A program made the translations under genes and the position numbers. From contig NC_089727.1 in NCBI RefSeq assembly GCF_035083965.1, positions 6,081,501-6,145,500 of the forward strand: a stretch of DNA of 64,000 nucleotides, written 5' to 3'. Below the pieces are notes generated by a model that was given only the letters and a program-made list of their open reading frames with translations, searched no databases and had not been told where the DNA came from. Shown here piece after piece: positions 1 through 64,000 of the stretch. The stretch's first letter is position 1, and the number at the start of each line of letters is the position of its first letter. Source of the stretch: Branchiostoma lanceolatum. Its lineage: Eukaryota; Chordata; Leptocardii; Amphioxiformes; Branchiostomatidae.

Positions 1-3000
1 ACCACTCTTCCAGTCCCGCCCACAGTCATGACAATTTTCTTTCATCGCTCAGAAGCACTTCTAACTCAATGACGTATGGTCTTGCACTTGGAAAACTGTA
101 ATCGTCTACTAAACCTTTTCATCAAGCAACAATCCTTTTTCTGGGGGAGAGTGAGAGTTAGATATTTCTATCTAATATTAATGAAGCACTCGTGTAATAT
201 TTTAACCTTCCCACGTCCTTCCTTTCTCCCACGATAGAGTAGTTCAAAATCACTCGGAGTAAACTGTGAGTGACAGAGTGGGTCATCACCCTCGTCGCAA
301 ACCCGTGCATACTTGTAACCAACCATAACTCATCATGGGTTTCCATGCTTTTAACAGAGCATTGTGAACGAAAAGCCTATTTGGAAATCAATAGAAAGAC
401 GAGGTTACACGCGGAAGAAATATTGCTCACTAAATCAATGAGGAAGAAGAGAAAAAAACAATTTTGAAAGTTAAATTTCTCCTTGAATGTTTAAATGGAC
501 CAGTCACAAAAGGTCAATGACCTTTTGCGGTTGACATGACCTAGATATTACAGCTCCTTATAAGTATTTGCTATTACAGGTCTCTTGACGCGAAGTGCAA
601 TAAAATACCTCAAATTGGAAAAGTACTAAGGTTTTACGGTTGAGAGGGCATTGATTCATAACGTTGGAAGATTGGGTAAAGTCGGCCTACATCTTGCTGT
701 GGACAATATTCTCCGCAGTAGCGAACAGCAATATACATAACATACTCACTTCAAAGTTTGCCGTCTGTAAATGTTATATTTAATGTTTGCCCCAGAGTAC
801 ACCATCGGAAGCTATGGGCCCATTCACCTCGAACTGAAGGCCTACATGGCAACCCAGGCATAAAAAAATACCACATCACACATAAGGCAGAATCAATATT
901 GACTTCGCCACCTTTGAGGCGTGACTGTTGGAAGTCACTTGATCCTCACAGCAATAAAGCGAAGAAACACATACATGTCTTGACCTGATTCTGTCAGACC
1001 GAAGCTTTTAGTTTCTTGAGTAATGAGATTTGAAATTGATATTCACTCCTCATCTCGCTCTAGACTTAATAACATTTATGGATCTATCATAGAAAGTAAT
1101 CTTCGTGTCATCTTTGATGTCCATGCTACCTCTTCGAGTTGTTTGACATGTGGCCTTCCATATGCTGTCCTTCAGAGTGCGCTGGGGGAATAACGTGTCT
1201 GATAGCTTCGGCTTCAGCAACAGTGTCTCCCATCTTATCTAACATCTATATGGCCGATCTCATCGTCCAGTCAAAGAAGGCCAAAGTGGGTTGTCTAGTC
1301 GTTTGCCATCTTTACATGTATCTGTAGCTATATAGCTGGTGCAACCGCTCTTCGGCGTAACACCAGCTTCGGGGACACTAAACACCATAACTTTGCACAC
1401 CTAACTTTAAGCGTTGTTTAAGGCTATCAAGTAAAGATACCCCTACAGTACCTTAATATGGCACCGAATTCCACTCTATAACAGTACTATGGAAAAAATA
1501 ATTTTTGAACACCTCAAATCTGGTATTTGAAGGCATGACTATGTCTTGTTGTTTTTCTGTTGTTTTTTTTTGTTGAATTAGATACTTCGGTACTTCCACC
1601 AGTTTATCAGTCATTTGTTGCCATACTCATACTACTAGTTATAGGAGTGTCTGTCCGCCACAGTCATTTTGCACATCATGTATGCAGAATTTGGTGATGT
1701 GGTGAGATGATATGCTACAGAGTTGTTTATAGGATCTCCTTTTATCACATCTTTCCTCTTAAGTCAGACGATACGCCGCCTCGTAGCTTCTTCTCGCCAC
1801 CATTATCTAAGATCCGCCAGACAGTCTCCAAAAGCCACAGCAAAGTACACCCTACACGAGACACCATGAGGCTGGTAATCCTACTCATCGATTCTTCAGA
1901 GAGATGCATGGAGTACAGCTTCTAGAGTTGTCTGGAGACTTTGTTACAAGCTCCATTATAGCCTTTTAAACTCCTCCCTGAACGTTTCATGAAAATATTT
2001 TTGTCGTCTAATAAGACCAAGCACGTTTACCTACATATGATAGTATACCTCTCCATTACAAGTACGCGTAAGTCTCACAGTTAACGTATCATTTACAGCG
2101 TGGATAAACTACTTCCATTACTTAGAGTGATCGGCCATCAAACATTAAGCATTAAATGTCTGCAATGAGCTGTGCCAATTAAAATAACTCACTTAGGTAA
2201 ATATTTGACCAATAGCTCGCACTGTGTTCTAAATCTAGATATCCACAGCAATCAGCAACACTATTGATCTTTTCCGAAATTACATTTTTCTTGAACAAAA
2301 AGCCAAAAATACAACGCATTATAGAATCTAGAAAATGAATTTCAAATCACGCGAAGAACCAAGGGCATAGGAAACCTAGAGATATCGTTGGTATAATGCT
2401 ACCGTATTCCTTTCTATTAAAATCACCATGGTCAATCTTTTCAAAAAATAAAGAAATGATATATGCACCAATCTTCCTTGAGTGTTCGACTGGCGAAGCT
2501 AAAAGATAAATGAGAAAGAGAGTTGAAGTCCACGACCCGCAGGAAACCGTTCATCAGCAGTGGTGGACGTGACAGGATACAGCCGGGCGTGTTGGACTCA
2601 TGGCCGTACTTAAGCCCATGAAAAAAAAATGTTGTGTTTCCGGTTACGGTAGTGAAAAAGAATAGGGTCAGTAGGTCAGGATTTTCTTTTTCCTTCTTCT
2701 TCTTTTTTAAAAGTATTTGATTTCGACCGAAGTGATCCAACGAATACAGTTTAACATCGCAAAACTGTAGTGATGGACGTGGCAGACGGGAGACAACCAG
2801 GCGTGTTTGACTCATAGTGGTACTTATAGACATTCACACCGTAGGTCCGCACAGAGGTACCGGCTAGATAAACCACTAGGTTCCGCTGACGAGGCGGGGA
2901 GGCAGTTAGTGCTGATGAGATTTTCACGGACCGGAAGAGGGGCTGCTTGGGTCAGAACACTGGTTTGATGGTGATGATGATGAAGATGATGATCAACAGA

Positions 3001-3600
3001 TGTCAACGGATCATCATACAAATGCCTATTTTAGACTTATCAACTGGTAAGTCAATCGAAGGACAGGATGGAGTAGAAAATTGGAAAAAAAAAGTAGAAT
3101 GAAGTGATAGCCAGGTAGGAAAGAAACAGGAGAGAAAAGACTTACAAAATGTAGACAAAAAAAGCAACAGCAAAAAACAAGCGAATAGCCAACTGCCATC
3201 TCAGGAAAGTCCTATAATGCCAAAGTGTGGTAGTCCAATGGTACGAGTGTCACATATAAACACAATAGCCCATCTCATCTGGGGAAATCAAAGAGATTCC
3301 GACTATCGATCCGGTCGAACATAAAACAGGACGTGGCAGGGAAGGAGACGTGTGAAGAGGAAGATTAGGTCGAATAAGGACAGACCCGAAGGAGCCAGAG
3401 ACATTACAGGTGCTTGATAAATCAAAGCCTACCCCCACGAACTAAGGTCTTTTGATCTGAGCCAACTGAAAAGGAGCAAATCACGCAACATGTCTGAAGA
3501 GCGGCCCTTGTGTAGATAGCTCAGATGGCTACGTCCATGGTGCTGAATGCAGAGTTATTATAGTCAGGTCTGTCACATCTGTCTTTAGATGCAACGACCC
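1..3600. other. Gene-free flank, nothing recognised
   Basis: No open frame here resembles a known family and no exon chain could be built. The longest frame (minus strand, 2441-2833) is low complexity around a poly-Lys/Phe tract. Two diverged direct copies of a ~55-bp segment lie near 2559-2615 and 2770-2828. A GATGATGAT microsatellite lies near 2970-2995. Confidence 0.5.
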
Positions 3601-3607
3601 CAACAAC

Positions 3608-4200
3608 GCAAAAATAGGTAATTATATAAAAGACTGCTTTGTCATTAGATAAAATACCGAAATTAATTGGGTATACTAGCCCTTATCGTATCAGTAATCA
3701 GGATGTTAAGTTTTATGTCATGCCTGGGCCTGATACGGGTGTTCCGGACCGTGTGATAACTATCCGGATCACATAGGGTTCCGAGGTGTTATCACACAGG
3801 CTTCCATAGAATATTTCGAACGCATTTCGAGCGCGCCGGTTGTGCGGCCGTCGGAAATTCGAATACCGGATTCGGAGATTGGAATCAATGTTGCTACAGT
3901 TTCTTGTTCGAGGACACAAAACTCCCTCAACTTCTGGCGCATTCCGCATTGAAATGTATGTTTTCGCGGGTGGGTATGACCAAGGTAAAAGGTCCCAGCC
4001 CTCCCGCGGGTCGGATCGCCCTCCGGCCTACGGCCGTCGGGCGATCCGACCCGCGGTCGGGCTGGTACCTCGGGTGATACGGAATACCCCGTGTTGTATT
4101 CTATATTTATTCTATGCCTCTATTTTGCACCATGCATATGTTTAATAGCTGTTGCCATACATTGCACCGTGTACAATTGTCGTGCAATAAAGTTCTTCTG
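3608..4200 (+). repeat. Interspersed repeat copy 1, interrupted by a GC-rich insert
   Basis: The left part (about 3608-3717) and right part (about 4090-4200) match, in order, one continuous stretch at about 17495-17725. They share 'ataaaagactgctttgtcat' at the left and 'caattgtcgtgcaataaagt' at the right end. In this copy about 370 bp separate the two halves, so another element probably inserted here. The AATAAAG near the end suggests the 3' end of a retroelement or a transcribed repeat. Family not identified. Confidence 0.55.
3994..4065. repeat. GC-rich inverted repeat (hairpin)
   Basis: A ~27-bp arm beginning cccagccctcccgcgggtcg pairs with its near-perfect inverse at 4039-4065 around a short loop. 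It lies inside the insert that splits the repeat at 3608-4200, so it is probably the core of a fold-back element. Confidence 0.6.
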
Positions 4201-4781
4201 TCACACTTAGCTACTCGGTTTTACCATCCATGTACAAGTATGACGCTGGGTTGTCAATTAGCTTATCAATCACACTGCATTGTTTGTCGTCCAGGCCTCA
4301 CCCACGGAGAGATAATTACAGTAGGCAATTTACCGCTAGATTGACTTTGTACATTATAATTTTAGACTAACAATCATAGTCGATCTAATTAGAAATGCAT
4401 TCCAAATGTGTCGATGAAGGATAGACATTTTCCCAAATCGGTCACGTTGCTTGAGTAACGGTTACTTTGCGCATTCTACAAGTGGCTCAAAGAACAATAG
4501 TATCTCTGAGTGATATATAAAATACTGCTTTAATCTGAAAGAAAATCAATCCATAACATCGTGCCCTTCAATGGCTCAAACCATCAACAAGTGTCGCTTC
4601 CAATCACTCTCATGTCAGACACAGCCTGCGGCAAATCCCGACATCTAATACATCACGTGCCATCTGACTGTCACACCAAGACACCATAAAGGACATGTCC
4701 TTGTTGCTCAGCACTGGCATTCAGCATTCCACTTCATATATCTAACGGAACAGGATCTGCTTTATTTGATGTCAAAGTCGA

Positions 4782-4980
4782 CATATGCTATGGTCCCATT
4801 TCCAACCCGGGGCCCGGCCGGGCTATTTGCGAAAAAAACGAAAAATAAATAATGCATATCAAGAAAATACACTATACATGGTTATGAATATTTTTTTGCG
4901 TCTTGTGTCTTTTGCATGATATTTTTCGTTCCAACAAGCTGATCGGCCGAGCCCCGCTTTGGAAATGGGACCGAAGCATT
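4782..4980. mobile_element. MITE, family with TIR ending GGTCCCATTTCC/GGGCCCGGCCGGGC
   Basis: Inverted ends (tatggtcccatttccaa... and ...ttggaaatgggaccgaagc) flank an AT-rich centre, with an inner GC-rich inverted block (gggcccggccgggct / gatcggccgagcccc). A second copy with the same organisation is at 33346-33532. There is no coding capacity, so this is a non-autonomous DNA transposon. Confidence 0.65.
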
Positions 4981-5552
4981 ACTAGGCACATTGAATATTC
5001 TGACTGCACCAACAAACTGCGTTAAAATCAATCGGCCAGAAACACAGTATACGTAGCCAATTATGACTGCCTAACCACCGGAATAGGTTGTCTTTTTAAT
5101 ATTCCCGAACTCTTTTCTTCATGGATGATTAAAAGTTCATCAGGCGTTCCCTATCTCAAGGGACATTAACGATTGTAAATTAAAATGTTAGGCACTTGCC
5201 TTAATCGATAGCTTATCAGAAAGCCGAGATTGACATGTAAATGCGTTTCAATCTCATTTCACTCGGGAAAATTCATCGTTTTCCAAATCACTTTTTGCTT
5301 GATCCCTTTTTCTTCATTACCCGCCGTCTTTTGCGTTATGATACGGATCCGTCATGACAAATCTATGTAATATTGTTCACAATATCACCTTTCCACTCCC
5401 GTATAATAACACTGTACAAATGTAGCTTCAGTACAGCAAGGACAAACGAACAGCTCCATTATGCCATATTGATTGGTTCATCATTCCCCGCCCTTTGGAG
5501 GAGGCAAGAAGTCTAGCGGAACGACCCGTGTTCGTTAAAGCGTCTGAAGCAG

Positions 5553-5805
5553 TAAATCCCCCCTCTCACTGCACCCGCGGCACGCTCGCGGCGTCGCTGC
5601 GTCTTAAACTGGATTTGTGTTACCCTTGACTTTATAATGGGAATATCATTCAAAACGTACAAGTATGACCAAAAAGACACACAAAACACACAAAGTTTAG
5701 AAATATTCGTATTTTTGTCGATGAAATTCGTTGAGTGCTTTGTCAATTCGATCGGCCGCAGCGACGCCGCCAGCGTGCCGCGGGTCCAGTGAGAGGGGGG
5801 CTTTA
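5553..5805. mobile_element. MITE copy with ~45-bp TIRs (TAAAGCCCCCCTCTCACTGG type), copy 1
   Basis: The ends are long inverted repeats containing cccctctcactg and ggcacgct.gcggcgtcgctg. The interior shares 'ggatttgtgttacccttgac' and 'attcgttgagtgctttgtcaa' with the copy at 9634-9883, and is nearly identical along its length. No ORF of its own. Confidence 0.8.
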
Positions 5806-8800
5806 GAGCACTGGAGCAGCAATGACTAATCATGCACAGGTCTGATCTGCGGTTCCTGTTGTTTCAGTTCTAACCGCGCGATGCACTTAATCAATTGGAT
5901 ACATGTAAGCAAAGGGATGTCTGACCCCGCGGGGGACAGTGGAACATGGCGCGTTACTAATTGGTACGGCAGCATGCACCGCCATCCCCTGTCAACAGTG
6001 CTTGGGGACGATGGTGATACCTACATTAGAGCTGTGACAAAAGACGAGATATTTGTGTTCCCAAGGTTGGATTATTCTAGTCTCCTTAGCAGGCTTACCT
6101 GTTTTCGGTTTATCATCTGCTGTTTTCTGCTTGTATGTTAGATATGGATGAAGGGCTCCCTTGGAAATCAGTTACCAAGATAACTAAAGGGACCACCCTA
6201 AAGATTCATAAATAGATAAATAAATAAGTAGATAAATAAATATGAATGTTCCCTGTTTCTTGTAGTCAGCCTCCTAATGGCCCAACCCGTAAGTCTGCTT
6301 GGGAGGCTAGCTATAGGTTTGCTCATTTGTTTGTAGTTGGTTTATGGACTGGGACATTACTGCTTGTCCATCTATTTCCTAAGTTAGGTGTGAAAGGGTC
6401 GAGAAACGTCTCTGGGAAATGATGTATGTTAAGTTAAGGCGTGAATTGAAGAGAAGAGGGCAAATTCATTAATCCGGTAAACAAACCGAACTGCCAACCA
6501 GTGAAAAACAGCTAACTAACGAACTAACGTATCCACTGGCCATCGGCCTGACAACCAAAGGATCAATATCAAGTTCGCATTGGGTCTTTGTCTTTTGCAT
6601 ATGTCCACCGAATCAATATATACATCTTTTGGCTAAGAAAGAAGGTAAATTTGTATGCTTTGAAATCTATTTCACGAGTCATGGATGCCTACGTTCCTTG
6701 ATTCTTGGACTAATTCAACGTTAAAGTCCACCCACCGCGGTAACAGACATGTACCAAATGTAAGAGACGGATAGACCATTGGGAGCTACTCAATACATCA
6801 CTGATTCCAAAGTGTCAAGGTCCTTTAGCAGTATGGCAACTTCATGGCGCCACTGTAAGGCGGGAAATTCCCTGAAGTCCATTTTATGACGCTTACAGAT
6901 GAGACACTTTGGTGATGAAACACGACTAAGCTGGCAGTTTACTGCGAGTAGACAGAAGCAATGTATCTACGAAGGGGCTATCAAAGTAGGAAGACATTGT
7001 AAAAACTGATGACATGATATCATATTATTAGTTTTGTAATTTCACACGCTTCTGGATATCTAGGTCAGCTCCTTTGCTCACCGTGCGTAGTAAATAGTCT
7101 TTTATTTGACTTGATCGCTATTAAAAAGACTATGTTTTTTTCTCAAACATGCATAACGCTGGAAATGCGATTTGGTCTAGTTAACTTGATACAGGTTTAA
7201 GCAAATCGTCTTTTCTAAACCCACGACATAGACCACGCGCTCACTTCATACAAAAAGCATATCATATCTTTTCAACGTCATAGGAAGGCTGTTGGATTAC
7301 CGTACGTTAGTTCTTCTTGTTAATGTGCATATTTCAGTTGCTGATAAACAATTTATAAGTTGTGTGTGTACAAGAAGATGTACAAAGCAAATTCGTATTT
7401 CATTTCACACTTCAATGGCGGAACATATCCCGTGCAAGAATATAGAAATGGGATTTTGAACGACTGCAAATATTCCATCGCATTCTGAAGATCACACGAA
7501 CCACTTTTTTGCACGCATACAAGAGGATAAATGTTGTACATCGTAGATTTGAGTCAAATAAAAGGAAAAGCTTACCTTTCAATGGCAACTGTAGAACGAC
7601 AAGAATGGCGATACCGATCGCGAGGCTTCTCGATCGTACAACAAACATCGTCCGTGGTCTTGTGTGAAATATTGAAGAACAAAAGTTACTTCTTAAGAGA
7701 TGTTCTCACGGCTACTGAACTATCGCTACCTGGTTTTCGCTAGTTATAACGAAGTCAGGGGAAAGCGCGACCCACTCGCGGCGTTACAGGAGACGTTTCC
7801 GCCCAAGCACACCTTACTATCCAGACTTCGGCTCAAGCCCAAGAGACGTGCGGAAAATGTCAACGTCTGGAAACTCTTGGCAGCGTCTTGCTACTTAAGG
7901 CGATTGCTTCACTTTCAGTTGCATAAATCTGAAATGGTGCGATCCGCTTGGAGATAGATACTTGTCAGAGTAAAGATACAAAGACAGAAGAGAGCTCTCT
8001 GTTGGGAACGAGGGTGTCTTGCGTAAATGGAATATAACTACTTGTGTTTGGGAAGTTGGGTTGTACCATGTCTGGAGCAGGGTGAAGGCATACCTACCGT
8101 GCGTTGAGATTGACACTTTTAGAATGATAGATATCTGTCTATATTTCCTAATTCTTTACTATCATTGCGAATGGTTTGTTATCAAAGGACGTAAAAATAT
8201 GGGAGTTGTTTTTAGACAGCGGTGTTCGCAAGGACCCTACAATGGCAATGGAACCTTCCAGAGAAATAGATCTACAATCTCTCCGTGTACAGTGTGCTTT
8301 ATGGCTGTAATTACCTAGGTTGTAATTACCAAGGACAAATGTTACAGTTAATTAATCTCCCCTACGCACTGTTACGTGCATCCATATTTGTTAAACTATA
8401 GATAAGCATCGTCTCTTGAATATCAATGTCACTTCATCCCACCGCATTGCCATTTTTATTTTCATTTGGTGCACTTACGTGTATGTACGCTTGTATGTTC
8501 AAATGTGGGTTAGAATTAACTAAGAGAAATCCCTTTAAAATTCCTGAATTGAGAGTTTGTATAGGTACGCAGTATCTGTTGTCCCTAGCTTTGCACAAGC
8601 ATCAGACAACATATATATAGATCTATATCCAGTCGAGTTGCAATAAATCAAAGGTGTTTTGTTGTTGAGCATGTCAGGCATCGCGTCCAAGAAACAATGA
8701 GTAGTACCGTCGTTCGATTGTCTACCAGCGTCACCTAGCGACCAAGGTAGGAAATTGATGATTATATTCTCTTCCTTTTTAGGACGGCCCATTGAAAGAC

Positions 8801-9633
8801 ACGAAATATCAAACCGTAAGTTCCGCTGCATTACATTAGAAAGTCGCTAGGGGCATACTATTGAACTTGACCTTCATTTCGCCTATCCCCAGCGTCTTGA
8901 GTTAGGCTGTTAGCACACACAAACGGTACCTAAACATAACCTTCGTGGCAAAGGTAACTAACATTCGTACACATTTGTCTACAGAAATGACACGTGTGAT
9001 CTAGCCTGGGTGTCGAAGGTAACGAGTGTAGGAGCCCTGGTAGTAATCGGATGGCACTCACGTGTACGTGTGATCGGTACGGTTCAAATATTGCCAGACA
9101 GAGTAGATGTTAGAGCACGTGCGGATAGGTCTACAGCAGCCACCCACGCACGATTGCATTGGTGGTGAGATTCTCCCAGTGTATATTCCTGCACGACTGG
9201 ATTGGTCTACTGTACTTACGCACACAGACGTTTGGACGTACCGACTAGTAAGTATCTAATGCCAGCTTAGAAAAGAATAAGAAACAGTTATGCCTTCAGT
9301 TGTATATAGAATTATCAGTTAGATGTATAGGATAGACACTTATTACCCTTGTTACCCTTTCTACTGTTTGTACCCTTGCAATTAGCCCGAGGGCATGAAT
9401 GTGCAAATAAAAGTTATAATGATTGCAAGCACTAGAGACATCAACCTAGGATTCATATTTTCCTAGAACTATCGTAGAGTGGAACTCGTTGACACCAAGT
9501 ACTGTAAGAGCAGCCTCAGTAGCTTGAAACAGCGCTTACAGTCAGTAAGCAAACTTTGAGGTAAGGTGTGACAGGTCGTTCAGTATGATATAACCAGCTG
9601 CTACCGCGTCACATGCCTATGAAGCTGGTGCGT
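5806..9633. other. Gene-free interval, nothing recognised
   Basis: Several frames of 60-100 codons occur (for example plus 5881-6141, 7700-7957, 8019-8318), but none shows a recognisable domain, a splice-site chain or repeat-free support. Composition is like the other intergenic stretches. Only minor inverted repeats were seen, such as around 6268-6315. Confidence 0.4.
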
Positions 9634-9883
9634 TAAGCCCCCCTCTCACTGGACCCACGGCACGCTGGCGGCGTCGCTGCGTCCTAAACTGGATTTGTGT
9701 TACCCTTGACTTTATAAAGGGAATATCATTCAAAACGTACAAGTATGACCAAAAAGACAACAAAACACACAAAGCTTAAAAAGATTCGTTTTTTTAGATG
9801 AAATTCGTTGAATGCTTTGTCAATTCGATCAGCCGCAGCGACGCCGTCAGCGTGCCGCGGGTCCAGTGAGAGGGGGAGCTTTA
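9634..9883. mobile_element. MITE copy with ~45-bp TIRs, copy 2
   Basis: Near-identical to the element at 5553-5805 in the same orientation, with matching terminal inverted repeats and the same AT-rich interior. High similarity between the copies suggests fairly recent movement. Confidence 0.8.
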
Positions 9884-10823
9884 CGCCGAAGGGCGATTGT
9901 ACCGACTATACAGATACAAATACACTCACGCACTAAAAATAATAGAATCACATTGTGAATATGAAGTTCAAGTGACAAGGTGGTGGATCATGTGACCTAC
10001 ACGTAACCATCTCCTATGACGTCATAGCCAGACGAATCAACATCTTTTCTCCTCACTCCTCCTTCGGCAGCTGTTGCAGGACGCAGCGTCTTAGAAAGCT
10101 ACAGTTTAAGGTCAGCAAAGTTTCTTGAACAACGTAGGAAGATTGAGATTGAGTGCATTTCAAAACATAGCTTTGCAGTTCATTCACAAAATGATTTAGC
10201 TGTTTTTTTTCTCATCAGGTATGATCAGTGCAAAGAAAAGAGACACTCCTTGCTTTTTGTTTGGTAGCCTGATTAAATCGCACCATTACAGCCTCGGACA
10301 GCGGAGTCTGCGTTACACAGATAATGTTGCAGATAACTTTAATTTTCATCAATGCATACTAAATTGATATTATTTGATATGTAGGACACCAGAGTAGAAC
10401 ACGAGACGTTCAATCTGCGAGCACAAAGAAGAAGAGTGGCGAAAGAAACCGAGAGCCGGTCTTCTCAGCGGCAAGATCGCCTTCCAGCCGAGAACAGGAA
10501 CGGCGGTGTGTCCAGCAAGTCCTGTCAGTGACAGCGGTTAGACATAGTACTTAATAGTTTCAAGATTTACATTGACTGTATATCACTTAACAGTTTCAAT
10601 ATTTTCATTGATTGTAAACAACATCATCAGTCTATTGCTGTTACAAACTGGTCTGTTGTTGGATGTGGCCTGAAGTTGGAGCAATGAGCTGCTATATGCA
10701 GACCGTGAAGTGAGAAAGGATCTTTGTTTGACTTTCAGAAACTGTAGGTAAAACGATTGTTCCTTAAAGAACGAAAAAGGTTCTACATTTGTCACTGTGG
10801 AAAACGTGTGAGGGAAGCGCAGC
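9884..10823. other. Upstream region of the LRR gene
   Basis: No protein-coding exon recognised. It presumably holds the promoter and 5' UTR of the LRR receptor that starts at 10824. A minus-strand frame (10583-11065) is antisense to that gene's start and is not supported as a gene. Confidence 0.4.
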
Positions 10824-12779
10824 ATGATAGTCGCTCTGGTTTGGGTCCTCACATTTCTAACCGGGCCGTACAATTGTGAACCTTCGGCACTTTCACGTCT
10901 GCGATCTAAAGGATGTATCGTTGAAAATCGTTGGCATAAACATGGTTTAATATTACTCCAAATAAATTGTGACAGCACAGGCTTAACGAATGTTCCCAAA
11001 GAACTGCCCCCAAACCTTACTTGGCTTAAGCTTCCCAACAACGCCCTAACCACATTCCCTTGCATGTCCCTGTCCTACATGTATTTGACTTACATGATCT
11101 TAAGAAACAATAGCATCAGTTACTTCCCTTCGTACTGTCTGAAGAGGATGCCCAGGCTAAAAGAATTGGATTTGTCACATAATCAGCTGTTCTGTGTCAA
11201 CCTGTATCCTGTGAAGTCCCTCGTACCAAACTTGAGAGAGGTTGACGTTTCTTACAATAGCATAAAGACATTGTCTATGTGCGATGTTGGGTGGGACTTG
11301 CACAGAAACAAAGAAGAAATGTTGCCATACGGACTTGTCATAAAGAGCAACCCTTTCCATTGTGACTGCAACATAGCTTGGCTGATTCTCTATGCAAAAC
11401 TCACGGAAAAATGCCGAAACAAAACATCACCAAAATGCAAAAAATTATTCTGGGTAAATGCCAATGCACGCGCCATGTACAAAGACCAATCTTTGTTTCG
11501 CTGTGAAACACCATCAGAAGTAGAGAACGTAGAGCTCCACAGGTTAAAGGGGAATATCTCACGATGTTTTCAGGTCTGGGATCCAGCAGGCGAAGATTAT
11601 GTAACCTACAAACCTGAGCCCTGTGATCCTAACAGTTACTATCCCACAGAACGCCAAGATCTCAGTCCCTCTGAAAGGTGCAATGCTCACTCTGTACCCA
11701 TGACAGAAAGGCCAGAGAATCATGATACGTCATCTCCTCAAACCGTTGCCATGGCATCAGGCTGGGCGATGACTACAAACGTTACTGATGGTGTCATGAC
11801 AGCAGCTAGAACCTTTAGTCCGCTGACAGCATACAATGCTCACTCTGCACCCATGACGGAAATGTCAGAAAACCAGGAGACGTCCTCCTCACAAACCGTT
11901 GCCATGGCATCAGGCTGGGTGGTGACTGGAACAGTAGTTGGAGTGAGTGTTGTCGTGTGTGGTGTGGTGTTAGTCACGTATTGTGCCCTTGGTAGGAAAC
12001 ATCATGATAACACTGTCCCACTTGGTCACGTGGTGGGTTTTCATCAGGATAGCCCGGCTGATGGTCAGGAAGGCTGTAGAAACGGTCCGGAAACAGACTC
12101 AGATTCCTGCAGGTGCGAAACTATACCTGACACAATTGAACCGTATGTTTATGATGTACCGCAATGCCATTTTGGCGAAGTAGAAACTGCAGGTGAAACC
12201 ACTCATATGAATAATGAATGTGCCAGCACTTTGAAAGGTCCAGGTGCACAGGACTGTGATCATACTGGCCGCATTGGGGAAGCTTCCGATGTTGATAATC
12301 AGATGTCAGAGTCCTGCCTGGATGAGGTTGAGCCTAACACGATCGAACCGTATGCACAGTCGCCTCATATTTTCGATGTACCGCAATACGATTTTGCAGA
12401 AGTAGAAACTGCAGGTAAAACCAGTATTAAGAAGAAAGAAGGTACCAGTTCCCTAATATGTGACCCTAACAGTATTTGCAATTGTAGAGACGTTTTCGAT
12501 GACGATAGAGTTGATACTCAGCCGCCAAAATCAGATACTAGTCAGTCCTCCATGTACAAAACTACACCCAGCATTATTGAATCTTATGCAAAGTCACGTC
12601 ATGTTTTCGACGCATATCAACGTGAACATACCGACCGCAGTGGAGAAGGTTCAAAAACGTACGGAATGGATGAGATTAAGCAGTATGCTCGTTCAACTGT
12701 CTATTCTTCTGAGCATGTAAATCAAAACACACCGAGCTTATACTCTCAAAACTCTAAAGAGACAAGGAAGTTATCATGA
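10824..12779 (+). CDS. Single-exon leucine-rich-repeat transmembrane receptor
   Basis: A 651-residue, apparently intronless type I membrane protein. Residues 1-18 are a signal peptide (MIVALVWVLTFLTG). Extracellular LRRs follow at about 45-165 (NLTWLKLPNNALTTFP, LKELDLSHNQL, LREVDVSYNSI). An LRR C-terminal cap starts near residue 173 (NPFHCDCNIAWL) and carries further cysteines. The stalk (about 270-360) contains a duplicated Ser/Thr-rich block with the shared words NAHS.PMTE and SSQTVAMASGW. A transmembrane helix spans about 366-390. The cytoplasmic tail has three diverged copies of an acidic/tyrosine unit (IEPYVYDVPQ, IEPYAQSPHIFDVPQ, IIESYAKSRHVFDA). YDVP is a YxxP motif of the kind that binds Crk-type SH2 domains when phosphorylated (known from p130Cas); signalling here is inference. 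The ATG is chosen because it begins the signal peptide. Ligand unknown; no one-to-one vertebrate orthologue recognised. Confidence 0.85.
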   Translation: MIVALVWVLTFLTGPYNCEPSALSRLRSKGCIVENRWHKHGLILLQINCDSTGLTNVPKELPPNLTWLKLPNNALTTFPCMSLSYMYLTYMILRNNSISYFPSYCLKRMPRLKELDLSHNQLFCVNLYPVKSLVPNLREVDVSYNSIKTLSMCDVGWDLHRNKEEMLPYGLVIKSNPFHCDCNIAWLILYAKLTEKCRNKTSPKCKKLFWVNANARAMYKDQSLFRCETPSEVENVELHRLKGNISRCFQVWDPAGEDYVTYKPEPCDPNSYYPTERQDLSPSERCNAHSVPMTERPENHDTSSPQTVAMASGWAMTTNVTDGVMTAARTFSPLTAYNAHSAPMTEMSENQETSSSQTVAMASGWVVTGTVVGVSVVVCGVVLVTYCALGRKHHDNTVPLGHVVGFHQDSPADGQEGCRNGPETDSDSCRCETIPDTIEPYVYDVPQCHFGEVETAGETTHMNNECASTLKGPGAQDCDHTGRIGEASDVDNQMSESCLDEVEPNTIEPYAQSPHIFDVPQYDFAEVETAGKTSIKKKEGTSSLICDPNSICNCRDVFDDDRVDTQPPKSDTSQSSMYKTTPSIIESYAKSRHVFDAYQREHTDRSGEGSKTYGMDEIKQYARSTVYSSEHVNQNTPSLYSQNSKETRKLS

Positions 12780-12974
12780 ATGAGAATTGGTAGTAGGACT
12801 GAGCGTATATTACAATACCACTGAAACTACCCTTGATTTTTCTTTTCTCAGAAATGTTTATGCCGTATCACTAAAGCTGAATAACTAGTATAAATTAATC
12901 TGATGCAATATCCAAATATTATCACAAATGATACGTAAAATGCTATATTTCAAGGATGTGTATTTGTATGCATG

Positions 12975-13735
12975 TAGCATTCAACCGTTATTTTTACAAA
13001 GCCCGAGCTGTAATGTATGCACAATGTAGCGCACACATCTGTGTTGCGAGGAGGAAATTGTCAGCAAATGTGTTTTAAGGATGTTTTTGTTTTAAGAATG
13101 TTCATGTTTTAATGCTGCATATGTGCATGCAGGTGATATTCAACATTCATTCTACAAAGCCTGAGCTGTATTGTATACTTAATGTAGCACACACTTCTAT
13201 GTTACGAGGATGAACTTGTGTTTTAAGGATGGTGATGTTCTAAAGATGTTGATGATTTAATGATGCGCATGCGTATGTGTATATAATATGTAACATTCAA
13301 CGTTTATCTTACAAAGTCCGAGCTGTAACGTATGCGCAATGTAGCACACACTTCTGTGTTACGACGATGAAGTCATTAGAAAAGGTATTTTAATGATGTT
13401 GTTGTTTGAAGGATGTTGATGTTTTAAGGATTCGCATGTGTATGTTTATGTATGTAACATCAAACATTCATTCTTCAAAGTCTGAGCTGTACTGTATACA
13501 TAATATATATGTAGTACACACTTCTGTGTTACGAGGAAGAAATTATTAGCAAATGTGTTTTAAGGATGTTGGTGTTCTAAAGATATTGATGTTTTAATGA
13601 TGCGTATGCGTATGTGTATATAATATGTAACATTCAACGTTTATTTTACAAAGCTTGAGCTGTCCTGTATACATAATGGAGCAGAAACTGTGTTACGAGA
13701 TGAGATTATCAGCGCAGATTTTTTTCATATCAATG
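12975..13735. repeat. Five-copy ~160-bp tandem repeat downstream of the LRR gene
   Basis: The phrase 'cattcaac.tt.ttttacaaagc..gagctgt...gta' recurs at about 12977, 13140, 13297, 13460 and 13631, each followed by 'aatgtagcacacacttctgtgttacgag'. Copies 3 and 5 share extra words (gatgcgcatgcgtatgtgt), which suggests a higher-order unit of about 330 bp. It begins ~200 bp after the LRR stop codon, so it may lie in that gene's 3' UTR; a candidate AATAAA is near 13944. Confidence 0.8.
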
Positions 13736-14681
13736 CACATGCACATACTGCAGATGCAGAACCCACTGGATGATTTACATGTATGTGTAACAACTGATTA
13801 TTTCTGCACAAGCAGCTGAACTGAAAATGTATATTAGAAATGTAAAAGGTACCATATGTAAACAAGATTTGTTTCTCACACTCACTCTCTACCAAAGCTT
13901 AGTCATCTGTGGCAGGACTTTTTTCTGCTAGCAAAGAAATAGGAATAAAATATCATTTAGCATTCTAAACTAGAAGTGAGGCTAGCTGTGCTCAAAATAC
14001 ATCTATCACTTACAGAATGGGAAATCTTCAGCGGCCAAAATATCTCCGAGATACCAGTATCTAACCAGCTAGCATGTGTTATACCTTGAGGCCAGGACTC
14101 AGTTTAAGAGTGACATGCCTGTACTCCTGAAACTGAATAAACATTCGTGCACGTACAGATTGGTCTCCTGTAATCAGTCACACTGGCTAGCACTGACAAC
14201 AGACACGAACCGTAAGATCACTTTCACACAATCATCCCACGCACAGTCACGCAATATGTCAGTAAATAATACCTATGTACAAAACATGAATCTGAAGAAC
14301 ATGTCGTGGACCTGACAAAACGATGTTTTTTCGTCATATTGATAAACAATAACGAGAAGAAAGTAAATTTTCAACCTGAGCAGTAAAGCTGAGAATTTGT
14401 ATTGAAGAATCTGATGCACGCGATTCTAGTTTGGGCACGGTTAACAATTTTGTACATGGTTTTAAGAACTTCAGCGTGATAGGTTTCTGATCATGATTGT
14501 TTCGCTGTGAACATTCTGTATGGTTACAAATTCATACTGTGCCGTAGCATTGCAGCAGATGATGGATATAGCTTTGGATGGATGGATATAGTTGTTTGCT
14601 TCTGTCTCCGTGCAGAAATAAATGTGTCCCTTTAGACGTAGATATAACAAACACCGCCCAACCTTTCATTGTTGTGTACTG

Positions 14682-14779
14682 AGTACCATCCTTCGTAGTG
14701 ATCGCTGGCTCAACAAAAGTCGCTTGCTAACCACGGATCCGTAGTTAGCAAGCCAGCGGTCACTACGGAGGATGGTACT
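14682..14779. mobile_element. Short fold-back element (TIR agtaccatcc / ggatggtact)
   Basis: The left arm agtaccatcc.tcgtagtga.cgctgg pairs with the right arm ccagcg.tcactacg.aggatggtact. An inner pair is gcttgctaac / gttagcaagc. No coding capacity; interpreted as a small palindromic MITE. Confidence 0.65.
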
Positions 14780-15368
14780 AAGGCTATGGCGACACATTCC
14801 CTCCAGACCTTTCACCGCCGTCACCTTTTCGCTCGACCTTTCATGGGGATTCCTCCACGCCTATAGTTAAACTTTTACGTCATCATCTTACACTAAAGTT
14901 CAACTCTTGCGTCATCATATTTCACGCTTGAGTACTCAGTTTTGGGACCATTTGTCAAAGAATATCTCCCAACGTTCAATTGAACGTTCTGTATGTAGAT
15001 TGATTGCATGGATTGCACTCCTATGATCATTCTAAGTAGCGATAATCGTACTGAACCATCTGAGACACCTCTAGATCTAATTGAGCATGACGGGATGGTA
15101 CTTGTGATAGGGGTTTAAAGGTGTCAGGTCACTTGGGAACTAAAAAAACAACCTGATTCTGCCACCGAATGTTTTGACCTTTAGTAACTCAATCAACACA
15201 AGGTAATAAAAAGGACAAAATGCCACAAGCAATCAATTTGCGTATTTAATCATGGCCAACATGGGCGTGGTTTCGTTGGCAATCAGCTGGTCACTAGCCG
15301 CACGATACATGATTACCAGAACATTAATATTGCCGCACGGCTGCTTTACAATTCAGTCACCCAGAGAG

Positions 15369-17480
15369 ATGGCGACCGCAGAATTTCCAACAGACATTGG
15401 TGTCGACTTTCTGCAGTGTACGGTCTGCTGCGACACTTTTAAGGAGCCGAAGACTCTCATTCCCTGCCTTCATACCTTCTGCAAATCGTGTTTGAAGGAA
15501 TGTGTCACAAAGCAACGTGTCAGTCATCTTTCTTGTCCGCTCTGTCGCCAGGAGGTGCCTATTCCTGAGGATGGAGTCGAGGGGCTCAAGAATAACTCTT
15601 TCATCGCAAGTCTTGTTGCAGCCGTTCAGGACTACATCAAAATACGCGAAAACCCCAGCAAAATCCTCTGTTCCCACTGCGACGCCGGTGCCGTGGCGAC
15701 GTCCAGGTGTGTGGAGTGTGCCGAGTTTCTCTGCCACAGTTGTGAATCCGCCCACCGTCGTCTGAAATCCACAAATGGACACACGCGTCTCACCATAGAT
15801 GAGCTACAAACGGGGGAACACGGCGACAAACTCCGTGCAAAAAGGATCCCGAAATGCGAGGTTCATCCTAGTAAAACGGTGTGGTTATACTGCACAACGT
15901 GCGACGTTCCCATCTGCAGGGAATGTGCAGGCACCGACCACCAAGAGCCTGCGCACCAGCACGAAGAGTTGAGCCAGGCAGCAGCGGAGAGAAAGAAGAC
16001 GATCAAAGATCTCATCGCGCGATGCCAATGGCAGGTCCAAAATCTACACAAGCATGAGAAGATGCTAGCAAAGATGGAGTCGTACCTCGAGGAAAACGAG
16101 GAGAAAGCAAAAGCTGAGGTCACTACGAACATGAAACGGCTCATCACCATTATCCAGCAAGAAGAGACTGTTATGCTCGACTCTATAACAATGGCTGCAG
16201 AGCAGCAAAGAAAGAAATTACAGGGCCAACTGGAAGAGAAGCAAACCTCGCTCGCAAGCGCGAAGAGAACTTGTGACTTCGCGATGGCACTAGCACGGGA
16301 AGGGGACATCTTTGAAATGCTGACCTTCAGCAAGGAAATAGAGCAACGTCTGCACAGCATCGCAGCGCAACCCAGCACAGGCCCTGGTGCTGATCTGGCG
16401 AAAATCACCGTAGAATATGGCAGTCTCAAGCAACAACTAAAAACGGACTTTCCAAAGAATACCAAGTACCGTATATGTGAAAACAAAATGCATGAGATAT
16501 TGGGACCTTCGGACAAATCAATTACAGCCGCAAGTTTATTGGCACCGTCACGGCAACGGTGAGTAACATCTTTAAATGGATATTGCTCGTTCTTGTCCCT
16601 CCTAAGTCTGGGCTTGGTACATTTGTATGCACCCTATTGACGTTTCATTATTTGTTTATCATTTATTTATTTTGAACGACAAACTTACATGCACACGGAA
16701 TGGCTTGTGCCTCCCTGAATTATGTAGAGTTTGTTACAACGGGTTATTAAAACATGTAAGAGCAAAATACACAACAGCATATTTACAATTTTTCGAAGAA
16801 AACACGACAGCCGGAAATGTGCTAGTAAGAGACCTAAACAATAAATTCATTGCAGAGTCTTGCGGCACAATGTAAGAAAGGACAATTCTTGGACTAGCTC
16901 TAGTTCGCTCCTCTGATCGCTTCTCTGTAGACTATTCGGCAAGGGAAGCGATAGGAGGAGGGAACCGGAGGTAGAATAGGATGGATACCAGGTTACATCC
17001 TCTTCTCCCTGACGCTCATCCCCACATTGCTTTATAGTATTTTCACGCTGATTTGTTAAACCATTTGTAATCACATGCCACGTTCCTGATACTGAACAGT
17101 TTTGTTATTGTCCTAAACCTGATGGTTTTCCAAGTGCATCATCTCTATTCTCCAAGCAGAGGTTTCGGTCTGAGGGCTACTAATGGCCCGATTTTTTAAC
17201 GTCTCTCTCCTTTCAAGGAAGGGATCGCGGCCACTACTAGCCCCAAGACAGAATCCTCTGCCTAGAGAATGTATCCTCTCAGCAAAAGCAGTAAAGTTCA
17301 TACTGACCACCCTAGCAGTAATTTGCAGAACCATCGTCACTCGTTTGTCAATAATATTTCTTTCATTTGTCGCAATCTAGTTCCCGAAGTTGGAGTCCAC
17401 CTGACCGACCACCAGAAGACATCCCCCTCCAGCACGGCCGGAGTATGGCTAACGTTGTATGGCACCTGATGGGCCGGTAG
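15369..17480 (+). CDS. TRIM-family RING/B-box/coiled-coil protein
   Basis: The main exon runs 15369-16558. It begins MATAEFPTDIGVDFLQC and encodes a C3HC4 RING at about residues 17-59 (CTVCCDTF, CLHTFCKSC, CPLC). B-box 1 is near 101-145 (CSHCDAG.. CVECAEFLCHSC) and B-box 2 near 164-200 (CEVHPSKTVWLYC). A long charged coiled coil covers about 205-330. This is the E3 ubiquitin ligase tripartite motif. An in-frame ATG at 15252 exists, but 15369 matches the start of the paralogue at 23711-22466 and has a better context. The frame runs into TGA at 16562, but that stop lies inside a strong donor (CG|GTGAGT). Splicing to an acceptor at 17380/17381 would add 33 residues in phase and stop at 17480; this last exon is inference. 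AATAAA follows at 17713. The RING-to-coiled-coil part is secure. Confidence 0.8.
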
Positions 17481-17494
17481 TGTTAGCTGTACTT

Positions 17495-17725
17495 ATATAG
17501 GTAGATATATAAAAGACTGCTTTATCATTTTAAAAAATACCGAAACTAATAATTAGCCCCACTCGATGATAACACTATAATACTAAAGACTCATGCTAGC
17601 CCTCATTGCATTGCATTAGAGTAATTAGGATGTTAAATTTTATTCTATACCTATATTTTGTATTATGTTTCATAGTTGTTGCCATACTTTGTAACGTGTG
17701 CAATTGTCGTGCAATAAAGTTCTTC
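17495..17725 (+). repeat. Interspersed repeat copy 2 (uninterrupted), ends AATAAAG
   Basis: Matches the split copy at 3608-4200 in order and orientation, including 'ataaaagactgcttt.tcatt', 'aggatgttaa.ttttat' and 'caattgtcgtgcaataaagt'. It may supply the poly(A) signal of the TRIM gene upstream. Confidence 0.6.
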
Positions 17726-18830
17726 TTATATGACCTACATTGTAAATACATATGGCGATAGACTTTGTAATGGATCAATGTCACATGGTAATGATTGCAA
17801 CCATAGACAAGGCAACAAGAAAAATAATACAACAAAACAAAGTAACAAAACCTTCCGATGTTCAGAAGTGCTGTAGTAGTTAACATGCCATTGTGGCAAA
17901 GTATAGACCACACACTGTAACAAGGAGATCCACAACCTTGGAAGTGTTCAATTAACTTTTGATTGATATCAGGCATATTTGTCCCATAACAAAGGAATTA
18001 CATCTGCATATTGCTGATATGGAGGACAGCCAAATGATCGATCAACTTCAATGATGTCGCATATGTCAGTTATGTCAGGGAACAATTACTTGTAGAGGGC
18101 ATCATATAGTAAAGGGTAAAGTTGTGTAGGTATGACAAGCAAACCGAAAGATACTATTGACTTTTAGTTACGCACCTGTTCAACTGTAACAATAGTGAGG
18201 ATAATGTCAAATACTATGATTGAAATAGGATGATGTGACTAGATAGTGTATGTCTACGGGATTAATGTTGAAAAGAACAACATAATCATGTGGCTCGAAT
18301 TTAGAATGACATAATAGTCAACTGTGCCTCTGATTGACCAAAAACTCGCATATAGTGTTAACAATCAGTACCATTGTTGTGTTGTTATTTCTGTCACATG
18401 TAAAAAACGTCTAGCACTTTCATGAAATATTTCAGAACTGTGACCTGAGACGTTTATCATTGACATGTTCGTTACCTTCAAGCAGCTACTAAGTTATTGC
18501 TGTACAAATAGGTCACTTCGTTCATGAGAACAACATCCCACTACTCTATTTGACCCCAACGAGATGCTTTATGCCACTTTTTAATTGGCATTCCTTTCCA
18601 GTATATATGGCTGCTGCAGTTTTGTAATAGTTATCCTACTGAGACTGTGAACATCATTACCAGAATCACTTTTAAAGTCTTCTGCTACACATGAATTCCC
18701 TGAAGTTCTCCATGACTTTAAAAATTCAATGAAAATTTAAGATACATCTTCTTTTCTTTACAAAAGACACTACAAAAAACGCAAGCAAAGCTAAAACTAA
18801 AGTATTCTCATTGCCTGTCCTAAAATCTAC
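17726..18830. other. Intergenic, no exon recognised
   Basis: This lies just beyond the stop codon of the DUSP-UBL exons on the minus strand. I searched here for USP protease-domain exons (Cys-box GNTCFMNS, His-box) on the minus strand and saw none. Confidence 0.5.
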
Positions 18831-21800
18831 TTAGGGATTGGTCTTCATAAGCCCTGTCGGCCCTGTCGGCCAAGATCCATCAGTGTTTTGGTCCTCAATC
18901 ATGATGATCTGTTAGAAAAAAAAAAACTTTGCTGATACGACAGAACATTTTTGAATAGAAACTGTGGATAATTGATTAATATCAATATCAGTGAGAGAAA
19001 TAACAATAACGTTGACCATGATGAAGTAACTGTATGTATACACATTGTCATGTAGTACTTGTTGATAACTTAATGGTCAAGCCTTTTGCAGTTCAAGCAA
19101 TGAGTTACACTTTGTTTCAGTTTTTGTTTAAAAAAAAAACGTCATCAAATATTCGTCCAACACACTTAAACTTTACCACCCCAACATTTAAAAACCGATT
19201 TGCTGATACAAAAAAGGCATCGCTCTCCACCAGGACAACCGTGTGTGAAATAGCTATAATACATTCTGATCCGTTGAAGCTTAGGCAATAACGTGCATTT
19301 AACAGATGTGACAAAATGTGCAGCTTACCTGGCCATTATAGAGTCCTGAATCCTCAACAGTGTTTTCGGGTTTGTTTAGATGCTCATGTGTGTTAGACAT
19401 GTACCACAAACGCACACACCGGTTCTTTGGAATGTTGAAGAGAACCCTCATGTCTTTTTCCACTTGGCCTAGGTTAGAAAATAATTTGTGTTGAGGATGA
19501 GAAATGTGATTACTGAAATGTTATTATAGTATCTGCAAAAAGATGGTCATGTCTACACAGGTATCCATAAGCTAGCGGTGAGTGAATGCCAGCACCAACT
19601 AAAGCAACATAATCATATTCAGAAAGAAAAGAAGCCATACGGTTCTTCTGCATTAGAATTTGGGGTTTTACCTATTGTGTCCAGTTTGCTGAACTGTTGA
19701 ATGACACAGTGATCCATGTTGGAATGCCTGCACAGCTTCAGCTCCATCGGGTACACTTCTACTTTGCAGTGTTTTACAAACATTCCATGCTCAACCACCT
19801 GTAAGGGGTTAGTAAAAATGGAATAACAAAAGTGTTAATGACTACTCAGAAAGTATGGAATATACATATAACACACACACAAACACACATGCACACACAC
19901 AAATGTACACACACACACACATGTAGACACGCACACACATATGCACACGCATGTACACATATAAACATATACACATTTACACATTCAAACACATGTACAC
20001 ATACACACACATGCACTCAAATGTTAACAAACAAAAACACATACATGCACACACACACACAATGTACCCAAACACAGACACACACAAACACATGAACAAA
20101 CACATGCATACAAACACACACACTTGTACCCCCCCCCCCCATGCACACACATGGACAAACACATGCACACAAACACACATGCACACAAACATACATTTAC
20201 GCAAAAAAACAAATACATACACATACACATACACACACACACATGCACACACACACACACACATAACCACTCACATTCCACCTGTACCCATCCTATATAC
20301 ATTCCACAGTCGTACCTTACGGGGGATGGCGTGGCGTTCTTTGATTCCGTACCAGGAGACAAGTCTACAGAATGCCTCCACAGGAACAAGCCAGTAATCA
20401 AACTGGTCGATCAGATGTTCTGTCAGGAAACAAGCATCCGGATGCTTTGAGTCTGGCGGAAGAAATGTAATCCATGTAATGTCATTCTTGTTGGACATAT
20501 AAGCAATTCCTGGCTTATCATATCTATCGAGCAGGCTTCTATTGCTAATAAAATTCAGAGCACAGAGACTATAAGCATACAAAATGACTTTTCAGCACTT
20601 TTGATCATTTGGTCTCATACATATAACATGTAGATAAGCATCTCAGCCAAAGCTGATCGATCATGACTTGATTATATGGATGACATCTGCGCAAGCATCA
20701 TTTTTTGTCCATTTCCAGAAGGAAGTGGCTACTGACAGGATGATCCTGTCAGCAGTAGAAAAATTTGCACTGCTGACAGGATCATCCTGAACATATCTAA
20801 AATTGATGGTTTCTAGCACAGCAGTGTCCGAGATCGTGCTGTGATGATGGCCTCCATCCAGGGAAACACCAATATCCGTTGGTATACTAGTACAGTATGC
20901 AGCTGGCTTCTGATTGGTACAGTAGCATATGCAGCTGGCTTCTGATTGGAACAGTAGCATATGCAGCTGGCTTCTGATTGGTACACTAGCATATGCAGCT
21001 GGCTTCTGATTGGTTGTCAACAATTCATTGAAATAAATGATGAATTGATTTACAGTATGGTTGCAAACTGTTATTGTCTGGAAAGCCTGAGGCTATCGAC
21101 AAAAGGATGATCCTGTCAGCAGTGCAAATTTGAATCAGTACAGAATAAGCTTAAAAAAAACATACTTTAAATCCTCAGCAAAGTCTTCCAAAGTCAAAGA
21201 AGAAGATGTTAAAAAAGAACAAAATAGAGAATGTTTTGTTTGGTATACCTTGTTCTATGTGTTCACTCATTTGTTGAACATTCCTGACCACTTAACGTTA
21301 GATTTCATAATGAATGAAAATTTTCTGGACCAACCTTCTGTCCAGATCAGTTTTTGGAGTGCCCATAATTACAAAAGCACAAATAAAAAGAATAAAAAAC
21401 TGTACATCATAGCAGTTTGAAGCTGACTTTAGGTTACTAAGAACTAGGAATGTTACCTTTGAGCAGAACAGAGTTGTCAATCGGCCCCGGATGACATGCT
21501 GTGTTACCTATCCCGTACACATCCCAGGAGTCATAGCCCACGTACTTCTTCCACTGTCTCCACCACTTGGCATCCACAAGGAACCTGTAGTGACATAAAA
21601 TTGTCAATTTGAATTAAAGTTACAAGGTATTAATTTCACCGAGTTGGTTATTGGGAATTGTGCCTGACACCTATATATACAGTGGCCGGATTTGTGGTAA
21701 AAAGACTATGGCCGGTATAACCGCCATTCGGTGTAACACACCAGCATCGCAGACATGTGGCACAACAGGAGCTGGTTATATTACACTAATGACCTGTCAC

Positions 21801-22019
21801 ATTTAACCTAACCTACCTAAGTCCCAGAGCATAGGATCCGGAGGCCGTGTATGCCTTCAAATCTACAAACATCTACCGAACAATCAAGCAATCAACAAGA
21901 CACCTACCAAGTGTCTCCCTTCTTTAGTTCCTTCCTCATTTCTGCAGAGATTGAGGATTTTTGTACCTCTGCATCTGGGGGCTCTTCCCGTGAGACACAT
22001 GGTGTGTATAGAGACCAAC
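18831..22019 (-). CDS. DUSP and ubiquitin-like domain exons, USP4/USP15-like, no protease domain
   Basis: Six exons (22019-21908, 21584-21457, 20452-20316, 19798-19672, 19468-19329, 18908-18831). They encode a DUSP fold ([11 protein letters not shown], then [69 protein letters not shown]). A UBL fold follows ([46 protein letters not shown]). The order and the residues at the exon joint after GDTW match vertebrate USP4/USP15 as I know them. The frame ends MKTNP-stop. The catalytic Cys and His boxes are absent, so it cannot be an active deubiquitinase on this evidence. A 9-bp direct repeat (ccgacaggg twice) near the end adds one Pro-Thr-Gly. Introns hold a CA-rich tract and a MITE. Confidence 0.85.
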
Positions 22020-22059
22020 CTTCAGGGGTGCAGGGGTGAAAGAAGAATTGAAAATCATG

Positions 22060-22097
<38 letters not shown>

Positions 22098-23711
22098 AAA
22101 CACCACACAAACATATAACGGTTATATTTATTTAATACAGTTGAGGGAAAAATTAAGAAAGGAAAATGTGACTTGCAAAACAAAATTGAAAGAAAGAAAA
22201 GAACAATGTCGTCCTTACCAGCAATCAAAATAAATAAATTTCAAAGTTCTATTGTACTGAAAATTAAAGATGTACATTGTATTACAGACAGGATAGATAA
22301 TTCATCCTGGATTATTGGATCAAGCAGCATCATCTTTGTGTGCTTTACAAATGTTATCCAACATGGTGCAGATGATGTCAAATGAAAAGCCTGTATATTG
22401 ATGGTCTTCACTTCTAATATACATACAGAATCATATTCTCAATCTGTGGCATACAGTACAATTACCTTCAACTGTCTCTTTCAAATTTCCTGGTGTACAT
22501 GGAACCTCTAGGTCCTGGTTCAGAGGAAAATCCTTGCTCGTTGATTGTGACGCATCTTTCAGGGCAGAACTCAGTTCTTTCGTAGTTGATTTTGGCAGGC
22601 AATATCTAGCAGTTTGAGGGGTGTTTGTCGTTAATTTCTGCCTCATGACCGAGTAATCCACGGTAATGTTCGCACGTTCAAAATCCACTTTGTCCTCAGG
22701 AAGTTTGCTCAGCTCTTTCAGCCTCATTGTCATATCTTGTGAGAAAGATACAACTTCGTAGTCGCTTCCCTCCCGAGCTAGAGTCTCTGCGAACTCACAT
22801 GTACTCTTGGCGCTGGCCAGACTGATCTGCGCTCCCTCTATCTCTGCTTCTATCTGCTTCTTCCTGGTTGTTTCTTCTGTATCAATACAGGTTAGGACCT
22901 GTTCGCCCTCTTCCTTTACCAGTGCAATCAGTGTTTGTACGGTTTTATGGATGTTCTGACGAGCCTCTTCTGTATTGTGTAGAAGATTTACCTTCAAACG
23001 CTTGTGTGCTTCCTCTGTCCGCTGGAGGAACGGCATTCGGGCCTGGCACTGTGGTGTGAGATCTAAGATCAGCTTCCTCTTCTTTGCAGCAACGTCTGAC
23101 ATGTGTGCAAAGTCGTGTTGCGACTCTCTGTGTTCAAACAAGGCACATTCGTTGCATATAAGTGTCTTACAGGTCCTACAGTAGAGCTTCAGGATTTCTC
23201 CCGAATGTTTAGAGCACGACGGAGCTTTCTTGGCCCTGAATACATTGTCGTATTTTCCCGTTTTCAGTTCCTCAAACGTGAATAGCGTGTGACCCTTGGT
23301 AGCTCTCACACGGCGATGCGCCGACTCACAACTCTCACACAGAAACTCAGCACACTCAGAACACCTGGATGTGGCTGGCTTCCCTTCCTCACAACTGGTA
23401 CACAGAATACCATCCTTACCGTTGCGAACCTTGTGATGCTCGGCCACAGCTTCAGATAGACTGGCGATGAAGAAGTTGTTCTTCAGACCATCCACGCCAT
23501 TTTCTGGCAGGGGAATCTGTTGTCGACAGACGGGGCATGGGAAACTGTCCCCCTGGTTTCTCTGGACCCATTCCTTCAGGCACGGCGCACAGAAGGTGTG
23601 CAGACAGGGAATGAGAACCTTCGGGTTCGTAAAGGTGTCGCAACAGATCGTACACTTGAGGAAATCGTCGCTGATTTTGTCTGGCAGAGCCGCGGTCGCC
23701 ATGATGTTCAT
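18831..23711 (-). CDS. Predicted chimera: RING-B-box-coiled-coil (TRIM) fused to DUSP-UBL of USP4/15 type
   Basis: Seven-exon model on the minus strand: 23711-22466, 22019-21908, 21584-21457, 20452-20316, 19798-19672, 19468-19329, 18908-18831. Every junction has GT..AG and matching phase (1,2,1,0,1,0). The predicted product is about 655 residues. The first exon carries the TRIM module. Its frame would end nine codons after a donor (GAAG|GTAATT at 22466/22465). The next acceptor with a clear pyrimidine tract (CCCTGAAG|GT at 22020/22019) joins it in frame. No separate start codon or 5' exon for the DUSP part was found. The protein stops just after the ubiquitin-like fold (GSWPTGPTG), where USP15 would continue to its protease domain. 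Known: TRIM RINGs are E3 ligases, and DUSP-UBL regions of USP4/11/15 regulate and recruit partners. Inference: one protein joins both. The alternative is two adjacent genes with an unseen 5' exon. Confidence 0.6.
19865..20275. repeat. CA/TG-rich simple sequence in an intron
   Basis: A long impure (CA)n tract mixed with ACATGCAC and ACAT words and one poly-C run. It creates spurious open frames of His/Thr-Cys/Val repeats on both strands. It lies in the intron between exons at 20316 and 19798. Confidence 0.95.
20761..21131. mobile_element. MITE with 28-bp TIRs carrying a 32-bp minisatellite
   Basis: aaatttgcactgctgacagg... at 20761-20788 is the exact inverse of the segment at 21104-21131. Inside, a 32-bp unit (tatgcagctggcttctgatt...) is repeated four times from 20896. 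The left flank has another copy of the palindromic end (ctgacaggatgatcctgtcag near 20733). Intronic, no ORF of its own. Confidence 0.75.
22066..22093. repeat. (AC)n microsatellite
   Basis: About 14 AC units followed by A8, in the intron between the TRIM exon and the first DUSP exon. Confidence 0.9.
22431..23711 (-). CDS. TRIM module exon (N-terminal half of the chimera, or a stand-alone TRIM)
   Basis: Frame of 426 residues starting [24 protein letters not shown] at about 20-62 ([24 protein letters not shown]). B-box 1 at about 104-150 ([22 protein letters not shown]). B-box 2 at about 168-205 ([21 protein letters not shown]). Coiled coil at about 210-330. A conserved tail ([14 protein letters not shown]) parallels AKITVEYGSLKQQL in the TRIM at 15369. 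The two genes are therefore paralogues, in convergent orientation about 6 kb apart. If unspliced it terminates at 22431. If the donor at 22465 is used, it continues into the DUSP-UBL exons. Confidence 0.9.
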   Translation of the reverse strand: MNIMATAALPDKISDDFLKCTICCDTFTNPKVLIPCLHTFCAPCLKEWVQRNQGDSFPCPVCRQQIPLPENGVDGLKNNFFIASLSEAVAEHHKVRNGKDGILCTSCEEGKPATSRCSECAEFLCESCESAHRRVRATKGHTLFTFEELKTGKYDNVFRAKKAPSCSKHSGEILKLYCRTCKTLICNECALFEHRESQHDFAHMSDVAAKKRKLILDLTPQCQARMPFLQRTEEAHKRLKVNLLHNTEEARQNIHKTVQTLIALVKEEGEQVLTCIDTEETTRKKQIEAEIEGAQISLASAKSTCEFAETLAREGSDYEVVSFSQDMTMRLKELSKLPEDKVDFERANITVDYSVMRQKLTTNTPQTARYCLPKSTTKELSSALKDASQSTSKDFPLNQDLEVPCTPGNLKETVEGNCTVCHRLRI

Positions 23712-24589
23712 TCAGGCTTCAGACGGTGTCAAAGGTCAAAGGTTACACTGAGAAATTTACTTTGCCATCACCTGCTCTTTAAAATTTGCGATGGTTGTGT
23801 GGGCTTCTAAGTACGAACTAAGTCATCTTCACTCAACTCTTAAGTAGCATTTCCTGGTACCAAGGTAAACGAAAGGAGCTCGTACAGATTCCTACAATCT
23901 ACAACCAAGGAGGTTTTATAGAAAACCTCCTTGCTACAACGTAGGGTTTCAAAGTTAGCAGTGGTTGTTGGAGCAAAGGACCGGCTGGACTAACTCAAAC
24001 GACTGATTCCAAGCAGAATACTAGTAGTCTGGCCCCGTCCTCATTTCAATGATTGGTCGTTGGGAAGTCGAATATCAGAAGCAGCGTAAAGGGGATCAAA
24101 CCTCTGAATTCCTGTTCAAAGCCGTTTCAATGACCGTGTGAGTCAATCAGAACTCTTGCCACAGTGTTTTAGGTGAATATTCAAATGTCAAGTTCTCTAT
24201 TGCCAGACTATTCTACAGGGAAGCGATCAAAAGAGCGAATAGAGCTCGAGATAGAATATATAAGATGGATATCAGTCTACCTCGCTTGGAAAGTACAGTC
24301 AAACCTGTACAAGTGACTACCTGCCTAATGTTCTAATTAATAATGTGACCACTTTGAGGTCCCTTAGATGATAATTTTCCCATTGACAAAAGAGACCGGG
24401 TTTTATGGTTTCGTGAGTGGTCTTCTTGGGCAGTTTCTACTGTACATACAACGTCCTGGGTACAACATGTTTTTCTACATTATATAAAAGGTCGCTTTCT
24501 ACACTGAATTTTCAAAGTAATACATTTAGCAATCGCTGTTAGTACGATTTCATGGGACGCAAGGCTGCTGTAGACATCTCTCTCCATTA
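23712..24589. other. Upstream region of the TRIM-DUSP-UBL gene
   Basis: No coding exon seen. It presumably contains the promoter and 5' UTR of the minus-strand TRIM exon that starts at 23711. A degenerate inverted element lies near 24195-24295 (gactattctacagggaagcgat). Confidence 0.4.
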
Positions 24590-24597
24590 GGGGTGGG

Positions 24598-25053
24598 TAC
24601 CGGTACTGTGTACCGGTACAAAACCGGTATTTTCTTATGGACCGGTCCAAAAAAACCGGTCCAGAATAAATCAGTGGACCGGCCAATGGACCGATTAGAA
24701 AATTCACAGTACCAGGCTACCAGCAGGCGGTCACACATAACCGGTCTAATACAAAATAAGCAGATTTAACGAGTCGTGGTGTCCTTTTACGTTAGCTGTT
24801 AATCATATGTAGATGAATCAACAGACGGCGAGTGCACATTAGTGTGCACCGAGAATAGTCACATTATTCTATTATACAATTTGAACATAATTTGAAGGAC
24901 TCACAGAGACCTTTACTTGTGTCTCGCTCTCCAAAATATGATGTACTACGACACTACTTTAATCAGGTACAGGTACAGGTCCGGACCTGGACCTGACCCT
25001 CTGGACCTGGACCTGGACCGGACCTGAATTTTCTGTACCGGTACCCACCCCTA
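24598..25053. mobile_element. hAT-type MITE with 8-bp target duplication
   Basis: The ends are inverted repeats: TAGGGGTGGGTACCGGTAC at the left and its inverse at the right. The flanks are the identical octamer ctctccat at 24590-24597 and 25054-25061. The ends are rich in ACCGG/ACCTGG words. An 8-bp duplication is typical of hAT transposons. No transposase frame. Confidence 0.85.
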
Positions 25054-25732
25054 CTCTCCATAGTATTTACGGAACAGGACCTGAAATTAAACTCCCTGGT
25101 TATTGTAATAATTTTTTTCCACGAAAAGCAAAGAAAGGTTCCGTTGTGACTCCTTGTTTTGCCCAATGAATGGTGCATGGGCGCTGACAAAACTTAAGAG
25201 AAACTGTTTCATACAAAATCATCACACCTAACAACGGATGTGGTAGCAACATCCTGAATGACAACGATGCTTAATCGACCGAAGTTCCAGGAATGTGACA
25301 AAGCATTGCGATAGTATTTTTAATCCTGCATTGAAAACGATCCATGCGCTTTGATGTCTATGATTTCATACATGGTGGTTTCTTTTTACCAGCAGCTCAA
25401 CTGTGTAGAAAACATGAATGATTGTGTATGCTTAAGTTAGGTCTATATTTTATGTTATCAAAAGGCCCTATTGATAAGTGAACTTCATTCAAATGTACTG
25501 CCAAACATCCTTTGTACATAGAATTACGCAAGTGTGGAAAGAGGAGTATAGACGTTCATTCGCCATGCACCTTTATTCAAATGTCTCAGATCACTGAGTC
25601 ATAGTGGAGCTACGCAATTTATTTCATGTTGATAATATCATTTTTCCTATTTTCAAATAGTGTTTCGTGTTCTCGACATTGCACGCGAATCGTTGCGTTT
25701 TACACAATGTAATTGCAGCAGAATAGTATCCT

Positions 25733-28700
25733 TTAGCCTCGGAACACAGACTTCTCGAGCCCGTCGATGTCGTCGTTGCTGTACTCAAGAAGACTCTCGT
25801 GGAAAGTCGAGTCATACTTGCCGCATGTCCGCACGTATTCCGCGTACTCGGGAGCCCCAGGTTTGATGATGTTGTCAGCTACTACTACAGTACCTGGGGG
25901 CATAATACATAAGTTTGATTTCCAGAAAAATTGCAAGGTAAAATATTTGTTTTAGGTTCTACTCAAGGAAGTAGTCTGGAGTGAATAACAGCTAAACAAT
26001 AGCCTTTCACGAACCTATTAAACAGGCTTCTCGTAATTGTGAAGCCCACCCTTTTTGATGTGTCAGTGAATCGGGCTAGACGTAATTTTTATTTCACTTT
26101 TCATAGGTAACGTGCATTTTATACTATCTTTATACGGCCGCGGCAACATCTATCAACAACACATGGTGGCGACACATTCAAGTTGTAGACGTATCTTCAT
26201 GCCACCACTAAAACAGAACAAAAAGACAATACATAGATACAAAGCAAATTTATACAATCGACATGAGCACCTTTGCGTAGAAGCTTGTTTGTCTCCAGTA
26301 GTTTAATATCCCTGACGTAAAATTTCTTCCGGTGGTCTATAAACACCATGTCAAGCGTTTCTACGTCATGCTTTGTCTTCAGCTGGGGGATGACGTCAGC
26401 GGTGTCAGAACTGATCTGGATAATCTGTGACAAATTTCATGATATGTCAATGAAGAATTCCTGAAATGACAACGTGTTTAGATATCATTGAATGATGCCG
26501 TGGTGCCATTTCACTTTCCCCAGCACAAAGTATTTTGATTAGTTATAGGTATGTATTATTTTATTTTTACCTGTGTAAATAAAAAAATAAATGTGGTTAG
26601 GGTTATTGACTTATAATCTAAAGTTTCTGGGTTCAAATCCCTTGCAGGCCCCAGTGTTGTGCGGCTTGGGGAAGTCCCTTTACATCCATTTCCTCACTCC
26701 TACTTATAGAAATGAGTAGGGGTCCAACTCGGTGTAAGCATTACAGTCTGGTCTCACACAGCCTGTACCTACTACCTACTGTATAATACTGTTATGTTAC
26801 GCTAAAGGTGGTTTACTGAGCGACCGTACAGCAACCAAAATTTGACTTGTGTAACCCTTGGTTTCATAATTGGAATAGAAGGACAACAAAACACAAAGTA
26901 AAGAATCGTTCTTTAACTATGGAAATCGTTGAGCTAGATACCTTTTTTTGTTCGAATTCGCTCAGCGGGCGCAGTCTCTAGTAGAAATGAGAACCAAATT
27001 ACCCTGTTCTGCAGCCCTGCAAATTCGATCATCTCCCTGGCAACCGCGGCGTACTTTTCATTGAACTCCACGGTCATGAACTTGGCAGTTTCCGGCAGCA
27101 GCCTGACGGTCCTGATGGCGGAGTAACCCATGTACGTGCCCAGCTCCAGCATGGTCTGGGGCGCCGTCTCCTTCACGAACTGGTCCAGGATAGCTCCTGT
27201 AGGTGTGATAATTATAATAATGATAATCAATAACTAACTGTACGTGCCCAGCTCCAGCATGGTCTGAGGCGCAGTCTCCTTCACGAACCGGGTCCAGGAT
27301 CTGTCCCGTAGGTTTGATATTCATATACTAGTAGTAAAGATGATTATCACATAGCCAGATAGCGTCGACAAATCAGAAGCCTCCATTGCCCATGTGTTAT
27401 AACGCCATAACACACCCTTGTCATAACACACCACTTCATGACGCCATAACACAACCGTTCCTTTTTGTAGAGGGGGATCTTTTTTATGAATCTTTTTCTT
27501 ACCCTTGTATCGAAAAATATATTTTCTCAAAATTCACAAAATCTTCTTAGAATACATTGAAAAATGAACAATTTCTAATAACCATTGCATCAAGATTTCC
27601 CCCTGGACACAAGGACTCCTCCCAACTTTTCACAGGCCGATCTATAAGTGTGGTCATACCAGGCTGTCTTGCCTTTTCTACCCCACCCCACAACTGCTCT
27701 TTGGACAATAGCACTTACCACACACGTACATTACATATCAAGCGATGATATTTTACCTTTGACATCCCCAACATTCATGGCCCACTCCGTCTCCCAGCCG
27801 AACTTGTCCACTGCTGCCAGGACGCTGTCCGGGTCCCCACGTGACGCGTTCTGCTGAACATACAGCAGGACGCGCTGTTCTTTACTCATGGCTGAAAGGT
27901 AAATTGTGAAACTCGAATGATGCAAACAGAAGTCGGAAAAGACCGCACAAGACATACATTAAACTTGTAGATGCCAGCGGTATGAACCTACATCAACTAC
28001 CTCCATCGATGGATGACAGAGTTATGGAGAAGAATGAGCCTTTACCGGCCACGCTCCAGACGTGAATGTTGGCCAGCCAGTAGATACAGTTTGCCACGTA
28101 CCTATCGGCTGGCCAACTTTGGTCTATTTGGCCGATTTCTACTCTTTCCAGCCACGTCTGGAGCCTGGTAGAGGCTAGAGAAAAATAGTCATGGGAAGAT
28201 TCCGAGTGAGCTCGACGGAGTGAGTGATCAGTGTGAGTGAAAAGTAAAATGATTCTCGAGACAAGACGAGACGACTGTTGTAACATGTTAGAAGAGTGAA
28301 TGCGAAATGGACGTCCGGACTTTGGAATATTCCAAAGTCCGGACGCCATTTTGACTTTGACTTTATTTGGGATCCACATTAGCACAATTTTGTATTCTCT
28401 TCTAACATGTTTCAAAGTGAACATAGTTCACAAAGTGTCATTAGATAGAAAGGCAGGCCTCGGTAGAACCTGCTAAGGAGACTACAATTACGTGGTCATA
28501 ACCGTAGTATGTAAGGTTGAGTTTTGAAGATGGACACTTTCCATATTTTCAGGGTCATATTTTCTAATTGAAATGGACTTCAATGCTTTAAAGAACATCT
28601 TACCAAATAACTTAAACCAAATAAACCCTTACCGTTTGTCTCGGAAGAGAAGAGAGAAGATCAGCTGCGCTTTTCCGTAAAGTGAGCACATATATACGTG
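25733..28700 (-). CDS. COMT: Catechol O-methyltransferase-like, copy A
   Basis: Coding exons on the minus strand: 27891-27757 (ATG at 27889), 27196-27003, 26424-26271, 25893-25733. All junctions are in phase (1,0,1). A non-coding 5' exon probably ends at donor 28646 (ACAAACG|GTAAGG). The product is about 213 residues, close to soluble COMT. SAM-binding motif [13 protein letters not shown], then FMTVEF. Metal site in DMVFIDH and ADN (Asp141, Asp169, Asn170 in rat numbering) and Glu in SLLEYS (Glu199). The catalytic Lys (DHRK) is kept, but Trp143 before it is Arg in this copy. Predicted reaction: SAM- and Mg-dependent methylation of catechols in the cytosol. Candidate AATAAA sites follow the stop at 25618-25623 and 25572-25577. 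It is a tandem duplicate of copy B. The second intron holds a decayed extra fragment of exon 3 (27236-27316), the third a MITE and a SINE relic. Confidence 0.88.
26593..26775 (+). mobile_element. tRNA-derived SINE relic (1)
   Basis: The head resembles a pol III promoter: an A-box-like tggttagggtta and a B box in gggttcaaatccc. The body 'aggccccagtgttgtg..cttggggaagtccctttaca' is shared with the elements near 31052 and 45640. Located in a COMT-A intron. Too diverged for a functional tRNA. Confidence 0.6.
26811..26990. mobile_element. Degenerate MITE of the gaccaaa..tttgtgtaacccttgg family
   Basis: The core words actgagcgaccgtacagcaacc, cttgtgtaacccttggttt and aacacaaagtaaagaatcgt match the interior of elements at 5553, 9634 and 39576. 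The right end gctcagcgggcgcag lies close to exon 3 of COMT-A. Confidence 0.55.
27236..27316 (-). pseudogene. Duplicated 5' fragment of COMT-A exon 3
   Basis: About 65 bp matching the start of exon 3 (27196 downward) plus its upstream intron end. The copy carries GTTCGTGAAGGAGAC and CCATGCTGGAGCTGGGC. The acceptor AG is lost here (cctacGGG instead of cctacAG), so it should not be spliced in. Four better-preserved fragments of the same kind sit in COMT-B. Confidence 0.8.
28276..28411. mobile_element. Fold-back element with perfect 32-bp central palindrome
   Basis: The outer ends taacatgttagaagag and ctcttctaacatgt are inverted. At 28312-28343 gtccggactttggaat is followed by its exact inverse. 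It lies in the first intron of COMT-A. Confidence 0.65.
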
Positions 28701-28715
28701 GACCCAACGTGTCCT
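28685..28715 (-). promoter_or_regulatory. Candidate TATA promoter of COMT-A
   Basis: On the minus strand, GGTCCACGTATATATGTG precedes the presumed non-coding exon ending at 28646 by a typical core-promoter distance. Nearly the same block (GGTCCACGTATATCTG) sits at the matching position in COMT-B (near 33930-33950). A 26-bp block gcgccacctagcgatttg.ag also lies further upstream in both genes (28810, 33999). Conservation between duplicates supports a promoter call; function is inference. Confidence 0.5.
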
Positions 28716-29832
28716 GAACTCGCAAGCTTCCTAAGGGGGGTAAGGGGCTGGGGTTGGGGCAAACTATCCGTATACGTGAACCCAACGTTTATCAACTCAA
28801 TCACCCTGTTGCGCCACCTAGCGATTTGCAGTACAGTAGTATTGGAAGGTTAAGCATCGCCTTGTACATACGAGATGTCCAGTCAGCCTAATGTTCAGTG
28901 AATTGATCGGGGTAATCACGACCGCGTATCATATGACCTCTGACCTTGGTATTTGTCAGTACAAGGAAGACGATTTCTGCTGGTGTATTTCCTTCCTGTA
29001 GGTAACGTTACACTGGTGTCGCCGAATTTCTCTGGGAGAGCTGCGTCGCCATTGCTGTGTAAGATCTCACTTCCTTGATATGACATCACCACGGCTGTAA
29101 CGCACTGGAATTTCAAGGGCATTATGCTCACTGGTGAGTCCTGAAATACCTTTGTCACGTGTAAGTAGTAGTAGTAGTAATGGTTTATTGATTGATTCAC
29201 ATGTCACGAACAATGGCAGCCCATTGGCTGAATTGGAGCTCGGCCATTACAATTTATAGGGCAGTAAAAACAACAACTTTATAATTCATTAAAATATTTG
29301 ATTACTACAAGACGAACTTACTCTACAGTCCACAAATACTGTAGAGACGGTGAGCAATAAGTTTTCGTTACTGCAACGCTACATGGTCCTTGAAGGTTTA
29401 GAAATTATACAAACATGTTTCCCTTACTACGTACCAACATGCAGCGCGCAGTGCGTCTATATTCATACACAACTTTCACATAACGAAAACAGTTTTTACT
29501 GTACCCAAAGAGGTTAAGTACACTCCTTCATGAACCATAGAATAATCGTATTGATCCTTATCATATCATATCATATCACATCACATCATATTGTATTTCG
29601 AAAGTCTTTTATTGAAAGTTTCAATTCCTCCCACTTGGCGTTCCAGATCTAGAGCAGCTAGTGCAACCGGATATTAATACTGAAAAGATATTTAGTAAGA
29701 GCAATATGGACTTATGAAAAATTAGTTCCTCTCTTCAAATATTGTTTCGTGTTCTCGACATTGCAGACGACTTTAAGTTACGTAGCACACAATGGTCTCG
29801 GCATTGCTCACGAATCGAAGTTCCAGTATCCT

Positions 29833-32800
29833 TTAGCCTCGGAACACAGACTTCTCGAGCCCGTCGATGTCGTCCTTGCTGTACTCAAGAAGACTCTCGT
29901 GGAAAGTCGAGTCATACTTGCCGCATGTCCGCACGTAGTCCGCATAGTCTGGAGCACCAGGGTAGATGATGTTGTCAGCTACTACTACAGTACCTGGGGG
30001 CATAAAATATATTGTATAAGTTTGATTTCCAAAGATATGTTTTAAACGTCGATGAAGATTAGACATCCAGGTAATAAGATACGCCAAAAAAGCAGTTACT
30101 CAAGCAACGGGATATGATTTTGCAAACGGTCAGACGTTTCAAGTAGCTCGACTAAACTTGCTCACAGTCACTGACGAAAAGTAGTGGATGTTACTTGAAA
30201 CGTCTGACCGTTTCCAAAACCATATCCAGTTGCTTGAGTAACTGCTGTTTTGGCGAATATGTTTTAAATTTTGCAGAAAGAAGTAGGCTGGGCGGAATAT
30301 AAGCTAAACAGCTTAGCCCGGAGTCCAGCCTTGTTAGATTTATCAATATATTTTAGTACAGTTACTGTATGCTACATTCAGCGATTGCTATTCTGACTCC
30401 AGGCTACAATAACCTTTCGTTCACCTGGCAAACATTTCATCTAATTCATCATTTATCTATCAAACCCCCACTCAGGTCACAAGTTTGACCTGTTTTACAG
30501 GCTACTATTTTCAATACAACAATGAATCGGACTCAATATTGTTATTTACGTCTGCAAGTAAGGTATGTTTTATACTACTGACTACCTTTGCGTAGTAACT
30601 TGTTTGTCTCCAGTAGTTTGATATCCCTGCGGTATACGTCCTTCCAGTGGTCTATAAACACCATGTCAAGCGTTTCTACGTCATACTTCGTCTTCAGCTG
30701 GGGAATGACGTCAGCGGTGTCAGATGTGATCTGGACAATCTGAGAAAAAATTATTTCAAGTCATGACATATCAAAAAGACTGGCAATGAAGAATTGCCGA
30801 GGTGATAACGTGTTCAGATATCCTTGAATGGTGCAATGGTGGCAACATAGGCTTGTGGCTAGAGATATTGACTTAAAATCCCCTGCAGGCCCCAGTGTTG
30901 TGCCTTAACACCTATTTTCTTACTTGACTCAGGTGGAAATGAGAACTTGGCGTTGATAAGGGACGTCCTCTCGTGAATACGCGAAGTAGTAAAAACACTG
31001 ACAATAAACGATTCATGTGATGAACTAGTTGAAAGGTACAATGATAGCAAGGTGGCACTGTGGTTATGGGTTTTTGACTCAAAATCTGAAGGTTCTGTGT
31101 TCGAACCCCAAGCAGGCCCCAATATTGTACCTTGGGAAAAAGCCCACATAATTCCTCACACGACTCACGTGAAAATGATGGAATGTAAGTGACGTCACCG
31201 CTGGAACGTAAAGCCGGAGGCCCCGCGTTTGAGGGGAGCCACCAATCTCACCATAAAGAGCAGGGGTCCATCCCAGTGTAAGTACCTTACAGTACTACTC
31301 TTGTACCTACTGTAGAAAACTGATGTGTCACGCTAAAAGTGTTTTACCGGATAGACCCCCTCTATGAAAATCGTTGAGCGAGCTGCCAAATTTTTGTTCG
31401 AATTTGCTCAGCGGGCGCAGGCTTTAGTTAGACTCTACCAGTCTCCCCCGGTCGCTGGGAAAATAGTAGAAATTGGCCAAATAGAGTCAAATGGCTCGGT
31501 TGCCAATTTGACCCTCTCTCCGTAGCCGACTCCCTTCAAACATTTGACTCTATTTGGCCAATTTCTACTATTTTCCCAGCGACCGGGGGAGACTGGTAGA
31601 GTCTAGGCTTTAGTGGAAATGCGAAACAAATTACCCTGTTTTGTAGCCCTGCAAATGCGATCATCTCCCTGGCAACGGCGGCGTTCTCTTGATCGAACTC
31701 CACGGTGATGAACTTGGCAGTTTCCGGCAGCAACCTGACGGTCCTGATGGCGGAGTAACCCATGTACGTACCCAGCTCCAGCATGGTCTGAGGCGCCGTC
31801 TCCTCCACGAACCGGTCCAGGATCGCTCCTGTAGGTTTGATAATTATAATTATGATAATTAATAACTGTACGTGCCCAGCTCCAGCATGGTCTGGGGCGC
31901 CGTCTCCTTCACGAACCGGTCCAGGATCGCTCCTGTAGGTTTGATAATTATAATTATGATAATTAATAACTGTACGTGCCCAGCTCCAGCATGGTCTGGG
32001 GCGCCGTCTCCTTCACGAACCGGTCCAGGATCGCTCCTGTAGGTTTGATAATTATAATTATGATAATTAATAACTGTACGTGCCCAGCTCCAGCATGGTC
32101 TGGGGCGCCGTCTCCTTCACGAACCGGTCCAGGATCGCTCCTGTAGGTTTGATGATTATAATAATGATAATCAATAACTGTACGTGCCCAGCTCCAGCAT
32201 GGTCTGAGGCGCAGTCTCCTTCACGAACCGGTCCAGGTCGCTCCTGTAGGTTTGATAATTATAATAACGATGATTGATAACTTTATACAAATCCATGTCC
32301 GAGGGCTAGTTACAAGCAAAACGAAACAATTGTAAACCCCGTGTGTATACATAACAGAGAAGAAAAAAAATGGAATACATGTACTTAAATCAATGGAGAA
32401 ATGATAACGTTTCTAAATCTGTTTCTACTCTGAAAGTATAACACAGAACTAAATTACAGGTACCGGTTCTGAATGTTTCCTGGCAGGTTTTACTTAGTTG
32501 CTGTGGGATCGATGTTTATAAAAATAAAAACCTTGGTAAAATTTCACCTTAGCTTAAGGAGAGAAATTCTTATAATTTAGTTATCATCCAAGGTTGAAAA
32601 TAACAATAAATTATATAAAGCTGACGTCGATCAATGGTATATACCACTAGCTAGCTAGCTAGTTTTAATGAAGATCTGCAATGTGTGGAGCATAAATACA
32701 CAAGACAGCTGACCAAAATGCAGAGTCCAAACGGAGTGAACATACAGTACAGCTGATGATCTGTTAAGAAACTGTATTACTTCAAGATTTATAAATACCC

Positions 32801-33893
32801 CCTGGACACAAGGACCCGTCCCCACTTTTCGCGGTCCCAATCTACATTTGTAGACATACAAGGCTGGCTGACTTTTTTTTTTACCCTACCAACCCCCAAC
32901 AAGTACATTACATCACAAGTACATTAAGTTGCATATTGAACGATGATATCTAACCTTTGACATCCCCTACATTCATGGCCCACTCCGTCTCCCAGCCGAA
33001 CTTGTCCACTGCTGCCAGGACGCTGTCCGGGTCCCCACGTGACGCGTTCTGTTGTACGTACTGCAGGACGCGCTGTTCTTTACTCATGGCTGAAAGGTCA
33101 AATGATTGTCAAGACAGAATGGCAGGGTTGTTGTTATCAATGATCCATCTGGTATTCACTCTTCTAACATGTATTAACTTGTACATACGCCCGGTCTGGG
33201 TTTTTTTTCCTGATGGGAAATCAGTTCTATTGCAATTTTGTTTCCTCTATGTATTTTCAGTCTTGCTTTTTGGGTAAGCCTTCATGTGTATTTTGGCGTG
33301 CTTTGTGAAATTTTGTATTGAATTTTGAATATTGCTCCCAGGGCTAATGCTAGGGTCACATTTCCTAACCGGGGCCCGGCCGGGCTGTTTGCGGAAACGA
33401 AAAATCAAAGTGTGTGTCAATAAATTTTATAATTTTGGGTACGTTTTGTGTTTCTTTTGTCTTTTATATCATACTTTTCGTTCCCAAAGACAGCCCGGCC
33501 GGGCCCCGGATCGGAAATGTGACCCTAGCATTATTAGTCCTTTGTAACATTTTTCGGCTAGTTAGGTAGCCCTAGCTGTACTTATTTAACAGCCAAATAG
33601 ATAGATCTAATCTAATCACTCGGTTTCTGTTGCACTCGAAGGCTGGAAACAACGATTCGAGTGCAATAGAACGGATGTGCCATCAGATAAAAAGGCAGGC
33701 TCGTAGAACCTGCTAAGGAGACTACAGTTACGTGGTCAGAAGGTCTAAAGGTCGAGTTGATACATACACTTTCCAGCTTTTCTGGGTCATATTCCCTCAT
33801 TGCAAAGGACTTCCATGCTTTCAAGAATACCTTACTAACTAACTAACGAACTAACCAACGAACTAACCCCTTACCGTTGGTGTCGGAAGCCAT
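29833..33893 (-). CDS. COMT: Catechol O-methyltransferase-like, copy B
   Basis: Coding exons on the minus strand: 33893-33875, 33089-32955, 31828-31635, 30739-30586, 29993-29833, phases 1,1,0,1. The first exon adds MASDTN before the MSKEQRV start used in copy A. The product is about 220 residues. SAM motif [13 protein letters not shown]; metal and catalytic residues all present ([19 protein letters not shown]), so this is the best-preserved enzyme of the pair. Exon lengths of coding exons 2-5 equal those of copy A. An AATAAA on the minus strand is at 29608-29613. The intron before exon 3 holds four tandem copies of a partial exon 3. Other introns contain a SINE relic, fold-back elements and a MITE with a nested element. 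Role: SAM-dependent meta-O-methylation of catechol compounds, inferred from family. Confidence 0.9.
30080..30255. mobile_element. Long fold-back element in a COMT-B intron
   Basis: cgccaaaaaagcagttactc and the following ~65 bp are the near inverse of the segment ending gagtaactgctgttttggcg. The arms share aaacggtcagacgtttcaagta / tacttgaaacgtctgaccgttt around a ~35-bp loop. Confidence 0.75.
30314..30406. mobile_element. Small MITE, TIR TAGCC.GGA.TCCAG
   Basis: Begins tagcccggagtccag and ends ctgactccaggcta. The ends resemble those of the perfect palindrome at 34674-34823 and the element at 40851-40928, so one family is likely. Confidence 0.6.
31052..31185 (+). mobile_element. tRNA-derived SINE relic (2)
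   Basis: ggtggcactgtggttatggg (A-box region) and a B box in gtgttcgaacccc are followed by the same body as the other SINE relics (caggccccaatattgtaccttgggaaaaagccc). Intronic in COMT-B. Confidence 0.6.
31429..31605. mobile_element. 177-bp fold-back MITE with 9-bp target duplication, nested in an older MITE
   Basis: The arms run tagactctaccagtctccc.. to ..gggagactggtagagtcta, about 67 bp of near-perfect inverse. The identical nonamer ggctttagt flanks it at 31420-31428 and 31606-31614. A 9-bp duplication suggests a Mutator-like transposase. The flanking sequence (gctcagcgggcgcag..ctttagtggaaat) is the end of an older MITE also seen near 26960-26990. Confidence 0.85.
31867..32252 (-). pseudogene. 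Four tandem copies (104-bp period) of acceptor plus 5' part of COMT exon 3
   Basis: Each unit, read on the minus strand, has intron end ttatcaaacctacag, then about 65 bp identical or nearly so to the start of exon 3 (GAGCGATCCTGGACCGGTTC...), cut off at GGCACGTACA and followed by intron sequence. Units start (plus coordinates of 'tgtacgtgcc') at 31867, 31971, 32075 and 32179, an exact 104-bp period. Acceptor AGs are intact in all four; the last has a 1-bp deletion. If spliced at GGCAC|GTACAG, an added 61-nt exon would shift the frame. Confidence 0.9.
33346..33532. mobile_element. MITE, second copy of the GGGCCCGGCCGGGC family
   Basis: Ends aatgctagggtcacatttcc and its exact inverse ggaaatgtgaccctagcatt, with the inner pair ccggggcccggccgggct / agcccggccgggccccgg. 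Same organisation as 4782-4980. It lies in the first intron of COMT-B. Confidence 0.8.
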
Positions 33894-34673
33894 CAGAACA
33901 CAAGATCAGCGTCACTTTTCCGTAAGGAGGTACAGATATACGTGGACCAAACGTTTCCTGAACTCGTGTCCCTTGTTGTCTGTTTGTTGTCTGTGTTGCG
34001 CCACCTAGCGATTTGTAGTAATACATGCATAACGAGACAGGCAATAGATCGAGGAGTCTATGTATGGCATGTACTGTCAAAATTTTAATGATTCCTACTC
34101 TTGGCGTAGATTTTTTAGGTTCGCAATTTCTCTGTAAGCGCCAAAAGCAGCATCCAGTCGACTCGTGAATGAAATAAGAAAGCTTAGCGTGACTAGTCCA
34201 ATATTTGCTCGTCCTGTTTCCAGTGACCTACATTTGATTTTTGTGTACTGACCCCATGAATAGATAATTTCCCGGCTGATTGTGATAATTCTACCTTTCT
34301 AAAAATGTACACACCCGCCGCTAATGAATGGCTATAGTAAAGACGACGGGCACGATGTACGTAGTAAACATGGGCACCACAAATTTAGCCATAACATAAT
34401 GTAATGTGACGAAAACATGGGATGGTCCTACCAGTAGTAATGCCTTTAATATACCACTTTCTGACGTTTGCGCTCTCACATATGGGAACAGCTTGATCAT
34501 ACCGCCTGACAGTCTTGCAATCCTGTCCACAGACGCCGCTTATAAACCATCGTCATTTTTGAGAAGGATAATATGTGTACTGAACGTCGCAAAAGCCGCA
34601 AGCCAGCCACAAGCCGCCTATGCCAAGATGAAACCCTTTAGGATCCTTTAGCCCCGTTCCTGATCCCTCAACC

Positions 34674-34823
34674 TAGCCTGGAATCCATCCTATTTAGCTT
34701 TCGGCCGCTACCCTAGCTCCGCTGCGCTACCCAAGCTCCGCTGCCTGGCCAGGCAGCGGAGCTTGGGTAGCGCAGCGGAGCTAGGGTAGCGGCCGAAAGC
34801 TAAATAGGATGGATTCCAGGCTA
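34674..34823. mobile_element. Perfect 150-bp palindrome with 9-bp target duplication
   Basis: Two 75-bp arms are exact inverses with no loop (centre between 34748 and 34749). The ends are TAGCCTGGAATCCATCC. The identical nonamer ccctcaacc flanks it at 34665-34673 and 34824-34832. This is a complete, recent, transposase-less insertion. Confidence 0.92.
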
Positions 34824-35788
34824 CCCTCAACCTACTGAGGTTTGGTAACGTTACGCAGACGAAGAAGAGGTTCGGCATCACCTTGTAAATACGAGTAGGT
34901 CCAGTAACTTGATATACTCTCCAAGCAGATGTTGGTGGGGGAAGATCGTGACCTTTTTATCATGTGCCCCGTTTTTGGTCCGCTCCGTTGGGGCAAGGAG
35001 TGCCACGTATCATTTGACCTCTGACCTGAATATATGTAAGGACATTAGGAAGATGGTCGATGATATGGTCGGGCGTTATCAGCCGGCATATTTCCTTCCT
35101 CTAGGCACACTGATGCCAGCCTAAAACCCCAAACGACAGAAGGCTGCATCAAGCCACTGATACCTCTTGCGGCCCCGGAGAAGGTTAAAGGTCAGGACCG
35201 TTGAACGGGGGTGGTCGTTCTGCAGGCCGCAAATGGCCTTTGTCGTTTTTAGGTCAGAGGTTACCGATACGTGCTCTGATTACCCAGATCAAGTCACTGG
35301 CCTGCTGGTGTTTTATGGCGCCATGACATGCTCAGTGTTTGTTGGCGTCAACCGCAACGGGTTCAGCAGGTGAATTGGGGATTTGTCTACCGACTGTTGC
35401 CACAACAATGGTTGATATTCACCGTATTGATACCGGTAGTTAAAGTATACACAAATACACAGAATGGTTGGAAATGTTGGGGTGACTTTTGTGACCTGTG
35501 GTAAAGGTTTCCTATCAGCCGTCAAGACACTTTGCCACAGAGTTTCTCTTGTGCATGGTTCCTTTCTTCTGTCGCATTATATCTATTCGGCCAAATATCT
35601 CTCGTAAAGACTTGGACGCTATGAAATTCTATCGGTATAACGGCAAGCCTAAAGTTTGCATTCACTGAGTCACCCAATAAAGGTTTCATGATCTCCGGGC
35701 AATCCGGCCCCCGTGCAGTTGCATGAACAGCCCGATATCATGCCCGAGGTCCCTTCAGGGATGTGGGTCACATTTCATTTTTCAAACG

Positions 35789-35939
35789 TAAAAAGGCAAA
35801 ACCGTAACGTTTCTGATGAAGCCCCCGGTTGCACGGAGTACCGAATCTTTCTTTCACCGGGCCTTTCTAAAGTTGTAGAAAGGCCCGGTGCCATTCCGTG
35901 AAACCCGGGGCTTGAAAAACGGTACTTTTTTGCCTTTCT
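35789..35939. mobile_element. Fold-back element with inner 36-bp hairpin
   Basis: Outer arms aaaaaggcaaaaccgtaacg / acggtacttttttgccttt and a central hairpin caccgggcctttct..agaaaggcccggtg. No coding potential. Confidence 0.65.
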
Positions 35940-37610
35940 ACATCTGCTTGGAGATTTTTAAATAAAGATCCCATTTCCTACGAAACAAGAAAATTCTGGA
36001 CAGGCGGTACTTCATGTCGAGTATCTTGAAATCCTACTTTGTTTATGGAAAGACAAAACTACTTAACCTGAACGCTCATAGCATGTCTCACTGTATCTCG
36101 TTACGGTTCCTTTCATGCCGATCCTTACACACGTCGGACAAAGGAACTAACCACAGGCATCATGGGGAGTGGAAGAAAAACTCTCGCCTGATACTTCACC
36201 ACAAGTTTGAGGGAATGGGCGTCCTTTCCACAGATCTTTTGTATTCAGCAACTAAATCACCGAATTGTACTCGTACATGGGATGTGGCTTTGTAATCATG
36301 ATTTTTAAGGACCTCGTCACAGCCCATCCACCCCACAACCTGGCATGGTAGAGTCCACCTGAGGCTTGGTTGATATATTCACCGGCAGCTCTCAAGCACA
36401 ACGGACACCCGGCCGGTGAGGTGAGCTACCGGCGTCGGTCCCACCTGGAGGTTTCACGGCCTGATAACGCTGTAGTGAACCCATCGTATTACCTTCATTC
36501 GGTGTCTGTTCAAAATTGCAAATCACAGGAGTTTCTTACTGATAAGGTATGTATTTTCCATTTATTCTTCTACTGCCTTGACATTGCAGTGACCTTGACG
36601 ATACCAAGTGGCATCGCTTGATCTCAAAGAGTTACGTCGCCAGGTAGCATTGCTAAGAGTTAATGTTTTTATTTTGCAACATTTTTCACAGGCAGGTAGA
36701 GCGTCAACTCTAGTCATCAGAGGAGACATAATGTAATCGTTATCCCCTTTACCTTTGAGCGTTTAGTCTTGCCCCTGTACCTTTGCACTGACCCCAAATC
36801 ATGAAAACTATGAAAAGGGTGTCTTCGAATTTTTACAAGGCTCTTCCCATTAGCAAGATATACAGACAAGCCGTTTCAACTAGGCGCACGATTAACAATA
36901 TTTCAGCTTGCCACGAACTTGCAGTGGTCAAATGTCGTGCAAGCATTCATGAATGTACAGAACTAGAATAAATACTAAGTGTAATCACAATAAAATGGCG
37001 ACTACTTGACAGAATTAAGTACTTAGGCCCGGCGTTGTGCAAATGTTAGCAAAGGCGCAGTTTAGTGTCTCTATTTGTTTAGCGAGCGGACTTAGCAATG
37101 AGGGAAACGTGCAGACAAAGGAGAGTCACTTTGCTCCCATGCAGAGAGCGACAGGAATAGCCACACAAAGTGTTCTTGCATCATACACTTTAAAAACGTT
37201 TGCGTTGTAAACTGAGCGATGTAATGAACACCTGTAATCTTATTAAGGCAACTTTTTCTAGCGGTGGTCAGGGAATTTCTTCACTTGTCAAGTAAGAGTT
37301 GTAGTTATAGGATTATACAATGCAAAAAAGAACTGATTGCGGGAGTGCAGTTAGTCTAATCTCGCAACGCATGAACTTTTGTTTATACAGGGATATCTTA
37401 AATAATCAAGTAGAAAGGGGGCGGTCTTTCTTAAACAAACAGTTTAGTTGTTATCATTGTTGTTTTACACTGAACGACCTGTTACACCTATCCTTTACAC
37501 ATCTGTAAACTGCAAGCGCTGTTCAAAGATAGCTAGTGACTATATTTCCCAAACTAATTACATAATTTCAAACAGGTGGTTCACCAGCATCCATCAACAG
37601 ATTGGAACAA

Positions 37611-38977
37611 ATGAGCACTAAAGAACAACGGTTACTAGACTACGTTAGGGTAAGCTTACAAAACGTTTTACATTTCACACATACTGACGCCATGGTTGTC
37701 TCTACTATCGGTATTCCTCAGCAAATTTATAAACTTCCATGAAAAGACTTGCGGACTGTTTTCTATGCTCAAGAGCACTGGAATATTTAGTCGACAGAAA
37801 TATTTACGTTCTTTGGTCATTCACATTCCCTGTAACGACTAGTTCATCGCTATCGGTGCATTTTCGTCAACGTTTCAGGTGGTAAACTTATCTAAGTACA
37901 GCCGATGCGTTTATCTTTCGAATATATACTATTAATGTCATATTTTATGTGAAATTGTGCATATGGAAAATACGTGAGATCGCAATGAATTGCCAATTCC
38001 TTTACAACAGAAGCTATTTGACATAAACTTGTTCTGCTTCATGTCTCCACCAGGGTCACAGTAAAACTTCGCATCCACTTAGCGTCCTGGAAGCTTTTGA
38101 CAAGTTTTCAGCAGATGTAGAATGGACAATGCATGTCGGAGAAACAAAAGGTAGAGCACTATACACGTTGTAGCTGTGCTTTCAATCGTCTATTTTACTA
38201 TCATGTCATCGAGCGACCTGAAGCATTTACATGTAGGAATGCGCAGAGATAGCAAAAATGAGATTAGAAAGTAGGAAGGGAATTGAACAACATCTTCCCT
38301 ATCTCGAATGAGACACATGCATGTTGCTATGAATTGCTTATTTATTTGTTTTCTTCCTTACTGAACAATTATCAGTGAATTGCTTATATGCACGTACTCA
38401 CGTGCAATATGTGTGCATGTATGGTGATTCAACCAGCTTACCAGCTATTTTCGTACATGCCAGGTGCTGATGCACATGGATATGTACATGTACAACTGTT
38501 ACAATAGGGACTCGCAGTTACAGTTGTCATGAGTTTCAAACGATGGCTATCATGACATGTCCGTTAGCTACAACTACAACTATAACGTTTCTCACCCTTC
38601 TCGCTAGGTGTCGTGCTAGATCAGGCGATACGAGACCTCCAACCAAAAGTGTGCCTGGAACTAGGAACATACTGCGGCTACTCCGCCATCCGCATGGCCA
38701 GACAGTTGCGGACGGGCGGGAGAGTCATCTGTGTGGAACCCTGTCAAGAATATGCTGAAATTGCCAGGGCAATCGTTAGGCACGCGGCTTTAGACAAAAA
38801 GGTGAACAAGACCGACATGTTCATCGGCATTGCAATTCTGAGTTGGTATAAAGAAACGTTTCGTGGTAGAATGAAAGTTATGTGGATTCATCTAGCCCCG
38901 TGAGTTACTCACAAACATACAACCTGGCGACTCGAACAACATCAACCTCCAGTATGTATGATGGTAGCTATTTCATA

Positions 38978-39058
<81 letters not shown>

Positions 39059-40465
39059 CACGCACACACGCACGCACGCACGCACGCACATTCAGTTTCC
39101 GTTTTTTGTTTACACGCATACGCATTGACTCTCTCTCACACACACACAGGCTCACACTCACTTACACACACACACACACACACACATACATACACACGCA
39201 CACACATGACATATATCTGTATATAACGTTATGCTACAAGCACATATATTGCTTACATATATCACCATTGCTTTCTCACCCCTGACTGTACCTCACCCCC
39301 AGGTTAAGGTGATCGTGGGCTGCTCCAGTCAGGTCATCCCCCAGCTGAAGAGTAAACATGGCGTCCCGAAGGTCGACTTCGTCTTCCTGGACCACGTGGA
39401 GTCGTTGTACACATCAGATTTAAAACTACTAGAGAGACACGAGGTGAGCAGTTAAAGTCGTCGGTTTTTTCTCTTTCTAGCTTAAAAATAAGATACCCTG
39501 TCATTTTGAGCGTCTTATGAAAGGATGTCTTGATTCTAATACAGAAAAAAGTAACGTGCCCCCCCCCCCCTTGGGCTCGGTTTCCACTAGATCGCGATCG
39601 CTGAGAGACCGTACAGCGACCAAATTGGATTTGCATGTGTGACCATTGATTCTATGATCGATAAAGTGATGTACGGTTTAAGGTACGATTTAAAAGACAC
39701 CAAAATACACCAAACGTTTATGAAGTAATCTTTAGATTTCGTGGAGTGACCTGTCAAGAGTGGCCTGTCAAATTTGTGGTTACTCAGTGGTAGCAGCCTC
39801 TAGTGGAAAGTGGTGTTGAGATCAAAAAGAGCTAGAGAATAGAAGTACTGAAACTATTGGCACCCCTCTCTATATAGATCAGTTCTCGTAGAAGGACAGC
39901 TAGTAGACTTACAGTTCTGCAAAAGGCAAGACACCATAAGATAGCCCTACCGGTCGAAGCTCATCTGTCACCTGCACCGCGCCAATCGCGACACTCAAAT
40001 CAAAATTCATATAAGAGTCTACCATTTCACAAAGACTGTTATAGATACTCTTATTACCCTCGCACTGTGAGAGACTGGAATTCATTGCCTCAAGAAGTCA
40101 CGGAGATAGCTGACCCTCCCAAGTTCAAGGAAGCGGTGCTCCTGCACCTCAGAGGACAATAAAAGCGCAGTGCACTCCCCTGGGCACTTTACCCCAACAA
40201 GACGGGTGTTGCCCAGTACCAAATCAAGATCAAGATCGTAGCTTGTGCTTAACGTCTTTTTTTCTCGTTTACCTTCCAGCTCTTGTCCACGGGGTCTGTG
40301 ATCCTGGCCGATAACGTGCTGCATCCAGGCGCGCCGGACTTCCTGAAGTACGTCCGCGGGTCGCCCCGGTACGAGTGCACCTTCCACCCGGCCTCGGTAC
40401 GGGTCGAGGGCAACACCGTCCATGACGGGCTGATGAAGGCGGTCTACTATCATCGACGCATCTAG
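37611..40465 (+). CDS. Divergent COMT-like methyltransferase, copy C
   Basis: Five coding exons: 37611-37649, 38054-38150, 38608-38801, 39303-39443, 40280-40465, phases 0,1,0,0, all GT..AG. Begins [13 protein letters not shown]; about 218 residues. The SAM motif is well kept ([23 protein letters not shown]), as are DFVFLDH and LADN for metal binding. The catalytic Trp-Lys pair is replaced by Val-Glu (LDHVESLY), so classic catechol methylation is doubtful. The end ([18 protein letters not shown]) also departs from COMT. Loss of the Lys recalls TOMT/LRTOMT proteins, where the same position is not Lys, but orthology is not shown. Exon 3 is 194 bp as in copies A and B, while the last intron sits 13 bp earlier. 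The ATG is chosen by homology to MSKEQRV; an upstream acceptor at 37576 suggests a 5' UTR exon. Confidence 0.85.
38979..39200. repeat. (CA)n microsatellite with CGCA variant block
   Basis: A long pure CA run, then CGCACGCA, then a second CA block, in the third intron of COMT-C. All open frames here are artefacts. Confidence 0.95.
39576..39806. mobile_element. MITE with TIR ttccactaga / cctctagtggaaa
   Basis: The interior words accgtacagcgaccaaattggatttg and the termini match the elements near 26811 and 50444. Intronic in COMT-C, directly upstream of the retrotransposon remnant. Confidence 0.6.
39840..40235 (+). mobile_element. 3' end of a non-LTR retrotransposon (RT ORF C-terminus)
   Basis: One frame reads [17 protein letters not shown], then [19 protein letters not shown] and [15 protein letters not shown]-stop. 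This is the typical tail of CR1/Jockey/L2-like reverse transcriptase ORFs (R(T)xxxWNxLP). The upstream part carries stops, and the element ends with repeated atcaagatcaaga. A 5'-truncated dead copy in the last intron of COMT-C. Confidence 0.8.
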
Positions 40466-40550
40466 TGTGTGCAATGGCGGATCCAGGGATTCATTCTAGT
40501 TAGAAATTAATCCAGCCTTCCAGGTAGCCTGAAAACTAACCTTGTTTAAA

Positions 40551-40785
40551 GCTCCTGTCACACTTGTGCGTATATACAAGTCCGCATGAGTTGCGCATGA
40601 ACATGTTTTTAGTTTAGGTTAAGTGTGCAGCCGAATAAGTGATTTCTTAGGTCCAATCACTAGGCTCCACAACGGTGGGTCAAAGTAGAAAACAACTTTT
40701 TCTCCGCAAACCTTACTTAAACCCCAAAAATGTTAATGCACAACTCACGCGCACTTGAATAAACGCACAAGTGTGACAGTGCCCC
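40551..40785. mobile_element. MITE, TIR cacacttgtgcgtat..caagt, copy 1
   Basis: tcacacttgtgcgtatatac and its inverse near 40765-40780 bound an interior (gcatgagttgcgcatgaaca, aaaacaactttttctcc) shared with the element at 63071-63308. Confidence 0.75.
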
Positions 40786-40850
40786 AAGATCGGTGACATA
40801 CGTCGTACAATCGTCTTACGATCGGAAACTGATGGCCTTCTTCGAAAGTC

Positions 40851-40928
40851 TAGCCTGGTATCAAAACCTAATGTTATATAGCCTTACGAAGAGCCTCAGC
40901 AGCTATGATAGGTTTGGATACCAGGTTA
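40851..40928. mobile_element. Small MITE, TIR TAGCCTGGTATC
   Basis: tagcctggtatcaaaacct at the left and aggtttggataccaggtta at the right, about 19-bp inverted ends. Same family as 34674-34823 by its terminus. Confidence 0.65.
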
Positions 40929-42457
40929 GGGATAGTTGTCCATAAGTCGTACAAAATCCAAATGTCTTGTGACGGAAAAAGCTACCTGTTGATAAAAAGC
41001 TGAAAGATAGTTGGGAACATCATTCTCGTCCCAGCTCCAGTTGTAGACAAGTACATGGACCGTGTACGCTATATGATGATTTATTAGTATCTTGTCATGT
41101 AATCCATCTGAAGTATGTGACACGAAATACATTCTCAACGTATCAACATATACAAGAGATTTATAGAGCTGTTTTTGTTATGTGTGTTTCTTTGTCAGAA
41201 CAGTAGCTACTGAACGCCGTTATGCTGTCTGTACTCACACCGCCATGGTTAATGTTAGCGTCCATAGAAACTTCATGGAAAAGTCTGGCAAGCAATGCAG
41301 AACTGACCACATGTTACATTAATTGATGATGTAGAAGTGTATACTAATTATCTAGTCATAATCATGAGCCATGATATTTTCAACCTGGTCATGTGATACG
41401 CATTGTAACCTGCAATATCTCATGAGGAATCTGTGATCGCACATGTTTGTGCGTCAAAGTTTATGAGGCGACATGATGTCGAGCATGAAATAAAGTTAGA
41501 AGAGAAGACTATAATGATTTAGATGTATCTTTTGTTCCTGCTGACCGTTTACTAGAAGCTGACTAATAGTGGCATGAATTAGCGGACATTACGTCATTAA
41601 GATGAGACATTCTTCACTTCCATGCCCAACATTATATAGCACTGATATATTAAGGTACTTTGCCATCTCAACTAAATGGGGGGGGGGCTGAAATCACCGG
41701 CGTCACAAAGCTGAAAATGGGATGACCGGTGTCCTCTTGTACCTCTCAAGATTTTTTTGGAATCGACCGATGCTTACATCGTAACAGAGCCCAGTCCAAT
41801 ATGGCAGATTGGATTTTCATTTAAAAAGTACACACGATTCTATGGCGATTTTGAGAGGTTATGGTCATAACTAATTCGGCCGAAGGTTGTTGACAGTGTG
41901 ACGGTAACGTTACAAAGGTCAGACAGCTAGGGCGTGCACTCAGTTTGCATCTATTATGTACTTGTATGTTCAGCATACGGATTTGCCGAACTGTGCCACC
42001 GATTGTAAGGTCAATAAAGTTTAAAGTTCAAAGTACAGAAAAGGAGGGTGGACCTATGTTGGCGGTAGGTGAAGCCTCAATTTGTCGCCATGTTTTTGTT
42101 GTTTTTGTTGCATATAAAACAGTAAACTTTGGATATTCGCTGAATGTTTTTGGTGTGCCATGATCTTACATTTCTCCTATTCGTCTGCGTATAACAGTAT
42201 CTCTGTCTGCAATGGAATCTGGGCCAAGGAGGTTATAAATAATATCCTTGTGTTGATTTTGCACTCAAGTTGAGAATCTATCACGGTATTATGTACATAC
42301 AGTACTATGGACTTCTGCAACGAATCCTAGTCTTGTTGTATAAAATGTTGGGTACAATTTTAGCACTATGACAACGTTTTTGTTTTTGTCATTTTAACCC
42401 ACTGTTTGTTAATTCTTTGTAACCCATTTTAGAGCCGCAAGTAAGCAAGCTACCACC
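40929..42457. other. Intergenic between COMT-C and the SABATH gene
   Basis: No coding exon recognised. An AATAAA at 41489 could end the COMT-C transcript. The 3' part should contain the SABATH promoter. Confidence 0.4.
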
Positions 42458-45400
42458 ATGGACATAGAAAACACAGCTATGGTGAGCTGAAGTTAGCCTT
42501 CAACTTGTAACAACATTTAAATCATTTTCATTACGGGTTTAGTGGACAGTCTCATTTTTGAATGACAAAAAAGGGGGTGTTGTCTGCAGCCAATGAGTGG
42601 GAGAATTTGAAGTCAACACTGGCAAGTTAACACAGATTAATGGACAGTAAACAAGTAGGGCATGGGTGAAGGACACCAGAAGGACAAAGGGCAAGTTTTA
42701 AACACCCAGAGTGGTTGTTTGGTATACCCATAATTACAAGATTCAAATTCATCAAAATTTTCACACTACCTCTGGCAGTGAATTCCACCACTAAGAGTGG
42801 TCAATTTCAAGTCAACAATCCACAGTCTTTGGATATACCTGAATTAATGAGAAAATGCTAGCCTTCTATAACAGGATAGGAGTTTCCTACTTGGGGCGTT
42901 TGTAATTTTGGTGGAGAAGATTATCATGAACCTTATTTGTAAATCTATTAAAAACCATCTACATTGCTTTAGTAGAAAATGATGGGATATTCATATTTGT
43001 GACATATGTCACTTAGATTGAGGCTATATAGTCTAATATCACCAGACATAAATTATGCATTTGTCGCCGACGTGTTCTTAAAACATCGTTCTTATTGGTG
43101 TGAGACAGATTTCATACTATTTACGTGCTATTTAAAAGATTTAGACGAGATTTTGGCCATGTCAATGTCGATATCAAAGGATGTCTAATAATACTTGACG
43201 TTTCTATTCAGCTCATTACCGACCGTGCCATGTTTCACAGACGGTGGTGCCACACAGCCACATACCGTACGGCCCGGAAGGCACGGGCGCGTACACCAAG
43301 TCACAAACAACCGTGCGCCTGGCTGCGTACGAGTGCATCCCCATCGCTCTGGAGGCTCTGGTGTCCATGGACATCAACCCTCTCCACACCTTTAACATCG
43401 TGGACTACGGAGCTGCGGACGGCGGGGTCGACATGCCTCTACTGTATGAGGTGCTTTTTTGTAGTTGTCAATTTGCTTGCTGCATATCCGGACAGATTTA
43501 TTTGATCCACTCACACCAGGAAGGGCCCCTACTCTTTTCGATAAGTTCTTTTACATGCTTGACGAGGTGTGGGAACTGTCACATAGACATGGAACAACTT
43601 ATGTCCCTCTTCTTTGTTTAAGATGGTGCGTTATTTGAGGACCAAGTATGGCTCCGATCTCCCGGTCCACGTTTCCTTCGAAGACCAGCCGGTCAACGAC
43701 TTTAAGTCGACATTCCTGCTGCTGGAAGGCCTGCTGCCCGAACAGGAGATCAGCAGCTTCTCCACAGACTTCCCAAACACCTTCGTGTCGGCGTGTGGAG
43801 CATCTTTCTACAAACAGGTACTCACGAGAACACCAACAAACGTCCTCACCATCTGCACTTTGAAGAAAACTATATATACATGGACTTTTTGGTGACGCTT
43901 TTATCACATGTTGTAATTTTTCAAATACTCTTGTTGCTGTTCCTTCTGAAATGTTTATTTATAAGAAGACGCGTACGTATACAGCAACAAAAACGTACTC
44001 TCCGTCTGCACTTTGAAGAAAACTATATACAAATGGACTGATTAGTGATGTTTTCCCCACATGAAGTATTTTTCTGATGCTGTTGTTCCTGTTCCATCTA
44101 AATGTTAATTTCATAAGAAGACATTCGATTCTTTGACGATACTACATGTAGATAAAATTGAATGATCTACAAGAAGTGTCGAATGCTTGAATATTTTGAC
44201 GAAACAACAGTAGGATGATTTGAAATGTGTGTTGTCGAATGGTAATTTGATAGTAGTTAACTTATAGATTTTTATATTTTACGTTGTGAAAAGTTCATGT
44301 TAAAAGTTAATCAGTTTTTTGTCACATGGAGAATTTTACAAGGAATTACAAGCAGTTTTGACATGATTTTCTGCAGAGTTTCTATGAATATATGATACTG
44401 TAACTGTACTGTACTGTGCTGCACTGCACTGGGACGTATTGTCGTGGTAGAAGGGAAAATGAACCGTTTACGGTGAAATGATTCTGTAGTACAGTTACTG
44501 TAGTAATCCCGTTTATTCACGGCATTATGAATTCACGGTGGAGATGTCACCGCAAAAACCATTAAAATTGCATATTTCAAGATTGACATATGTTGCCCGA
44601 TATTTTATACCTACATGTAGTGCTACCCTCCACTCTCCGTGCATTTCGGGTACTCTTCCACTGCCCTGCACTGGCTGCAAGAGAAACCCTGCAACCTGCC
44701 TAATGCGACCCTGCATAAATTTGAGACGGACGAGAAGTCGACTCAACTCTTTGCCGTCCAAGCCGCCAAGGACTGGGAGCTGTTCCTTCTGCAAAGAGCA
44801 AAAGAACTCGTACCAGGTTCGTTTGATACATATATATTTATATATGTCAATACATGTCAGTTTTAAGTAAAATAGAAGTTGTAGTTTTCATTTGCCAGCT
44901 AGCCATTGGAATCTGCATATTTGAAACTTTAGAATAAACACGTAATATGACTTAGTTAGTTCTTGTTGTTGCCTTCTCTCTGTAAGCTAACATCAAAATG
45001 TTGAGTTTTCCTCTTGATGTGAAGTTTTATGTAATGTCTCTGCCAGGGGGCCACTTGGTGGTTGCTACTCTGAGCCGTACAATGTGGGATACGGAACTTT
45101 TTGCACCGACTCTTAGGGCTTTTGTCGACGATGGAACAATAACTGAGGTAAATGCCGATTTGACAGCAAATACAAAGATATGAGCTTACCATCCTTTAAA
45201 CATAGACTAGGACGTCCTCTTTACCAGAAAACGGTTTAGACGATACGTATGTCGCTAGGACTTCGACTTACCTGATGATCTCACCGTCCATTTAGAGATA
45301 ACAGCGAAACAGCACTGTTTTGATACTTTTGCGGTGTTATGTCTAGCAAGTAGTTTTGATATACACGTGCAGTTAATGATTTCATCTTTGCAGGATGAGT

Positions 45401-47092
45401 TCGTTAATACAACTCTCGCGATGTACTTTCGTACTGTTGACGAAGTCAAAGCACCCTTCGAGGAGGAAAACTCTGCAGTTCAAAAGGCCGGCCTGAGGAT
45501 ACTTTCCGTCAGGGAAAAGGTTGGGAATATATGTTTTGAAGTGGATTTGGATTTTATTGGAATTGAAACAGTGCAATACACGTGGGACACAGGCAGCTAT
45601 TGCTGATGTCCTGACCCACACACATAATATAGCCGTTTTTTACACTTGGCTGGAGTGGGGAAAATCGTGTAAAGTGCCTTTACCCAAGGGCACAAGATCG
45701 GTGGCGTCAGGGGAATCGAACCCGGGATCCTTGGATTCTCGGCCGATAACCCTGTCGTTACGCCACACTGACCCCAAGCAAAAGTGTCAGGCGAATCTTG
45801 TAGGAATGGAATCCATATCCAATCCTAACTAATCAAGTCATAGCCATCAGGAATTAGACATAGATAACTCATTGATGGCTATGACTTGATTAGTTAGGAT
45901 TCGATATGGATTCCATAGCCATCAATGAGTTATCTATGTCTAATTCCTGATGGCATATTATATCTTTCACCCATTACAATAGTGTGACACACAAAATGAA
46001 TAAATGCTCCGTGGTAATTTTTCAGACCCTTGAGGGCCAACTTTACCAACAATTCATTGAGGAGGGTCTAGACGTGACCGGCTTTGCGCGAGGTGTAGTA
46101 TCAGGGTTTCGAGCATGGAGCAACTCTACACTCCTGTCAGGTGAGGTGATCTGAGTTAATTACACGTTTGCGATAGCAAAACTTCGGATTTTGGCCAGCG
46201 TTCAGGGGCGCCGCAATGTTGGATGTCATGTCAGCGTCTTCTTGATTCCGGTTTGATTTTGATTTTCCACCGAGAAGAGTGATGTATCGCATGCTTCTGC
46301 AGGTACTGCATTCTTGTTAGTTTTTTTATTGTCGAATATCAAACAATGATAAGTACCACACGTTCCTGACGACGTTAGTGGTCTATCCGATGGCTGTGAA
46401 TAGATATATCATGGAGATTCCACCACAAACTGGCAGGCCAAAGCAGGCTAGGCTGTGACGTACATGTATATGGCAGCTGGGAGGGAGGGGGTCTACAATT
46501 ACTAAATCAAATGTATTTGCAATATGCAACATCTTGCAGCATCTTAAAATGTCTCTGGATAACTTGCGGAAGCTTACACCACTTTACTTTGGAACAAGAA
46601 AACAATAGGGCACGTTGCCAATGCATCAGTAATGACACATACTTAAGCCCCTCACTGGACCCACGGCACGTTGGCGACCTCGCTGCTACCGAGCGATTTG
46701 ACAGAGCGCTCAACTGATTTCATGGATAAAAAAATGATTTTTTTTGCGCTTTGTGTGTTTTGTTGTCTTACACGAGGCCGCCAGTGTGCAGCGGACTCGG
46801 TGAGATACTAGTAGGGCTTTAGCTACTATATATACGTCACAGACCTGCCTGCTTCTCTACTGCAGCCAGGCATATATGATCATGAGTTATCAGAAAATAA
46901 TCAGCAACGTAACTCAGACCGGACTCTTCTCTTCTATTCCTCCCAGGTCTTGCTGACACCAGGTCGGCCCAAGAGAAGGCTGACATTGTCGATAAGTTCT
47001 ACTACAGATTGCAACAAGAAGTGGCCAAAGCTCCTCATCTATACAAGTCATCTTACAGCCACATCTACGTGCACATCTGTAAAGTGGAATAG
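42458..47092 (+). CDS. SABATH-type (Methyltransf_7) SAM-dependent carboxyl methyltransferase
   Basis: Eight exons: 42458-42481, 43241-43450, 43623-43817, 44621-44816, 45047-45147, 45394-45519, 46026-46140, 46947-47092, with phases 0,0,0,1,0,0,1. About 370 residues, the usual SABATH length. Family marks in order: SQTTVRLA near the start; SAM loop FNIVDYGAADGGVDMPLL; acidic motif VSFEDQPVNDF; SFYKQ joined to CYPPLSVHFGYSSTALHWL (the SABATH SxxSLHWL segment); GGHLVVATL; the helical cap with DEFVNTTLAMYFRTVDEV; C-terminal region LYQQFIEEGLDVTG. SABATH enzymes of plants methylate carboxylates or ring nitrogens of small molecules (salicylate, jasmonate, xanthines); the substrate here is unknown. 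AATAAA at 47442. Exon 2 start (acceptor at 43240) was chosen by phase; a nearer pyrimidine-rich acceptor breaks frame. Introns and flanking chordate genes argue against contamination. Confidence 0.85.
45637..45785 (-). mobile_element. tRNA-derived SINE relic (3)
   Basis: Minus strand: ggtcagtgtggcgtaacgac (A-box region) and gggttcgattcccctgac (B box), then the body gatcttgtgcccttgggtaaaggcactttacac shared with the SINE relics near 26593 and 31052. The best preserved of the three. Intronic in the SABATH gene. Confidence 0.7.
45807..45957. mobile_element. Complex fold-back element
   Basis: The 40-bp arm ggaatccatatccaatccta.. pairs with ..taggattcgatatggattcc. A second inverted pair (tagccatcaggaattagaca / tgtctaattcctgatggc) overlaps it, giving a nested palindrome. 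Adjacent to the SINE relic. Confidence 0.7.
46644..46821. mobile_element. Short diverged member of the TAAAGCCCC MITE family
   Basis: ttaagcccctcactggaccc at the left and tagggcttta at the right. The interior (gcgatttgacagagcgctcaac, ctttgtgtgttttgttgtct) is the inverse of interior words of 5553-5805. Lies in the last SABATH intron. Confidence 0.6.
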
Positions 47093-47694
47093 TTTCTACA
47101 TTTTTTGTACTTGCCAGTCCACCTGTATGTAGTTATTGGCACATTGGTGGGTCCTCTTGATACTGCTGATGATTCAGGCATTATACCATTTCAGTGGACT
47201 ATATCCATTTACGATACATTTCACAGAGATCATTAAATAGAATTGAAAAAGCAGCTTTCTATTTGGACATCAAAATCACAATTGCCAGAGATGTATGAAA
47301 CCATAAAACCACTAAGATGCTACAAAGATCAGCTCTTAGACAGTAACTTCATTGCTCGTGGCATAAGAAAGACTAGCGTTCCAGGACCTCAAACTTTCAG
47401 TCAAAGATGTTTACCTTAATTATAATTTATCATTAACGTACAATAAAGGTCTCTTATTCATTTGGCAAATACTGTTTTCTGAATTACATCATATCAGCTT
47501 ATGGTCTTTCATTTCAATTGTCTACCCAAGTAACACAGTTGTCAAAAGTATGAAATTCTTATCTTAGCCAAGAAGGCTATTCCAGCATTTTCTTGTCAAA
47601 ATGCAAATGCATATTTCAATAGTGTTAATATTTCAAAAGTTGATAACAACAATCATGGCTTTTCGACGAAGTCAAGCCTCAGAGAATTGCATTC

Positions 47695-51223
<3,529 letters not shown>

Positions 51224-53861
51224 CTAGAGTTCAAGGCTAAGTTACTCGTGGAATGTTCATGCATTTGTTTTAATGTGACTTTTGTCTTGTCTTTTACGCT
51301 GATCAAATATTCACAAAAAACACTGTGCCATTAACAATTGTCCTTCTGGGGTTCGCATCCTTTTCGCAACAACTTAGATTTCATGGGATGGACACAACCC
51401 GTGTTTAGTAAGTGAGGAAATGTTTGCCCCCTGAGCCTACGAACACAAACGCTGACCAGTACCAGCGGGGTCCATTGATTTAGTGTCTCGAGTTGGATTA
51501 GGAAACGACTGCTTACGCTTAAATTCGGTTCATAGTGAACAAATATCCCCTGATCTACAACAACGTAGTCTCTTCCTAAGTACACAATGTCAAAAAAAAA
51601 TTCAATGTGACAGGAAGTACTATGTTGTGATCGGGAAAGTTCGACATTGAAAGACTCGGTGCCACCGCCGCGGCTGTGCGACTGGGTTAGGTTTTTGTTT
51701 CACGCATAGCCAGCGTCTGGTTTGAAAGAAATCTATCGGAGAACAAAGGGACCGTGCTCTTCCTGTAGTCTTAGTGCCGAGCTGTTTTCCGACTCCTTTT
51801 AATAATAGTGCCTTTTCCCGCTGTGCGCAAAGTTTAGCGGGGGTCGGGAATTGGGTCAAGTAGACCGGCCGCAGCCGTTTGCTTTCTTGTGTACAGAAGT
51901 TTTCATACACGCGTTGATTCTCAAACTTCAACAAGTTACATCCGCTGTTCGTATGGCAGAAACCTCATGTGGCTGAATACGCCATATAGCAGACGATGGT
52001 AGTCATGAATAATTAATTAACCTCGCAATGGCTTCTGGGTTGACGTAACTACAGTACGTTGACCCCTGCCCCCTAACTTGTTGCCGCTAACAGCCAACAC
52101 AAGTCGCCCTAAGGTCACCCGGAAGTATCACGCGCGGGTCCGAACTAGGCATTCTAAATATACCCTCAAAACGACAATTGTCGAGGCTAGCCTACAGGAC
52201 ATGCATGTGCAATCGCGTGCAGATAAAAATAAACACATTATAATATGGCGGCAACTTGGGTTTCACATCCAATACAAAGAAAGAGGTGGCTCTGAGGAGA
52301 AACAAATTTTATAGCAGATCGAAGTTGATCATAGTCGATCATAGATCGTATTTGTTTTTGTCCATGGCAGAGAAGAAGCAAAACCATTGTTCATCCCACT
52401 GAGAACGATCGGAAATTTCAAAGTCGAAGAGATACTCATCGGACAATTATGCTTTTACACCGACAGACGGAGAGAGTAAAGGTTCAATCAACTCACAGTT
52501 TTTGTGACTGACTGACTGCTGCGGTACAGAAATAGTCGATCGTCCTTCGTACCGCTTGAACTGTGTCGTGAGTTCTATTTTAGATCTACCTGCTTCCGAG
52601 TGGATCAGAGCGTTGGGGTTTCACATGTGTCCTATTCACTGTATCGCACTGGACTGCTTTAGAGTGCACCAGACTGTCACTCTTGCGGAACGTAAATCCG
52701 TTTCTACGCATAGGGGAAGGACCAGGAAGTGCAGTAGAGTGCACCGTGCATTTTATTTTTGACAATTTTTAATTTTTTCCCCTGAGCAAGTTTTGCTCAG
52801 TAAGGTCCAGTTTTCTGTTAGGTAGGACAGAGGAATGTGCGTTTCAAAAACCTGACCACAATACGTGACCTTTGGCATGTTTGACCTCTGATTGACCCCC
52901 GAATCCTTCGCCATTCGTTGGACTGATCCATTAACACATGGGGTGAAATCCTGGTCTCTTCGAAAACATCTGGCTGTAGCTCGTTAAAGTGCCGGAATTG
53001 ACCTGTTTTTCTTACCTATCAAACCAACCTAACAAATCCAGCTTTGCAGTGGTGGTAAAGATTTGAGGTTTGAAATGTAGGCAAATTTGTTTTAAAGTGT
53101 TTGCTTTTCATAGCTTAACCATGCGTTGCATTGGGAAGTCCATTTACTGGTCCCTCCCCTATACACCCTGGTTGTCTGGCACTGTATACAGACATTAAGG
53201 TCTCGTTTTTGTATTACTCCGAGTAAAAAAAAGAGTTCGGTCAAAAACAATACATAGCCCAATAAAACCGTGACTTTATATAGATCATAGATTCCCTTCC
53301 ATCGATCCCATCTGATGTAAAAGATATTTGAGATGAAAGCTTGTTTATTACTGACATTTCAAGTAGCAAAGTTTCGATCACCGAACGATTGTCGGACGTG
53401 TACGCTTTTCTGTCCTGAGTGATGCGGTCAGGCGCTGGTGGTATGAGAGGGCCTGTTGCGGATAGTAGATACATGTAAGTGCAGTTATAAATGCAATAAA
53501 TATATTTTCTCCACAGTGATTGTTATTGGTTTTATTGGCTGTAAAAGGCTGTAAAGAAAAAAAAAAGTTTCCTGGTCTCTGAAAACAATCACGGTTCTTT
53601 TGGGCAATGCAACAGACGTCAATAATGGGTTGTACTGTGTATCAATGGCACCGCCCAGCGGAATAAATGATCATTCCTCTTAACATGTAGGCGGAGCGCC
53701 CTGTCAATTGGAAGATACGTAGCGGTCATGACTGGAAAATAACAGACGCCTTGACACATTGTGATATTACATAACCTATTGATTTTTCTTGTTCCATCAT
53801 TCAGGCTCACTGCATAAACCATACAATAAATCAGAGGAAACATTGCATAATTGCAAACTCA
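51224..53861. other. Intergenic region between sulfotransferase 5' end and the minisatellite
   Basis: No coding exon recognised. It should contain the sulfotransferase promoter and 5' UTR. Small hairpins only (for example gagcaagttttgctc near 52784). Confidence 0.4.
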
Positions 53862-55410
53862 ATGAATGCACAGGAACTTATTCCAACTCCTGCACAGAAA
53901 TTACCAACTCATTCTAACTCCTGCACAGGAACTCTAACTTATTCCAACTCCTGCACAGGAACTCTAACTTATTCCAACTCCTGCACAGGAACTCTAACTT
54001 ATTCCAACTCCTGCACAGGAACTCTAACTTATTCCAACTCCTGCACAGGAACTCTAACTTATTCTAACTCATGCACAGGAACTCTAACTCATTCTAACCC
54101 CTGCACAGAAACTCTAACTCATTCTAACTCATGCACAGAAACTCTAACTCATTCTAACTCCTGCACAGAAACTACTAACTCATTCTAACTCCTGCACAGG
54201 AACTCTAACTTATTCCAACTCCTGCACAGGAACTCTAACTTATTCTAACTCATGCACAGGAACTCTAACTCATTCTAACCCCTGCACAGAAACTCTAACT
54301 CATTCTAACTCATGCACAGAAACTCTAACTCATTCTAACTCCTGCACAGAAACTACTAACTCATTCTAACTCCTGCACAGGAACTCTAACTTATTCCAAC
54401 TCCTGCACAGGAACTCTAACTTATTCTAACTCATGCACATGAACTCAACTTATTCCAACTCCTGCACAGGAACTCTAACTTATTCTAACTCATGCACAGG
54501 AACTCTAACTCATTCTAACCCCTGCACAGAAACTCTAACTCATTCTAACCCCTGCACAGAAACTCTAACTCATTCTAACTCCTGCACAGAAACTACTAAC
54601 TCATTCTAACTCCTGCACAGGAACTCTAACTTATTCTAACTCCTGCACAGGAACTCTAACTTATTCTAACTCCTGCACAGAAACTACTAACTCATTCTAA
54701 CTCCTGCACAGAAACTACTAACTCATTCTAACTCCTGCACAGAAACTACTAACTCATTCTAACTCCTGCACAGAAACTACTAACTCATTCTAACTCCTGC
54801 ACAGAAACTACTAACTCATTCTAACTCCTGCACAGAAACTACTAACTCATTCTAACTCCTGCACAGAAACTACTAACTCATTCTAACTCCTGCAAAGAAA
54901 CTACTAACTCATTCTAACTCCTGCACAGAAACTCTAACTCATTCTAACTCCTGCACAGAAACTCTAACTCATTCTAACTGCTGCACAGAAACTCTAACTC
55001 ATTCTAACTCCTGCACAGAAACTCTAACTCATTCTAACTGCTGCACAGAAACTCTCACTCATTCTAATTCCGGCTGCACAGAAACTCTAACTCATTCTAA
55101 TTCCGGCTGCACAGAAACTCTCACTCATTCTAATTCCGGCTGCACAGAAACTCTAACTCATTCTAATTCTGGCTGTACAGAAACTCTAACTCATTCTAAC
55201 TGCTGCACAGAAACTCTAACTCATTCTAACTCCTGCACAAAAACTCTAACTCATTATAACTCCTGCACAAAAACTCTAACTCATTATAACTGCTGCAAAG
55301 AAACTCTAACTCATTCTATCCCCTGCACAGAAACCCTAACTCATTCTAACTGATGCACAGAAACCCTCACTCATCCTAACTCCTGCGCAGAAACTCATTC
55401 TAACTTCTGC
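53862..55410. repeat. ~30-bp minisatellite, about 50 copies
   Basis: Unit ctaactcattctaactcctg cacagaaact and variants (ttattccaactc, catgcacagg). Subfamilies are ordered along the array: a homogeneous 30-bp GGAACTCTAACTTATTCC block first, then mixed units, then 31-bp AACTACTAACTC units, then variants with ctg or ccggctg. The 5' block is open in one frame (10-residue period TGTLTYSNSC), but this is only a repeat artefact. It ends about 20 bp from the GH31 stop codon and so may be in that gene's 3' UTR. Confidence 0.95.
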
Positions 55411-55426
55411 ACACCTTAGATAGTTA

Positions 55427-63443
<8,017 letters not shown>

Positions 63444-64000
63444 CTAGAACACAGCAGACAAGCAACATCTTAACAAATAATATTCTACCGTGTTTAGAAA
63501 ATGCTTAAATTGTGGAGTTTACCTTCACAGAAGGGAAACATATTGTTTTTGGCCCGTTTTCCTTCTTCTCGAAACAAATAAGGTCCGTGACCTGGTTAGT
63601 GTCTGGTTAGGGTCCGACAATCTGTGGTGTCCGATTACATAATGTAGCAAGTGGCAGGACAGGGACTCGTCACCATATAATATGAACGCGTTGAGTTAGA
63701 ATAAACGGCGGAGCTTCCATGTAAGACATCACGAAATCGCCGGCGAATGCACCCAGATACACGGTGACATGCCGACCTGTGTGCCGATTACCGGCGCTTC
63801 GAACGTCCCTTGCTCGCACGTAAATGTTGCCCGACGTGTGTGGGTCGACATCACGAAATCGCGGGCGAATGTACCCAGACACACGCCGACCTGCGTGCCG
63901 ATTATAGACGAGCGATGGAAAAGGCAGCGCTCTTTTGAGGCCCGTGGCACCAGTGGTATGCAGTGGTACAGGTGGTTTTCATATTGAGACGAGCGAAGGA
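63444..64000. other. GH31 intron continuing past the window, with a ~124-bp direct duplication
   Basis: gacatcacgaaatcgccggc..cgacctgtgtgccgatta near 63725-63790 recurs at about 63849-63905. No upstream GH31 exon was recognised here, so the intron extends beyond the window. Confidence 0.5.

What the first reader, a model, noticed from the sequence alone, without database searches (positions are those of the whole stretch)
18831..23711. A TRIM-DUSP-UBL chimera: E3-ligase module spliced to the regulatory half of a deubiquitinase
Seen: a RING-B-box-coiled-coil exon has a donor nine codons before its stop. The next acceptor joins in the same phase to five further junctions encoding the DUSP and UBL of a USP4/15-like protein, which ends in a stop right after the UBL. 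No own start exon for the DUSP part and no protease exons were found. Known: TRIM RINGs conjugate ubiquitin, and DUSP-UBL segments of USP4/11/15 control their protease and recruit substrates. Inference: exon shuffling made a ligase that uses deubiquitinase targeting domains, possibly to compete with or steer a USP15-type enzyme. I know of no described protein with this order.
Basis: partly seen in the sequence, partly recalled or inferred. Interest (0 to 1): 0.88.

Follow-up and report, generated by a model that had tools for sequence, protein, structure and literature searches.

The report
TRIM ubiquitin ligase carrying deubiquitinase docking domains
A lancelet gene joins the ubiquitin-attaching half of a TRIM protein to the docking half of a ubiquitin-removing enzyme (USP15 type), and the same unusual pairing turns up as apparently separate fusions in several other animal groups.

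Summary
The chimera is real at the level of sequence and gene models. On the minus strand seven GT-AG exons (23711-18831) give one 655-aa frame: RING, two B-boxes, coiled coil, then DUSP and UBL, then a stop. A public Branchiostoma lanceolatum protein is identical over all 655 residues, and two B. belcheri proteins (72-73% identical) have the same order. No protease half was found in the window; lancelets have a separate full-length USP15. The arrangement is not unique: RING plus DUSP-UBL without protease occurs in 14 proteins of 13 species among the hits listed (lancelets, acorn worm, crinoids, gastropods, ray-finned fishes), in both orders. In a DUSP-UBL tree most sit beside their own lineage's USP4/15; tests reject one origin for the TRIM-first set and for the DUSP-first set. 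I count about six captures. Best mechanism: a dimeric TRIM ligase using DUSP-UBL as its recognition domain, acting on USP15 clients or USP15 itself. No function was tested and no RNA evidence seen. Ten searches of the held open literature showed no description.

The parts
22466..23711 (-). Exon 1: TRIM module (RING, two B-boxes, coiled coil), Met to the phase-1 donor
   Evidence: P0001 identical
22020..22465 (-). Intron 1; carries AATAAA at 22132 followed by a GT-rich run, the only AATAAA in the six introns (possible TRIM-only isoform; weak)
21908..22019 (-). Exon 2: linker and USP4/15-type N-terminus (first helix of DUSP), no Met before that helix
21457..21584 (-). Exon 3: DUSP
20316..20452 (-). 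Exon 4: DUSP, with a gap at the position of USP4 residue 113
19672..19798 (-). Exon 5: DUSP-UBL linker (GMFVKH) and start of UBL
19329..19468 (-). Exon 6: UBL
18831..18908 (-). Exon 7: end of UBL, short tail, stop codon 18833-18831
15369..16466 (+). Neighbouring TRIM gene (B. lanceolatum P0143, 100%), tail to tail with the chimera; B. belcheri P0144 (Bbelb_367040, 75%) is numbered next to the chimera orthologue P0002 (Bbelb_367050), both on contigs of 940,910 bases

Best explanation
This is a TRIM-type E3 ligase whose C-terminal recognition domain (the place where other TRIMs carry SPRY, NHL and the like) is the DUSP-UBL docking half of a duplicated USP15 gene. The coiled coil should pair two copies, placing two DUSP-UBLs so that weak docking gains avidity. 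DUSP-UBL then brings partners of the deubiquitinase to the RING, so that proteins which USP15 normally strips of ubiquitin are instead tagged. USP15 itself, whose insert the same module can touch in the USP4 case, may be one of them. Shown here: the gene structure, the domains, an intact RING zinc-ligand motif, conservation in two lancelet species, the lancelet USP15 parentage of the DUSP-UBL, and recurrence of the pairing in other lineages. Inferred: ligase activity, dimerisation, client binding and the direction of the effect.
For: Intact C3HC4 motif at residues 20-62 and two B-boxes above cut-off. A model from 40 rows (mean pLDDT 75, pTM 0.38) shows a RING with pLDDT about 95 and a helix at 204-314 where TRIM coiled coils lie. 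Both halves are conserved more than the linker: B. lanceolatum against B. belcheri P0002 is 77% in RING/B-box, 73% in the coiled coil, 77% in DUSP-UBL and 43% over 40 linker positions. In the search keyed on DUSP-UBL alone, 8 of the 120 listed proteins have no PF00443/PF13423 protease domain, and 7 of those 8 carry a RING (the eighth, P0004, is a lancelet model without one); 10 further hits were not listed. In the tree 10 label changes are needed and 8 are forced by starred branches. One origin is rejected for the TRIM-first rows (p 6.9e-11) and for the DUSP-first rows (p 2.2e-5). A biochemical link exists: the DU domains of USP4 and USP15 interact with E3 ligases and SART3 (PMC6333900, passages); USP15 stabilises TRIM25 (PMC8125482, passages); USP4 and Ro52 act on each other (PMC7935551, passages); an interactor table pairs USP15 with TRIM25, USP4 with TRIM21 and USP11 with PML (PMC4624187, passages). 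USP4's DUSP is listed as the RIG-I site and its DUSP-UBL as the BRAP site (PMC7935551 table). The DUSP-UBL linker that binds SART3 (GLFVKH in USP4, PMC8125482) keeps F-V-K-H in 11 of 17 protease-free rows and K-H in 15 of 17.
Against: No expression, binding or ubiquitination data. The chimeras in other phyla are annotation models that I could not check against RNA; Babylonia, Lymnaea and Ptychodera rest on one model each. DUSP-Ubl alone binds the USP4 insert or catalytic domain only weakly (about 44 and 100 uM, PMC4243247 section 10). In USP15, RIG-I binds the catalytic half and not the DUSP half (PMC4650652, passages), and the majority of USP4 substrates bind the catalytic domain (PMC7935551). 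The four lancelet rows have a gap at position 113 and lost Q114, which 46 of 47 USP rows keep, so old contacts may be gone. The TRIM coiled-coil Pfam model is below its cut-off (14.4 against 30 bits).
Confidence: 0.5

Rival explanations
1. The target is USP15 itself: the chimera binds the insert or catalytic half of USP15 in trans and either ubiquitinates it or changes its turnover, rather than acting on clients.
For: USP4 DUSP-Ubl added in trans activates the catalytic domain, speeds ubiquitin release and binds the insert (PMC4243247, passages and sections 10 and 12). E134 is kept in 17 of 17 and Y136 in 13 of 17 protease-free rows. USP4 is ubiquitinated by Ro52 (PMC7935551).
Against: Affinity in trans is weak. 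The residue corresponding to R40, whose mutation lowers USP4 activity, is basic in 42 of 47 USP rows but only 7 of 17 protease-free rows; however, three fish USP15 rows have lost it too, and the lancelet, crinoid and acorn-worm rows keep it.
Confidence: 0.2
2. Integrated decoy: DUSP-UBL is bait for a pathogen factor that attacks USP15, and the TRIM half reports or destroys it. Fast-evolving clustered immune TRIM genes repeatedly captured the same host target.
For: Repeated capture by TRIM genes; in Antedon three TRIM56-like proteins (P0172-P0174) are on contigs of the same length as chimera P0113. Captured copies have longer branches than the parent USP (Antedon 0.29 against 0.008; lancelet chimera stem 0.36 against 0.07 for the lancelet USP stem).
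Against: No pathogen factor known to me (recall, not searched) targets DUSP-UBL. Long branches also follow from relaxed constraint.
Confidence: 0.12
3. Annotation artefact or accidental partial duplicate: a dead DUSP-UBL fragment lies behind a TRIM gene and is joined only by gene finders.
For: No RNA evidence was seen. Intron 1 holds an AATAAA with a GT-rich stretch, so TRIM-only messages are possible.
Against: An open frame over seven exons; models of two lancelet species at 76-77% identity in DUSP-UBL; exon 2 has no start of its own, yet its stretch before the first Met is conserved in B. belcheri; the neighbour is conserved in B. belcheri.
Confidence: 0.08
4. Positive partnership: DUSP-UBL recruits the same scaffold as USP15 (for example a SART3-like protein), so that ligase and deubiquitinase work in turn on one complex.
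For: The SART3-binding linker motif is largely kept (PMC8125482).
Against: The lancelet copies have an altered hairpin. SART3 binding was not tested.
Confidence: 0.1

Closest known systems
USP4/USP11/USP15 deubiquitinases (DUSP-UBL family)
   Same: Same DUSP-UBL: 66% identical to lancelet USP15, about 52-56% to solved USP15/USP4 DUSP-UBL and 33-34% to USP11; best sequence match USP15 3ppa, E 5e-82; lancelet USP15 is the sister in the tree
   Different: No UCH protease; a stop follows the UBL; a TRIM module stands in front
TRIM56-like family of lancelets (NCBI's name for many members)
   Same: Exon 1 is 68-76% identical, over 59-63% of the chimera, to 14 lancelet proteins (P0121-P0134), and most of those aligned share an exon tail with GNV or similar near the junction
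   Different: Of those examined, some carry other C-terminal modules: RRM_PARP14_3, KH_DTX3L/DTC, OGFr_N; others none
Crinoid, gastropod and cyprinid DUSP-UBL-TRIM proteins (P0110, P0113, P0119, P0176, P0186, P0201)
   Same: RING/B-box plus DUSP-UBL, no protease
   Different: Reverse order, with TRIM in the place of the protease; DUSP-UBL not of one origin
Acorn-worm and catfish/pacu TRIM-DUSP-UBL proteins (P0171, P0181, P0196, P0199)
   Same: Same order as the lancelet gene
   Different: Not one clade with the lancelet DUSP-UBL (AU p 6.9e-11); P0171 has no B-box at the E cut-off used
Lymnaea P0010 (two DUSP-UBL units and a C-terminal RING) and Albula P0204 (DUSP-UBL, WWE, PARP)
   Same: DUSP-UBL without protease, joined to another module
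   Different: Lymnaea: no B-box found, RING looks IAP-like by eye only. Albula: no RING

Membership tests
TRIM/RBCC E3 ligases | N-terminal RING with eight zinc ligands | tested here: met
   PF00097 38.3 bits (cut-off 21); C3HC4 motif at residues 20-62
TRIM/RBCC E3 ligases | One or two B-boxes after the RING | tested here: met
   PF22586 at 103-142 and PF00643 at 162-201, both above cut-off
TRIM/RBCC E3 ligases | Coiled coil after the B-boxes | tested here: inconclusive
   TRIM_CC 14.4 bits, cut-off 30; predicted helix 204-314
TRIM/RBCC E3 ligases | Ubiquitin ligase activity | not testable with these tools
   needs a biochemical assay
USP4/11/15 deubiquitinases | DUSP followed by UBL | tested here: met
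   PF06337 and PF14836 above cut-off; Foldseek best matches 3pv1, 3jyu
USP4/11/15 deubiquitinases | UCH protease domain with insert | tested here: not met
   absent from the 655-aa protein; no match of P0006 219-981 in the window
USP4/11/15 deubiquitinases | Residues needed for full USP4 activity (24, 40, 51, 88-92, 134, 136) | tested here: inconclusive
   In the window protein M24, E134 and Y136 are kept; R40 is K and F51 is Y as in lancelet USP15; 88-92 reads IDQFD

The most novel reading that the evidence does not exclude
Evolution has repeatedly swapped the catalytic end of a USP15-type enzyme for a ubiquitin ligase while keeping the docking end. About six separate captures gave 'anti-USP15' ligases that reverse the sign of the same docking event. 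In the boldest form, these clustered, fast-changing TRIM fusions are integrated decoys guarding USP15 against pathogens.
Probability: 0.3. Interest if true: 0.9.

Novelty: new variant of a known kind. Interest (0 to 1): 0.76.

Why it matters
TRIM proteins and USP4/11/15 enzymes are linked in vertebrates (TRIM25-USP15, TRIM21-USP4, PML-USP11; PMC4624187, passages). Independent fusions of the two in several animal lineages make that link look like a recurring design, and they offer natural constructs to test what DUSP-UBL recognises. They also show that a public name can mislead: P0003 (B. belcheri), P0176, P0186, P0199 and P0204 (fishes) are called 'ubiquitinyl hydrolase 1' in one source although no protease domain is listed for them.

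Tried and rejected
Single ancient origin of the fusions: rejected by order and by tree tests. Common origin of the catfish/pacu and cyprinid captures was not rejected (p 0.246), so I count the fishes once, although the order is reversed and the TRIM halves are only 36-39% identical. Two separate captures in crinoids (p 0.005) could also be gene conversion with USP15; I count one. A further test (crinoids plus acorn worm) did not finish.

A hidden start for the DUSP part in exon 2's frame: none found; a start exon further upstream other than the TRIM exon was not searched for beyond that. Protease exons in the window: none found.

TRIM-only isoform through the AATAAA in intron 1: kept only as a weak lead, since one such hexamer in 446 bases is not unusual (my estimate; no shuffle control was run).

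The structure model adds little for DUSP: much of 476-513 and 545-557 has pLDDT under 50, and the fit over the whole DUSP-UBL is poor (rmsd 12-19), although Foldseek ranks USP15/USP4 first. RING matches are good (TRIM2, rmsd about 2).

Limits: one search listed 120 of 1368 hits, and P0119, one of its own query rows, is not among the 120, so the catalogue of fusions is a lower bound. The 47 USP rows of the tree were chosen by me from the hits. The groups follow architecture and taxon, but I had seen the tree first, which the AU test's p-values do not allow for; the TRIM-first group includes P0004, whose model lacks the RING. No lancelet DNA other than the window was available, so no dN/dS. No B. 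floridae chimera appeared among the listed hits; whether it is absent there is unknown.
Full report
What is in the sequence. The minus strand from 23711 to 18831 holds seven exons with GT-AG borders that read as one frame of 655 residues. Exon 1 is a TRIM module; exons 2-7 encode a DUSP and a UBL, and the stop comes 11 residues after the end of the Pfam UBL match. Donors match 6 to 8 of 9 consensus positions, and the junction between the two halves has one of the two best (8 of 9). Pfam places RING at 20-62, B-boxes at 103-142 and 162-201, DUSP at 450-543 and the UBL at 561-644. Against solved structures the DUSP-UBL part hits USP15, USP4 and USP11 chains and nothing else at E 0.001 (13 distinct sequences, best E 5e-82).

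It is an annotated lancelet gene. The spliced protein is identical over all 655 residues to P0001, an 'uncharacterized protein' of Branchiostoma lanceolatum. Two B. belcheri proteins, P0002 and P0003 (95% identical to each other), have the same order. P0002 (Bbelb_367050) and P0144 (Bbelb_367040) have neighbouring numbers and contigs of the same length, and P0144 maps to the window's next gene at 15369-16559 with 75% identity, so the local order seems shared between the species. Identity to P0002 is 77% in RING/B-box, 73% in the coiled coil and 77% in DUSP-UBL, but 43% over 40 linker positions, as expected if both halves are selected.

The protease is missing. Lancelet USP15 (P0006, 981 aa) matches the window only with pieces between residues 13 and 218; residues 219-981 have no match at E 1e-3. 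Separate full-length lancelet USP15 proteins exist (P0005, P0006; the listed names are B. floridae and a hybrid of it). Exon 2 has no Met in frame before the one in the DUSP helix, and the residues before that Met are conserved in B. belcheri, so an upstream exon in that frame must supply the start.

The TRIM exon belongs to a modular lancelet family. Close paralogues of exon 1 resemble it almost to the junction, then differ: RRM_PARP14_3 (P0125), KH_DTX3L and the start of DTC (P0126), a second RING and DTC (P0127), OGFr_N (P0131). P0004, with DUSP-UBL behind part of an RRM, and P0122, a TRIM, have contigs of the same length, and both overlap in sequence with P0135, so they may be pieces of one TRIM-RRM-DUSP-UBL gene; that is an inference. 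One ancestral exon thus seems to have been joined to several downstream modules; I did not see the DNA of those genes.

The pairing recurs. Beyond lancelets, RING plus DUSP-UBL without protease was found in Ptychodera, two crinoids, Babylonia, Lymnaea and six ray-finned fishes: with the three lancelet proteins, 14 proteins of 13 species among the 120 hits listed (of 130) and the 120 listed (of 1368); domains checked, except P0003, for which I rely on the precomputed column. TRIM comes first in lancelets, Ptychodera and catfish/pacu; DUSP-UBL comes first in crinoids, Babylonia and cyprinids; Lymnaea has two DUSP-UBL units and a C-terminal RING. Albula has DUSP-UBL with WWE and PARP domains. In one search, keyed on DUSP-UBL and not on TRIM, 8 of the 120 listed proteins lack a protease domain, and 7 of those 8 carry a RING.

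Origins. A tree of 64 DUSP-UBL rows (17 protease-free, 47 USP) puts most captured copies beside the USP of their own lineage: lancelet 100/98, Ptychodera 96/82, Anneissia 98/86, Antedon 99/92, Babylonia among caenogastropod USPs 99/96, Lymnaea C-terminal unit with Physella 99/91; the seven fish copies fall in the clade with annotated USP15 and not with USP4 (95/86). The Lymnaea N-terminal unit stands apart on a branch of 1.4. Ten changes are needed, eight forced by starred branches. The Lymnaea, Babylonia and Ptychodera rows have long branches and their exact place is less sure. Held together as one clade, the TRIM-first rows are rejected (8 rows, p 6.9e-11), as are the DUSP-first rows (6 rows, p 2.2e-5), lancelet plus Ptychodera (p 1.1e-5) and the two crinoids (p 0.005); catfish/pacu plus cyprinids are not (p 0.246). 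The groups follow architecture and taxon, but I had seen the tree before naming them. A cautious count is six captures by RING proteins: lancelet, acorn worm, crinoids, Babylonia, Lymnaea, fishes; three of these rest on one gene model each.

What the captured module keeps. Of 90 sites that are at least 90% uniform in the 47 USP rows, the 17 protease-free rows keep 86% on average. The linker that in USP4 binds SART3 keeps F-V-K-H in 11 of 17 rows. Position 40, needed for full USP4 activity (PMC4243247 section 12), is basic in 42 of 47 USPs and 7 of 17 captured copies; all seven fish copies have lost it, but so have three fish USP15 rows. All four lancelet rows have a gap at position 113 and lost Q114, which 46 of 47 USP rows keep. 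Together this fits a module kept as a docking platform; it does not prove it.

How it may work. [quoted passage not shown] BRAP is listed for USP4's DUSP-UBL and RIG-I for its DUSP (PMC7935551, passages), whereas in USP15 RIG-I binds the catalytic half (PMC4650652, passages). USP15 stabilises TRIM25 (PMC8125482, passages); USP4 and Ro52 act on each other; USP11 is tabulated with PML (PMC4624187, passages). Fusing a TRIM to DUSP-UBL fits this link. I favour a TRIM ligase using DUSP-UBL as its recognition domain on clients shared with USP15. Alternatives are that USP15 itself is the target, that the ligase sits on a shared scaffold, or that DUSP-UBL is a decoy.

Literature. Ten searches of the held open library were made. 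Four required TRIM or 'tripartite motif' together with a DUSP term (4, 0, 0 and 2 papers); one search required TRIM25 and DUSP; allowed one term to be missing. One search listed 12 of 15 papers and one search listed 10 of 22. None of the titles, abstract starts or passages I saw describes a TRIM-DUSP-UBL protein; I read no paper whole. PMC4624187, on USP4/11/15 evolution, treats the lancelet USP as single copy, and in the passages seen does not mention the chimera. Subscription papers and preprints are not covered.

Noticed in passing
lancelet proteins P0125, P0126, P0127, P0131, P0135 (not in window): The same TRIM exon family carries PARP14-type RRM, DTX3L-type KH/RING/DTC and OGFr_N modules in other lancelet genes, suggesting a family with a constant TRIM exon and interchangeable ends.
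   Followed up: partly
P0204 (Albula goreensis, 787 aa): DUSP-UBL joined to WWE and PARP domains, with the DUSP-UBL beside an Albula USP in the tree (85/90).
   Followed up: partly
P0010 (Lymnaea stagnalis, 660 aa): Two DUSP-UBL units followed by a C-terminal RING that looks IAP-like by eye.
   Followed up: partly
window 25733-27327 and 31536-32012, minus strand: ORF pieces that by eye resemble an O-methyltransferase, apparently with repeated copies of one exon; no family search was run.
   Followed up: no
window 61029-62435, plus strand: Single-exon TRIM ORF whose C-terminal half matches the later part of lancelet TRIM3 (P0148) at 27-31% identity.
   Followed up: no
window 10812-12779, plus strand: 655-aa ORF that by eye looks like a leucine-rich-repeat membrane protein.
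   Followed up: no
window 22132, minus strand: AATAAA followed by a GT-rich run inside intron 1 could allow a TRIM-only message from the same gene.
   Followed up: partly
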